Notes under the pieces: generated by a model | The model's database searches: none | Seen by the model: the letters and a program-made list of their open reading frames with translations, nothing else | Told to the model about the DNA's origin: nothing | Position numbers and translations under genes: made by a program | Assembly (NCBI GenBank): GCA_019038625.1 | Contig: JAHOYU010000106.1 | Span: 1 to 39,934 of the forward strand | Source: Candidatus Latescibacterota bacterium | GTDB lineage: Bacteria > Krumholzibacteriota > Krumholzibacteriia > Krumholzibacteriales > Krumholzibacteriaceae | Direction of reading: 5' to 3' | Length of the DNA: 39,934 nt | Shown: in pieces, positions 1 through 39,934 of the stretch | How positions within the stretch are numbered: position 1 is the first letter of the stretch | Layout of the letters: every line of letters starts with the position of its first letter

Positions 1-212
1 AATCAATCAAACGCGGCCTGGATGCGTTGATAGCCGAGGGCGGCGAATACCCACCAAACCTGATCAAGTTTCTGCGACTGTGTAGGGAATCGAAATATCA
101 CACCATGTCGCCAAACACAACCGCGTTACCGCCACCAAACGTACACCGCAGGCCAGAGGTTATTTCAGCCAAAGAAAAGCACCAACAGGCGGCGAGGGAA
201 TTACTGGGATGA
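1..212 (+). CDS. Helicase-loader-like replication protein (lambda P type), 3' part only
   Basis: This is the C-terminal 69 codons (first full codon at 3) of a gene whose complete relative lies at 39169-39597. The two are colinear without gaps and differ at about 9 of 212 bases. The visible part carries the pattern 'GL...IAEGGEYPPNLIKFLRLCRE', which matches the helix-Pro-Pro-F-x-x-x-C-R-E signature of lambda P-like proteins that load the host DnaB helicase. The tail is charged and probably flexible. The stop overlaps the next start (ATGA at 209-212). The gene is truncated by the window edge, not broken. Family by motif resemblance; the loader role is inferred from this and from the O-like gene upstream of the other copy. 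Confidence 0.6.
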   Translation, partial: SIKRGLDALIAEGGEYPPNLIKFLRLCRESKYHTMSPNTTALPPPNVHRRPEVISAKEKHQQAARELLG

Positions 213-361
213 AAAACCACAAACCCGACACCCGCAAACGAGACTTTACAACACTCGAAAAACAACCGCGCCGAAGCTTCTACAAAAAGCCAGATATTCA
301 CAACGTCCGGCCATACCACCCCATGAGGCTATGGCCTGTACCGGGTAGAGGTGCGGCGTGA
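209..361 (+). CDS. Small conserved basic protein (50 aa) upstream of ninB
   Basis: A 50-residue ORF starting at ATG 209, overlapping the stop of the P-like gene and ending by overlapping the GTG start of the NinB-like gene (GTGA at 358-361). It is rich in Lys, Arg and Pro, with a conserved middle (KPDIHNV) and end (LWPVPGRGAA). A second version (48 aa) occupies the same place at 39594-39740, with the same ends but many internal changes. Conservation of frame, both overlaps and C-terminus between the copies is good evidence that it is real. Function unknown. Confidence 0.7.
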   Translation: MKNHKPDTRKRDFTTLEKQPRRSFYKKPDIHNVRPYHPMRLWPVPGRGAA

Positions 362-744
362 AACAAAACGCAGTCATAACCAATGAAGCGCAACTCGGCA
401 AATTCCTGAAATACTGGGAAGCCTGCAAGCTACCTGAAGACGGTTATTACGTTGAGTGGGAACCGAAAGCAGACCGGCGCACAAGCGACCAGAACGCGCT
501 TTTATGGGTTGGTGCTTATCGTCCTATCGCTGAGTACCTATCCGAGCAATCCGGCAAGATAATCACTTCTGAACACGTCCACGCTGTAGCCAAAGATCGG
601 TTTCTTGATCCGGTGATTGTTGAGCTAAATGGCAAGTCAAAATCATACCCCGGAAGCACCACGAAACTAAAGAAAAAAGAGTTTGGGGATTATCTCGAAC
701 AGGTATGGGCATGGGGTGGATCAATGGGGGTCTGGTTTGCATGA
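358..744 (+). CDS. ninB: NinB-like recombination mediator (lambda Orf family)
   Basis: 128 aa from GTG 358, coupled to the upstream ORF by a GTGA overlap. It resembles lambda NinB/Orf, which binds single-stranded DNA and SSB and helps load annealing protein. Shared points are R-x-x-S/T-DQN-x-x-LW near residues 40-50 (RRTSDQNALLW), a STTKLKKKEF segment similar to the S-T-S-R-M-x-x-x-E-F of lambda, and the closing 'WGGSMGV' like lambda's 'GTERGV'. Length fits (lambda 146 aa). It sits in a nin-like block with Ref and RusA and would work with the ERF annealing protein at 33539-34180. At the other end of the window a DUF1367 gene takes this exact slot. Confidence 0.8.
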   Translation: MKQNAVITNEAQLGKFLKYWEACKLPEDGYYVEWEPKADRRTSDQNALLWVGAYRPIAEYLSEQSGKIITSEHVHAVAKDRFLDPVIVELNGKSKSYPGSTTKLKKKEFGDYLEQVWAWGGSMGVWFA

Positions 745-763
745 GCCAACCTAGGAGGACGCA

Positions 764-970
764 ATGAAGCAAGTAACCATAACAGAGGACGGTATTAGCA
801 TTTCTGGTTTTTCCAGTGAGGATTTTACGGGATACGCAAAAACCGACCTTGGCTCATGTCGTGATGTTGCGAGAGTTGGGCTGGCATGGGCCATGAAGAG
901 ACTGGCTGATGACGCGCACCTTGACGCTACTGGCGACCGGGACAACCAAACCAGTTTCATTGCGGATTAA
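764..970 (+). CDS. Hypothetical protein (68 aa)
   Basis: A 68-residue acidic protein starting at ATG 764 behind a strong ribosome binding site (AGGAGG, 7 bases upstream). Nineteen bases separate it from NinB, so it is probably in the same transcript. No motif, membrane segment or family is recognised. The good Shine-Dalgarno sequence and its fit in a tightly packed row of same-strand genes support it as real. Confidence 0.65.
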   Translation: MKQVTITEDGISISGFSSEDFTGYAKTDLGSCRDVARVGLAWAMKRLADDAHLDATGDRDNQTSFIAD

Positions 971-1000
971 TCCAATTTAACCAACACACAGGAGATAGAA

Positions 1001-1204
1001 ATGTACGGTGAGTTTAAATGGAATTTCGCAACGGTAATGCTTTTGATGTTTCATGGGGCAATGCTCGGAATGCTTATTGGCTCGGTTGGTGATATGCCAA
1101 TAGCGCGCGAAACACCATACGATTGGTGGTTTGTTATTAACGGCATGTTGATGTTTATCTTGGTGTCCTCACTCGCGTTTTTTGGTGGCCGGTTCAGCAG
1201 ATGA
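1001..1204 (+). CDS. Small membrane protein, two predicted transmembrane helices (67 aa)
   Basis: 67 aa from ATG 1001, preceded by CAGGAGA at good spacing. Two hydrophobic stretches can be read, about residues 10-28 (ATVMLLMFHGAMLGMLIG) and 44-62 (FVINGMLMFILVSSLAFFG), joined by a polar loop with a Pro and a WW pair; the end is basic (GGRFSR), suggesting both termini in the cytoplasm. Its stop overlaps the start of the next 34-codon ORF (ATGA). Function unknown; early-block membrane proteins of this size can be exclusion or host-takeover factors, but nothing here shows that. Confidence 0.65.
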   Translation: MYGEFKWNFATVMLLMFHGAMLGMLIGSVGDMPIARETPYDWWFVINGMLMFILVSSLAFFGGRFSR

Positions 1205-1305
1205 AAACCATGCTGATTCACGTATTAATAATAAGGATTATCGATGACATGCGCGTCAGACTGGTGAGCGAATATCCGTGGTATAAGGGAGAGTTATTAG
1301 CGTGA
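1201..1305 (+). CDS. Very small ORF (34 aa) linking two overlapping genes
   Basis: A 34-codon ORF from ATG 1201 to TGA 1305. It overlaps the stop of the membrane-protein gene at its start (ATGA) and the GTG start of the Ref-like gene at its end (GTGA at 1302-1305), so it fits a chain of coupled translation with no spare base. The product has a hydrophobic N-terminal half (MLIHVLIIRIID) and a polar tail. It may encode a real peptide or only serve to carry ribosomes to the next start. Confidence 0.45.
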   Translation: MKTMLIHVLIIRIIDDMRVRLVSEYPWYKGELLA

Positions 1306-1628
1306 AAACCAGCCTCCCAAACGCAACCAAAGCCGAAAAGCGCCGCTTCAAAATCATGGCTGAGGAAATTGGTTGCATTGCCTGCCTGATGGACAATCTC
1401 GGATATAACCCACCGGACATACACCATGAGCTATCTGGCGGTAAGCGCATATCGCACAGTCACACGATACCGCTATGCCCTGAAACGCACCACAAGTATG
1501 GCGACATAAGCGTGCACCAAGGTATCCGCAAATTTGAGGAAAAATACAGCACTGAGGAATACTTGCGCGAGCTAACCAACAGGGCCGTGGCTGATTTCGA
1601 GTCGCGAACAATCGGGGGTGTGGGGTGA
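1302..1628 (+). CDS. Ref-family (RecA-dependent) HNH-like nuclease
   Basis: 108 aa from GTG 1302. It carries the hallmark of the Ref family: a CxxC pair (GCIACL, near residue 25), then 'IHHELSGGKRISHSHTIPLC' and a second His pair (ETHHK), followed by 'SVHQG...FEEKYSTEEYL'. In phage P1, Ref is an HNH-fold nuclease that cuts DNA where RecA has formed a displacement loop; small versions like this one are common in nin regions of lambda-like phages. The Cys and His residues would bind zinc and metal. Location between NinB and RusA fits a role in phage recombination. Family confidence is high, biochemical role by family. Confidence 0.8.
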   Translation: MKTSLPNATKAEKRRFKIMAEEIGCIACLMDNLGYNPPDIHHELSGGKRISHSHTIPLCPETHHKYGDISVHQGIRKFEEKYSTEEYLRELTNRAVADFESRTIGGVG

Positions 1629-1963
1629 GGATTGAAATGCCCTGGCCCCCATCAGTAAACACTTACTGGCGCAACGTCAGCGGTAAGACGCTCATATCAG
1701 CGAAGGGCAGGGCATACCGCAAGGTTGTATCGGATATGGGGTGGACCTTGCCCAAATACGGCACAGCGCGGCTCAGGGTGGTGATAAAGGCATACCCACC
1801 GGACCGTAGGCGCAGGGACTTGGACAATTTACCCAAGGCAATCTTTGATTCACTGGAAAGGGCCGGTGTTTTTGATGATGACGAACAGATTGATTTTTTC
1901 AGCATCAAGCGGTGTGCCGTTGAAAAGCCGGGACTGATTATGCTCAGGATTGAAACAGTATGA
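1625..1963 (+). CDS. rusA: RusA-type Holliday junction resolvase
   Basis: 112 aa from GTG 1625, overlapping the Ref-like stop by 4 bases. RusA is a small dimeric endonuclease that resolves Holliday junctions. The family start 'MPWPPSVNTYWR' is at residues 5-16. The catalytic acidic cluster is intact: DLDN at 65-68 with Lys71 and Asp75 (KAIFD), then DDDEQ at 84-88. Length is normal (E. coli RusA about 120 aa). In lambda-like phages RusA replaces the NinG/Rap function, and here it follows NinB and Ref, completing a recombination set. Confidence 0.93.
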   Translation: MRIEMPWPPSVNTYWRNVSGKTLISAKGRAYRKVVSDMGWTLPKYGTARLRVVIKAYPPDRRRRDLDNLPKAIFDSLERAGVFDDDEQIDFFSIKRCAVEKPGLIMLRIETV

Positions 1964-2373
1964 ACGATAAAGAACTACGCAAATTAGCAGAGGCGGCAAC
2001 AGAGGGGCCGTGGACCGCTCATGATGGCGGCTTAACCAAAAGAAAAATATACAACCCGATCACCAAGAAAAACGAACCACTAAAATGTAGATGTGCGCAG
2101 GTTCGCTGTGAGGACACAACCATTGCTGTAGCGATTGGAGCAAGCGACGAAACCTATACGCTTGGCGAAGGCGTTACAGATGACCAGCGATGTGTAAACG
2201 CAGCCTACATAGCCGCAGCCAACCCAAAAGCCATTATCGAACGGCTAAACAGACTGGACTCTCAGCAGGCAAAAATAGACAGGCTCATGCTCGAACACTG
2301 TCCAGACGAAATGACGGACAGGCAACTACGTGAATGGGCTGAAAGCCAAGTGCAGACCGATGAGAATTACTGA
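1960..2373 (+). CDS. Ea22/Ead-like phage protein (137 aa)
   Basis: 137 aa from ATG 1960, overlapping RusA by 4 bases. The N-terminus (LRKLAEAATEGPWTA) and the middle (DDQRCVNAAYIAAANPKAIIERLN) match the recurring layout of Ead/Ea22-like proteins of lambdoid phages: a leading 'LAEAATPGPW' and a 'xAAYIAAANPxxxxxLL' motif. A helical tail follows. Two Cys-containing stretches (CRCAQVRC) lie in the middle. The function of this family is not established; they are accessory early proteins. Confidence 0.65.
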   Translation: MNDKELRKLAEAATEGPWTAHDGGLTKRKIYNPITKKNEPLKCRCAQVRCEDTTIAVAIGASDETYTLGEGVTDDQRCVNAAYIAAANPKAIIERLNRLDSQQAKIDRLMLEHCPDEMTDRQLREWAESQVQTDENY

Positions 2374-2587
2374 CAGGAAACTATTCCCTGATTTAGAGAT
2401 ATGGCCAGAAGTGTGGGGCTATTTGTACGACAACCCAATAACGTGGCGCAGAGAGCAATATACACCATCAGGCAGGCTTACAAATTGGGTAAGCGGTGAG
2501 TCTTTAATCGAATATTTTAATGACGGACACCCCGTTACCAAATTTGGTTACTTTTCAACCAAGCCGGACGAAATGGCAAATGGATGA
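2360..2587 (+). CDS. Hypothetical protein (75 aa)
   Basis: 75 aa from ATG 2360, overlapping the previous gene by 14 bases; an in-frame GTG at 2330 is an alternative start but would overlap more. The protein is aromatic-rich (WPEVWGYLYDNPITWRREQY) with no known motif. The end overlaps the next start by 8 bases. Function unknown. Confidence 0.5.
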   Translation: MRITDRKLFPDLEIWPEVWGYLYDNPITWRREQYTPSGRLTNWVSGESLIEYFNDGHPVTKFGYFSTKPDEMANG

Positions 2588-2750
2588 CAAACCCCACGAA
2601 TGCATTGCAAAAAAACAGGATAACGGGGAGTTCCGATGTTTTATCTGTTGGGATTTATTTATCCGTGCAAGCGACATTGAGCGAGTAGAGCAGTTACCAG
2701 TTAAGCCACATTTAGCAGGGGTCAGGAATGAGAAAGCTAACACCAACTGA
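2580..2750 (+). CDS. Hypothetical small protein with a CxxC pair (56 aa)
   Basis: 56 aa from ATG 2580, chosen because it sits at the end of the preceding gene (8-base overlap); an in-frame start at 2520 would overlap by 68 bases. It has one Cys-Phe-Ile-Cys knuckle and a lone upstream HEC, so a small zinc-binding site is possible. No family recognised. It ends 23 bases inside the next gene. Confidence 0.45.
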   Translation: MDDKPHECIAKKQDNGEFRCFICWDLFIRASDIERVEQLPVKPHLAGVRNEKANTN

Positions 2751-2958
2751 AACACTGTATTTGATTCTGGGCAAGACAGGTATTCAGGATTTGAACGGCG
2801 AATTAACCCACGCCGAACTGTTAAACAATCACGCTTTCGTGGTAACTCGCGACACCCTGCATTTCTCAGGTACGGAATTTCCACAGGCTGAACAACTGGC
2901 GGCAAAGTATGCGGGAACACCACGGGCAAGGCTCAGACGGTGCGGGTTTTTCGGGTGA
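2728..2958 (+). CDS. Hypothetical protein (76 aa)
   Basis: 76 aa from ATG 2728, preceded by a CAGGGGTCAGG stretch that can act as ribosome binding site. It starts inside the previous ORF and its stop overlaps a GTG start at 2955. It is mixed polar with a basic end (RARLRRCGFFG). No family recognised. Confidence 0.5.
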   Translation: MRKLTPTETLYLILGKTGIQDLNGELTHAELLNNHAFVVTRDTLHFSGTEFPQAEQLAAKYAGTPRARLRRCGFFG

Positions 2959-3059
2959 GCTATCAAACGGCCAACACAATAGCAATTATCGCTGGATGTA
3001 TCGACCTGCTGATTGTTGGCTGGCAGGCTAGGGGCAAATGGGACAAAGATCATGAGTGA
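2955..3059 (+). CDS. Small single-span membrane peptide (34 aa)
   Basis: A 34-codon ORF from GTG 2955 to TGA 3059. It overlaps the previous stop (GTGA) and contains the ATG of the next gene at 3052, 8 bases before its own stop. Residues about 7-23 (NTIAIIAGCIDLLIVGW) form one hydrophobic helix and the rest is polar and charged. The overlaps on both sides make it a likely real gene; function unknown. Confidence 0.5.
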   Translation: MSYQTANTIAIIAGCIDLLIVGWQARGKWDKDHE

Positions 3060-3558
3060 GCGAGTAGCAAGAATGATGGCAAGGATTACAGCCGGTTCCG
3101 AAATGAAAGAACCCGGACGCGGCAGTATTCTTAACGTGGTAAACAGCGTCATGGCTGCAGCCGGACTGGGTAAGGCTGGTCGTATCGGCACGTTCATTTT
3201 GCTGGCTAACTATTGTGACAGCGCAGATTCAAGATTATGGGCTGAACAATGGCTTTTAAAGTGGTCGTGGTCTGAGTGGTTAAAAACAGGCGACAAAAGC
3301 GCAAAAGTAACCACCGGCGAAATGGAGCGGCTTGTATCTGTAGTCATGGGCCAGCATATTTGCCCGGAAGCCGGAAGACGCACAAGTAAAAAAATTGAGG
3401 CTTCAATAATCGGCATAGGCGCACACACATTGAAGAACAAATACGGTGGAATGCATGGCCGAATGATACGAGAAATTCAGTATCAGGAAAGTGTAGCAAT
3501 TTCAGCCATAGAGCGCGGATTTCGGGAAAGACTTGTAGTAGTGCCGAAAAACAGCTAA
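3052..3558 (+). CDS. Candidate Q-like late antiterminator (168 aa), by position
   Basis: 168 aa from ATG 3052; the N-terminus MSERVARMMARI is basic. Central part has repeated Trp (LWAEQWLLKWSWSEWL) and the C-terminal half is basic and helical (RRTSKKIEASIIGIGAHTL, then HGRMIREIQ), as in a nucleic-acid-binding helical protein. I do not recognise the sequence with certainty. Its place is where lambda-like phages put gene Q: last gene of the nin block, directly before a Rho-independent terminator (3584-3608) and the lysis genes. Q proteins let RNA polymerase read through terminators into the late genes. Role is therefore inferred from position; a different regulator or unknown protein remains possible. 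Confidence 0.4.
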   Translation: MSERVARMMARITAGSEMKEPGRGSILNVVNSVMAAAGLGKAGRIGTFILLANYCDSADSRLWAEQWLLKWSWSEWLKTGDKSAKVTTGEMERLVSVVMGQHICPEAGRRTSKKIEASIIGIGAHTLKNKYGGMHGRMIREIQYQESVAISAIERGFRERLVVVPKNS

Positions 3559-3583
3559 TATTCCTAGTGTCGAAGTAGTGACT

Positions 3584-3608
3584 AAGCCGCCAACAGGGCG
3601 GTTTTTTT
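3584..3608 (+). terminator. Rho-independent terminator after the early right operon
   Basis: CCGCC (3587-3591) pairs with GGCGG (3597-3601) around a 5-base loop; the stem can extend through A-T and G-T pairs, and a run of seven T follows. It lies 26 bases past the candidate Q gene, the place of the lambda tR' terminator that Q overcomes. Confidence 0.8.
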
Positions 3609-3737
3609 GTGCCAAAAATAAAATAATCCACCAATCACGCAGCACCCCACAACCCACTCCCTAAGCGGTTTACGCAACTGCAATTTTACCGAAGATGGGG
3701 TGCTGCTCTTAATTCTCAGCTTGTCGCGGCGAAGGAT
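3609..3737. repeat. Intergenic region with perfect 11-bp inverted repeat
   Basis: Between the early-right terminator and the lysis genes. GCAGCACCCCA (3639-3649) is repeated exactly in inverse at 3696-3706 (TGGGGTGCTGC), with 46 bases between. No gene fits. A late promoter would be expected here but no convincing -35/-10 pair was found. The repeat could form a long-range stem in the late leader RNA or be a protein-binding pair. Confidence 0.5.
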
Positions 3738-3998
3738 ATGAACGAACAAACCAAGGGTAGCGAAATGACACAGGTGGAAATGATCCGTGAAATGCGGCAG
3801 GACATAAGGGATTTGCACGGAAAAATTGATCGGCATGTTTGTGCCAACAACAAAGATTCCGCTGAAATAAAAAAAATGGTTGCGCACGTTGACAAAAACT
3901 CGTCCGTCAACACAACCAAGCTCAGTGTATTTTTATCAATGCTGACAATCATTATTGCCGGTGCCGTTAGTTTTGGCTTCAACACAGTTGTCGGATGA
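3738..3998 (+). CDS. XhlA/holin-like membrane protein of the lysis cassette (86 aa)
   Basis: 86 aa from ATG 3738. The first 55 residues form a charged, probably coiled-coil region (EMIREMRQDIRDLHGKIDRH); residues about 62-82 (LSVFLSMLTIIIAGAVSFGF) are one transmembrane helix at the C-terminus. This shape is that of haemolysin XhlA-type proteins, found next to phage endolysins and involved in membrane damage at lysis. Its stop overlaps the start of the M15 peptidase (ATGA at 3995). Assigned by architecture and neighbours, not by close sequence match. Confidence 0.6.
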   Translation: MNEQTKGSEMTQVEMIREMRQDIRDLHGKIDRHVCANNKDSAEIKKMVAHVDKNSSVNTTKLSVFLSMLTIIIAGAVSFGFNTVVG

Positions 3999-4342
3999 AA
4001 TACTTCACCGTCTCAGAATTTAATTGCTCAGAGACTGGCGAAAACGAAATGAAACACGCTTTCATGGGTGCACTGGACGGACTGCGCGGCATATGCGGTT
4101 TCCCGTTCGTGATCACTTCCGGCTACAGAAGCCCAAGCCACAGCATTGAAGCCGCAAAACAAAAGCCCGGAACACACGCGCAGGGCATAGCCGCTGATAT
4201 ACAGATCACCAACAGCACACAAAGATTCTCAATTGTAAGCAACGCGCTGGAACTTGGGTTTTCCGGTATCGGCATTGCTAAAGATTTCATCCACCTGGAT
4301 ATGCGTAATTCAGGTTCGGTTATGTGGGTTTATGGAAACTAA
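3995..4342 (+). CDS. Peptidase M15 family endolysin (L,D/D,D-peptidase type)
   Basis: 115 aa from ATG 3995, overlapping the upstream membrane-protein gene. The zinc-peptidase M15A motifs are complete: TSGYRSPSHS at 41-50, GTHAQGIAADI at 59-69 supplying His61 and Asp68, and FIHLD at 98-102 supplying His100. These enzymes cut the peptide part of peptidoglycan. There is no signal peptide, so release should depend on a holin, for which the upstream protein is the candidate. Length is normal for the short single-domain phage form. Confidence 0.9.
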   Translation: MKYFTVSEFNCSETGENEMKHAFMGALDGLRGICGFPFVITSGYRSPSHSIEAAKQKPGTHAQGIAADIQITNSTQRFSIVSNALELGFSGIGIAKDFIHLDMRNSGSVMWVYGN

Positions 4343-4721
4343 ACACGAAGCCAGATTTGTCAACATTCCACCACTCGACATTGGCACAAAGCCAGAGCAG
4401 TGGATTCTGACAGAAGCATGTATTTATCAATCGGCACTAACCCCCGACCTGATTGTTGTAAGGGCGGGATTTGAAACCGACCTCGCAAGCATTCCAAGAA
4501 TTGCGCGTTTCTTTATCGTCAAAAACGGCAGACATAGAGCGGCGGCTATCGTGCATGACTACCTGTGCCGGTTAAAACTGGATTTCAGCAGGGTGAGGGC
4601 AGACAAGATATTCCTTGAAGCCATGAAGCTACGCGGTGTTCCAAGAATACGCAGACGGCTAATGTACTGGGCGGTCAGGGCGAACACCAGCAGGCTGAAA
4701 CTTATTGGTAAGGCGAGATGA
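4332..4721 (+). CDS. DUF1353 family phage protein (129 aa)
   Basis: 129 aa from ATG 4332, overlapping the endolysin stop by 11 bases; an earlier in-frame start at 4254 would overlap far more. It shows the DUF1353 pattern: 'GFETDLASIPRIARFF' followed by 'HRAAAIVHDYLCR' and 'RADKIFLEAMKLRGVP', near residues 50-110. Proteins of this family are common beside phage lysis and tail genes; their role is not known. Its stop overlaps the next start (ATGA at 4718). Confidence 0.75.
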   Translation: METKHEARFVNIPPLDIGTKPEQWILTEACIYQSALTPDLIVVRAGFETDLASIPRIARFFIVKNGRHRAAAIVHDYLCRLKLDFSRVRADKIFLEAMKLRGVPRIRRRLMYWAVRANTSRLKLIGKAR

Positions 4722-4978
4722 AACCCTTGACCCAATGCACTTGCGGATTAACAGCAGGGTGCGAGCACTGCAAACCAAGGCAGTATTACACGCCACCCCC
4801 GGCACGAGTCGCGTGGGAGTGTCCCGTGTGCCACAAAGGCAACGCACCACATGCAGACAAATGCGGACATTGTTCAATGATGACCGTAACCAATGTGCCG
4901 AGCGTGTGGATTGACCCCGTATCTCAGCAGGAGACAGTAACCATATCAACCGGCACCGTTAAATGGAACACACCATGA
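4718..4978 (+). CDS. Small zinc-ribbon protein (86 aa)
   Basis: 86 aa from ATG 4718. Two Cys-rich units are visible: a first cluster CTCGLTAGCEHC at residues 8-19, and a second CPVCHKGNAPHADKCGHC at about 35-52, which has the two CxxC knuckles of a zinc ribbon. The rest is Thr/Val rich. It lies between DUF1353 and the lipoprotein gene and overlaps the latter by 4 bases. Function unknown; zinc binding is a fair inference from cysteine spacing. Confidence 0.6.
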   Translation: MKPLTQCTCGLTAGCEHCKPRQYYTPPPARVAWECPVCHKGNAPHADKCGHCSMMTVTNVPSVWIDPVSQQETVTISTGTVKWNTP

Positions 4979-5229
4979 AAATAATCCTGATTACTTTACT
5001 GGCAATCGCACTAAGCGGTTGTGCGACAACTTACGAATACACCAACGACGACAAGGTTCTGAAAATCAGAACATATCGCGAGTTTCCCGGTGGTATTTCA
5101 GCGGAATACGGCGGCAAGGACGGCTTTAAGGTGGAAACCGGCGAGGTCAGAAACGGCGGCGATGTGGAAGCAGTCAGCAATCTGATTCTGAGCATTCTGC
5201 CACTGATCCAGCCAGTCAAGGGAGGCTGA
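4975..5229 (+). CDS. Small lipoprotein of the lysis region (spanin-like or surface lipoprotein)
   Basis: 84 aa from ATG 4975, chosen over ATG 4963 because MKIILITLLAIALSGCA is a textbook lipoprotein signal: basic start, hydrophobic core, and lipobox LSGC with the lipid-carrying Cys at residue 16. The mature part is polar, then a moderately hydrophobic tail. Size and place next to the endolysin suggest an outer-membrane spanin (Rz1-like) or an exclusion lipoprotein. No embedded or adjacent Rz-like inner-membrane partner with an N-terminal anchor was found, so spanin function is uncertain. Confidence 0.65.
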   Translation: MKIILITLLAIALSGCATTYEYTNDDKVLKIRTYREFPGGISAEYGGKDGFKVETGEVRNGGDVEAVSNLILSILPLIQPVKGG

Positions 5230-5231
5230 TC

Positions 5232-5771
5232 ATGCCTTTTGAATTACGCCACATTTTGAGCGATGAGGAAGCCGTTGATCTGCGTGACGATCTGATTGCC
5301 GCATACCCACTGGCCGCAATACCGCCTGAGCCACCAACACCAGAACCACCGGCACCCGATCCAACACCAACACCAGACCCAGAAATGTATAACCTGCCGT
5401 TCCGGGGCGTGTTTGGTTCCAACCTGCAGCTACCCACAGGAAGCAGGCCGAAAGTTTACCCAATGAAGGATTTCAGAGTGCGCAGATCGGCAATGTGCAT
5501 GGCAATTAAATTGCCTGTCATCACCGGGCCAACACGATTGGTGATTTCAAAGGCAAGCTCACGTTATGGACCAGGCGGCATTAGACACGCGCAATTCACC
5601 TATCACCGCGACTTTGATCATCCGCTTGAAAAACGCAACTGGGGCGATACCTCACTAAGCATCACCCTGGATACACCCGATTCACGCAGAACCATTTTTC
5701 TCAACGTGAAACTGGTCGATAACGACACGGTGCCTTGGGGATTACAGATTCAGGCGATTGTTAGCACCTAA
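5232..5771 (+). CDS. Proline-linker structural-type protein (179 aa), unknown
   Basis: 179 aa from ATG 5232 behind AAGGGAGG. Three parts can be seen: an N-terminal helix with acidic residues (1-25), a Pro-rich linker of P-E-P, P-D-P and P-T-P units (about 30-53), and a C-terminal region rich in beta-type residues (about 60-179) with the segment RLVISKASSRYGPGG. An anchor-linker-beta-domain plan is typical of phage surface proteins such as head decorations or fibres, and it stands at the start of a group of similar proteins. No family recognised. Confidence 0.55.
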   Translation: MPFELRHILSDEEAVDLRDDLIAAYPLAAIPPEPPTPEPPAPDPTPTPDPEMYNLPFRGVFGSNLQLPTGSRPKVYPMKDFRVRRSAMCMAIKLPVITGPTRLVISKASSRYGPGGIRHAQFTYHRDFDHPLEKRNWGDTSLSITLDTPDSRRTIFLNVKLVDNDTVPWGLQIQAIVST

Positions 5772-5782
5772 CAGGATAAAGC

Positions 5783-6574
5783 ATGGCAACAGACACACTA
5801 ACACTCAATAGCGGCTCAGGCGGCTCTGACCTGTCTGTGAATGATCTTGCAGACGGCACCAAATGCCAGAACATCAAGATTCTGAGCGCAGAAGACCAAT
5901 CCGAAACGCAGATATATGCCGGTCATGGCGTAGCGGCGCAAGGACTCAGGGTCGAACTACCCACTGACGGTACGGGCGTTGTCGGTTTAAACACCGGGAC
6001 CAATTCAGTCGGAACAGTCGGCCTGAATACCGGCACCAACTCGGTCGGAACAATCGGCCTGGATGCGGGCGCAGAGGCAATCGGCTCTGTCCAATCAGCG
6101 GGCGCGGTTGCACATGATGCGGTTGGCACATCCATTTTACCGTTACTGGGTGGTGCAATTGCTTATGAGACAGACGGCACAACACCGGGAACAGCAGTAG
6201 CCGAGGGTGATATAACATACCTGAAGGCAAGCCGTGACGGCCAGTTACTTACTTGCGGCTATCATCCCGCATCCGGCACAGCAGAAAACAACAGCAGTGC
6301 AGCAGAAACAGCCACAGTGTTGGCAGCACAACCCGCTTCAGGATTTTGCATCTATCTCGACTGGGTAGCCATTTCATCGCTCACGGCACAGACAACTAAA
6401 CTGCATGACGAGGATGATACCGTTGTGATCCCCCTGCAGTACACAGGGGCCAATGGCAACGTAATGATACAATGTAACCCCCCAATCAAGCTGGTAGCCG
6501 TAAAAGCCCTTGAGTACACCACCACGGCGGCTGTAGCTACGTCAATTGCTATTGGATACCATGTTGCGCCATGA
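5783..6574 (+). CDS. Virion-like protein with 12-residue repeats (263 aa)
   Basis: 263 aa from ATG 5783 behind CAGGATAAAGC. It is rich in Gly, Thr, Ala and Ser with few charged residues, typical of phage structural proteins. Residues 67-102 hold three 12-residue units: VGLNTGTNSVGT twice and a diverged IGLDAGAEAIGS, encoded by 36-bp DNA repeats at 5981-6088. The rest suggests beta-strands (e.g. FCIYLDWVAI, VMIQCNPPIKLVAV). Probably a surface or fibre-associated protein; no family recognised. Its stop overlaps the next start. Confidence 0.6.
   Translation: MATDTLTLNSGSGGSDLSVNDLADGTKCQNIKILSAEDQSETQIYAGHGVAAQGLRVELPTDGTGVVGLNTGTNSVGTVGLNTGTNSVGTIGLDAGAEAIGSVQSAGAVAHDAVGTSILPLLGGAIAYETDGTTPGTAVAEGDITYLKASRDGQLLTCGYHPASGTAENNSSAAETATVLAAQPASGFCIYLDWVAISSLTAQTTKLHDEDDTVVIPLQYTGANGNVMIQCNPPIKLVAVKALEYTTTAAVATSIAIGYHVAP
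5981..6088 (+). repeat. Three 36-bp tandem repeats inside the virion-like gene
   Basis: Units at 5981-6016, 6017-6052 and 6053-6088. The first two differ at a handful of mostly third-codon positions and encode the same 12 residues; the third is more diverged. The period is a multiple of three, so the repeat extends the protein in frame. Confidence 0.9.
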
Positions 6575-6990
6575 TCCCCATCTTAAACCTTCTGACAATG
6601 GGCGGAGGGCGAAGGCCAATAGAAATTGATGGCAATACGCTGTTCGTTGGCTACCAGGATGATGTGTTACACGTATATCGCGGAGTTGAAAAAACCATGA
6701 CGCTCTATGTTGACGAGGACGGGAAGAAACGCGCATCCATAAACTACAGCGACTGGCTCCCAAACGGAGTTAGTATCGCATCCAGTAGCTGGTCAGTGGA
6801 AAATAGCAGCAACCTGGTCACACTGGCCGATGATTCAGACGATGGAACCAGCGCCGAGGTTTATGTGACCGGCAAGGTGCGTGATACGGAGATATGGATC
6901 CAACATACAATGACCACAGACGCGACAATACCGGAAACGGTACATAACTCGATACTTGTGAAATGCGTTAGGGTAGCAGGGCACTCGTAA
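6571..6990 (+). CDS. Ig-like beta protein, possibly fibre-tail adaptor type (139 aa)
   Basis: 139 aa from ATG 6571, overlapping the previous gene by 4 bases. A stretch from about residue 40 (MTLYVDEDGKKRASINYSDW) to 125 has the shape of the small Ig-like phage proteins called fibre-tail adaptors: 'SYSDWLP', then 'SSWSVENSSN', then 'GTSAEVYVTG' and 'IWIQHTMTTD'. Those proteins normally accompany tail genes. The match is weak and rests on pattern only. Last gene before a terminator. Confidence 0.5.
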   Translation: MIPILNLLTMGGGRRPIEIDGNTLFVGYQDDVLHVYRGVEKTMTLYVDEDGKKRASINYSDWLPNGVSIASSSWSVENSSNLVTLADDSDDGTSAEVYVTGKVRDTEIWIQHTMTTDATIPETVHNSILVKCVRVAGHS

Positions 6991-7117
6991 ACAGGCATAG
7001 GACAGCCGTTGATCTGACTAACAGAGATCATGCAAAGGCCAGAGCCGAAGCAAGGGAATTAGGCAACCCGCCTTACCTACACACTCATAAGTAAACCTAA
7101 ACAAACATAAGGAATAG

Positions 7118-7147
7118 AGCCGGTAACTAAACACTACCGGCTTTTTA
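7118..7147 (+). terminator. Rho-independent terminator before the small terminase gene
   Basis: AGCCGGTA (7118-7125) pairs perfectly with TACCGGCT (7135-7142) around a 9-base loop, followed by TTTTT to 7146. It closes the lysis/5-7 kb gene group. The stretch 6991-7117 before it has no gene with a start codon. Confidence 0.85.
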
Positions 7148-7151
7148 ATGC

Positions 7152-7625
7152 ATGACCAAAACAACACAACAGGCAAAGCCTATCGAAACAAAGCTGTCTA
7201 TACCTGTTGTCAATGGGTGTGCTCCATTAAATGCGGAAGCAATGAATAACCTTGATACAACAAGGGAAAACAAGCGCTACAGTGGTTTAAGCAAGCCAGG
7301 GATGACCAATAACCCGAACGGAAGGCCCAAAGGTACGCGGAACAAGCTGTCTGAGAAGTTCTTAGACGATCTGCGAGAAGTGTGGGAACAGGCCACTACG
7401 GACGACAATGGACTGGCGAGCACCATTGGCAGGGATGTATGCTTAAACGTCGCTAAATCAAGCCCTGAGAAGCTCTTAACGGCAATGGTGGCGGTGCTTC
7501 CCAAGGATTTCCAGATCACCGTAACGGATGAGCAGCAATGGGTTATCAACGCCCAACCGCTATCCGTTGAAGACTGGCAAGCCGAACATGGTCTTGATAA
7601 GTTATCCACAGGTGATAATGAGTGA
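7152..7625 (+). CDS. terS: Small terminase subunit-like protein (DUF5681 type)
   Basis: 157 aa from ATG 7152. Residues about 51-75 (MTNNPNGRPKGTRNKLSEKF) are the 'NPNGRPKG(S/T)RNKLSE' signature of DUF5681 proteins, regularly encoded just before phage large terminases and taken as small terminase or its N-terminal DNA-binding part. The start is uncertain: ATG 7152 lies 5 bases past the terminator T-run and has no ribosome binding site, whereas ATG 7242 follows GCGGAAGCA and would give 127 aa. A DnaA-box sequence lies within the 3' end (7602-7610). The usual tight link to the large terminase is broken by a 734-bp gap. Confidence 0.7.
   Translation: MTKTTQQAKPIETKLSIPVVNGCAPLNAEAMNNLDTTRENKRYSGLSKPGMTNNPNGRPKGTRNKLSEKFLDDLREVWEQATTDDNGLASTIGRDVCLNVAKSSPEKLLTAMVAVLPKDFQITVTDEQQWVINAQPLSVEDWQAEHGLDKLSTGDNE
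7602..7610 (+). other. DnaA-box-like site 1 (TTATCCACA)
   Basis: A perfect TTATCCACA consensus, inside a 13-base stretch AGTTATCCACAGG that recurs exactly at 7737-7749 and, inverted, at 14280-14292. This copy lies within the end of the small terminase gene. Confidence 0.6.
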
Positions 7626-8005
7626 TTGATCAGTAATTGAGCAATGGTGTGTGTAAGCCATTGATTCATGGTAGTTGAGTGTGCGCATAATCGCCATTAT
7701 GTTAAATAGACGCACAAAACAGGCTGTTTTTGGCATAGTTATCCACAGGCAGGGCGTGGGGCTACCCCCCCCCGGCCTGGGTTTCGTGATTGGTATTATG
7801 TTTGTACGCCCCCACACCCAATTACCCCAAGTTCAAACCATGAGAATGATTCGCATTTAGCAGCGGTTTTAAGCTATTTTCGACATTACTGAGAAAGGGT
7901 TATATATTAGTAGTGTAGGATGTTAAGAAATCGTTTTAGAAACAGTCACTTAAAATTTCACTATTTTTCAGAAAAAGGTGTTTCAGAGAAGCAAATATCA
8001 ATGAC
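7626..8005. other. Non-coding stretch between terminase genes, left half
   Basis: About 380 bases without a convincing gene. It holds DnaA-box site 2, the two palindromes noted there, a run of nine C (7766-7774), and at 7842-7860 a sequence matching 12 of 19 positions of the Fur-box consensus. ORFs crossing it on the plus strand lack ribosome binding sites and recognisable content. The stretch is unusual for a packed phage genome and may be an inserted or remnant segment. Confidence 0.5.
7739..7747 (+). other. DnaA-box-like site 2 (TTATCCACA)
   Basis: Same 13-base AGTTATCCACAGG sequence as site 1, 137 bases downstream, in non-coding DNA. Near it are two short palindromes: CATAAT-CGCC-ATTATG (7686-7701) and AAAACAG-G-CTGTTTT (7716-7730). 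Confidence 0.6.
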
Positions 8006-8284
8006 TTACGCTGAAAAAAATCCAAAAAAAGTGGAAAGTCGCAATAAAGAGGGGGTGAACCATCTTTTGAACAGCTCATCGGCAATACAGCCACACGATT
8101 TAGTTGACCCTGACGAAAGGGATTTTTGCAGGGTTACGGTTTCGGTGCCGCAGTTGCAGATACAAAGCCACTGATTCAGTTTACTTACGGATTTACCAAC
8201 ACAGGCGATTGCGGTCAAACGACCAAATACTTGACCTGATATGTTTTTAGCATTTTTATGGAGTGGTATAATTTCAAAAGTCAT
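8006..8284 (-). CDS. Antisense zinc-ribbon protein, N-terminal domain of HNH/AP2-type homing endonucleases (92 aa)
   Basis: 92 aa on the minus strand from ATG 8284, with ribosome binding site AGAGG. Residues about 14-68 follow the pattern 'ISGQVFGRLTAI...GKS...WLCICNCGTETV...SL.SGSTKSCGC', the zinc-binding module that begins many phage HNH and AP2 endonucleases ('GQRFGRLTV...W.C.CDCG...TKSCGC'). The expected downstream nuclease part is missing: after SCGC only about 24 residues follow, rich in Phe and Leu, without motif. So this is probably a remnant of, or a free-standing piece from, a homing endonuclease gene that inserted between the two terminase genes. It has its own promoter at 8343-8351. 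Confidence 0.6.
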   Translation of the reverse strand: MTFEIIPLHKNAKNISGQVFGRLTAIACVGKSVSKLNQWLCICNCGTETVTLQKSLSSGSTKSCGCIADELFKRWFTPSLLRLSTFFGFFSA

Positions 8285-8311
8285 GTCGTTACCTCTAATA
8301 ACGGTTTGATA

Positions 8312-8339
8312 GGAAGGGGTAGTTTGCGCTACCCTTTCC
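8312..8339. repeat. 11-bp stem-loop between divergent genes
   Basis: GGAAGGGGTAG (8312-8322) pairs with CTACCCTTTCC (8329-8339), one G-T pair, 6-base loop. No T-run follows on either strand, so it is not a terminator. It lies at the start of the antisense transcript and just before the large terminase gene, and could shape either leader RNA. Confidence 0.6.
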
Positions 8340-8342
8340 GCT

Positions 8343-8351
8343 ATTATAGCA
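8343..8351 (-). promoter_or_regulatory. Extended -10 promoter for the antisense zinc-ribbon gene
   Basis: On the minus strand the sequence reads TGCTATAAT, a full extended -10 element, 59 bases before the ATG at 8284. No good -35 is present, which extended -10 promoters do not need. A second TATAAT on the plus strand (8352-8357) touches the large terminase ATG. Confidence 0.5.
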
Positions 8352-8359
8352 TATAATTT

Positions 8360-9811
8360 ATGGAAAAAACTTCAACATTATCAGTGAGTTGGAGGCCGCA
8401 GCCGGGGCCACAGAGTATTTTGGTGAACTGTCCGGTTAAGGAAATATTCTACGGTGGTGCGCGTGGCGGTGGCAAGACCGATGGAATGATCGGCAAGAAC
8501 GCGATCAAGGCATCTATATATGGCAAGGATCAGAAAGGTGTTTTCTTCCGTAAGGAATTGCCACAGTTAGAGGCGGCGATTGATCGCTGCAAACAGATTT
8601 ACCTGCCGCTGGGATGGAAGTGGGCAGAACAGAAAAAGACATTTACCTCCCCCGGTGGTTCTACTTTGAAGTTCAGGATGCTTGAACGTGATGCCGATGC
8701 TGAAAAATATCAGGGCCAGGACTTCACCGATGTTTACATGGAAGAACTTACGAATTACGCCTCACCGACACCGATTAACCGGCTGAGGGCGACACTGCGT
8801 TCTGCCGTTGGGATTCCGTGCCAGTTACATGGCACCGGCAATCCCGGTGGTCCCGGTCATCATTGGGTCAAGGAGAGGTATATTGATCCGAATCCTGCCG
8901 GTCTTGAAATACTGGAAGAAGAACTGCCTAACGGGGCTACGCATAAGCGGATATTCATCCCGGCCAAACTGGATGACAATCTGAAACTGATGGAACTGGA
9001 CCCCGATTACGAGAACAACCTGTATATGTCCGGTTCCGAGGCTCTTGTGAAGGCATGGCGCTGGGGTGACTGGAATGTTGTCGAGGGTGCTTTCTTTGAT
9101 TGCTGGCACCGCAGGATGGTGCATAAACCGTTTCTGGTGCCTGCCGACTGGACAAAGCTGGTTTCTTTCGACTGGGGTTCAAGCAAACCGTTCTCGGTAC
9201 AGTGGTGGGCGGTTGTGGCCGATGATTACACCACATCCGAGGGTGTTTTGCTGCCAAGAGGTTATCTGCTTTGTTACCGCGAGTGGTACGGGGCAAAGGC
9301 ACCTGATGTGGGTTTAAAGCTGACCGCCGAGGCCGTTGGACTTGGAATCAAACAAAGAACCACCGAAAAGATCAACGACTGGGTTGCTGACCCGGCTATT
9401 TTCAAAGAGGACGGTGGTCCCTCACAGGCCGAGCGCATGGGTCTGCCGTTTCGTGGTGCAGATAATACCCGTGTCGGAAGACTGGGGCATATGGGCGGCT
9501 GGGATCAGATGAGATCGAGAATGGTCGGCACACGCACCTTTGATGATAACGGTGTTATCCGGGATGACGGTGTACCGATGATGGGGTATTTCAATACCTG
9601 CAAGGCAAGTATCAGGACAATTCCGAGCCTGCAGCATGACCCGAACAAGGCAGAGGATCTGAACACCAACTCCGAGGACCACGCGGCAGACTCTGCGCGA
9701 TATGCCTGCATGTCAAGACCGTGGCGAGAGAAAAGAAGGACCGCAGAGATCATCCATGTCGATGTATGGGGCAGGCCGAAACAAACGAATCATAGCTGGA
9801 AGACCGCATGA
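8360..9811 (+). CDS. terL: Large terminase subunit (ATPase-nuclease)
   Basis: 483 aa from ATG 8360. Terminase large subunit cuts concatemeric phage DNA and pumps it into the prohead. Visible are Walker A GGARGGGKT at 32-40, Walker B with catalytic Glu (DVYMEEL, 124-130), the coupling motif GTGNPGG at 158-164, and a nuclease domain beginning with SFDWG at 269-273 (Asp271) and ending near HAADSARY. Length is typical. There is no Shine-Dalgarno sequence before the ATG, and a TATAAT lies 2 bases upstream, so the true start may be a little downstream (for example GTG 8384). Its stop overlaps the portal start (ATGA at 9808). Confidence 0.95.
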   Translation: MEKTSTLSVSWRPQPGPQSILVNCPVKEIFYGGARGGGKTDGMIGKNAIKASIYGKDQKGVFFRKELPQLEAAIDRCKQIYLPLGWKWAEQKKTFTSPGGSTLKFRMLERDADAEKYQGQDFTDVYMEELTNYASPTPINRLRATLRSAVGIPCQLHGTGNPGGPGHHWVKERYIDPNPAGLEILEEELPNGATHKRIFIPAKLDDNLKLMELDPDYENNLYMSGSEALVKAWRWGDWNVVEGAFFDCWHRRMVHKPFLVPADWTKLVSFDWGSSKPFSVQWWAVVADDYTTSEGVLLPRGYLLCYREWYGAKAPDVGLKLTAEAVGLGIKQRTTEKINDWVADPAIFKEDGGPSQAERMGLPFRGADNTRVGRLGHMGGWDQMRSRMVGTRTFDDNGVIRDDGVPMMGYFNTCKASIRTIPSLQHDPNKAEDLNTNSEDHAADSARYACMSRPWREKRRTAEIIHVDVWGRPKQTNHSWKTA

Positions 9812-11721
9812 CTGAATTAACAGATTTAGTAGGACAGTTCGAGGACTTCCAGAACTACACGATAGAAGCCCGTGCATTGTCCGAGCGTGATCAGAACTAC
9901 GATGACCATCACCAGTGGACCGATGACGAGATCGAGACGCTTAACCGGCGCAACCAGGCGGCGGTTGTAATCAACAGGATAAAGGTTAAGGTCAACCGAC
10001 TGGTGGGCCTGCAGAAGGCATCCAGAACCCAGCCGAGGGCATTGGCGAGAACCCCGCAGCACCAGGACGGTGCCGATGCGGTCACAGAAGCGATACGGTA
10101 TGTGGTGGACAATACCGACTTTGAAATGAAGTCGTCTGATATATTCAGGGAAATTATCGTGCCCGGATACGGTGGTGCGATTGTTGAATTTACCGACAGG
10201 AACGGCGAAAAAGAGATTATCGTCAATAAAATCCCGTGGGATCGTTATTATTATGACCCGCATTCGAGGGAGCTGGACTTTTCCGACAAGAAGTTCGATG
10301 GAATCGTTATCTGGATGGACCGGGCTGATGCCATAGACGCATTTCCCGATAAAGAACTTGAATTAAAGACCCTGATGGACACCTCATCAGACTCTAAAGG
10401 CTCTGAGACATTCGATGACAAGCCAAGACACTGGGTAGACCCAAAACGCGACAGAATCCGCATTGCCCAGCACTTTTTCAAGGAAAAGGGTGTCTGGAAG
10501 ATGGCTTTCTTCACCGAGAGCTTTTACTTACAGGAGCCTGCCGACTCGCCCTATCTGGATGAGTTTTCCAAGCCGCAGAACCCGATTGAGTCCCAGACCG
10601 CCTATATTGACCGTGAATTACAACGATATGGTGAGGTAAGGTCTTATATCTGGTTGCAGGATGAGGTCAATCACCGCAGAAGCCGACTTTTATATGCCGG
10701 TTCTGTCAATCGCACGATGGGCGAGGATGGTGCGGTCGATGATGTCAACGAGATGAAGCAGGAACTTGCCAAGGCTGATGGACATATCAAGACCAACAAG
10801 GGTTTTGAGTTCGAGGTATTGCCCAATGATGCGATCTCTGAAACCCAACTGCTCTTATACAGGGAATCCAAGGCCGAGATTGACGATATAGGTATCAATG
10901 ATGCCCTTGCAGGCCGTGGCAACTCGCGCTCAGGCAGACAGGACCAGATTCAGCAACAGGCAGGCAGGGTAGAGCTTGCAAGCCTCTATGACGGCCACAA
11001 GCACTGGGAAAAACGCATTTACCGGCAGATATTCAACCGTATCAAGCAGGGCTGGAATGCCGAGAAGTGGATCCGTGTTACGGATGACAAAACCGACCTT
11101 AAGTGGGTTGGATTAAATCAGCCCGTGACCAAGGGTGATTTATTGCTGCAAGCCGCACAGGGCGGTGATGAAATGGCTGCAGAGGCACAGGCCATGTTGC
11201 AGCAGATGGTTAACGACCCGCGACTGAACGAGGTTGCCGAGGTCAAAAACGAAGTCACCGAGATGGATGTTGATATTATTCTCACCGAGGCACCTGATAC
11301 GCATACGCTGAGGCAGGAAACATTTGATGCGATGATGGCGCTTGCCGAGCGATACGGACCTGAGAACGTGCCATTCTCGGTTGCCCTTGAGCTTTCTGAC
11401 CTGCCGAACAAGAAAGAGGCCAAGGAACTGCTCAATCCACCTGTTGACCCGCAACAGCAGCAGATTCAGGAACTGATGTTCGATCTGGATGTGGCCGACA
11501 AGAAAGCGACCATTGGTAGCAAGGAGGCCAAGGCGGCGAAGGATATGGAAGATGCCAAATCACAGGCGGTTGAAACCGAGATCGTCAAATCCGGCTATGC
11601 CAACCTTGTCGCTGACCGCGATGCCGATTCGGTTGCCAAGAAGCTCGACAATATCCAGAAGGCGGTCGAGACTGAAAAACTCGCCACCGAACCAACCCAA
11701 AGCGTCAATGTGAACGTATAG
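9808..11721 (+). CDS. Portal protein, P22 type
   Basis: 637 aa from ATG 9808. The N-terminal third (DLVGQFEDFQNYTIEARALS, then DDEIETLNRRNQAAVVINRI and VNRLVGLQ) and the segment 'VPGYGGAIVEF' fit the P22-like portal family, which forms the 12-fold ring for DNA entry, exit and tail attachment. The C-terminal ~150 residues (from KKEAKELLNPPVD) are rich in Gln, Lys, Glu and Ala and strongly helical, like the long barrel helix of P22 portal. P22 portal is 725 aa, so this is somewhat shorter. Directly coupled to the large terminase. Confidence 0.88.
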   Translation: MTELTDLVGQFEDFQNYTIEARALSERDQNYDDHHQWTDDEIETLNRRNQAAVVINRIKVKVNRLVGLQKASRTQPRALARTPQHQDGADAVTEAIRYVVDNTDFEMKSSDIFREIIVPGYGGAIVEFTDRNGEKEIIVNKIPWDRYYYDPHSRELDFSDKKFDGIVIWMDRADAIDAFPDKELELKTLMDTSSDSKGSETFDDKPRHWVDPKRDRIRIAQHFFKEKGVWKMAFFTESFYLQEPADSPYLDEFSKPQNPIESQTAYIDRELQRYGEVRSYIWLQDEVNHRRSRLLYAGSVNRTMGEDGAVDDVNEMKQELAKADGHIKTNKGFEFEVLPNDAISETQLLLYRESKAEIDDIGINDALAGRGNSRSGRQDQIQQQAGRVELASLYDGHKHWEKRIYRQIFNRIKQGWNAEKWIRVTDDKTDLKWVGLNQPVTKGDLLLQAAQGGDEMAAEAQAMLQQMVNDPRLNEVAEVKNEVTEMDVDIILTEAPDTHTLRQETFDAMMALAERYGPENVPFSVALELSDLPNKKEAKELLNPPVDPQQQQIQELMFDLDVADKKATIGSKEAKAAKDMEDAKSQAVETEIVKSGYANLVADRDADSVAKKLDNIQKAVETEKLATEPTQSVNVNV

Positions 11722-11729
11722 GAAACAGC

Positions 11730-12209
11730 ATGGGAAATTTAGACGGGTTGCTCAACAGGATGGTGGCAATGCAGGGTGATGTTTCCGATGAATCGAAGGA
11801 AATATCCGGGCATATACGCAGTCTTGAATCATTCCTGCAAAAAAAGACCTCCACCGAGGGGCTGGCGCAGATGATGCACACGCTTGCCGCTGACAATCAG
11901 CGTTTATCGGCGAGAATTGATGCGTTATCGACAGTGACCGATGATATTACGAAATCCGTCAATGCCCTGCCGACCCAATTCCCGGTTGCCGAGAAGGTTG
12001 ACCTGTCCGGGCTGGACAAAACCATAAAAACAGTCGGTGTGGCGGTAAAGAATATCCCGACAACAAAATTTCCCGACATGCGCGCCGATTTCTCAAGAAT
12101 CGAGAAAAAAGTGACCGATTTACAGAAGGAATTAAGCAAACGGGTGCATGTTTTCGACATCGAGCGTGAAAATGATCTGGTCAAGAGAATCGTGGTGAGG
12201 GCTAAATAA
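11730..12209 (+). CDS. Coiled-coil protein after portal (159 aa)
   Basis: 159 aa from ATG 11730 behind AGGAAACAGC, 8 bases after the portal stop. Heptad-like stretches can be read at about 15-65 (ISGHIRSLESFLQKK) and again at about 118-145 (FSRIEKKVTDLQKELSKRV), joined by a Pro/Thr-rich middle. No known family. It may be a scaffold-like or fibre-stalk protein. Its stop overlaps the next ATG by one base (TAATG). Confidence 0.6.
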   Translation: MGNLDGLLNRMVAMQGDVSDESKEISGHIRSLESFLQKKTSTEGLAQMMHTLAADNQRLSARIDALSTVTDDITKSVNALPTQFPVAEKVDLSGLDKTIKTVGVAVKNIPTTKFPDMRADFSRIEKKVTDLQKELSKRVHVFDIERENDLVKRIVVRAK

Positions 12210-13069
12210 TGGCTGCAAGAGAAGTCATTACCCTGAATGAGACAACCCCGCAACTGGAAGCACCGCAGGCCGGTGACAGCTACGAAATGCCGCGCGATGT
12301 CAACATCACCGGCAATCTGACGGTTACGGGTTCTTTTCCCGCAACGGAGGGAAGTGCAATTCTTTCCACCGGCGAGGCGGGTGGAACCAAGTACCTGAGA
12401 GAGGATGGTGATAACTCCTGTTCCTGGCAGGCTATCGCCGGTGGCGGTTTAACGGTTCTATTCAAATCAGCCAATTACACCGCATCTGCCGGTGAGTTTA
12501 TTGTCTGCGACTCCAGTGGTGGTGCGTTTACAGTTACATTGCCGGTTGGTCCGTCTGCTACGGATCAGGTGTTTGTTGTTGATGGCGTTGGTTCATGCGG
12601 CACCAACACGGTAACAGTTGCCAGAAACGGTGAAACCATATTAGGTGATGCCGAGGATTTTGAACTGGACCAGGATTTCGGGCAGGCTAATTTTGCTTAT
12701 GGCGGGGCAGATTGGCAACATGCTTTATCTGGCACTCCAGATATTGTCAATGCCAATGATTTTATCTACGGATACCGTGGCGTTATAGACTTCACCGGCA
12801 CTTCTGAATCTGCGATACGCAATCATGAGGGTCAATTAATCACTATGACTAATGGCTCTGCAAATACCTACACAATCCCGGCAGAGGCTAGTGTCAATTA
12901 TGACATCGGCACCAAAATAGATGTTATGCAAAAAGGCACTGGACAGACAACCATCGCACTGACTACCGATTCCTTGCTCGGCAACGTAAAAATAGACGCA
13001 CAATACGATGTTGTAACTGTTGTGAAAACTGCGTCTGCTGAGTGGGTGGTACTGGGTGGGGTTGTGTAA
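12209..13069 (+). CDS. Fibre-like virion protein (286 aa)
   Basis: 286 aa from ATG 12209. After a short polar start comes the segment 'DVNITGNLTVTGSF' (about 30-43), a repeat style common in phage fibre stalks, then 'GGTKYLREDGDNSCSWQAI', also seen in fibres where it ends a collagen-like or stalk module. The rest is Gly/Thr/Ser/Asn rich with alternating hydrophobics typical of beta-structure ('FTVTLPVGPSATDQVFVVD'). Likely a fibre or a surface protein working with the glycine-rich protein downstream, with which it overlaps by one base. Confidence 0.65.
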   Translation: MAAREVITLNETTPQLEAPQAGDSYEMPRDVNITGNLTVTGSFPATEGSAILSTGEAGGTKYLREDGDNSCSWQAIAGGGLTVLFKSANYTASAGEFIVCDSSGGAFTVTLPVGPSATDQVFVVDGVGSCGTNTVTVARNGETILGDAEDFELDQDFGQANFAYGGADWQHALSGTPDIVNANDFIYGYRGVIDFTGTSESAIRNHEGQLITMTNGSANTYTIPAEASVNYDIGTKIDVMQKGTGQTTIALTTDSLLGNVKIDAQYDVVTVVKTASAEWVVLGGVV

Positions 13070-13914
13070 TGGTAAAACTCAGTGATTATTTCACGGCACG
13101 AGCCGGATTCTATAGTCCTGTATTGATAACCGGCGACGGGGGATGGGAAAAGAAAACAATAAGCACCGTGGACTATTACATTGTTACCTTCACCGGAGAT
13201 GGCACTGTTTCGTTTTCAGAGGATACCGATGTTGATTATCTTGTGGTTGCCGGGGGTGCGGGTGCGGGTGGTAAAGGTGGTGGTGGTGGTGGTGCAGGAC
13301 AGGTTAAAACAGGCAGTGCGTTATCTCTTACTGGGGCGGCGGGACACGCAATAACCATTGGTGCCGGTGGTGCGGGTGGCGTTGATGAGAATGTTGGCAA
13401 CAATGGCTCTGATAGCTCTATTAACGCATCCGTTGTGTCAACAGGCGGCGGTTATGGGGGCAGATGGCTGAATATAGATGGCGGGGCTGGTGGCAATGGT
13501 GGTGGTGGTGGTAAAGATGGCGGTCTTGGTGGTGTAGGCACGGATTATGACGGCGGCGAATCTCTTGGTTCCAGCGCATATGCGGGTGGTGGCGGTGGTG
13601 GGGCCGGTGAACAGGGTGGTGATGGCTTGGCATCAGAGGTTGCTGGTGATGGCGGTGATGGTGTTTCATCTTCCATAACAGGAAGCGCGACTTACTATGG
13701 CGGTGGTGGTGGTGGTGGCACAAACAGTGACGCATCGGCAAATAAGCATGGTCTTGGCGGTCTTGGCGGCGGTGGAGATGCCGGGGCAAACGACCTGGCA
13801 GCGCAAAGCGGCACGGATGGCCTGGGTGCCGGTGGTGGTGCTGGTGGGTTTAGTGGCAACGCAACTGGTGGTGATGGCGGCACCGGCCTGGTTATATTGC
13901 GGTGGGCCGTATGA
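13069..13914 (+). CDS. Glycine-rich fibre tip/adhesin-like protein (281 aa)
   Basis: 281 aa from ATG 13069 (TAATG overlap with the previous stop). Residues 1-50 form an attachment part with 'YYIVTFTGDGTVSFSEDTDV' like, then 'DYLVVAGGAGAGG' opens a domain of many poly-Gly runs (GGGGGG, GGGGGGG) separated by short variable loops. This is the plan of glycine-rich phage adhesins, where stacked polyglycine helices display variable loops that bind receptors. It closes with 'GGTGLVILRW', the usual end of this domain. Probably host-recognition; placing it between portal and scaffold is unusual. Confidence 0.75.
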   Translation: MVKLSDYFTARAGFYSPVLITGDGGWEKKTISTVDYYIVTFTGDGTVSFSEDTDVDYLVVAGGAGAGGKGGGGGGAGQVKTGSALSLTGAAGHAITIGAGGAGGVDENVGNNGSDSSINASVVSTGGGYGGRWLNIDGGAGGNGGGGGKDGGLGGVGTDYDGGESLGSSAYAGGGGGGAGEQGGDGLASEVAGDGGDGVSSSITGSATYYGGGGGGGTNSDASANKHGLGGLGGGGDAGANDLAAQSGTDGLGAGGGAGGFSGNATGGDGGTGLVILRWAV

Positions 13915-14186
13915 CCACATGCTCGGTCCTTAATTCATCCGGTACAGCTTTTTCTGTATCCAACACCGTTCTCGAATCTGATGGGAATCCCTTTATTGTC
14001 GGCGGTACGGTACTGGATTCGGACGGTAACGCCTTTGTGGTATGCGTTGTAGTTGAGGACGAACAGATTCATGCAGGCGGTGAAGACCCCAGGGCAAAAC
14101 GCAGACGCTACCGCCACATAGCGGCACAACGCGAGGACAAGCTGATTATCGCGGCGATAAAGGCTTATGTGCAGCGGGTGCATTGA
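13911..14186 (+). CDS. Small protein with repeated beta motifs and basic tail (91 aa)
   Basis: 91 aa from ATG 13911, overlapping the adhesin stop (ATGA). Residues about 8-45 hold repeated units of the type 'SxGxxF.V..TVL.SDGN.F.V'; the tail is strongly basic (DPRAKRRRYRHIAAQRED) and helical. It may be a small accessory to the glycine-rich protein (chaperone or cap). No family recognised. Confidence 0.55.
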   Translation: MTTCSVLNSSGTAFSVSNTVLESDGNPFIVGGTVLDSDGNAFVVCVVVEDEQIHAGGEDPRAKRRRYRHIAAQREDKLIIAAIKAYVQRVH

Positions 14187-14281
14187 ACAGACCGCAAGCT
14201 GATTTATCACAGGTTCTGGGCTTGTGCGGGAACAGTTTTTTACAGACAGCACAGCGCACCGGGTATAGCCGGACTCTTGCC

Positions 14282-14290
14282 TGTGGATAA
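14282..14290 (-). other. DnaA-box-like site 3 (TTATCCACA on minus strand)
   Basis: TGTGGATAA on the plus strand, within the inverse of AGTTATCCACAGG, identical to the 13-base sites near 7.6 and 7.74 kb. Confidence 0.6.
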
Positions 14291-14347
14291 CTTTTCCATG
14301 GTTAGCACTTTACCATTTTAAGGCAACATTAACAAACACTTACAAAG

Positions 14348-14369
14348 CACGAACTATTTTTCGTGTTTT
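14348..14369 (+). terminator. Candidate weak Rho-independent terminator
   Basis: CACGAA (14348-14353) pairs with TTCGTG (14360-14365), 6-base loop, followed by four T and preceded by three A. Short stem, AT-rich, so likely partial. It would separate the portal-adhesin group from the scaffold-coat group. Confidence 0.45.
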
Positions 14370-14462
14370 AGAGTTACGCTACATTGAGTAGCAACGTGAC
14401 GGCTACGTAAGGCCGACAGCGGTGACAGCGACCCAATTAAAGGCTGAAGAAAGGAGAGTTCC

Positions 14463-15176
14463 ATGAGTCAGGATAATGATGTTTCTCTGGATGATGTCTA
14501 CGAGGAAAAGGTCGAAGAAACCGAAGTTACAGAAGTAACGGAAGAACCTAAGCCGGAAATTGATGCCAGTGAAGTCAAGGCCGCACAGGCCGAGGCCGAC
14601 CCGGAAATCAAGCCGGAGGTTGAGACGACAGCAACCACAAAGCCCGAAAAAGACGAATGGACTCTTACAGCGGTGATGGATGAGCGCGATAAGCGTCAGA
14701 AAGCGGTACAGAGAGCGGAAGACTTGCAGGCCAAGTTGGACGCGATTGAGAAGCCGGATGACGTTTCTGTGTTCGAGGACGAAAAGGGCTATACGGAGCA
14801 ACAGGAACAACGGCGACAGGCTGAACTCGGCAATGCCATGCTGGAAATGTCAAAGGCATATGCAGTACGCGACCTGGGTGAGGAAGTCGTCACAAAAGCC
14901 GAAAAGTGGTACGCGGATGAGGGCATGAAAAGCCCCCATGCTATAGATCGTATCCACAAGGCCAGTTTGAAGTTTCATGAGGTTGTAGACCTCTATAACG
15001 AAGAACAGGTGCGGCTTGATCCTGCTGGCTACAAAGCCAGACTCAAGGCCGAGTTAATGGCCGAGATAAAGTCCGAAGAACCCGTAAAACCCATCACACC
15101 ATCTTTGGCATCCAAGAGATCAGCGGGTGGTACAGAAAAGACCACTAACGAGGATTTTGAGGATATTTTGAATTAG
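14463..15176 (+). CDS. Capsid scaffolding protein (237 aa)
   Basis: 237 aa from ATG 14463 behind GAAAGGAGAG. The protein is highly charged, with an acidic N-terminal 65 residues rich in Glu/Val/Thr/Pro, a helical middle ('MDERDKRQKAVQRAEDLQAK') and a Lys-containing C-terminal part, the composition expected of internal scaffold that guides coat assembly and leaves. Directly before the coat gene (14 bases), the standard place for scaffold. No catalytic motif is seen. Family is assigned from composition and position. Confidence 0.8.
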   Translation: MSQDNDVSLDDVYEEKVEETEVTEVTEEPKPEIDASEVKAAQAEADPEIKPEVETTATTKPEKDEWTLTAVMDERDKRQKAVQRAEDLQAKLDAIEKPDDVSVFEDEKGYTEQQEQRRQAELGNAMLEMSKAYAVRDLGEEVVTKAEKWYADEGMKSPHAIDRIHKASLKFHEVVDLYNEEQVRLDPAGYKARLKAELMAEIKSEEPVKPITPSLASKRSAGGTEKTTNEDFEDILN

Positions 15177-15190
15177 TAAGGAGCTTTTAA

Positions 15191-16285
15191 ATGGCTGAAC
15201 AATCAATCAGCACAGCCCTACAGACAATTCAATTCCGCAAAGATTTCTTCCGTGAGTATGTACGCAAAAACCGTTTCGCACCTTATATGGGTCGCGGCGT
15301 GGATAATGCGATTTGCCAGAAGTTAGGCAGGGGTCCAACCCTTCGCCATCCACTGGTAACTCGCCTTAAGGGTGCAGGCGTAAGCGGAAGCACGATGTTG
15401 CGCGGCAATGGAGAGTCCATAGGAAACTACTCGTGGGATACCAATCCCACCTACTACCGTCACGCGGTTGAGTTCAACAAAGAGGATTTGGAAAAAACCA
15501 ATCTCGCTTTGATGAAAGAGTCCCGTCCACTGCTTTTAGAGTGGGCAATGGCTGAAAACCGTGATCGGATCATACAGGCGATGGGTGCTGTTTATAACGG
15601 CACGACCTACGCCAATATGGAAGACGCATCAGAGGCAGTGAAGGACGCATGGTTAGTTACCAACGCATCCCGAACCATGTTCGGCGCATACGCGGCCGGT
15701 GGTTCAGCGGGTGGTACAGACCATTCTGCCGATCTCGCTCAACTTGATGCAACCGATGATGATCTTACCTATACACTTTTGAGTAAGATGCGCGCTTTGG
15801 CAGAAGACGCAGATCCGCATATTCATCCATACCAGACGGATGAGGAAGGCGAAGTCTATGTCTTGTTTGCTGGCTCAACTCCTTTCCGTGATTTGAAAGC
15901 GAGTCTGACCACCATCAACCAGAACGCGGATGTTCGTGGAATGAAGATCACCTCTAACGGCAATGTTCTTGCCCGTGATGGCGATCTGTTCTATGACGGC
16001 GTTATTGTTCGTAAGGTGCCGGAAATTGACACCATCTTCTCTGATACAGGCAAGCCACTTGCAACCGCAGGCGCGTCAAGCGTTCGTGCTGCAGTGACAT
16101 TCCTGTGCGGCAGACAGGCGGTTGTTCAGGGTTTTGGTCAGGCTCCAGATATTATCGTGGATCGTGACTATGACTTTAAATTCCGTCCGGCGGTAGCGGT
16201 CGAGTGCAAGGAAGACGTTAAAAAGACATTCTTTAACGACTACCAGCACGGAATCATTACCGGTTACTTTAGCGGGGTGAAATGA
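15191..16285 (+). CDS. Major capsid protein (DUF4043/N4-gp56-like)
   Basis: 364 aa from ATG 15191 with AAGGAG 7 bases upstream, one of the best ribosome binding sites here, as expected for the most abundant virion protein. Features such as 'FFREYVRKNRFAPYMGRG', 'LRGNGESIGNYSWDTNPTYY' and 'RHAVEFNKEDLEKTNLALMK' fit the DUF4043/N4-gp56-type coat proteins (HK97 fold) found in many podoviruses. Scaffold is directly upstream and a decoration-like protein follows with start/stop overlap. Strong by position; family from pattern. Confidence 0.85.
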   Translation: MAEQSISTALQTIQFRKDFFREYVRKNRFAPYMGRGVDNAICQKLGRGPTLRHPLVTRLKGAGVSGSTMLRGNGESIGNYSWDTNPTYYRHAVEFNKEDLEKTNLALMKESRPLLLEWAMAENRDRIIQAMGAVYNGTTYANMEDASEAVKDAWLVTNASRTMFGAYAAGGSAGGTDHSADLAQLDATDDDLTYTLLSKMRALAEDADPHIHPYQTDEEGEVYVLFAGSTPFRDLKASLTTINQNADVRGMKITSNGNVLARDGDLFYDGVIVRKVPEIDTIFSDTGKPLATAGASSVRAAVTFLCGRQAVVQGFGQAPDIIVDRDYDFKFRPAVAVECKEDVKKTFFNDYQHGIITGYFSGVK

Positions 16286-16767
16286 TGACTACTTATACAG
16301 CAACAGAAAGACGGTCATCCCTGCTGCAAGCAACGTCTCACGGTGGAGCGTATGGGGTGAAAGCCCTTGTCGCTACCATTGAGGTCGCAGCAGCTACTAC
16401 CGTTGGCCTGACCATTGATTTTGGTCGTGTCCCATCCAACGCCCGTATCCTTGCAAGCTCCCAGTTGTATTGGGATGACCTTGCAACCAGTGGTGCGCCC
16501 ACGTTGGATTTGGGTATTGGTGCGGTTAACGGCAATCTTGCCAACGCAGACGACCCCGATGCACTGAGTGCCGGTCATGATACGACCAGCGCGGGTAGTG
16601 CATCAGCATTATCTGAAATTGCCAATGCCGGTTTGCAGGCATGGGATTTTGTAGCCAGTGAAACCACCGATCCGGGTGGCTCATTAATGGTCTACGGAAC
16701 CCTGGCAGATGCAGGGGTTAATCAGGTAGGAACATGCAGTCTGGAACTTTATTACGTTGTTGACTGA
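16282..16767 (+). CDS. Head decoration-like protein (161 aa)
   Basis: 161 aa from ATG 16282 (a second ATG follows at 16285), overlapping the coat stop. It is rich in Ala, Gly, Ser, Thr and Asp, nearly free of Lys, and has alternating strands ('AATTVGLTIDFGRVP', 'GTCSLELYYVVD' at the end). A small beta-rich protein immediately after the coat gene suggests a capsid decoration or cement protein. No family recognised. Confidence 0.6.
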   Translation: MMTTYTATERRSSLLQATSHGGAYGVKALVATIEVAAATTVGLTIDFGRVPSNARILASSQLYWDDLATSGAPTLDLGIGAVNGNLANADDPDALSAGHDTTSAGSASALSEIANAGLQAWDFVASETTDPGGSLMVYGTLADAGVNQVGTCSLELYYVVD

Positions 16768-17318
16768 TGTTCTCTGAACTGGCTTTGGGTGCTTGTTCAG
16801 ACCTTGAGTTCGGTTCTGTTCTTGATATTGGAAGCGGAAGTGGGTCACATGCGGCTCACTTCCGCGACCTTTCAAAGACCGTTACCACGGTCAACCTTGA
16901 ACCACCGGCTGATATGGTTGGTGATTATCTTGAACTTGAATTGCCGCAGCATGACCTTGTTTGGGCGAGTCATGTGCTGGAACACCAGCCCAATCCGAAT
17001 TTGTTTCTAAGGAAGTGCTTTGCCGATACCGGCAGGTATTTCTGCGTTACCGTACCACCGTTAAAACATGAGATTGTCGGTGGTCACCTGACTCTCTGGA
17101 ATGCAGGATTGCTGCTTTACAACATGGTGATTGCCGGGTGGGATTGCAGCGAAGCAAAGGTTATGACCTACGGTTACAACATCAGCGTGTTGGTTGAGAA
17201 GAAAAAGGCTGACTTGCCGCCGTTAAAGATGGATTCCGGCGACATTGAGCGGTTATCCGGGTTTTTCCCGTTTCCAGTATGGCAGGGTTTTGATGGACGA
17301 ACGACCGAGAGAACTTGA
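16767..17318 (+). CDS. Class I SAM-dependent methyltransferase (183 aa)
   Basis: 183 aa from ATG 16767 (overlap with previous stop). The Rossmann glycine motif is clear: VLDIGSGSGSHAAHF from residue 18, with the acidic motif II end near 'TTVNLEPPAD' and 'HDLVWASHVLEHQPNPNLFL' as motif IV/V, the pattern of small-molecule or sugar methyltransferases of the Methyltransf_11/23 type. No DNA-methylase motif (DPPY, NPPW) is present, so a nucleic acid base target is unlikely. It opens a three-gene cassette (with 17293-17859 and 17856-18605) set inside the head operon, which suggests modification of virion protein or a sugar upon it. Substrate unknown. Confidence 0.82.
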   Translation: MFSELALGACSDLEFGSVLDIGSGSGSHAAHFRDLSKTVTTVNLEPPADMVGDYLELELPQHDLVWASHVLEHQPNPNLFLRKCFADTGRYFCVTVPPLKHEIVGGHLTLWNAGLLLYNMVIAGWDCSEAKVMTYGYNISVLVEKKKADLPPLKMDSGDIERLSGFFPFPVWQGFDGRTTERT

Positions 17319-17859
17319 TGATGTCCCACATGTTGCCGACCTTAAGCCGGTTGCGATAGAACATGCCGGGGCGGGAACATGGGCAGAGTTCGGTGTTTAT
17401 CGTGGCAACAGCGCACGGCACTGGTTAAACCACATGCCCGATAATACCCACTTACACCTGTTTGATTCATTTGAAGGCTTGCCCGAATACTGGGATATAG
17501 TCGGTGATGGCAATCCGCGTGAAATCAACATGTTCAAGGTGCAGGAACATGAAATACCCGTGTTCCACGGCTCACGCTCAACCATGCACCGGGGTCTGTT
17601 TGCCGACACCCTGCCAAAAGCTGATATGGGTGTGCTGAGTTTTGTCAATATCGACTGTGACCTGTATTCCTCAACCGTCACGGTACTTGAGCATATTGAG
17701 GTAGAACCGGGAACCATCATGATTTTTGATGAATACCACGGTTATCCGAATTACAGGGCCCATGAGAGAAAGGCGTATTTTGAATGGTCGGAGCGTACCG
17801 GTTACAAGCTTGATTGGATTGCAACGGCGCACTGGGGCGCATTGGGAGTAGTGGTATGA
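17293..17859 (+). CDS. TylF/MycF-type O-methyltransferase (188 aa)
   Basis: 188 aa from ATG 17293, overlapping the upstream methyltransferase by 26 bases; an earlier start would overlap more. The TylF (macrocin O-methyltransferase)/Methyltransf_24 motifs are all there: EFGVYRGNSARHW at 32-44 (SAM binding), LFDSFEGLPEYW at 56-67, VNIDCDLYSS at 118-127 and IFDEYHGYPNY at 144-154 with metal-binding Asp/Glu. Known members methylate sugar hydroxyls in antibiotics and glycans. TylF members are about 250 aa, so this is a short form. Overlaps the next gene by 4 bases, so co-expressed. Confidence 0.85.
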   Translation: MDERPRELDDVPHVADLKPVAIEHAGAGTWAEFGVYRGNSARHWLNHMPDNTHLHLFDSFEGLPEYWDIVGDGNPREINMFKVQEHEIPVFHGSRSTMHRGLFADTLPKADMGVLSFVNIDCDLYSSTVTVLEHIEVEPGTIMIFDEYHGYPNYRAHERKAYFEWSERTGYKLDWIATAHWGALGVVV

Positions 17860-18605
17860 AGAAACTGGCAATCGTGTGTGGCGCACCGTCCTCTGAAATG
17901 CTTGCGCCGTTTGATGATCCCGAATACGAGGTGTGGGTACTGGGCAATCGCTCACAGAACTACCCGCGCTACGACCTGATATTTGAAATTCACGATGAAA
18001 TAGACGAGGAACATGACGAGCGTTATCCGCAATGGTTGGTGGATAAGAACACACCGCTTATTGTGGGCAACAACTTCCCGATCAAAGCCGACCACGTTAC
18101 GACATTCCCCTATGATGAGTCCGAGCGGTTGTTCGGCTCACTGTACCTGACATCAAGCCCGGCAATGATGGTCTGTCTGGCTATGTTACGCGGTTATCCG
18201 TACATGGAACTGTACGGTATTGACCTGTCCATAGATGACTTTGAATACTTCTGGCAGCGTCCCTGCATGGAAGCATGGATAGGCTTTGCGCGTGGCAAGG
18301 GCCATGAGGTTGTCATACACGAACTTTCACCTGTCCTGAAAGCCGAGTACGTTGAGGGCATGGCGTGTGGTGGCAGACCGGACTTTTCCAAGCCGCCGTT
18401 TACCGAAGATGGTTTCCTTGGATTGGCAAAGCGTCATCAGGAAAAGATCGCACAGGCCAACCAGCAGATAGCGCAATTGCAGATTGTGATTCAAAGCAAC
18501 GACGGCGCAAGGCAGGCATACACACAAATGGCGCGGGTTGCCCGTTCGGTTGAGGCCGGAAACGACATTCCAACACTGGATATAACGGTACGACAAAAGG
18601 ATTGA
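17856..18605 (+). CDS. Rossmann-type protein resembling MptE/DUF115 family (249 aa)
   Basis: 249 aa from ATG 17856 (ATGA overlap). Residues 1-150 look like a nucleotide-binding domain: 'KKLAIVCGAPSSE' start, 'EVWVLGNRSQNYPRYDLIFE', 'IHDEIDEEH', 'YLTSSPAMMVCLAMLRGYPY' and 'LYGIDLS', then 'QRPCMEAWIGFARGKGHEV'. This order (strand-Gly loop, 'D.IFE.HD', 'TSS.A.M...A...GY..I.LYGIDL') recalls DUF115/MptE-like proteins, some linked to sugar or nucleotide transfer. Residues 185-230 are a Gln-rich coiled coil (KRHQEKIAQANQQIAQLQIV), which may bind it to a partner. Third gene of the inserted cassette. Activity unproven. Confidence 0.55.
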   Translation: MKKLAIVCGAPSSEMLAPFDDPEYEVWVLGNRSQNYPRYDLIFEIHDEIDEEHDERYPQWLVDKNTPLIVGNNFPIKADHVTTFPYDESERLFGSLYLTSSPAMMVCLAMLRGYPYMELYGIDLSIDDFEYFWQRPCMEAWIGFARGKGHEVVIHELSPVLKAEYVEGMACGGRPDFSKPPFTEDGFLGLAKRHQEKIAQANQQIAQLQIVIQSNDGARQAYTQMARVARSVEAGNDIPTLDITVRQKD

Positions 18606-18607
18606 TT

Positions 18608-18811
18608 ATGAAGAAGGCAGCAAAGAAACGCGCAAGGAAGGTTTACAAGGGACGTGGTTTTGTCTTTACCGGCGATAAGGCCGGTGGTTGCGATCCAAAA
18701 ACCTGCAAGGTATTCAATATCAACTTCAATCTCAACGGCAAGGTCATGTATGTGCCTGATGAGGTTGCGATTAAATTGGCCACACACTCGCACTTCACCG
18801 AGAAGAAATAA
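18608..18811 (+). CDS. Small basic protein (67 aa)
   Basis: 67 aa from ATG 18608, 2 bases after the previous stop; a TTG at 18602 is a poorer start. The first 20 residues are very basic (MKKAAKKRARKVYKGRGF), then one C-x4-C pair (CDPKTC). It ends by a one-base overlap (TAATG) with the next small basic gene. Function unknown, possibly DNA- or RNA-binding or a small head protein. Confidence 0.5.
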   Translation: MKKAAKKRARKVYKGRGFVFTGDKAGGCDPKTCKVFNINFNLNGKVMYVPDEVAIKLATHSHFTEKK

Positions 18812-19041
18812 TGGGTATTGAAAGGAACATCAAAGACGTACTCAGGGAAGGCAGGCAGAAACCAAAACGTGTTGAACTGGTTGGTCCGGGCGGTGTAAAC
18901 AAACAGAACAAGCGGCGTAAAGCAGCGATGGAGAAAGGCCCGAAAGCGGTTACCCGTGATGTACAAAAGCGCATGGGCGAGTACAGGCGTGGCAACGTCA
19001 TCGACAAAGTTAAACGCTACAAGAACCCGTTGAATAAATAA
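18811..19041 (+). CDS. Small very basic protein (76 aa)
   Basis: 76 aa from ATG 18811, about a third Lys/Arg, without motif. TAATG overlaps on both sides (18811 and 19041) join it to its neighbours. Possibly a small DNA-binding or virion-internal protein. No family recognised. Confidence 0.5.
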   Translation: MGIERNIKDVLREGRQKPKRVELVGPGGVNKQNKRRKAAMEKGPKAVTRDVQKRMGEYRRGNVIDKVKRYKNPLNK

Positions 19042-19388
19042 TGGCTACTGCAACGCAGACACGCGAAACCGCCGCTGAAATCCTTGGCATACTGGGCGAG
19101 GGCGAGACTTTACCGTCCTATGAAACCGCTGATCTTGATCAGGCATACACGGAGGTTTTCAGCGAGTTACAGGCGCTGAATCTGACCACATGGGCAGAGA
19201 GTGCCGATGTGCCGGACCAGTATGCGCGCTCGGTTGCAATGCTGGTGGCAGAGGCCCGTGCGGTCAAGTACCAGATACCGGATGCGCGTTATCAGCGTAT
19301 TAAGCTGGAAAAGATCGAGGCAATGCGCATGATCCGCGAATTGCAGGCGAGGGCAAAAATGGGTCAGACGGAAATAGAGAACTTCTAA
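19041..19388 (+). CDS. Head completion/tail accessory protein, P22 gp4-like (115 aa)
   Basis: 115 aa from ATG 19041. All-helical pattern beginning 'AAEILGILGEGETLPSYETA' with 'LDQAYTEVFSELQALN' and 'ALMLVAEARAVKYQIP' -type helices, the shape of P22 gp4-like head completion proteins that bind under the portal and start tail assembly. The next gene begins right after its stop and is gp10-like, the same order as in P22 (coat, gp4, gp10). Assigned by fold pattern, size and gene order. Confidence 0.65.
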   Translation: MATATQTRETAAEILGILGEGETLPSYETADLDQAYTEVFSELQALNLTTWAESADVPDQYARSVAMLVAEARAVKYQIPDARYQRIKLEKIEAMRMIRELQARAKMGQTEIENF

Positions 19389-22300
19389 ATGCCAAGAGTT
19401 GAAATCCCCCTGATTGGCCCATCCTATACCAACAGGGAAAAACCATTATCCGCACAGGTTGCAAAGAATCTTTGGCCTGAAATCAACCCGGAAGCGCGCA
19501 ATCAGGTTGCCCTGCACAATGTTGCAGGCACAAAGACGTTCGCAACGCTGGAAGGCGTTGATCGTGGTATGCACGATTTCAACAACCTTTTGTATGTGAT
19601 TAACGGACAGACCTTGTATTCGGTTGATGCCGAGGGTGTGAATTACGCATTGGGAACGATTGCCGGTTCCGGGCGATGCGTGATGGCGAACGACTCATAC
19701 CAGTTGATCATAACCACCGGCGCAACACCGTATAAATACACGGTAGCCGGTGGAGTTGAGGCTATAACCGACCCTGACCTGGTGAACCCGACCACGGTTG
19801 CCTATTTGAACAACCAGTTCATATTCGACCAGAATAACGGCGTATGGGGTGAGTTTGTCACCAGTTCGGTGGATCCCGCATTCTCCGTTGATGCGCTGGA
19901 TTTCGCACAGGCTGAATCACATCCCGATGACATAACTGCCATTGTTGCTTTCAGGCAGTTGGTTTATTTCTTTGGCTCCAAATCGGTTGAACCGTGGCAG
20001 AACACCGGCAAAGGCAATCCACCGTTTGCACGGGTGAACAGTGGTGTCCAGCCGTATGGACTAGCAGGACTGCATGGCATCACCAAGACCGATGAGTTCA
20101 TGTATTTTCTGGATACAAAACGTATCCCAAGACGATCAAACGGGCTTAATTTTCTGAATATCGGCAATCCTGCCCTTGGGGTGGAGTTTGCCAAGTATTC
20201 AAAGATTGATGATGTTATCGCTTTTGATTTCGTGCAGGATAACCAGCAATTCGTAGCGTTTACATTCCCGGCCGCCAACCGGACATGGGTGTTCCATGAG
20301 CCATCCGGTAGCTGGTTCCAGCTAACCAACGGTATCGGCAATGACCGCCACCGTGCAAGTTCGATGATCCATATGTACGGCCTGAATTACTGTGCAGACC
20401 ACACCAATGGTTTGTTGTATGAATACTCGCTGGATATATATTCAGATAACGGCGAACCGATCATCAAGCAACGTGATACCGCCGTTATCCACGGTGGTTT
20501 ATTCGGCGTTCCCGGCAAAAAACTGTTCTTCGATGAAGTGGAATTTATCATTGTTGCAGGGCAGACCGAGGTTGCGGGAACAGGGTTAGGACCACAGCCA
20601 CCGGATACAATACCAGACCCACCACTAGATTTAGACCATCTGCTATATTATCAGGACTTTGAAACCCTGAAAGATTCTCAAAGCGTCAACAGTGGCTATA
20701 ACATGCTCGAAGGCCTGTATGGTTACGGGCTGAACGATGGCTCATCCCTGGTTGCATCGGCTAATGTCGGCTTTGCTACCAATCCAAGTGCTGCCGGTAT
20801 GCACGGCGGTAATGCTGCTGGTTGTAATGGCACGACAGATAACGTTTTCAGCCTTGAAAATGAAGCCGATGATGCAATCTGGACAACGGATGAACACACA
20901 CAGGTATGGTGGTTTTATGTCACACAAATAGGCACGCTGGTTGGCCTTTCAAACTCAGGTGACATGTCCGGCAATGGTTTTAATCCATCCGGTATGCAGA
21001 ACTTTATTAACGCCGATGGCACAATCAGTACATTTATAGGTGATTACGCTTCACCATCTACCCGCGAGGAATTTACAACCACAGCAACCGTAACCCTTGA
21101 TGCGTGGAACTATCTGACCATATCGCACGAACCCTCCACCAAGACACTTGCCATCTCGCTAACCCCTGATACATCCGGCACACCAGTTACACCAGAAGAA
21201 TTTACTTATACCGTAACCATGTCGCCATTTGCAAACGGTTTATTGCTATGCGGAGGGTACAACAACGGCGTTAATGCGCCTATGCTGTCCGGCTCTCGCG
21301 TGCAGCACTGGTCGTTGTGGGATTATGTTCTTCCTGAGACGCAGGCAAGTATCATGTTTAACGGTGGCGCAGGACTTTCTACGCCAGCATTTTTCGCACA
21401 AAACGATAGGTGGCCCGCGCAAGCATCAGTCGGTGCAGCAACGACCACAAGACCGCAAGTTGAACTGTTCATTCCTGGCGACTGGTCAACCTATACGGCA
21501 ACATCAGCAGTTCCAAGTGCTGTTGCTGTTACTGATGGCGATACGCTGCAAGGCTACCGAAGCCAGCACGAAAATGGGGCCATGACTGGCGGAACAATCG
21601 GAACCCCAACGCTCAAAACCAACATACAGAACGGCCTGTCAGTGGTGAGGGTTGCATCTCCTTCGGTGCAGGCAATGTCGGCTGCATGGAGCGGGATGAG
21701 TACATTGTCAATGTCTGTATTTTTTGCAGGCTCGTGCAATAACGCAAATGCAACCGGCGTATTTGTGGCTTTGGGTGGTTTTCATGGCAGGGTATATGCC
21801 AATGATACCGGTGTTATCGGATACCTGAACAATGATGGTGATCAGGTTGAGGCTGATGCTGGTGATGCCGTGGGCAGTGATACGTTTTTCATTGGTGCAA
21901 TCACCTATGATGGTGTTGCTGGCGAGATCAAGGTATTCATGAATGGTGCAAAGTCTAACGAAAAACTGACAGCATCTACCGGGTTAGCCGGTGCCGATGG
22001 CGGTCAGTTGTTTGCGCGTGATAATGGGCCTAATGAGCCATTTACGGGCGATATGGGGCATTTGATTGCTCATCGTGAAGCCCTGTCTGAAGAAGACGTT
22101 ATTTCAGTCATGGATTGGATGAATAACAAGTGGCACGTTTACGAGGGCTGGACGGATGATGACGAGTATGCCCCACAAGACCCGATCGCACCGCCTGCCC
22201 CAGACCCACGAACCGAAATAATGTCACCGTTCTGGGAGAATACCGGCAACTGGATAGACTTGAGCAAGCTCACGCATACCACGTTTGAGGGCATGTTCGG

Positions 22301-22979
22301 TGTCGCCATTGAACTGGCCGATTTCAACAAGGTGGTCGCTGTTGACATGGCGGCTTTGACCACCACGCAGGATGCGGGTAACAGGATACAGTTACAGGAC
22401 TACGTAGGCTACGACAACGGCGCTTTATACATTACAGATGGTGACGGCAACGTACTGGATGAAATGATCTACAGCGGCGTACCAAGCGGCGATTCCGTGC
22501 TGGTTCCAACAGGTTCAAACTATGTTGTAATCACATCGGATACCGGCAATGCACAGGTCAGGAAGTGGGACACCACGCAGATCAGTACGATTGGTTCGGT
22601 GGCATGGGAATGGTTCTTCGGTGTGCCGTTCGAGCTTGGGCGGCATTATTCAAATACCGACAAGGTAATCCCCGCAGAAGGCGTTTCGCTACGCTTTACT
22701 GTGCCGGTCACATCCCTGTCATACGAGCTTCTGTTTGTGTCGGTTGGCAATACCACGGTAAGCAGCACCCGTACCGGCTCTGTTAACCAGACGGTAGGTG
22801 ATTACACATCCGCACCGTCCCATACGTGGGGGCTTGGTGGCGGTATCAGTGCCGGGGTGAATTTATCCGGCAAGGACATCGCTTTGGTTCCGGGCGAGAC
22901 ATATTTCTTCAATATTCGCATTAACAACCCGATTGATAATAATTTGCTGACGCTCCAAGTGGTCAACAGGCAGGTATAA
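19389..22979 (+). CDS. gp10-like packaged-DNA stabilization/tail protein with LamG-type insertion (1196 aa, split gene 5' part)
   Basis: 1196 aa from ATG 19389. Residues 1-400 resemble P22 gp10 (tail hub that plugs the portal): 'GVDRGMHDFNNLLYVINGQTLYS', 'AGSGRCVMANDSYQL', 'SHPDDITAIVAFRQLVYFFGSKS' line up with 'GVSRGVEY..VYRVCGGKLY', 'GSGRVSMAHG', 'ESQPDGIIGIGTWRDFIVCFGSS'. P22 gp10 is ~470 aa. Near residue 400 (GLGPQPPDT) the family would continue into 'VMxxxSDDGGxTWS', but that piece is in the next ORF (22979-23203). In between lie two concanavalin/LamG-like regions (about 414-656 and 689-920) and an extra beta domain (945-1196), ending in a stop. So a carbohydrate-binding type segment of ~2.4 kb seems inserted in gp10. 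Confidence 0.8.
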   Translation: MPRVEIPLIGPSYTNREKPLSAQVAKNLWPEINPEARNQVALHNVAGTKTFATLEGVDRGMHDFNNLLYVINGQTLYSVDAEGVNYALGTIAGSGRCVMANDSYQLIITTGATPYKYTVAGGVEAITDPDLVNPTTVAYLNNQFIFDQNNGVWGEFVTSSVDPAFSVDALDFAQAESHPDDITAIVAFRQLVYFFGSKSVEPWQNTGKGNPPFARVNSGVQPYGLAGLHGITKTDEFMYFLDTKRIPRRSNGLNFLNIGNPALGVEFAKYSKIDDVIAFDFVQDNQQFVAFTFPAANRTWVFHEPSGSWFQLTNGIGNDRHRASSMIHMYGLNYCADHTNGLLYEYSLDIYSDNGEPIIKQRDTAVIHGGLFGVPGKKLFFDEVEFIIVAGQTEVAGTGLGPQPPDTIPDPPLDLDHLLYYQDFETLKDSQSVNSGYNMLEGLYGYGLNDGSSLVASANVGFATNPSAAGMHGGNAAGCNGTTDNVFSLENEADDAIWTTDEHTQVWWFYVTQIGTLVGLSNSGDMSGNGFNPSGMQNFINADGTISTFIGDYASPSTREEFTTTATVTLDAWNYLTISHEPSTKTLAISLTPDTSGTPVTPEEFTYTVTMSPFANGLLLCGGYNNGVNAPMLSGSRVQHWSLWDYVLPETQASIMFNGGAGLSTPAFFAQNDRWPAQASVGAATTTRPQVELFIPGDWSTYTATSAVPSAVAVTDGDTLQGYRSQHENGAMTGGTIGTPTLKTNIQNGLSVVRVASPSVQAMSAAWSGMSTLSMSVFFAGSCNNANATGVFVALGGFHGRVYANDTGVIGYLNNDGDQVEADAGDAVGSDTFFIGAITYDGVAGEIKVFMNGAKSNEKLTASTGLAGADGGQLFARDNGPNEPFTGDMGHLIAHREALSEEDVISVMDWMNNKWHVYEGWTDDDEYAPQDPIAPPAPDPRTEIMSPFWENTGNWIDLSKLTHTTFEGMFGVAIELADFNKVVAVDMAALTTTQDAGNRIQLQDYVGYDNGALYITDGDGNVLDEMIYSGVPSGDSVLVPTGSNYVVITSDTGNAQVRKWDTTQISTIGSVAWEWFFGVPFELGRHYSNTDKVIPAEGVSLRFTVPVTSLSYELLFVSVGNTTVSSTRTGSVNQTVGDYTSAPSHTWGLGGGISAGVNLSGKDIALVPGETYFFNIRINNPIDNNLLTLQVVNRQV
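20590..22979 (+). other. Inserted LamG/beta-domain segment splitting the gp10-like gene
   Basis: Segment of about 2.4 kb from the Pro/Asp-rich linker (GPQPPDTIPDPP) to the TAA at 22977. It encodes the LamG-like and beta domains of the gp10-like protein. Both ends meet conserved gp10 sequence (left 'FIIVAGQTEVAGTGLG', right 'VMISYSDDGGETWS'). A new ATG overlaps the stop (TAATG), so the 3' part can be made separately. No terminal repeats or transposase are seen, so this is domain acquisition, not a transposon. Confidence 0.6.
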
Positions 22980-23203
22980 TGAGTTGTATTCCCCATGTGA
23001 TGATCTCGTACTCGGACGATGGTGGCGAAACGTGGTCGCATGAGCAATGGAAACCGCTGATCAACTGCCACAAGAACTACCTGAACAGGGTGATACTAAG
23101 GCGCGGCGGCAGTGCGTATAACCGCATTTACCGGCTGAAATACAGCGAGAACAGCAGTTTTACCCTGGTATCGGCACATGCTGATGTAGGTGCTGGTATC
23201 TGA
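22979..23203 (+). CDS. C-terminal fragment of gp10-like tail protein (74 aa), separately translated
   Basis: 74 aa from ATG 22979, overlapping the previous stop by one base. It is recognisable as the C-terminal end of gp10-type proteins: 'HVMISYSDDGGETWSHEQW' followed by 'YLNRVILRRGG..YNRIYRL' (family 'MLxWSDDGGxTWSNExW...YxxRVxWRRLGxxRDRVF'). Alone it is too short to fold as that protein; it may complete the interrupted gp10 by binding in trans. No ribosome binding site is obvious, fitting termination-reinitiation from the upstream gene. Confidence 0.7.
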   Translation: MSCIPHVMISYSDDGGETWSHEQWKPLINCHKNYLNRVILRRGGSAYNRIYRLKYSENSSFTLVSAHADVGAGI

Positions 23204-23658
23204 TGGCTGAAACACCCTCATTCACATCACAGATACCGGATAAGTTTCTGGAGGATGCCGGAACGTCAGAATGGGCGCGTGACCTGACATTGTATCTGAA
23301 CGACCTGAACCGCGAGGGTGGTGTTGTCTCAACGGTGGGCGAGACTGAAACCATCGTTCTGACCCAGCAGGAAAAGCTGGATTTAATGACCGTCACCGCA
23401 TCGGTCAACCTGGATACGGTCAAGGCAGCATCGGAAGCCAATACAACGGCGTTAGCGGGTCTGCAGGACTCGGCACCGGCATATTCCATCACCAATGATG
23501 GCACGGACAGGGCATATAGCGCGGATGCCGCTGCCGGGGCTATTACCAACCCGCCCTCACAGGCCGAGGTTGAGAATATCCGTGATGCGGTTCTGGAAAT
23601 TGCCGATGTTCTGGCAACCCTGATCCGTGATTTGAAGGACAAAGACATATTCGGATGA
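23203..23658 (+). CDS. Tail-associated protein (151 aa), unknown
   Basis: 151 aa from ATG 23203 (overlap with previous stop). N-terminal part is polar with 'PDKFLEDAGTSEWARDLTLYL'; the middle has Ala/Thr-rich helix and the end 'AEVENIRDAVLEIADVLATLIRDLKD' is a clear helix/coiled coil. Short helical proteins follow gp10 in many such phages, some forming the tail needle or trimeric stalk. The needle role is only a guess. Overlaps the next gene by 4 bases. Confidence 0.5.
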   Translation: MAETPSFTSQIPDKFLEDAGTSEWARDLTLYLNDLNREGGVVSTVGETETIVLTQQEKLDLMTVTASVNLDTVKAASEANTTALAGLQDSAPAYSITNDGTDRAYSADAAAGAITNPPSQAEVENIRDAVLEIADVLATLIRDLKDKDIFG

Positions 23659-24119
23659 TTGCCTGTGAGCGGTTGTGGAATTATCAGGTCGTCATCCAGA
23701 CCATCAGCGCGGTATGGGATGAGATTTCAGAGGATGACGCGCCGCCCTATCAGCCGGATCTGATCAATGAGGTATGGGTGGGTTTATTTGACGATGGCAA
23801 GTACATCGGCATGTATCGCTTCAACCAACTGACATCTGTCATGTGGGAGGGCCATGTGTTCATGCTTCCAGACCACCGGGAACATGCCATTGAGGGTGGT
23901 TTTGCCATCCAGTCATGGTTGATTGAAAACATTCCGACTCTCAGAAAGATGATAGTGAACATTCCAGAGTGTTTTCCAAATGTCATCGCGTTTGTGAAGA
24001 AAATAGGGCTTAAAAAACAAGGTTACAATTCCGACAGTTACACCAAAAACGGCGTGGTCGGAATGTACCAGTACGGAATTACTTTTGAGGAAATGAGATG
24101 GGAACAGCAGCAACGATAG
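23655..24119 (+). CDS. GNAT-like virion protein, DUF2824/P22 gp14-like (154 aa)
   Basis: 154 aa from ATG 23655. It shows an acetyltransferase-like (GNAT) layout: 'EVWVGLFDDGKYIGMYRF', 'WEGHVFMLPDHREHAIEGG', 'WLIENIPTLRKMIVNIPE', 'NVIAFVKKIGLKKQGYNSDS', the last matching the GNAT 'N..A...Y.K.GF' element. Small GNAT-like proteins at this point of P22-like genomes are known as DUF2824/gp14-type head assembly or injection proteins. Its 3' end overlaps the next gene by 22 bases. Enzyme activity not shown. Confidence 0.65.
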   Translation: MIACERLWNYQVVIQTISAVWDEISEDDAPPYQPDLINEVWVGLFDDGKYIGMYRFNQLTSVMWEGHVFMLPDHREHAIEGGFAIQSWLIENIPTLRKMIVNIPECFPNVIAFVKKIGLKKQGYNSDSYTKNGVVGMYQYGITFEEMRWEQQQR

Positions 24120-24652
24120 GTTCAGCGTTAATAGGCGCATACGCATCTGACCGGGCAGCATCCAAGCAGGCCAAGGCGCAACGTAAGTCGATAGCGGCAC
24201 AGAACGAGCTTGTTGGGCCGTTTTCGGACGCGGGCGCGGCGGCACTGCCTGCGGTGCAGGAGTTTGTCGATACCGGTGCTAATTTTTCCGACACGCAAGC
24301 CTTCAAGGATATTATCAACACACAGAAAGCCCGTGGGCAGAGTTTAAGCGGCAACACACTGACATCGCTGACCGATTACTACGCGACCAATTTCAGGCCG
24401 CAGCGGTTTAACGAGTTGAAATTCCTGCCGACCCTTGGTGCCAATGCCGCCACCGGGCAGGCGACCAATATCGGTAATGCCTATACCAATATCGGCAGCG
24501 CACAGGCAGCAGGAACACTGGGGATGGCTAATTCGTTACAGGATGGGATGTCGTTTCTTAATCTTCTGAATACATCAACCCCCACACAGAACCTGGGGTT
24601 TCTGAATCCGGGGCATTCTGAATTTGTTGGGCCACCGGTTCCGGGGAGATAA
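24098..24652 (+). CDS. Small DNA-injection protein, P22 gp7-like (184 aa)
   Basis: 184 aa from ATG 24098, inside the end of the previous gene (22-base overlap). Start 'GTAATIGSALIGAYASDRAASKQAKAQ' is the usual beginning of phage injection or tail-needle-adjacent proteins: a hydrophobic Gly/Ala helix then a Lys/Gln-rich stretch. Middle holds 'ARGQSLSGNTLTSLTDYYATNF'. These ejection proteins are released with DNA and enter the cell envelope. Order gp7, gp20, gp16 is followed by the next two genes. Confidence 0.65.
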   Translation: MGTAATIGSALIGAYASDRAASKQAKAQRKSIAAQNELVGPFSDAGAAALPAVQEFVDTGANFSDTQAFKDIINTQKARGQSLSGNTLTSLTDYYATNFRPQRFNELKFLPTLGANAATGQATNIGNAYTNIGSAQAAGTLGMANSLQDGMSFLNLLNTSTPTQNLGFLNPGHSEFVGPPVPGR

Positions 24653-24654
24653 TA

Positions 24655-25905
24655 ATGGCAGGCATAAACGCATTAATCGCACAGGGACGGCACACCAATA
24701 TCCTTGGCAGGATTCAGGAAACCGAGCGCATCAAGAACACAAGGGCGCGGAATGAATTATTGCAGCTTGGAATACAGGATGAACCGGCACGGCAGGAACG
24801 GTTGCAGCAACAGGAACAACGCGCGACAACAGAGTTTGAGCAGGGCCAACAGGACAGGGTAAGAAGCGAGATTCGTAGCATATCCACTGAATTTGTTAAC
24901 ACCTACGATCAGGGTGGAAAGGATGCGGCGCTTGGGTATCTGTCAAAGATCAGGTCTGGAAGTCAGGAGATTCTGCAGATCAGGGACGAGGCCGTTGCAG
25001 CCATGCAGTCACCGGACCCACAAGACGATATAAACGTGCTTGCTCAGGCGCGTGGGCTAATGGGGCAAGAGCCGGGCGCAGCACCGGAAACATTCAGGAC
25101 AGCAACGCCAGATGAACTTGCAGGGCTTGGGCCGGACGTTACCGGCGCACAGGTCAGCGAAACCACAGGTAAGTTGATCAATGTTCAAAAGCGTGGCGAG
25201 GATGGTAATCAAGGCGACCAAAGAGACAGGAAGATAGCTGACCTGGTAAGGCTTAATCCGAGCGTGTCATTACAAAAGGCAACGAAGATAATTGACGGGC
25301 AAGCGAAGATTGAGGTCAACGAAAAGACCGGCAACATCGTGTACACAGATTTGGTTAATAGAACCGTAGAAGAAATACCATTCACTACCGAGACACCACA
25401 AACGCCCACACCCGTTCCCGGCGAGACATTGCGCGAGTTGGCAGACACGGCAACCGGCCCTGTTGCAACGATTGCTGAGAGGGTTGAAAAAGTCAGGGCG
25501 TTCTTTGGTGGTGATGCGGGCGAGGTCACAAAGGCGCGGCAACGGTTTAAGACAGAAATTCAGAGCATGGTTCGTGCGCTTTCCATTAACCCGCGTTTCC
25601 CCGTAGGTGAGATCGACAGAATCCGCGAGGAAATCAACATTCAGCCATCCATGTTTCAGGGTGAGGGTGTCTTGGTGGCAAAGATAGACTCTATTGCTGC
25701 AAGCTTAAGGGTTCGTCTTGCACAGGCTGATGCAGATGCTGGCAACCCCAACCTTGATACGGTAACACGACAAAAACAGGGTGCAAATGCAAGCGCAATC
25801 AGGAATTTCCTGCCTATTCTTGGGGGCATGACGGGTGGCACTGAACTAGAAACCCGCAAACAGGAAATAATCGACAGGCTTCAACAGATCAGGCAGGCAA
25901 TGTAA
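24655..25905 (+). CDS. Injection (ejection) protein, P22 gp20-like (416 aa)
   Basis: 416 aa from ATG 24655, two bases after the previous gene, with GGAGATAATA ahead of it. Long Gln/Arg/Glu-rich helices (LQLGIQDEPARQERLQQQEQ, ATTEFEQGQQDRVRSEIR) fill the first 80 residues. No enzyme motif. Composition, length and order (after gp7-like, before an 848-aa protein) fit P22 gp20-type proteins that are expelled ahead of DNA. Its stop shares one base with the next start. Confidence 0.65.
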   Translation: MAGINALIAQGRHTNILGRIQETERIKNTRARNELLQLGIQDEPARQERLQQQEQRATTEFEQGQQDRVRSEIRSISTEFVNTYDQGGKDAALGYLSKIRSGSQEILQIRDEAVAAMQSPDPQDDINVLAQARGLMGQEPGAAPETFRTATPDELAGLGPDVTGAQVSETTGKLINVQKRGEDGNQGDQRDRKIADLVRLNPSVSLQKATKIIDGQAKIEVNEKTGNIVYTDLVNRTVEEIPFTTETPQTPTPVPGETLRELADTATGPVATIAERVEKVRAFFGGDAGEVTKARQRFKTEIQSMVRALSINPRFPVGEIDRIREEINIQPSMFQGEGVLVAKIDSIAASLRVRLAQADADAGNPNLDTVTRQKQGANASAIRNFLPILGGMTGGTELETRKQEIIDRLQQIRQAM

Positions 25906-28451
25906 TGTCGGCAGAAGAACAAGCACTCCGTGAAGAACTCGCACTCATCGAAGAGCTTCAGGATATTGAAAAGCAGGAAAATAAACGCTTAACCGCAACC
26001 GATCTTGCGCAGTCGTTTAACAAGGGTATGGTGGATTTGATCAACCTGCCATCAGAGATTATAAACATGCCACTAAGGGCGGTTGGTGCGCCTGAGATAC
26101 CCACGCAAGGGTTCAGGCAAATGGTGGCAGATACGGAGATGACAGCACAGCCCGGAGAAGAAGCAGAGGGGTTTCTGCCGAGGGGCGCTGAGATACTTGG
26201 CGCATCCGTTCTGCCGGGCATGGGCATTATGCAAAAAGGCGCTCAGGTGTTAAAGGCTGGAATCCCGGCGGCACAAAGAACCGTCACGCAACAACTCACC
26301 GCAACCACGGCACAGACACCGCTCAAGTCAGCCGCTGTTGATGTATCGTCAAGCTTTGGGGCTGGGTTTGGTGGCGAGGTTGCGTCAAAATTCACCGACG
26401 ACCCAAGCCTTATTGTGCTCGGTGAGCTAGCGGGCGGCTTTACGCTGCCAACCATAACAGCAGTGACCCGCGTGGCGGGCAAGCCGATTGTTGATAAACT
26501 CAAAGAAACCATCGTTCCGTTCACAAAGGCGGGCGCAGAGCCGAGGGCGGCAAGGCGGTTACAGGATTTGGTTCCTGACCCGGAAGCGGCGGCGGCAAGG
26601 ATTGACCCCGATTCTCCAATATCCCCCGCAAGACAGACGGGTGATGATCGCCTGATAGCTTTGGAAAGAACCGTCCTTGAGTCAAACCCGGAGTTACAGG
26701 CCAGATTTACCGACGAGCTAAATGGTGCTTTGGATGCTGCCAGAAAACAGGCTGTTGATTTTGGTGGTGACAACCGGATGCGATCAATCCTTGAGTCCGG
26801 GCAGGATCATCTCACCAATCTGGTTAATCTCAGGGCGGCAACAGCGGCACAGTCGGCACGGTCGCAGATAGACGCACTGGGCGGGAGCGCAACACCAAGA
26901 GAGATAAGCCGTATTGCCCGCAAGGAATTGAATGCGGCATTGAAAGATGTACGCAAGCAGGAATCAGAGTTGTGGAACAGTATTGACAAGCAGGCAGCGG
27001 CCACATTCCAGAACACAAAAGCGGCACTCAGAACCATCAAAGACGAAACCGGCGAACTTGTACCGTCAAGGGTGCCAGCGTGGATAAACAAGGCTGCAAG
27101 CACCGACAAGGCGGTTACGTTCAATGACTTGCAGCAGGTCCGTACCCGTGTTCTGGCTAACGCAAGAGAGGCCACCGCCAATAACCGGTTCGACAGGGCG
27201 AGGGTGCTTAATAATATCGCGGATGGATTATTGGATGACATGTCGGCAGTTAAAGACCCGGCAGTGGATGCAGCGCGGGAATTTTCCAGACAGTTAAACC
27301 AGAAATTCAACGAAGGTGCCGTAGGTGCGCTGTTAAGTCGTGGTGCCAACCGTGGTGCTGGCGTGGCAAGCGCAGACACGCTCAACAAGCTGTTTTCCGG
27401 CGCAACCCCTGCAACCAATGTGCGGGCATTCATTGCCGCCTCACCTGAGTCTGCACCACAGTTGCAGCAATTCCTGAAAACAGGATTCGTGAAGGCATCA
27501 ACCAAAGGCGGCGCATTCAGCCAGAAACAAGCACAGGCGCAGATAGACAAACTGGAATCTCAGGGCATGTTCGAGATATTCCCGGGCCTTAAAAAAGAAT
27601 TGGGCGGCGCAAGGTTGGTATTTAGCGATGCCGACAAACTGGCTCAACGCGCTGCAACCGTAACCGAGCGTGGCGGATCAAGGCTTTTACAGGACAGCAA
27701 CAAGTCACTTGCTGGGGTGCTGTTGGGCGCGGAGCCGGGGCAGGAAATGGCAGTGCTATTGAGGGCAGAAAACCCCGAAGCACTGGCAAAATCCCTGTTG
27801 CGCAGGATGGGGGGTGATAAGCGCGCCATCAATGGGTTAAAAACGTCGTTTGTTGAGTCCCTGTTCAACTCAGCGACAACAACAGGCAAGAGCGGTGAGA
27901 TAGAAATATCAGGCCAGAAACTTGCCAGGTTGTTTAATGAAAACCTTGGTGTTGCCAGGTCGCTAGGTATGGACAGCGCAGAAATTACCCGCATGAGAGC
28001 GATCACCAAACAGATGATCCAGGCACAACAGAAGTCAGGTGAAAGCGTGGGCGCAATCCTTGAAGACAAACCAGCAAAACTGCTGACGTTCATTGCTCAA
28101 CTTGCGGGCGCAAAAGCCGGTCAGAAGGTAGCGGGCGGCGGCATTGGCTCATCGCTTGTCATTGCGGGCAAGGGATCAACAGCGGCGCGGGAGATTTTAC
28201 AAAGACTCACTACGGGCGAGGCGCAAAAACTGCTTATCGCCGCACAGTCCGACCCTGTTTTGTATAAGGCATTACTTATCAGAACTAGCGCGACCCAAAA
28301 AGATATGTTTGATGCCACGCAGGTTATCGAGTCGTGGCTGATAGGCGCGGGTGTTCAGTCCGGTAGCGAGGCAATGGACGACAGGTTCAAAACCAAACAA
28401 GGCTCAGAGAACGCGGGCGCAACAGAAACACTTAATCTAGGTACTCAATAA
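25905..28451 (+). CDS. Large injection/internal virion protein, P22 gp16-like (848 aa)
   Basis: 848 aa from ATG 25905. Almost entirely helical, Ala/Lys/Arg rich. The N-terminal region has 'LAQSFNKGMVDLINLPSEII', 'LPRGAEILGASVLPGMGI', and the long middle (about 230-600) has repeated amphipathic helices. No lytic transglycosylase motif was seen. Similar long helical proteins (gp16 in P22, internal virion proteins elsewhere) form a channel for DNA entry. It lies last in the injection set. P22 gp16 is 609 aa, so this is larger. Confidence 0.7.
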   Translation: MSAEEQALREELALIEELQDIEKQENKRLTATDLAQSFNKGMVDLINLPSEIINMPLRAVGAPEIPTQGFRQMVADTEMTAQPGEEAEGFLPRGAEILGASVLPGMGIMQKGAQVLKAGIPAAQRTVTQQLTATTAQTPLKSAAVDVSSSFGAGFGGEVASKFTDDPSLIVLGELAGGFTLPTITAVTRVAGKPIVDKLKETIVPFTKAGAEPRAARRLQDLVPDPEAAAARIDPDSPISPARQTGDDRLIALERTVLESNPELQARFTDELNGALDAARKQAVDFGGDNRMRSILESGQDHLTNLVNLRAATAAQSARSQIDALGGSATPREISRIARKELNAALKDVRKQESELWNSIDKQAAATFQNTKAALRTIKDETGELVPSRVPAWINKAASTDKAVTFNDLQQVRTRVLANAREATANNRFDRARVLNNIADGLLDDMSAVKDPAVDAAREFSRQLNQKFNEGAVGALLSRGANRGAGVASADTLNKLFSGATPATNVRAFIAASPESAPQLQQFLKTGFVKASTKGGAFSQKQAQAQIDKLESQGMFEIFPGLKKELGGARLVFSDADKLAQRAATVTERGGSRLLQDSNKSLAGVLLGAEPGQEMAVLLRAENPEALAKSLLRRMGGDKRAINGLKTSFVESLFNSATTTGKSGEIEISGQKLARLFNENLGVARSLGMDSAEITRMRAITKQMIQAQQKSGESVGAILEDKPAKLLTFIAQLAGAKAGQKVAGGGIGSSLVIAGKGSTAAREILQRLTTGEAQKLLIAAQSDPVLYKALLIRTSATQKDMFDATQVIESWLIGAGVQSGSEAMDDRFKTKQGSENAGATETLNLGTQ

Positions 28452-29200
28452 TGGCAACCTATATCCCCTTAAGTAATCACCAGATCCAGTATGTTGACAG
28501 TAATGGCGACCCGCTGGTTAACGGTACGCTGGAGTTCTACCTTGCAGGCACAACCACGGCAACCTCATTGTTTTCAGATGTGGATGGTACGTCAGTCGGC
28601 GTATCCGTAACGCTCAACTCACTGGGTATGCCAGAATCCGGTGGCAATGTGATATTCCTTTTCCGTGACCAGTCCAAGGCGATCAAGATAGTCGGCAAGA
28701 ACGCAACGGGCGCAACCCTGTGGACCGATGACAATATCCCTGCCGTAGCATCATTTGACTCAACCGCATCAACTAAACTGGATACCGTTGAGGAAAATGC
28801 CGATGTTACCGATGCGACCAATGTGGCCGCTGCCGGGGCGTTGATGACCGATGGTTCGGCAAGCATGAGCGGCGACCTTGAAATGGGTGCCGGAACATTC
28901 GTGCTTAAAAGCGTTACTGCCGGGATTACCGCATCAGTAACGCAGACACAGGGCGAACAGGTGCTTATATCACGCATCAACGAGGTTTCCACGGTAGCCA
29001 ATGCAAACGATGTTGTGACCATGCCTTCTGCGGTGGGTGGTATCAGTGCGACAGTAATCAACAACGGTGCAAACGTGCTGGGCATATTCCCGGCCTCCGG
29101 TGATGACAATGGTTCGGGGGTGGATACTGTAACCACGCTGGCAAGTGGTTCAAATGTCACGTTTGCGGCTTATGACGACACTACATGGGAAGCTATTTGA
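28451..29200 (+). CDS. Tailspike/tail-fibre with phage head-binding domain (249 aa)
   Basis: 249 aa from ATG 28451 (TAATG overlap). Residues 8-100 match the P22 tailspike-type head-binding domain: 'QIQYVDSNGDPLVNGTLEFY', 'AGTTTATSLFSDVDGTSVGV', 'SLGMPESGGNVIFLF', 'TGATLWTDDNI'. The C-terminal part (about 120-249) is short: 'DGSASMSGDLEMGAGTFVLK' then small beta segments, and lacks a long beta-helix or enzyme. So this is a short fibre, perhaps an adaptor onto which another protein such as the 248-aa one downstream or the glycine-rich protein attaches. Its stop overlaps the next start. Confidence 0.75.
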   Translation: MATYIPLSNHQIQYVDSNGDPLVNGTLEFYLAGTTTATSLFSDVDGTSVGVSVTLNSLGMPESGGNVIFLFRDQSKAIKIVGKNATGATLWTDDNIPAVASFDSTASTKLDTVEENADVTDATNVAAAGALMTDGSASMSGDLEMGAGTFVLKSVTAGITASVTQTQGEQVLISRINEVSTVANANDVVTMPSAVGGISATVINNGANVLGIFPASGDDNGSGVDTVTTLASGSNVTFAAYDDTTWEAI

Positions 29201-29946
29201 TGACCAATTTACGCCAAGAAGATTTAATGCTGGAAATCCCACGCGGGACATTTCCGGGCGTTACAAGTGTCAACAAGTTTGGTGCAAACGCGGATATAGG
29301 CTCAGGCACGACAGAGGATGTATGGGATGGGGGCGGCACATATAGTTTCCCATCGACTGCCGATATAACCCACTTGTCACAGGCGGTTAACCAGACCGCA
29401 ATGCGTGGCGAAACCATCGAAGTGCAGGGGTTGAATGCGAGTTGGGAACTGACGGTTCAGACAAAGGCACTGGATGCCAGCGATTCCACGACTGCTGTAG
29501 AGCTGGATACGCCGCTTATCCGCATATTCAGGATGAAGGTTCTTGCTGACGTGGTTACTGATCAGGATATATCTGCCAAGAATGTCGGGGCCGGTACAAC
29601 ATACGCCACGATTGGTGCTGGAAATAACCAGACACTAATGGCGTTATACACCGTGCCATCAGGCAAAACCGCGTACATGACAAGCTACTTTTACGATGGG
29701 GTTGAAGCAACCGGCAAAGAGCCTAAAAGCACAGAATTTAAATTGTGGGTTGCTGATCGCGATAACGGTTATGAGTTTCAGTTGAAGCACGAAAAAGGCG
29801 TGTCAAAGGGCGATTCCGGTGGGCAACATCTTTTCTTCCCGTATATGAAGATCAACGCAAAGAACGACATTAAACTGACCGCATCGCCCAACTCGGAAGA
29901 TGCCAGTGTGCATGGTGGTTTTGATTTGATACTGGTTGACGATTAA
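29200..29946 (+). CDS. Structural protein of unknown role (248 aa), last late gene
   Basis: 248 aa from ATG 29200, chosen because it overlaps the upstream stop (TGATG); an in-frame ATG at 29185 is less likely. It is beta-rich, with 'RGTFPGVTSVNKFGANADIG' and 'VWDGGGTYSFPSTADITHLS' near residues 15-60, a sequence style I associate with small structural proteins found in many environmental phages. Probably tail or surface protein. No operon continues: the leftward operon ends 4 bases away. Confidence 0.6.
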   Translation: MTNLRQEDLMLEIPRGTFPGVTSVNKFGANADIGSGTTEDVWDGGGTYSFPSTADITHLSQAVNQTAMRGETIEVQGLNASWELTVQTKALDASDSTTAVELDTPLIRIFRMKVLADVVTDQDISAKNVGAGTTYATIGAGNNQTLMALYTVPSGKTAYMTSYFYDGVEATGKEPKSTEFKLWVADRDNGYEFQLKHEKGVSKGDSGGQHLFFPYMKINAKNDIKLTASPNSEDASVHGGFDLILVDD

Positions 29947-29950
29947 GGCT

Positions 29951-30040
29951 TCAACCCACACAAAGCCCCGCAATAAACACACCTATAAGCGCGATTATGG
30001 CGAGTGTTATTTCAATGAGAATGCTGGCGAGTTTATTCAT
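29951..30040 (-). CDS. Tiny single-span membrane peptide (29 aa)
   Basis: Minus-strand ORF from ATG 30040 to TGA 29951. Product 'MNKLASILIEITLAIIALIG...' with a hydrophobic core of about 20 residues over nearly its whole length, basic start. It begins 4 bases after the stop of the 87-aa gene, so it is probably read from the same transcript as its last gene. Function unknown. Confidence 0.45.
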   Translation of the reverse strand: MNKLASILIEITLAIIALIGVFIAGLCVG

Positions 30041-30044
30041 TATG

Positions 30045-30308
30045 TCAGCCTGTCTCGTAGGACATGCACATTTTGCACTCACATAAATGATCCCAACCCT
30101 CAGGATGAAATTCCATTTTTCTGGTCAGTTTTGGAATGTCTCGCTCATACATTGCCACCACTCTCTCCGCTGCTTCCAGCCGATTAATGGCGATTGTCAA
30201 AAAACCATCACAGTCAGAAACGGTTTCCCAGTCCCATTTACTGTAATCCTCCGGCGTCGATTCTTGCCAGAGCCGCATTTCTTCGGTTGTTACTGTCGGT
30301 TCGCTCAC
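30045..30308 (-). CDS. Hypothetical protein (87 aa)
   Basis: 87 aa from GTG 30308, which overlaps the upstream stop (GTGA). The N-terminus is acidic (SEPTVTTEEMRLWQESTPED), then helical, and the end has three Cys in 'CECKMCMSY', a possible metal knuckle. No family recognised. Confidence 0.5.
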   Translation of the reverse strand: MSEPTVTTEEMRLWQESTPEDYSKWDWETVSDCDGFLTIAINRLEAAERVVAMYERDIPKLTRKMEFHPEGWDHLCECKMCMSYETG

Positions 30309-30748
30309 AGCTTATCCCCCACAACCGCATCCAAATCATCAGCACACGTATGCTTATTTGGAATCTCTACTGTAACCCCGTCGATAACCGTGTGCTGTTT
30401 GGGTGCAAGTCGCCATTTGTCTGGTAGTTTTTGAGCGGCGGCTATGGTTGCTTCTGCATCGCTTGGGGCTAAATACACAGCCATACCATCTTCGCTATAC
30501 CCATGAACCCAGCTATAAGGGTTGATCTGGGCTGTTTCTTCATCATCATCAGCCGTCAGTGAGTACAATGGCGTACCGTCACAATCGCGGGTCTGTTTTG
30601 CAACGAACATACGAACACCATTGCTCAACTCCACCAACTGACCAACGCTAAAGGAATGCTCGGTAGCGTTGTTTATTTCTCGGTATGTGCGCCTCTGCAC
30701 GTCGCTTGGATCTTTTAGATCAGCAACATTTATGAATTTGTCACTCAT
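30305..30748 (-). CDS. Hypothetical protein (147 aa)
   Basis: 147 aa from ATG 30748, overlapping the upstream gene's stop by 4 bases. Acidic, mixed composition; 'FSVGQLVELSNGVRMFVAKQ' near residue 33 looks like a small beta-barrel segment. No family recognised. One of the chain of coupled genes of the leftward operon. Confidence 0.5.
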   Translation of the reverse strand: MSDKFINVADLKDPSDVQRRTYREINNATEHSFSVGQLVELSNGVRMFVAKQTRDCDGTPLYSLTADDDEETAQINPYSWVHGYSEDGMAVYLAPSDAEATIAAAQKLPDKWRLAPKQHTVIDGVTVEIPNKHTCADDLDAVVGDKL

Positions 30749-31095
30749 GTCTTGCTCCTGTTGATGATTGCTATAATCATCTCAGGCACATCTACAGCAC
30801 CAACCCCGTAGAGCTTTATGCACAACTCTGATATTTCCTTTATGGCTTGCTCTGCTTCAAGTGCGCGCTTCTTCCACCCTTTACGAGTTCCGCGCTCTGC
30901 TGCCAAATCCATTTTTGCTGCTCTCAGACGTTTGAGCAGGATTCCGGCGAAGCCGTGCCACCTGTTCAAAAACACCTTTAGTAGTCCACACGATATTTGC
31001 CTGTCTTGAAATGCGGCCTCCTTGTGCCATCTCTGAATCTGCGCCGTGGTCGGCTCAATCGGTTTTTCAGATTTTGATAGGTTGGTATCAATCAT
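30745..31095 (-). CDS. Hypothetical helical protein (116 aa)
   Basis: 116 aa from ATG 31095, ATGA-coupled to the upstream DUF551-like gene. Mostly basic helices ('KMDLAAERGTRKGWKKRALE') with a hydrophobic end ('VPEMIIAIINR'). No motif recognised. Confidence 0.5.
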   Translation of the reverse strand: MIDTNLSKSEKPIEPTTAQIQRWHKEAAFQDRQISCGLLKVFLNRWHGFAGILLKRLRAAKMDLAAERGTRKGWKKRALEAEQAIKEISELCIKLYGVGAVDVPEMIIAIINRSKT

Positions 31096-31316
31096 GATTT
31101 ATCCTCCGGGGGTTCTGGCAGTAGCTTCCAGTGAGTGATGTGCCATAAGTCTTGATACGCACCACGCTGATCGTTCCACCACTGACCCTCATATTCTCCA
31201 TAGCACACCTGACCAATGAGTGACGTTTCAGCATGTTTATTTCCGTCTATCGGCCTCCACCATAGCAGTAGGCGCACCCCGACAGGTGCCGTTTCAATTG
31301 GTTGCCATTCACTCAC
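31092..31316 (-). CDS. DUF551-like protein (74 aa)
   Basis: 74 aa from GTG 31316 behind AAAGGAG. It shows the short DUF551 pattern: 'EWQPIETAPVGVRLLLWWRP' at the start and 'WHITHWKLLPEPPEDK' at the end. These small proteins are widespread in phage early operons; no function is established. A second, longer DUF551-like gene lies at 31808-32116. Before it, 31317-31396 holds no gene. Confidence 0.7.
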   Translation of the reverse strand: MSEWQPIETAPVGVRLLLWWRPIDGNKHAETSLIGQVCYGEYEGQWWNDQRGAYQDLWHITHWKLLPEPPEDKS

Positions 31317-31396
31317 AACTTACTCCTTTCAATTTCCTTCAATTTCCCAATCACACTAAGCAACGTTACCGCGTATTTGTTTGGGGGTTAGTGGGG

Positions 31397-31696
31397 TCAT
31401 TGTTCCCGTTCCAGTGTTGTTAATGCGTCCATAAAATCATCCCAGTCATGGTGCATTCCCACATCCTGAACCCTACTAATAAACTCAAGATGTGGATCAG
31501 CCATTTGCAAGTCGTATATAGTATCCCGCAACTCCGCATTCTCAGCTTCCAGCGCGGCGGCGTGGGATAGTAGTTGCTGGCAAGCGAGTCCTACTTTATG
31601 GATGCCTGAATCAGGGTGGAAAGCGGTTGCAGAAGGTATCCACGCCTCAATGCGTTCACACGCATCACCAATCTGTTCCGCTGTTAATCTGTTCAT
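31397..31696 (-). CDS. Hypothetical helical protein (99 aa)
   Basis: 99 aa from ATG 31696 (MNRLTAEQIGDACERIEAW), preferred over an upstream start at 31714 inside the 37-aa ORF. Contains a predicted coiled-coil at 45-65 (LSHAAALEAENAELRDTI). No family recognised. Confidence 0.5.
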   Translation of the reverse strand: MNRLTAEQIGDACERIEAWIPSATAFHPDSGIHKVGLACQQLLSHAAALEAENAELRDTIYDLQMADPHLEFISRVQDVGMHHDWDDFMDALTTLEREQ

Positions 31697-31697
31697 T

Positions 31698-31811
31698 TCA
31701 AAATTTACTCTCAATCAGTTCACGCAACATATGAAAAGCGAGATTGCGTATTACTTTGTTGCGCGTGTTATTTATGATCCGGCGCAGTTCTTTGGCGGTG
31801 TAATCTTTCAT
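31698..31811 (-). CDS. Very small basic protein (37 aa)
   Basis: 37 aa from ATG 31811 to TGA 31698. Starts in an ATGA overlap with the end of the gene at 31808 and ends 1 base before the next ATG. Mostly one amphipathic basic helix (TAKELRRIINNTRNKVIRNL). Function unknown. Confidence 0.45.
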   Translation of the reverse strand: MKDYTAKELRRIINNTRNKVIRNLAFHMLRELIESKF

Positions 31812-32116
31812 GGTTTGTCCTTTGGTGGATAATCGAGATCACAGAGTGGCCGCCAATATCGCCCAATATATTTCTGCATCCCTTCGTCAATAGTCACGCC
31901 CCATTCTCCGGCCTCAAGGAACCCAACACCGCTTGATAACAATATGTCTTCACTCTGCTCGGGCCACGTATCAGGATCGTCTGTAATCTTTGTCCAGACT
32001 GGTAATGCAGATTCAAGTTCGCCAGCAAGCCGTTCGTGAACAAACTTAGCGTTTGCGTCATAGCAAACTGTCGCCCCCTCGCGCCACTTGCTCGGCAATT
32101 TCATAATATCTGTCAT
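31808..32116 (-). CDS. DUF551-like protein, longer form (102 aa)
   Basis: 102 aa from ATG 32116. The second half resembles DUF551: 'VWTKITDDPDTWPEQSEDIL' (like the 'W.KI.DELP.....ILL' start) and 'IGRYWRPLCDLDYPPKD' (like 'ITHWMPLPEPP'). The N-terminal half is an addition. With the gene at 31092-31316 this gives two related proteins in one operon, probably by duplication or double capture. Confidence 0.6.
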   Translation of the reverse strand: MTDIMKLPSKWREGATVCYDANAKFVHERLAGELESALPVWTKITDDPDTWPEQSEDILLSSGVGFLEAGEWGVTIDEGMQKYIGRYWRPLCDLDYPPKDKP

Positions 32117-32295
32117 GTCTTATCCTCCAGTAAAACAATCTCAGGCCCGGCTACCAAATACCCGTCACCATTTGGCCGAACCATCAGCCTGATCGTTGCG
32201 CCTTGTGGATCGAGCTTTTCAATGTCATCGGCGTTGAGGGTGATTCGCAAGTCGGCCCATGATTTGAATTTTTGGGTGGTTATGTGCATGGCCAT
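32113..32295 (-). CDS. Hypothetical protein (60 aa)
   Basis: 60 aa from ATG 32295, ATGA-coupled to the next gene. Mixed beta/alpha residues ('GATIRLMVRPNGDGYLVAG'). No family recognised. Confidence 0.45.
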   Translation of the reverse strand: MAMHITTQKFKSWADLRITLNADDIEKLDPQGATIRLMVRPNGDGYLVAGPEIVLLEDKT

Positions 32296-32298
32296 TCC

Positions 32299-32544
32299 TT
32301 AGTCTTCCTCGTGGCACCTAAAGCTTTCAATCACACACTCAGCGGCGGCCCTGGCCATCTTGCCGGTGGTCAAAGCAACGGCGGTCTGGTTGTCTGCCGT
32401 GTTGTAAAGTAGTTTAGATTCAGGCCATGTGCCTTTATCTACAGCGAACCACCACACGCCTTTGGCCATGCATTCAACATGGGCTGAATAGCCATAGCGT
32501 TCCAAGTAGCAATCGTCATGAAGGTCGCCCGTCCATTCATTCAT
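32299..32544 (-). CDS. Hypothetical protein (81 aa)
   Basis: 81 aa from ATG 32544 behind GAGG; first gene after the terminator-like hairpin. Acidic, Cys-containing ('DDCYLERYGY', 'RCHEED'). No family recognised. Confidence 0.5.
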   Translation of the reverse strand: MNEWTGDLHDDCYLERYGYSAHVECMAKGVWWFAVDKGTWPESKLLYNTADNQTAVALTTGKMARAAAECVIESFRCHEED

Positions 32545-32553
32545 AATTCAATC

Positions 32554-32594
32554 CTCAAAAAAAGAAACGACCCGACCCCATTACCGGGCCGCTT
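32554..32594 (-). terminator. Rho-independent terminator inside the leftward operon
   Basis: On the minus strand CGGCCCG pairs with CGGGTCG (one G-T pair) and is followed by TTTCTTTTTTT. A second small hairpin, CCCTGC/GCAGGG, stands upstream at 32601-32622. Eleven genes lie beyond it, so part of the transcripts must read through or restart. Confidence 0.65.
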
Positions 32595-32627
32595 CGAATA
32601 CCCTGCTCGTTGGATTGCAGGGTGAAA

Positions 32628-32741
32628 TCATGCTGGTATCCAATTTTTGAACACACGCTTATAAGCCGCGATACGTGCGCGTTTCTTTTTGCGCAATTCG
32701 TTGGCGCGGTCACGTTGGGCTTTTGTTGGTTTCTTTTTCAT
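32628..32741 (-). CDS. Very small lysine-rich protein (37 aa)
   Basis: 37 aa from ATG 32741 to TGA 32628. About 40% Lys/Arg ('KKKPTKAQRDRANELRKKKR'), 2 bases after the gene at 32744. Could bind nucleic acid. No family recognised. Confidence 0.45.
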   Translation of the reverse strand: MKKKPTKAQRDRANELRKKKRARIAAYKRVFKNWIPA

Positions 32742-32743
32742 CT

Positions 32744-32965
32744 TCAATCCTGTGTGTGTGACAGCATTTTAAGAAATTCCTTTTCAGGATCGTCCAGTCT
32801 CATGTTCACATAGCAAAGTTGGGTTTCGCCCCTGTGGTTTGTGTCCCATGATTTCATTTCTTTAATGAACGACTTGAAAAATGAGGCTTGCTCATCAGCA
32901 TCACAGCAAGCAAGTTCTGCGCCAATAAAGGCCCAGTCAATGTCGGTAATTATTCCTTTTCTCAT
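32744..32965 (-). CDS. Hypothetical protein (73 aa)
   Basis: 73 aa from ATG 32965, overlapping the end of the 27-aa ORF (ATGA). Mixed composition ('DIDWAFIGAELACCDADEQ'). It shares the 'FF+SF..E...W' helix plan with some DUF-type early proteins but no family is recognised. Confidence 0.45.
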   Translation of the reverse strand: MRKGIITDIDWAFIGAELACCDADEQASFFKSFIKEMKSWDTNHRGETQLCYVNMRLDDPEKEFLKMLSHTQD

Positions 32966-33045
32966 GCGGCTTTCCTTTCCGTGTTCCAGCTAAACTGGTC
33001 AGGCGGTTTTGGTAATTGGCGGCGGGTGCAGAGTTTGTCGGTCAT
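32962..33045 (-). CDS. Very small ORF (27 aa) bridging two genes
   Basis: 27 codons from ATG 33045 to TGA 32962. Overlaps the stop of Gp157 (ATGA) and the start of the next gene (ATGA), so it fits the coupled chain exactly. Product is basic with a 'PKPPDQFSW' end. May encode a peptide or only couple translation. Confidence 0.4.
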   Translation of the reverse strand: MTDKLCTRRQLPKPPDQFSWNTERKAA

Positions 33046-33539
33046 GTGATAACTATCCCTTGTTTCGCATCAATCAGCCTAGCCCCCGGAATCTCAATGT
33101 CTGCTTTCAGGTCTTTCAGGATTTGCGCCTTGTTGATCTTCCACGAAGCCGGGACCATTGTTTGATAGGAAACGGGCAGATCCTTTTCACTGTAGACTTC
33201 AACCATCTGGCCCGCTTTTCTGAGCGCGGCTGTAAATACGGGCGATTCGATCTTGGTTATGTCGCACTCGATCATGTTTGATCTGAGGTACTCTTTTAAC
33301 CAGTTGTGGTTGTTTTGCAGGGTTTTCTTACGTGCGGTCATGCGTTTAATTTCGGCTTCAAATGCGGCAATATCACCAGCAAGGTTTGCCATAAAAAGCA
33401 GAACATCACAGCCTTTGGCAACCAGATCACCGGACAATCCTTCGATGGTATCGGCCAAGTCATCGGCTGACATTTCGCCGCTGTCAATCAACGACTGCAA
33501 GCCCTTGAATTGATCGGTCAGTTCGTACAGGTGCGGCAT
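33042..33539 (-). CDS. Gp157-type protein (siphovirus Gp157 family)
   Basis: 165 aa from ATG 33539, one base from the ERF gene's end. The layout is that of the Sipho_Gp157 family: an N-terminal 'LYELTDQFKGLQSLIDSGEMS' helix, a coiled-coil middle ('FEAEIKRMTARKKTLQNNHNWLK') and a C-terminal 'KINKAQILKDLKADIEIPGARLI' ending with 'IVIT'. This family sits beside phage recombinases (ERF or RecT); function unclear, proposed to protect against host defences in one phage. Coupled with ERF here. Confidence 0.8.
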   Translation of the reverse strand: MPHLYELTDQFKGLQSLIDSGEMSADDLADTIEGLSGDLVAKGCDVLLFMANLAGDIAAFEAEIKRMTARKKTLQNNHNWLKEYLRSNMIECDITKIESPVFTAALRKAGQMVEVYSEKDLPVSYQTMVPASWKINKAQILKDLKADIEIPGARLIDAKQGIVIT

Positions 33540-34180
33540 TATTTGTCCTTCTCTTGTCTGTCTTTGATTCTGTCGAGTAGCTGATCTGCCTGTTTGTACG
33601 TCAGTCTTTCGCCCTGCCCGTCTATGTAGTCGTTTTCTTCCATCGTGGTTTTATGCTCTGCCCTGAAATCAGAGAGCGCGGCCAGTTGATCCCTAACGGC
33701 CATTGGTGTTTCTGGCTCCGGTTTTTCTTCCGGTGGCTTGGGCATTGGTGTATGCACTTCTGCGTCTGCATCGGCTGACAAAAGGGTCGGCAGCATGGTT
33801 ATCTGGAAAAGTGCCAGTTTGTGTGCGATTGATAGCGCCTTGTTGCAGGACTTATCCCCGCTATCCATTGCCTCGCCAATAACGCATGTGGTGACGCTGG
33901 AGCCGTCATTAGCAAAGAAATCGTACTCAACCGTAAGCATGGTATACATAAGCACTGAACCCGCCTTAGAGAGCCTTTCCTCGCGTTCCATGTTGGTTAC
34001 ACGCGGGACGGTGAATACATCATGCTTTGCAAAAATGTCATGCAGGTAGTTGTATGCATCGTCAATGCCGCGATATTTGAAACCCTGTTGCTGGTTTTGC
34101 TGGCCTTTGGTTAGCCCATCAGCATCGCGCTGTATCTTGCACATTTGAGCGTGAATCAGTGGTGTTGTTTGTTCGCTCAT
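33539..34180 (-). CDS. erf: ERF-family single-strand annealing protein
   Basis: 213 aa from ATG 34180. It matches ERF (essential recombination function) proteins: 'QGFKYRGIDDAYNYLHDIFA' near residues 32-51, then 'GSVLMYTMLTVEYDFFANDG' and 'GEAMDSGDKSCNKALSIAHK', the conserved central block. ERF anneals complementary single strands and, in P22, circularises injected DNA. The C-terminal 60 residues are a charged tail with 'PMPKPPEEKPEP'. Pairs with Gp157 downstream and NinB, Ref and RusA elsewhere to make a recombination system. Confidence 0.88.
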   Translation of the reverse strand: MSEQTTPLIHAQMCKIQRDADGLTKGQQNQQQGFKYRGIDDAYNYLHDIFAKHDVFTVPRVTNMEREERLSKAGSVLMYTMLTVEYDFFANDGSSVTTCVIGEAMDSGDKSCNKALSIAHKLALFQITMLPTLLSADADAEVHTPMPKPPEEKPEPETPMAVRDQLAALSDFRAEHKTTMEENDYIDGQGERLTYKQADQLLDRIKDRQEKDK

Positions 34181-34455
34181 TTCGCCCCCTCATGTGTGAG
34201 TGAGAGTAATTCGGCTTTTCTGGTTTCCAGCACATGCAGCGCGGCTGTGTGTTTGCCGATTTCTTTGTCGAGTCTCGCAGATACCGCTTTAATGAGCTTT
34301 CCGCTATCGACATCAATGTCAATTTCGATTTCGCCGCAATGGATCCATTCGCCATCATCGCTATAGTTGTGCGTTGTTAGTAAGAAACCTGTGGAATAAT
34401 CGCCCCTCAAAAACCGCTCAGGGTTAGTCAATGTTACGTTCTGTTTAATCTTCAT
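34177..34455 (-). CDS. Hypothetical protein (92 aa)
   Basis: 92 aa from ATG 34455, ATGA-coupled to ERF. N-terminal half beta-like ('VTLTNPERFLRGDYSTGFL'), then 'EIEIDIDVDSG' and a helix. Upstream of ERF, so may be a recombination accessory; no family recognised. Confidence 0.5.
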   Translation of the reverse strand: MKIKQNVTLTNPERFLRGDYSTGFLLTTHNYSDDGEWIHCGEIEIDIDVDSGKLIKAVSARLDKEIGKHTAALHVLETRKAELLSLTHEGAK

Positions 34456-34479
34456 TTCCTGTTCTCCAAAAATGCAGCA

Positions 34480-34758
34480 TCACAAGCCGTTGCGGATAAT
34501 TTCAAACTCATCACCAACACACTGGCCCGCAGTAAAACCAAACCGCTCGGATTCGGGCCACGGTTCACGGAGAAGCGCGTCAGGCTCCCACTCCCATTCG
34601 TCGGGTGATCCACCTAAAACGGTGTTGCCGTCAGTGTCCTCAAACTCTTTCGGGTCAGGGTCGTGATGGCCCCACTTGATGCCCTCGCCGATTAAACTGT
34701 TATAAACGCACGTTCCGACGCGGCCATCGGGCAATTTAACTTGTGTTCCCAGTTTCAT
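34480..34758 (-). CDS. Small barrel-like hypothetical protein (92 aa)
   Basis: 92 aa from ATG 34758 (MKLGTQVKLPDGRVGT). The start chosen overlaps the upstream stop (ATGA); an earlier in-frame start (34788) is unneeded. 'GTQVKLPDGRVGTCVYN' is like a small SH3/KOW-type beta barrel. Acidic end. No family recognised. Confidence 0.5.
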   Translation of the reverse strand: MKLGTQVKLPDGRVGTCVYNSLIGEGIKWGHHDPDPKEFEDTDGNTVLGGSPDEWEWEPDALLREPWPESERFGFTAGQCVGDEFEIIRNGL

Positions 34759-34943
34759 TTCGCCTCCTTCATAGCCGCAATCAACCACGGCAGTTCATCC
34801 AATAAATACGCCATGTCCTCGGTTTTATTCAGCGCAATCAAATCCCGTATATCGTCAATAATGATCTGAGCGCGGGTGGTGTTTTTAACGCCGATTAGGT
34901 GGTTGGGTGTTTTGGGTGTTGTTGATTGGGTGATGATTGTCAT
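34755..34943 (-). CDS. Hypothetical protein (62 aa)
   Basis: 62 aa from ATG 34943 (MTIITQSTTPKTPNHLIG), ATGA-coupled on both sides; a longer in-frame reading to 35033 would overlap the upstream gene. The C-terminal half is helical ('EDMAYLLDELPWLIAAMKEA'). No family recognised. Confidence 0.5.
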   Translation of the reverse strand: MTIITQSTTPKTPNHLIGVKNTTRAQIIIDDIRDLIALNKTEDMAYLLDELPWLIAAMKEAK

Positions 34944-35320
34944 GGCTGTTTCCTCAACAATGCGCGGCCCCTGGCTGCAATGGCGCGTTTGATGTTTCCG
35001 GCGCTGATTACAATGGCTTTGCGTTCGTCCCAAAGGGCGGCCAATCGCAACATGTCCGGGTCTTCAATATCAAGATCAGTTAGAACCTCCGTCCATCCGC
35101 CTTCCGGCCACGCGTTGTAACTGTACATATCGCCACCATCAAACCAATCATTCCGAACGCTGGTCATTTTCGCCTGAATGGTGTCTTTTTCAGGGATGCC
35201 AAATATGTACTCACCGTTTTCATTGCGCGGGGACATGAGTTTGTGGATCTCATCTTTTACGTTGCGAAACGCAATCCGGTTTTCCGCGTAGCTGATTACA
35301 AGCTCTTCGGTGGTTTTCAC
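34940..35320 (-). CDS. Hypothetical protein (126 aa)
   Basis: 126 aa from GTG 35320, overlapping the previous stop (GTGA). It has a helical N-terminus, an aromatic/acidic middle ('VRNDWFDGGDMYSYNAW'), and a basic C-terminal helix ('AGNIKRAIAARGRALLRKQP') that may bind nucleic acid. No family recognised. Confidence 0.5.
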   Translation of the reverse strand: MKTTEELVISYAENRIAFRNVKDEIHKLMSPRNENGEYIFGIPEKDTIQAKMTSVRNDWFDGGDMYSYNAWPEGGWTEVLTDLDIEDPDMLRLAALWDERKAIVISAGNIKRAIAARGRALLRKQP

Positions 35321-35481
35321 AACCTACCCCTCGCATTGTGGCTATGCTCTTGCTGATCAATCACGTTATTCTCGGCTCGCTCAATGTCTGCAAGTGATTC
35401 GGTTTCTTCTGGACGTGAATCAATCTCGCCCTGAATTTCGTCAATTACGTCCTGCAAAACCTGAGTGCTGATAACGCTCAT
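35317..35481 (-). CDS. Small acidic hypothetical protein (54 aa)
   Basis: 54 aa from ATG 35481 to TGA 35317, coupled by GTGA to the next gene. Strongly acidic helix (LQDVIDEIQGEIDSRPEETE), a charge profile like DNA-mimic or inhibitor proteins of phages, but that is only a guess. A Shine-Dalgarno (AGGAGTAGCGAA) precedes the ATG. Confidence 0.5.
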   Translation of the reverse strand: MSVISTQVLQDVIDEIQGEIDSRPEETESLADIERAENNVIDQQEHSHNARGRL

Positions 35482-35515
35482 TTCGCTACTCCTGTTCCTG
35501 CTTTTTCCACTGTGT

Positions 35516-35725
35516 TCATTGCTTGTCCGCTGATTCGTTGTGCGGATTTACTGACGGGTCTTGAACCGCGCCATTGTTTCTAATATCGGCCCAACTCCAC
35601 GATTCCTCACCAGCAACCGACAACCGAAACTGAATTTCACTGTCTGGCAATTCAGGGTGGTTAGTGTCTCGAAGCGTCTTTTGAACAGCTTCTGATATTT
35701 CTCTTTTTTGTCTTACTGAAAACAT
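35516..35725 (-). CDS. Hypothetical protein (69 aa)
   Basis: 69 aa from ATG 35725 behind ACGGAGGAAC, a strong ribosome binding site. Charged helix first (MFSVRQKREISEAVQKTL) then acidic 'SWSWADIRNNG'. No family recognised. Confidence 0.5.
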   Translation of the reverse strand: MFSVRQKREISEAVQKTLRDTNHPELPDSEIQFRLSVAGEESWSWADIRNNGAVQDPSVNPHNESADKQ

Positions 35726-35871
35726 TACGTTCCTCCGTTAAATAATCCGTCTAAAACCACTACCAAAGCCGGTAGGCCAAAGATAAACAAAGCGCCACCG
35801 ATAGCGATCAGGACAAGCTTTGCCGCGTTTCGGATTGCGTCTCGGATGGCGTGGATTTTGTTGGTGATCAT
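35725..35871 (-). CDS. Small membrane protein (48 aa)
   Basis: 48 aa from ATG 35871 to TAA 35725; the stop shares a base with the next ATG (TAATG). Basic amphipathic start (KIHAIRDAIRNAAK) then a hydrophobic stretch of about 23 residues (LVLIAIGGALFIFGLPALVV). One transmembrane helix. Function unknown. Confidence 0.55.
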   Translation of the reverse strand: MITNKIHAIRDAIRNAAKLVLIAIGGALFIFGLPALVVVLDGLFNGGT

Positions 35872-36068
35872 GCTGCTTTCTCTAAGTGTGGTGTATACAC
35901 AAAAACCTCGGCATCGTTTATGAACTGGGTGTAGGTGATGAAGTTTGAGCCATCGACACGGTTCAATTTCTTAATCACTGGTTTCCTGCACCAGCTGCAC
36001 CAGATGATGCTCTCTGGGCGCAATCCGTTTCGCAGCTCTTTGCGCCAACTGATGATTGTGTTATTCAC
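35868..36068 (-). CDS. Hypothetical protein (66 aa)
   Basis: 66 aa from GTG 36068, chosen because TAGGAGAGAG lies 3 bases upstream; the longer reading to 36098 has no such site. Contains CSWC, a possible metal knuckle, in 'IIWCSWCRKPVIKKLNR'. ATGA-coupled to the next gene. No family recognised. Confidence 0.5.
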   Translation of the reverse strand: MNNTIISWRKELRNGLRPESIIWCSWCRKPVIKKLNRVDGSNFITYTQFINDAEVFVYTPHLEKAA

Positions 36069-36087
36069 TTGCTCTCTCCTACCAGCA

Positions 36088-36156
36088 TCACCCGACACAC
36101 AACAGGATGCTGAGTGCCGGGAGTGCTTTGGGTGGGGTGGCGATATTCGATTTCAT
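36088..36156 (-). CDS. Tiny ORF (22 aa), ATGA-coupled
   Basis: 22 codons from ATG 36156 to TGA 36088, overlapping the stop of the first leftward gene. A short Pro-rich start and a hydrophobic end (ALSILLCVG). Kept because of its coupling; may be a peptide or a chance ORF. Confidence 0.3.
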   Translation of the reverse strand: MKSNIATPPKALPALSILLCVG

Positions 36157-36341
36157 GTTATAAACCTAATCCAACCGTTACCGTCTCGGTATTTCGCTGA
36201 TTGGTTAAGCTCCTCTGCGTGTTTTTCTGCTCGTTTTTCTGATGACCATGCGCTGTAGCTGTTGAACTGCCTATTGGTTTTCATGTTGGTCATGGTGATC
36301 TTGAACCGGCCCCCAGATGGTGAAACGTGGTATGTTCTCAT
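36153..36341 (-). CDS. DUF2188-like small protein (62 aa), first gene of the leftward operon
   Basis: 62 aa from ATG 36341 (MRTYHVSPSGGRFKITM); an in-frame TTG at 36374 is less likely. The beta-alpha layout 'YHVSPSGGRFKITMTN...' then 'AWSSEKRAEKHAEELNQ' is similar to DUF2188-type small proteins ('YHVxPxxxGWxVK...kxeAixxArelA'). It follows the leftward promoter by about 53 bases of leader. Function unknown. Confidence 0.55.
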   Translation of the reverse strand: MRTYHVSPSGGRFKITMTNMKTNRQFNSYSAWSSEKRAEKHAEELNQSAKYRDGNGWIRFIT

Positions 36342-36400
36342 TTTGCGCCTGCCTTGTTGGATTAGTGTTCCCAATCGCGTTGGGGTTAGTTCATGCTTCT

Positions 36401-36429
36401 AATTTAGCAAATCGCTATCAGGCTGTCAA
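36401..36429 (-). promoter_or_regulatory. Leftward early promoter (pL-like)
   Basis: On the minus strand TTGACA (plus 36424-36429) is followed by a 17-base spacer and TAAATT (plus 36401-36406), a perfect -35 with a 4/6 -10. It drives the leftward operon starting at 36341. Operator 1 overlaps its -10 and spacer. Confidence 0.8.
36405..36417. promoter_or_regulatory. Operator 1: TAGC-N5-GCTA
   Basis: TAGCAAATCGCTA, an inverted repeat of four bases each side. It lies in a 20-base stretch repeated nearly exactly at operator 2. Overlaps the leftward -10 element. Confidence 0.75.
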
Positions 36430-36438
36430 CACCTAATT

Positions 36439-36451
36439 TAGCAAATCGCTA
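36439..36451. promoter_or_regulatory. Operator 2: TAGC-N5-GCTA
   Basis: Identical 13 bases to operator 1, centre 34 bases downstream. It sits between the two -35 elements and directly abuts the rightward TTGACA. Confidence 0.75.
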
Positions 36452-36480
36452 TTGACATGTAATTAGCATGTGGCTATTAT
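36452..36480 (+). promoter_or_regulatory. Rightward early promoter (pR-like)
   Basis: TTGACA (36452-36457), 17-base spacer, TATTAT (36475-36480). The expected start point, 7 bases past the -10, is the A of the ATG at 36487, so the regulator mRNA looks leaderless. Confidence 0.85.
36464..36476. promoter_or_regulatory. Operator 3: TAGC-N5-GCTA (variant spacer)
   Basis: TAGCATGTGGCTA: the same half-sites with a different central five bases, centre 25 bases from operator 2. It overlaps the rightward spacer and -10, so binding here would block the rightward promoter. Confidence 0.7.
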
Positions 36481-36486
36481 GATTGC

Positions 36487-36702
36487 ATGGACGCAAGAAC
36501 ATTTTACACAGAATACGGCGAGGGTGAGTCTAAGCGCGTTTCAGAAGAGGCTGGAACTACTCTCGAATACTTTAAACAGGTCATGTATGACAACCGAAAA
36601 TTCAGTCCGAAACTGGCTGTAAAGGTTGTCGTTGCAAGCGAAGGCCGCATGACTCGCGCTGGACTGCGCCCTGATATTTGGGGTTCGGAAAGGGCAGCAT
36701 AG
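36487..36702 (+). CDS. Cro/YdaS-like transcriptional regulator (71 aa)
   Basis: 71 aa from ATG 36487. Residues about 15-66 form a small helix-turn-helix domain, 'SKRVSEEAGTTLEYFKQVMY' then 'SPKLAVKVVVASEGRMTRAG', closing with 'LRPDIW'. This ending and the 'SP..A..IE.AS.G.++R..LRPD.W' form are typical of YdaS/Cro-type regulators. It should bind the three TAGC-N5-GCTA operators and repress both promoters, including its own. The start has no ribosome binding site; it is apparently leaderless. No CI-type partner gene is found. The gene starts the rightward operon. Confidence 0.8.
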   Translation: MDARTFYTEYGEGESKRVSEEAGTTLEYFKQVMYDNRKFSPKLAVKVVVASEGRMTRAGLRPDIWGSERAA

Positions 36703-36730
36703 GATATTTAACGCACAGCAGGGGTAGCGC

Positions 36731-36775
36731 ATGTCAACGATCATGAAACGCCCTGAGTGGCTGTCTGATGACTAA
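36731..36775 (+). CDS. Tiny leader ORF (14 aa) overlapping the methyltransferase start
   Basis: 14 codons from ATG 36731 (MSTIMKRPEWLSDD) behind CAGGGGTAG, ending at TAA 36775, 8 bases inside the methyltransferase gene, whose start at 36768 has no Shine-Dalgarno sequence. It probably serves to couple translation (reinitiation) onto the methyltransferase; its product may also be a small peptide. Confidence 0.35.
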   Translation: MSTIMKRPEWLSDD

Positions 36776-37760
36776 ATACAAGCAATTAGCAAGCGCCAAC
36801 ACAGCCCAGTTACCGCGTTCATATGAAGAAATGACAACCGCAATCGCCCTTTGTGAAAGTGTGGACGAGTGCAAGGACTGGGCAGACAAAGCGGCCGCGC
36901 TTGCAAGCTATCACCGGCAATCAAAAGACACGGTTTTAATGAATCGGTTTATGCGGATACAGGCGAGGGCCATTCGCAGGGCTGGTGAGGTGCTGGAAAC
37001 GATTGAGCCTCAAAGCGGTGGTGACAGAAAATCAAACGGTGGGCAACCGCCCCTTGATAATACGCGCACGGCAGCAGCCCGCGAAGCCGGAATGTCACCA
37101 CACCAACAAAAAACCGCCATGAAAATAGCGCGGATACCTAAAGAAGAATTTGAAGAGTTGGTGGAGTCATACGAACCACCAACAATAACCAGGCTTGCTG
37201 TCAGGGAGGCTGAAAAAAGAGAGCAGCCAGCGCCGGTTAAGCGCGAACTGCCCGCAGAAGAATATAACTTGATTTATGCAGATCCGCCTTGGCGCTATGA
37301 ACACTCCAAAACCGACAACAGAAAAATAGAAAACCACTATCCAACAATGGACCTGCTAGAAATATGCAATCTGCCCATTGGCGCGCTGGCGCACGAAGAT
37401 TGCGTTTTATTCATGTGGACAACCAGCCCAAAATTATTCGAGTCAATGGCTGTAATTGAGGCATGGGGATTCAGTTACAGAACGTGTGCTGTGTGGGACA
37501 AAGAAATCATAGGTATGGGCTACTACTTCCGGCAACAGCACGAAATTCTGTTGATTGCGACAAAGGGAAGTCCCGGCACACCAGATCCATCGATGCGGGT
37601 TTCATCAATTATCAAGTCTCGCAGGGAAAAGCACTCTAAAAAACCTGATCTGTTTTATGGGCTGATCGAAAGCATGTACCCGAACGCCAAAAAACTAGAA
37701 CTGTTTGCACGGAAAACGCAACCGGGATGGAGTGCATGGGGTAACGATGCACAACTTTAA
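36768..37760 (+). CDS. MT-A70 family DNA adenine methyltransferase with N-terminal helical domain (330 aa)
   Basis: 330 aa from ATG 36768. The C-terminal part (about 163-330) is the MT-A70 catalytic domain: 'YNLIYADPPWRYEH' with catalytic DPPW at 172-175, 'CVLFMWTTSPKLFESMAVIE', 'GFSYRTCAVWDKEIIGMGYYFRQQHEIL', 'KHSKKPDLFYGLIES' and 'KLELFARKTQPGWSAWGN'. MT-A70 proteins add a methyl group to adenine N6. The N-terminal ~150 residues are helical and include 'EAGMSPHQQKTAMKIARIPK', a ParB/HTH-like stretch that may bind DNA. Overlaps the next gene by 14 bases. Phage DNA methylation protects from host restriction or times replication; which one here is unknown. Confidence 0.9.
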   Translation: MTKYKQLASANTAQLPRSYEEMTTAIALCESVDECKDWADKAAALASYHRQSKDTVLMNRFMRIQARAIRRAGEVLETIEPQSGGDRKSNGGQPPLDNTRTAAAREAGMSPHQQKTAMKIARIPKEEFEELVESYEPPTITRLAVREAEKREQPAPVKRELPAEEYNLIYADPPWRYEHSKTDNRKIENHYPTMDLLEICNLPIGALAHEDCVLFMWTTSPKLFESMAVIEAWGFSYRTCAVWDKEIIGMGYYFRQQHEILLIATKGSPGTPDPSMRVSSIIKSRREKHSKKPDLFYGLIESMYPNAKKLELFARKTQPGWSAWGNDAQL

Positions 37761-38274
37761 TGACAGTTTAAAAAAATCACATGCTGCCAGCGACCATCCG
37801 ATGTGGTTGCACTGTTACAAGCAATTCTTTCCCAACATGTTGGCATGTGTTGATCATAGACAGGATGGCGAACACCAGCGGGCCGGTATCGACAGGTCGG
37901 TCATACTGGAAAACTCAAAACAAATACTGATTGACGAAAAGGTTAGGTATAAAGACTACGGCGATATTCTTCTTGAGTACACTTCCGTAGATACAACCGG
38001 CGCACCAGGGTGGGCCTGTAAGCCGCTCATGTGCGACTACATAGCATACGCAATCCTTCCAAGGGGCAAAGCCTACCTGTTACCTGTAATTCCACTACAG
38101 CGGGCATGGGCAAGTTTGGGTGCAAACTGGATAAAAAAATACGGGACAAGACAGGCGCAAAACAATGGCTACAAGACGCTAAATTGTCCTGTCCCGTTTG
38201 CCCCATTATTCAACGCCCTGCAAACCGCACAGATAGCAAACTTCGAGCCTATTAACCAAGAGCAGGCAGCCTAA
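37747..38274 (+). CDS. PD-(D/E)XK nuclease-like protein (175 aa)
   Basis: 175 aa from ATG 37747, overlapping the methyltransferase by 14 bases (an earlier in-frame start at 37705 would overlap more). I see a restriction-type nuclease core: 'AGIDRSVI' with Asp49, then 'KQILIDEKVRYKDYGDILLE' with D63-E64-K65 as the D-x-K motif, then 'GWACKPLMCDYIAYAI'. Strand-turn-strand with D and DxK separated by 14 residues fits PD-(D/E)XK folds. No closely known family. Next to a DNA methyltransferase this suggests a paired modification and cutting activity, but it may instead be a replication or recombination nuclease. TAATG overlap joins it to the O-like gene. Confidence 0.6.
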   Translation: MHNFNDSLKKSHAASDHPMWLHCYKQFFPNMLACVDHRQDGEHQRAGIDRSVILENSKQILIDEKVRYKDYGDILLEYTSVDTTGAPGWACKPLMCDYIAYAILPRGKAYLLPVIPLQRAWASLGANWIKKYGTRQAQNNGYKTLNCPVPFAPLFNALQTAQIANFEPINQEQAA

Positions 38275-39293
38275 TGGCTAGATCACGCAACATTAAACCC
38301 GGACTGTATAAAAATGAATATCTGGTAGAACTGCCATTTGAGACACGGCTCATGTTTGCAGGATTACCCTGTTTTGCAGACCGCGAAGGGCGACTGGAAG
38401 ACAGGCCCATGAAAATCAAAATGGAAATGTTTCCCGCCGACAATTTAAACGTGGACGAGATGTTAAGTGCGCTGGAATCGAAGGGCTTTATTCAGCGATA
38501 TGAATCTGACGGCATTAGATACATTCAAATACTCAATTTCATAAAACACCAAAACCCGCACCACAAAGAAATAGCATCCTGCATACCAGCACCAGACGGG
38601 CATAAAGATTCTGGCGCTGTACCAAGCGAAGTAACACCAGGACAGCGCCAGCGCATATTAGACAGAGATGGTCATGTTTGTCTTTCTTGTGGAAGCACGG
38701 AAGCCCTTGAAATTGATCATATTGTTCCGGTATCAAAAGGTGGCACGAGTGAAGACACAAACCTTCAAACACTGTGCGGAAACTGCAATGCCACAAAAGG
38801 CAATCGCCATACACGAAGCTATAACGAGCCGTCAACGAGCCGTCAACGAAATAAACAAAGCGGGCAACGCCCTACTTGTACAAGGTTAAAGGAATCAGTA
38901 ACAAGTAAAGAGGTTAAAGGAATCAAGAAAAAGGCTAGAACCAGTTTTTTGGACGAACTTGAATTACCTGATTTTGTGGATCCAAAAATATGGGCCGATT
39001 TTGTGCAAATGCGGAAGGAAATTAAAAAGAAACTCACACCAACCGCCGTGAAGCAAATCTTCAAAGACATGGCTGCATGGAAAGCCGAAGGGGACGATCC
39101 GAATCAATCCCTGCTGAACTCAATACGCGGAAGTTGGCAGGGCGTATTCCAGCAAAAGGAAAACAATCATGGAACTACCGGGCAAAAAAGAAATAGCACG
39201 GGCGCAACGCCTATATCAACACCAGCAAGCCGAGGCAAAGAAGCCGCAGCAAGATTGCAAGCTAACCGAGAGGCTTTGGCAGCGGATGCTTGA
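38274..39293 (+). CDS. Replication initiator-like protein (lambda O role) with internal HNH domain (339 aa)
   Basis: 339 aa from ATG 38274. The first ~105 residues are a winged-helix type replication domain typical of phage initiators: 'MARSRNIKPGLYKNEYLVEL', 'LMFAGLPCFADREGRLEDRP', 'GIRYIQILNFIKHQNPHHKE'. An HNH nuclease domain (about 122-180) is spliced in: CLSC at 136-139, EIDHIVP at 146-152, 'DTNLQTLCGNCNATKGN' with CxxC at 168-171. C-terminal 'FVDPKIWADFVQMRK...AVKQIFKDMAAWKAEG' and 'SLLNSIRGSWQGVF' are the usual end of this family. DNA repeats at 38824-38925 lie between HNH and C-domain. The gene overlaps the P-like gene by 125 bases. Confidence 0.8.
   Translation: MARSRNIKPGLYKNEYLVELPFETRLMFAGLPCFADREGRLEDRPMKIKMEMFPADNLNVDEMLSALESKGFIQRYESDGIRYIQILNFIKHQNPHHKEIASCIPAPDGHKDSGAVPSEVTPGQRQRILDRDGHVCLSCGSTEALEIDHIVPVSKGGTSEDTNLQTLCGNCNATKGNRHTRSYNEPSTSRQRNKQSGQRPTCTRLKESVTSKEVKGIKKKARTSFLDELELPDFVDPKIWADFVQMRKEIKKKLTPTAVKQIFKDMAAWKAEGDDPNQSLLNSIRGSWQGVFQQKENNHGTTGQKRNSTGATPISTPASRGKEAAARLQANREALAADA
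38824..38925 (+). repeat. Direct repeats inside the initiator gene, candidate replication origin
   Basis: ACGAGCCGTCA occurs twice in tandem (38824-38834, 38835-38845) plus four bases of a third copy. Further on, AGGTTAAAGGAATCA occurs exactly twice (38883-38897 and 38911-38925), 28 bases apart. Both periods (11 and 28) are not multiples of three, so the copies are read in different frames; the repeat is a DNA-level feature. Lambda's origin also sits within its O gene as iterons. Confidence 0.6.
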
Positions 39294-39597
39294 ATTGTAC
39301 GGCAGGCAGTGGGAAGCAAGTTACGGCCACGTAGACGGTGACGTGTTCCCGGTATGGTGCGATGCGCTGCAAACCGTAAAGCCCGAATCAATCAAACGCG
39401 GCCTGGATGCGTTGATAGCCGAGGGCGGCGAATACCCACCCAACCTGATCAAGTTTCTGCGACTGTGCAGGGAATCGAAATATCACACCATGTCACCAAA
39501 CACAACCGCGCTACCACCACCAAACGTACACCGCAGGCCAGAGGTAATATCAGCCAAAGAAAAGCACCAACAGGCGGTGAGGGAATTACTGGCATGA
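39169..39597 (+). CDS. Helicase-loader-like replication protein (lambda P type, 142 aa)
   Basis: 142 aa from ATG 39169, with AAAGGA 8 bases upstream, inside the initiator gene (125-base overlap); ATG 39286 would be a shorter option but loses the helix 'LTERLWQRMLELYGRQWEAS'. The pattern 'LWxRMxELYGxxWxxSYG...WxxAL...IKRGLDALIAEGGEYPPNLIKF' fits phage P-like/DnaC-like helicase loaders. The end is a charged tail. Directly after the O-like gene, as in lambda. The start of the window carries the 3' part of another, 96% identical version. Confidence 0.65.
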   Translation: MELPGKKEIARAQRLYQHQQAEAKKPQQDCKLTERLWQRMLELYGRQWEASYGHVDGDVFPVWCDALQTVKPESIKRGLDALIAEGGEYPPNLIKFLRLCRESKYHTMSPNTTALPPPNVHRRPEVISAKEKHQQAVRELLA

Positions 39598-39740
39598 AAC
39601 CCAAAGACACCCGCAAGCGCGATCTCAGTTCACCAGAAAAACAACCGCGCAAAAAATACTACCGGGAACCAGACATTCACAACGTACGATTTTACTCTCA
39701 CAGGTGGCTATGGCCCGTGCCAGGCAGAGGTGCGGCGTGA
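39594..39740 (+). CDS. Small conserved basic protein (48 aa), second version
   Basis: 48 aa from ATG 39594 (ATGA overlap with P-like gene) to TGA 39740 (overlap with GTG 39737). It pairs with the 50-aa ORF at 209-361: same start context, 'DTRKRD', 'EKQPR', 'DIHNVR', 'LWPVPGRGAA', with changes between. Function unknown. Confidence 0.7.
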   Translation: MKPKDTRKRDLSSPEKQPRKKYYREPDIHNVRFYSHRWLWPVPGRGAA

Positions 39741-39934
39741 GTGAAATCTACATGATTCGCACAAGCTCAGGTTTAACCCCTGCTGACATAAGCGAATGGG
39801 AAACACTATCCGGTGACAGAATCAAAATTGGCGATGAATGCAAATGCACAATCACGGTTCCGCGCAATATTAAATTTCACCGTAAGTTTTTCGGCATGAT
39901 TTGGGATGCTTTTGAAATGCAGGATAAGTACACC
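39737..39934 (+). CDS. DUF1367 family protein, 5' part only
   Basis: 66 codons from GTG 39737 (GTGA overlap) to the window end. Pattern 'MIRTSSGLTPADISEWETLS' then 'KIGDECKCTITVPRNIKFHR' and 'KFFGMIWDAFE' is that of DUF1367 proteins, found in nin regions of lambda-like phages. It occupies the place of the NinB-like gene at the other end of the window. It runs off the window edge and its role is not established. Confidence 0.75.
   Translation, partial: MSEIYMIRTSSGLTPADISEWETLSGDRIKIGDECKCTITVPRNIKFHRKFFGMIWDAFEMQDKYT

Follow-up and report, generated by a model that had tools for sequence, protein, structure and literature searches.

A candidate virion-modification cassette of two methyltransferases and a CstII/MptE-like Rossmann protein in the head operon of a P22-like podophage

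What would two methyltransferases and a Rossmann-fold protein act on when their genes are embedded among the head genes of a phage? This question is raised by contig JAHOYU010000106.1 of a Candidatus Latescibacterota bacterium (39,934 nucleotides, analysed at full length and referred to here as the window). The whole contig was identified as a P22-like podophage and belongs to a 3.78 Mb MAG; its markers are TerL, the portal, the scaffold position, a PF13252 coat protein, Hc3, an ejection-type protein, Erf and Gam-like proteins. The original prediction placed three overlapping genes between the coat/decoration genes and a gp4-like gene. Open reading frames and gene junctions agreed with this arrangement (Table 1). 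The name GTL is used here for the 249-aa Rossmann protein and its relatives.

Table 1. Genes of the window from the coat protein to the head closure protein
Feature	Coordinates	Strand	Evidence and remarks
P22-type major coat protein	15191..16285	+	PF13252 1.5e-31; phrog_334 1.1e-45
Type-A decoration-like head protein (decoration A), proposed cassette substrate	16282..16767	+	phrog_8455 virion structural 1.7e-3 (weak)
MT11, class I SAM methyltransferase, 183 aa	16767..17318	+	ATG start; PF08241, PF13489
TylF-type O-methyltransferase, 188 aa	17293..17859	+	ATG start likeliest; PF05711 5e-13
GTL, CstII/MptE/Maf-like Rossmann protein with C-terminal coiled coil, proposed glycosyltransferase, 249 aa	17856..18605	+	ATG start; AlphaFold2 model, fold and profile matches
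Small basic ORF s1	18608..18811	+	tblastn matches in L004/L005 and L117; found in some relatives
Small ORF s2	18811..19041	+	tblastn match in L004
gp4-like neck protein	19041..19388	+	Position same in relatives
Head closure Hc3/stabilisation-like protein	19389..22979	+	phrog_578 6.1e-72

The cassette (16767-18605) consists of three contiguous, translationally overlapping genes on the + strand, located between decoration A and the gp4-like gene. The MT11 ATG overlaps the stop codon of decoration A (TGATG junction), and the GTL start overlaps the stop codon of TylF (ATGA junction). The G+C content of the cassette genes (0.495-0.516) equals that of the phage (0.500), and therefore there was no sign of recent foreign import. 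A scan for promoters and terminators found sites no commoner than in shuffled sequence; late expression of the cassette is inferred from gene order.

Several other features of the window were also recorded. The contig ends (1-361 and 39386-39740) are diverged copies with 86% identity over about 360 bp, which suggests a phage genome that is circular or has related termini and was put together from strain variants, or else a paralogous gene. A DNA methyltransferase (phrog_359, 7e-67) and a replication initiation protein, apparently with an HNH endonuclease domain, are encoded at 36768-37760 and 38274-39293. The region 12209-13914, between portal and scaffold, contains tail-fibre-like segments and a phrog_2295-like protein; this is an unusual site for fibre genes. 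The Hc3 gene encodes 1196 aa including a long C-terminal extension with a lectin-like Laminin_G_3 domain (767-904, 1.4e-5), and locus L005 carries two shorter ORFs where the window has this fused gene.

Assignment of the two methyltransferases, a SAM methyltransferase and a sugar-type TylF-like enzyme as predicted, was confirmed using curated Pfam cut-offs. MT11 scored above those of both PF08241 Methyltransf_11 (7.7e-7; 30.1 vs. 21.2) and PF13489 Methyltransf_23 (1.4e-6; 28.6 vs. 27). Across 22 sequences its motif I (DIGSGSG) and HVLEH motif are kept, with the SAM motif residues D20, G22 and G24 at 90% or higher. A search of MT11 against isolate phages gave no match. Its relatives elsewhere adjoin Capsule_synth, an epimerase-like protein and a sulfotransferase fusion; at L023:4359-5594 the sulfotransferase-like domain is fused to the MT11 relative itself. 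Another relative lies between terminase and portal on a P22-like contig (L015:2225-2776), where the region after the coat falls outside the view.

The TylF protein exceeded the PF05711 cut-off (49.3 bits vs. 23), and its phmmer matches in the PDB include the deoxysugar methyltransferases MycF and NovP. Its metal-site motifs D..DLY.ST and DEY (acidic) align to DDY in the best PDB matches, 5i10 and 4cdz. The protein thus belongs by sequence to the sugar-type O-methyltransferase family, with a sugar hydroxyl as the predicted acceptor. Compared with MycF, TylF and NovP, which it resembles in sequence and in these aligned motifs, the window protein is smaller and is encoded in a phage head operon rather than in an antibiotic biosynthesis cluster. 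The longest ORF begins at an alternative TTG start (17245), and relatives align from residue 21 onward. The nearest isolate-phage relatives are found in mycobacteriophages (37-39%).

In single-sequence searches, GTL had no match in Pfam, PHROGs, NCBIfam or the PDB, and among isolate phages one weakly similar protein was found, in a Microcystis phage, where it is annotated as a "type 11 methyltransferase". The AlphaFold2 model of the window protein (pLDDT 86) shows a Rossmann domain and a long C-terminal helix (184-233) forming a coiled coil, and that of a distant family member, L066, is confident (pLDDT 93). Foldseek matched the window model best to thiamine pyrophosphokinases including 3lm8 (2.5e-3, probability 1.0, TM about 0.4). 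For the family model, the top two PDB matches were the CstII sialyltransferase 1ro8 (3.8e-5) and the M. jannaschii HPPK/MptE 8sd5 (1.1e-4), both with probability 1.0, followed by the cell-division protein SteA; TM-scores of the fold matches were moderate (0.35-0.45). In the profile search of the PDB, nine of ten matches were GT42 sialyltransferases, all weak (E 0.03-1.1) and with alignments that stop short of the CstII catalytic histidine. The distant-family alignment A4 gave no GT42 match and no useful match in the PDB, and the GTL of L046 matched a PHROG named alpha-2,3-sialyltransferase weakly (0.01).

The Maf_flag10 domain of Maf flagellin O-glycosyltransferases (PF01973) resembles CstII (PMC11339370), and a relationship of thiamine pyrophosphokinase to both Maf1 and CstII has been described (PMC3426422). 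Because the proteins matched by GTL are related in the literature, a CstII/MptE/TPK Rossmann fold class is well supported by the models. The Rossmann fold and coiled-coil tail of the original prediction were thus reproduced, while its DUF115/MptE-like label fits less closely: the window protein has no PF01973 match, and distant relatives reach 18.6-21.3 bits against a cut-off of 34.6. GTL and Maf, which O-glycosylates a self-assembling surface protein in the cytosol, share the fold class, but the window GTL is much smaller. Moreover, the N-terminal domain of Maf has weak methyltransferase similarity (PMC11339370), whereas many phage GTL relatives carry a bona fide methyltransferase domain. CstII and its GT42 relatives provide the best structural match of the family model and most profile-search matches, although identity to GTL is about 16% and lipooligosaccharide is the substrate of CstII. 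The fold is also that of archaeal MptE (6-hydroxymethylpterin diphosphokinase) and of thiamine pyrophosphokinase, but GTL is linked to methyltransferase and capsid genes and its context holds no pterin or thiamine pathway. The fold would permit either a glycosyltransferase or a pyrophosphokinase, and the genomic context favours a glycosyltransferase.

This context was evaluated across the family. A scan seeded with ten members (alignment A2) returned 80 viral and 7 genome loci; with earlier loci added, the family comprised 99 domains, which form 43 clusters at 75% identity, are mostly metagenomic in source and are partly redundant (L012 and L084 come from the same contig, and L004 is nearly identical to L005). 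GTL is fused behind a SAM methyltransferase domain in 20 of the 99 and adjacent to a methyltransferase in a further 15. With purpose-built profiles, all 24 methyltransferase ORFs detected among the 921 ORFs of the GTL-query loci were fused to or adjoined GTL, a figure that is descriptive because one profile was trained on fused domains. When fusions were excluded, an adjacent methyltransferase was found in four loci, vs. 1.2 expected with GTL placed randomly in its own locus. An adjoining methyltransferase is missing from many SU10-like and some P22-like members, indicating that methylation is not essential to GTL function.

Conserved linkage of the whole trio in other phages or prophages, which the original prediction proposed to search for, was not recovered: among the loci found, MT11, TylF and GTL occur together in the window only. 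MT11 with GTL, TylF with GTL, another methyltransferase with GTL, and MT11 with TylF were each found elsewhere, and the conserved unit is GTL plus an exchangeable methyltransferase. Two loci show other arrangements: at L036:4794-7298 one methyltransferase gene is flanked by two GTL genes, possibly for two successive sugar transfers, and L026:4123-6123 contains a row of MT11, GTL and a third, unrelated methyltransferase.

Furthermore, head genes lie beside GTL in 88 of the 99 cases, as judged with profiles seeded from the GTL loci themselves, and these represent three unrelated head architectures. An SU10-type adaptor lies upstream of GTL in 37 (three of them confirmed by PF24175). In 32, GTL follows an HK97-type major head protein and a protein of ~145 aa, and in another 8 it is nearest to a connector (three confirmed by phrog_10). 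In 11, the window counted, it follows a P22-type coat and decoration A. The exceptions include the Microcystis phage, in which GTL precedes the terminase.

Among close relatives of the window, GTL is constant and the METHYLTRANSFERASE varies. Between decoration A and gp4, L030, L032, L033 and L108 carry no methyltransferase, L003 and L031 a Methyltransf_24-like protein, L004/L005 TylF, L006 and L007 MT11, and the window both MT11 and TylF. Decoration A and GTL occur together in nine related phages. L117 and L119, whose coat proteins share 75% and 65% identity with that of the window, have a different decoration protein, no GTL and no methyltransferase; a decoration-B scan returned its own locus only. 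This pattern (nine positive and two negative loci) is as expected if decoration A is the substrate, and equally so if neighbouring genes are exchanged together as a linked mosaic. In L030, decoration A genes are duplicated in tandem upstream of GTL (2486-3466).

We consider it somewhat probable that the cassette is a virion-modification module, in which GTL would attach a sugar to a head or decoration protein and the methyltransferases would cap that sugar. GTL would act as a cytosolic glycosyltransferase of CstII/Maf type, drawing on a nucleotide-activated sugar of the host, possibly an ulosonic acid such as Kdo in its CMP-activated form. Ser/Thr residues of a head protein would receive the sugar; the most likely acceptor is the decoration protein, whose gene lies immediately upstream and in which Ser and Thr make up 20% of the residues. 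The TylF-type enzyme would then O-methylate the sugar, and MT11 may add a second methyl group to it or methylate another position. Through the gene overlaps the enzymes would be made together with their substrate, and the particle would bear a small methylated glycan. Stability in the environment, masking and adhesion are candidate benefits to the phage.

The donor was further considered in the MAG holding the contig. CMP-Kdo synthetase KdsB is present (TIGR00466 over cut-off), and searches of the MAG for the nonulosonic acid synthase NeuB and for PF01973 found neither. NeuB is also absent from a Mesorhizobium genome carrying a fused GTL and present in Variovorax. A Clostridium Maf is able to use Kdo (PMC11339370). 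CMP-Kdo would be a speculative candidate for the donor, provided that the MAG is the host.

The closest precedent is found in the virion glycosylation cassettes of mycobacteriophages, where a homologous TylF-type enzyme by the capsid or portal genes is paired with putative glycosyltransferases. The gene order is capsid, TylF and two glycosyltransferases in Courthouse, and portal, TylF, three glycosyltransferases, protease and capsid in Dylan (cluster O). PMC11600133, citing Freeman et al. (2023), states that in cluster O phages proteins of the capsid and tail tube are modified by such enzymes, which also dampen the antibody response. The two cassette types share a TylF gene beside head genes, and the glycosyltransferase role of GTL is what the comparison presumes. 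The mycobacteriophage cassettes have two to three annotated glycosyltransferases, whereas the window, a P22-like podophage, has one CstII/MptE-like protein and an additional MT11. The original statement that no such system had been described is only partly right, since mycobacteriophages are known to carry methyltransferase and glycosyltransferase cassettes in their head operons, and these are reported to glycosylate virions. No report on MptE-like proteins in phage head operons was found in the open-access literature.

Other readings of the locus were weighed against the virion-modification module. The cassette may modify host cell-surface glycans late in infection, for receptor masking, lysis or release, with the head-operon site merely providing late expression. 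TylF and the capsule-type neighbours of MT11 relatives are typical of surface polysaccharide pathways, but in unrelated phages the linkage is to decoration or small head proteins and adaptors, not to lysis or early genes, and among close relatives the cassette tracks decoration type; we regard this reading as fairly unlikely. The original prediction had named virion and cell surface as possible targets, and the virion gains support from several sides: GTL is linked to head genes in unrelated phages, is often fused to a methyltransferase, accompanies a single decoration type and has a precedent in the mycobacteriophage cassettes. It is unlikely, too, that GTL is an MptE/TPK-like pyrophosphokinase or another nucleotide-binding enzyme acting on a small molecule whose product the methyltransferases modify. 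The Foldseek matches to MptE and thiamine pyrophosphokinases and the sub-threshold PF01973 scores of relatives speak for such an enzyme, whereas methyltransferase fusion and capsid-gene placement in three architectures would be unexpected of a metabolic enzyme, and a sialyltransferase heads the structural matches of the family.

Direct methylation of a head protein (at Lys, Asn or termini), with GTL as a non-enzymatic scaffold or nucleotide sensor, would explain why one slot holds interchangeable methyltransferases of different families, and the coiled-coil tail could bind the capsid. However, TylF belongs among sugar O-methyltransferases, and GTL is constant and found also without methyltransferases, which makes this rather improbable. 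Least plausible of all is a moron-type insertion hot spot downstream of the capsid genes, with cargo carried for unrelated reasons: methyltransferase content is variable and the exact trio is restricted to the window, but the same GTL family recurs at the same place in unrelated phages, often methyltransferase-fused, and the start and stop codons overlap.

On a broader scale, we tentatively propose, at somewhat short of even confidence, that widespread and essentially unannotated phage CstII/Maf-like protein glycosyltransferases, in head-gene clusters of at least three unrelated tailed-phage architectures and often fused or paired with interchangeable methyltransferases, coat virions with methylated sugars, possibly ulosonic acids. 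The literature covered documents glycosylated virions in only a few phages, for the most part actinobacteriophages. If the proposal is true, virion glycosylation would be common in uncultured phages of many environments, and Pfam, PHROGs and NCBIfam would have missed an enzyme family whose likely substrate is encoded next door. Because prophages with relatives of GTL reside in sequenced Mesorhizobium and Variovorax strains (L113, Mesorhizobium camelthorni; L114, Variovorax sp. WS11), this is directly testable. Moreover, the swapping of methyltransferases suggests that these phages diversify their surface chemistry.

Follow-up and report, generated by a model that had tools for sequence, protein, structure and literature searches.

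The tail hub gene of a P22-like, short-tailed phage is divided into two open reading frames (ORFs), and both parts are kept by selection. The hub belongs to the known gp10 family, and its division, common to a small family of uncultured phages, is a real and selected arrangement. In short-tailed phages, hub proteins close off the genome and belong to the most conserved components. The phage was identified in a stretch of 39,934 nucleotides, hereafter the window, which is a single contig (C106) from a Candidatus Latescibacterota genome bin of 269 contigs. Its recognisable genes include those for the portal, the coat and DNA-ejection-type proteins.

The first ORF (19389–22979) encodes 1196 amino acids and is followed by an ORF of 74 amino acids (22979–23203). 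The stop codon of the first overlaps the start of the second by one base (TATAATG). Residues 1–394 of the 1196-aa protein match positions 1–400 of phrog_578 (E 6e-72), the 486-position PHROGs profile of the gp10 family (head closure Hc3), and the 74-aa protein matches positions 405–469 (E 2e-7). The two ORFs thus cover the whole-protein profile jointly and in complementary fashion, with almost no gp10 sequence missing. The N-terminal part of the hub (residues 1–400; 19389–20588) also matches the PDB hub chains 7eeq and 9vyg. The sequences GLGPQ and VMISYSDDGG adjoin in intact homologues, for instance in L024 as GQGSDP directly followed by VVMLSFSDDGG. The preliminary description of this DNA had proposed one gp10-type gene in two parts, with the last strands made as a separate chain; the profile coverage, the contiguity of the halves in intact homologues and the retention of the 74-aa ORF in three relatives (see below) bear out both proposals. 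A search of the contig revealed no gp10 copy or part besides the two ORFs, which agrees with that description. A second gp10 is encoded on another contig of the bin (C77, locus L023, minus strand); it differs from that of the window, is a single piece of 613 aa and carries about 130 aa inserted in frame after residue 49–56, a site other than that of the cut in the window.

Close relatives of the locus were taken from IMG/VR; a search of genomes from the host's phylum or class matched only the genome that contains the window. In relatives whose sequence extends beyond residue 400, the gp10 part ends near GTGLG and is followed by an insert. Five contigs (L002, L003, L004, L014 and L016) end within the insert, and the three that are long enough (L001, L005 and L006) all carry a stand-alone 74-aa ORF. 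Including the window, the split is therefore seen in four complete loci on separate contigs, all of them metagenomic. Identity to the window is 62–91% for the 74-aa ORFs and 63–90% for the N-terminal part. The same break together with the same ORF in L001, L005 and L006 is explained neither by chance nor by an assembly slip. Unlike the P22 gp10-type hub, which is a single polypeptide, the hub is encoded by two ORFs in the window, L001 and L005.

To place the split within the family, we compared it with intact gp10s. All 80 further IMG/VR loci found in a scan with intact gp10s have one full-length ORF of 456–546 aa; because they were the top matches to another gp10 branch, they represent the usual state of the family, not a census. 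L024 and L113 (464 aa) are the closest relatives with an intact gp10. In the comparison of relatives that the preliminary description had pointed to, the more distant ones thus lack the break, and the close ones long enough to show it share it. Relative to the window, inserts of at least 8 residues were present at the cut loop, in frame, in 30 of 92 intact gp10s, and away from this loop only in L023 and L010. In L030, L031, L073, L088 and others, the in-frame inserts at the cut loop reach 35–67 aa in an otherwise intact gp10. Judged from these alignments, the window gene is cut at the insertion-prone loop of the gp10 family.

The position of the cut within the fold was read from an AlphaFold2 model of the intact relative L033, built with 62 sequences (pLDDT 77.7, pTM 0.74); a single-sequence model of intact L021 (pLDDT 33) was discarded. 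In the L033 model, the propeller strands span residues 41–351 with high confidence and are followed by two strands (364–369 and 381–392), both located before the cut loop. The loop itself comprises residues 393–404, with pLDDT below 50 at 398–400, and the window cut maps onto it. Five strands follow (405–411, 422–425, 434–444, 451–456 and 462–473), in a platform part predicted with modest confidence (pLDDT 46–74 beyond residue 400). Over its full length, the model matched the hubs of Pan3, P22, Sf6 and Pam1 in Foldseek (TM 0.79–0.82), with weaker matches to the SU10 and T7 nozzles. In T7, C-terminal strands together with three N-terminal strands form the beta-barrel of the platform, and the fibre dock links the propeller to the platform on the outer side (PMC6702177). 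The SU10 nozzle chain likewise passes from the propeller to a C-terminal platform, and its fibre dock lies outside, near the propeller–platform connection (PMC9509320). Taking the model layout and these architectures together, the N-chain is best read as containing the whole propeller and the first platform strands, and the 74 residues as the latter half of the platform, comprising its last five strands. The earlier suggestion that the 74-aa protein completes the propeller is contradicted by this model, in which the propeller sits wholly in the N-chain and the 74 residues map to the C-terminal beta-sandwich, the platform of T7 and SU10. The idea rests on the Asp-box motif (sialidase matches), and intact gp10s have this motif outside the modelled propeller.

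The insert of the window (20589–22978, 2.39 kb) comprises three regions which, like the two hub parts, the junction between them and the next gene, lie on the forward strand. Module 2 (21438–22190) is of LamG/concanavalin type, with a PF13385 (LamG_3) match at residues of about 765–904 (E 7e-7; 30.0 bits against a curated cut-off of 27.6). Module 1 (20589–21437) is possibly of the same type; its weak PF13385 match (residues of about 494–589, E 0.16) falls below the cut-off. The third domain (22212–22979), of beta type, forms the end of the N-chain and gave no match to Pfam, PHROGs or phage records. It is nevertheless kept among the relatives, with full copies in L005 and L006 (41–48% identical) and partial copies in L001, L002 and L003; the L001 copy contains a small deletion with a frameshift. 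No relatives of the LamG modules were found in IMG/VR or in phage records. GC at third codon positions (GC3) is lower in modules 1 and 2 (0.45 and 0.47) than in the third domain and the two hub parts (0.55–0.63), which is compatible with a later acquisition of the LamG modules.

The region preceding the third domain differs among the relatives. One type of module, distinct from those of the window, was seen in L001, L003 and L005, and a similar one, judged by eye, in L004 and L014; L002, L016 and L006, also grouped by eye, carry a different type. In addition, the N-chain and the 74-aa ORF of L001 and L005 are separated by an extra ORF of about 288 aa, which in L001 shows a weak LamG match (E 0.013). 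Variable modules are thus joined to a conserved virion-anchoring hub part that is 63–90% identical. A search for repeats flanking the insert, as expected of a mobile element, gave only short, chance-like matches. No endonuclease, intron or intein was detected in the insert with Pfam, PHROGs or Rfam. Two LamG-like regions and a beta domain had been described in the window, of which one LamG region is firm and the beta domain was recovered, the other LamG region staying below the cut-off. Similarly, an insert does interrupt the gene as had been stated, but it is not one plain insertion, as relatives carry other modules or extra genes in its place.

The neighbouring genes were also considered. 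Directly upstream of the hub gene, in the window as in all relatives, lies a 115-aa ORF (19041–19388) in the position of the adaptor (gp4-type), for which PHROGs returned only a weak match of unknown function; the portal and coat genes of the phage are P22-like. Downstream of the C-chain, a 151-aa gene (23203–23658) occupies the place of the fibre gene of intact relatives, according to gene order and alignment, and had no match in phage records. The corresponding gene of intact L113 encodes a fibre-like protein of 391 aa with a C1q-like end; the short gene of the window gives the impression that the hub has taken over its binding part. A 249-aa protein encoded at 28451–29200 resembles an annotated tail spike over its first 106 residues (MW202785, 39%) and another phage protein at its end (MW202657, 51%). 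From these matches it is probably a separate small spike or fibre. Receptor binding may therefore not depend solely or mainly on the hub, and the modules that the hub carries may be a second adhesion device.

We consider it probable that each hub subunit consists of two chains, with the platform restored by the 74-aa chain and the inserted modules displayed on the outside for binding to a host receptor. A hexameric hub of the P22 gp10 or T7 gp12 nozzle type would comprise six copies of each chain. The 1196-aa N-chain would build the entire beta-propeller and the first platform strands, and would then leave the fold at an exposed platform loop and continue as LamG-type modules and the conserved end domain. 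The C-chain, translated from the overlapping start codon and possibly coupled to translation of the N-chain, would pair with the platform strands of the N-chain and add the last five. The platform restored in this way would be the surface that binds the adaptor ring, and in the virion the modules would project outwards at the cut, where T7 and SU10 hold their fibres. Given their domain type, the modules would bind a receptor of the host, probably a surface glycan. LamG-fold domains have roles other than glycan binding as well. An N-chain free to terminate within the insert would allow sets of modules to be exchanged without an in-frame return to the platform.

Alternatively, the two chains assemble and the inserted domains are not receptor binders but have a structural or assembly function, such as holding the ring together or docking a fibre, for example the product of 28451–29200. 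This would agree with the third domain being common to all relatives, with its position in L006, where it directly follows a cut at residue 314 without a lectin-like module, and with the presence of a separate spike-like gene in the phage. However, the modules before the third domain are swapped among close relatives whose hub parts are so similar. Variable modules on a steady anchor are the usual pattern of receptor-binding parts. We therefore regard a purely structural role as a minor possibility beside the display of receptor-binding modules.

The hub gene of L006 (4362–9347) is cut at two loops, apparently into at least three pieces. Its first chain leaves gp10 at residue 314 and passes directly to the third domain, and a new ORF picks up at residue 319. 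The segment 319–400 is present twice with different continuations; the two copies are 70% identical, with a pN/pS of 0.24. Extra ORFs, one with tail-protein matches, lie between the copies, and the 74-aa ORF then follows. Conceivably, the hubs of this clade are assembled from interchangeable chains, L006 having three chains per subunit (cuts at 315 and 400) and two selected versions of the middle chain that are mixed within a hexamer and give two binding specificities, although we regard this as rather doubtful.

A further possibility is that the parts are rejoined by programmed frameshifting or readthrough, an intron or an intein, so that the virion would contain a single long hub protein bearing a large insert in a loop. 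The overlap of stop and start codons would suit this, as would the position of the 74-aa ORF at the same −1 offset to the preceding ORF in three of the four loci. On the other hand, the offset differs in L006, and in L001 and L005 the preceding ORF is the separate gene of about 288 aa, so that a shift would not join the gp10 parts. No Rfam match of any kind, and hence no intron model, was obtained in the window, and the insert gave no intein or endonuclease match. Moreover, the 74-aa ORF starts with its own ATG after an AGG-type, ribosome-binding-like stretch in all four loci (22965–22981 in the window, including the overlap). Rejoining therefore seems improbable to us.

To examine whether the two parts are maintained as proteins, we compared the window with L001. 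The pN/pS was 0.095 for the N-terminal part and 0.099 for the 74 aa, with synonymous sites near saturation in both. In the 74-aa ORF, 48 of 222 bases (34 of them at third positions) but only 7 of 74 residues differ. When the same changes were scattered randomly over the ORF (20,000 trials), a mean of 29 and a minimum of 19 residues changed, and an internal stop arose in 90% of the trials. The low pN/pS and the scatter test indicate that both hub parts are maintained as proteins, the 74-aa ORF being under purifying selection as strong as that on the N-terminal part. These data also bear on the idea that the 74-aa protein is a free accessory derived from gp10, for example an assembly factor, and that the N-chain alone forms a shortened hub. 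The modelled N-chain does hold a complete propeller, yet the 74 residues retain the platform sequence pattern found in intact gp10s, Asp-box stretch included, and their rate of evolution matches that of the N-terminal part; we give this idea little credence. An assembly error, a pseudogene or a decaying gene, suggested by the binned origin of the contig and by the deletion with a frameshift in L001, is very improbable and largely contradicted by the arrangement common to four separate contigs and the strong purifying selection on both parts.

The hubs of P22 (gp10), Sf6 (gp8), Pan3 and Pam1 (phrog_578, PF11134) share with that of the window the family, the propeller, the C-terminal strands and probably the gene order next to the adaptor, but they consist of one chain with no large insert, whereas the window has two chains and 2.4 kb of added domains. 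The T7 gp12 and SU10 nozzles (PMC6702177, PMC9509320) have the propeller and platform in common with it, and there too extra domains or fibre docks arise from loops; in contrast to the window hub, they are single chains and their fibres are separate docking proteins. Intact gp10s with inserts of 35–67 aa use the same loop, but their inserts are short and in frame and leave the chain unbroken. Insertions have likewise produced two complementary chains in nrdA of Aeh1, gene 43 of phage 25 and T4 topoisomerase (PMC2988022) and in cox2a/cox2b of Campsomeris (PMC5374615). For nrdA and gene 43, the assembled halves of the split enzymes are reported to be active (PMC2988022). Those cases concern enzymes or a membrane subunit, with inserts of endonuclease type or of unknown nature, whereas the window encodes a structural hub of the virion; its first chain carries the modules as a fusion, and its insert yielded no endonuclease match. 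No description of a split gp10 or nozzle was found in the literature searched, which included few subscription journals. If correct, a two-chain hub with swappable adhesion-type modules would mean that host recognition can reside in the hub itself, and would be a case of a split gene that selection has maintained for a structural protein of the virion. The split hub makes it testable how much breakage and decoration a conserved virion part tolerates. As annotation pipelines would label the 74-aa chain a hypothetical protein, more such cases may be hidden.

Several other observations were made in the window. Between the coat gene and the gene in the adaptor position (16767–18605) lie two methyltransferase-like genes, one of them TylF-like, and a 263-aa gene without a family; a gene resembling the latter by eye is found upstream in L024. 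A gene for an MT-A70-type DNA methyltransferase is located at 36768–37760, and 38274–39293 encodes a protein of replication-initiation type that contains a central HNH endonuclease domain. The start of the contig (1–361) is repeated near its end (about 39386–39740) with 86% identity, which reflects either a repeat or the ends of a circular genome that overlap and have diverged. Finally, the 74-aa ORF (22979–23203) also matches positions 524–595 of phrog_19101, the end of a second phage protein family, and the C-terminal platform segment may be the sole module that this family and gp10 have in common.
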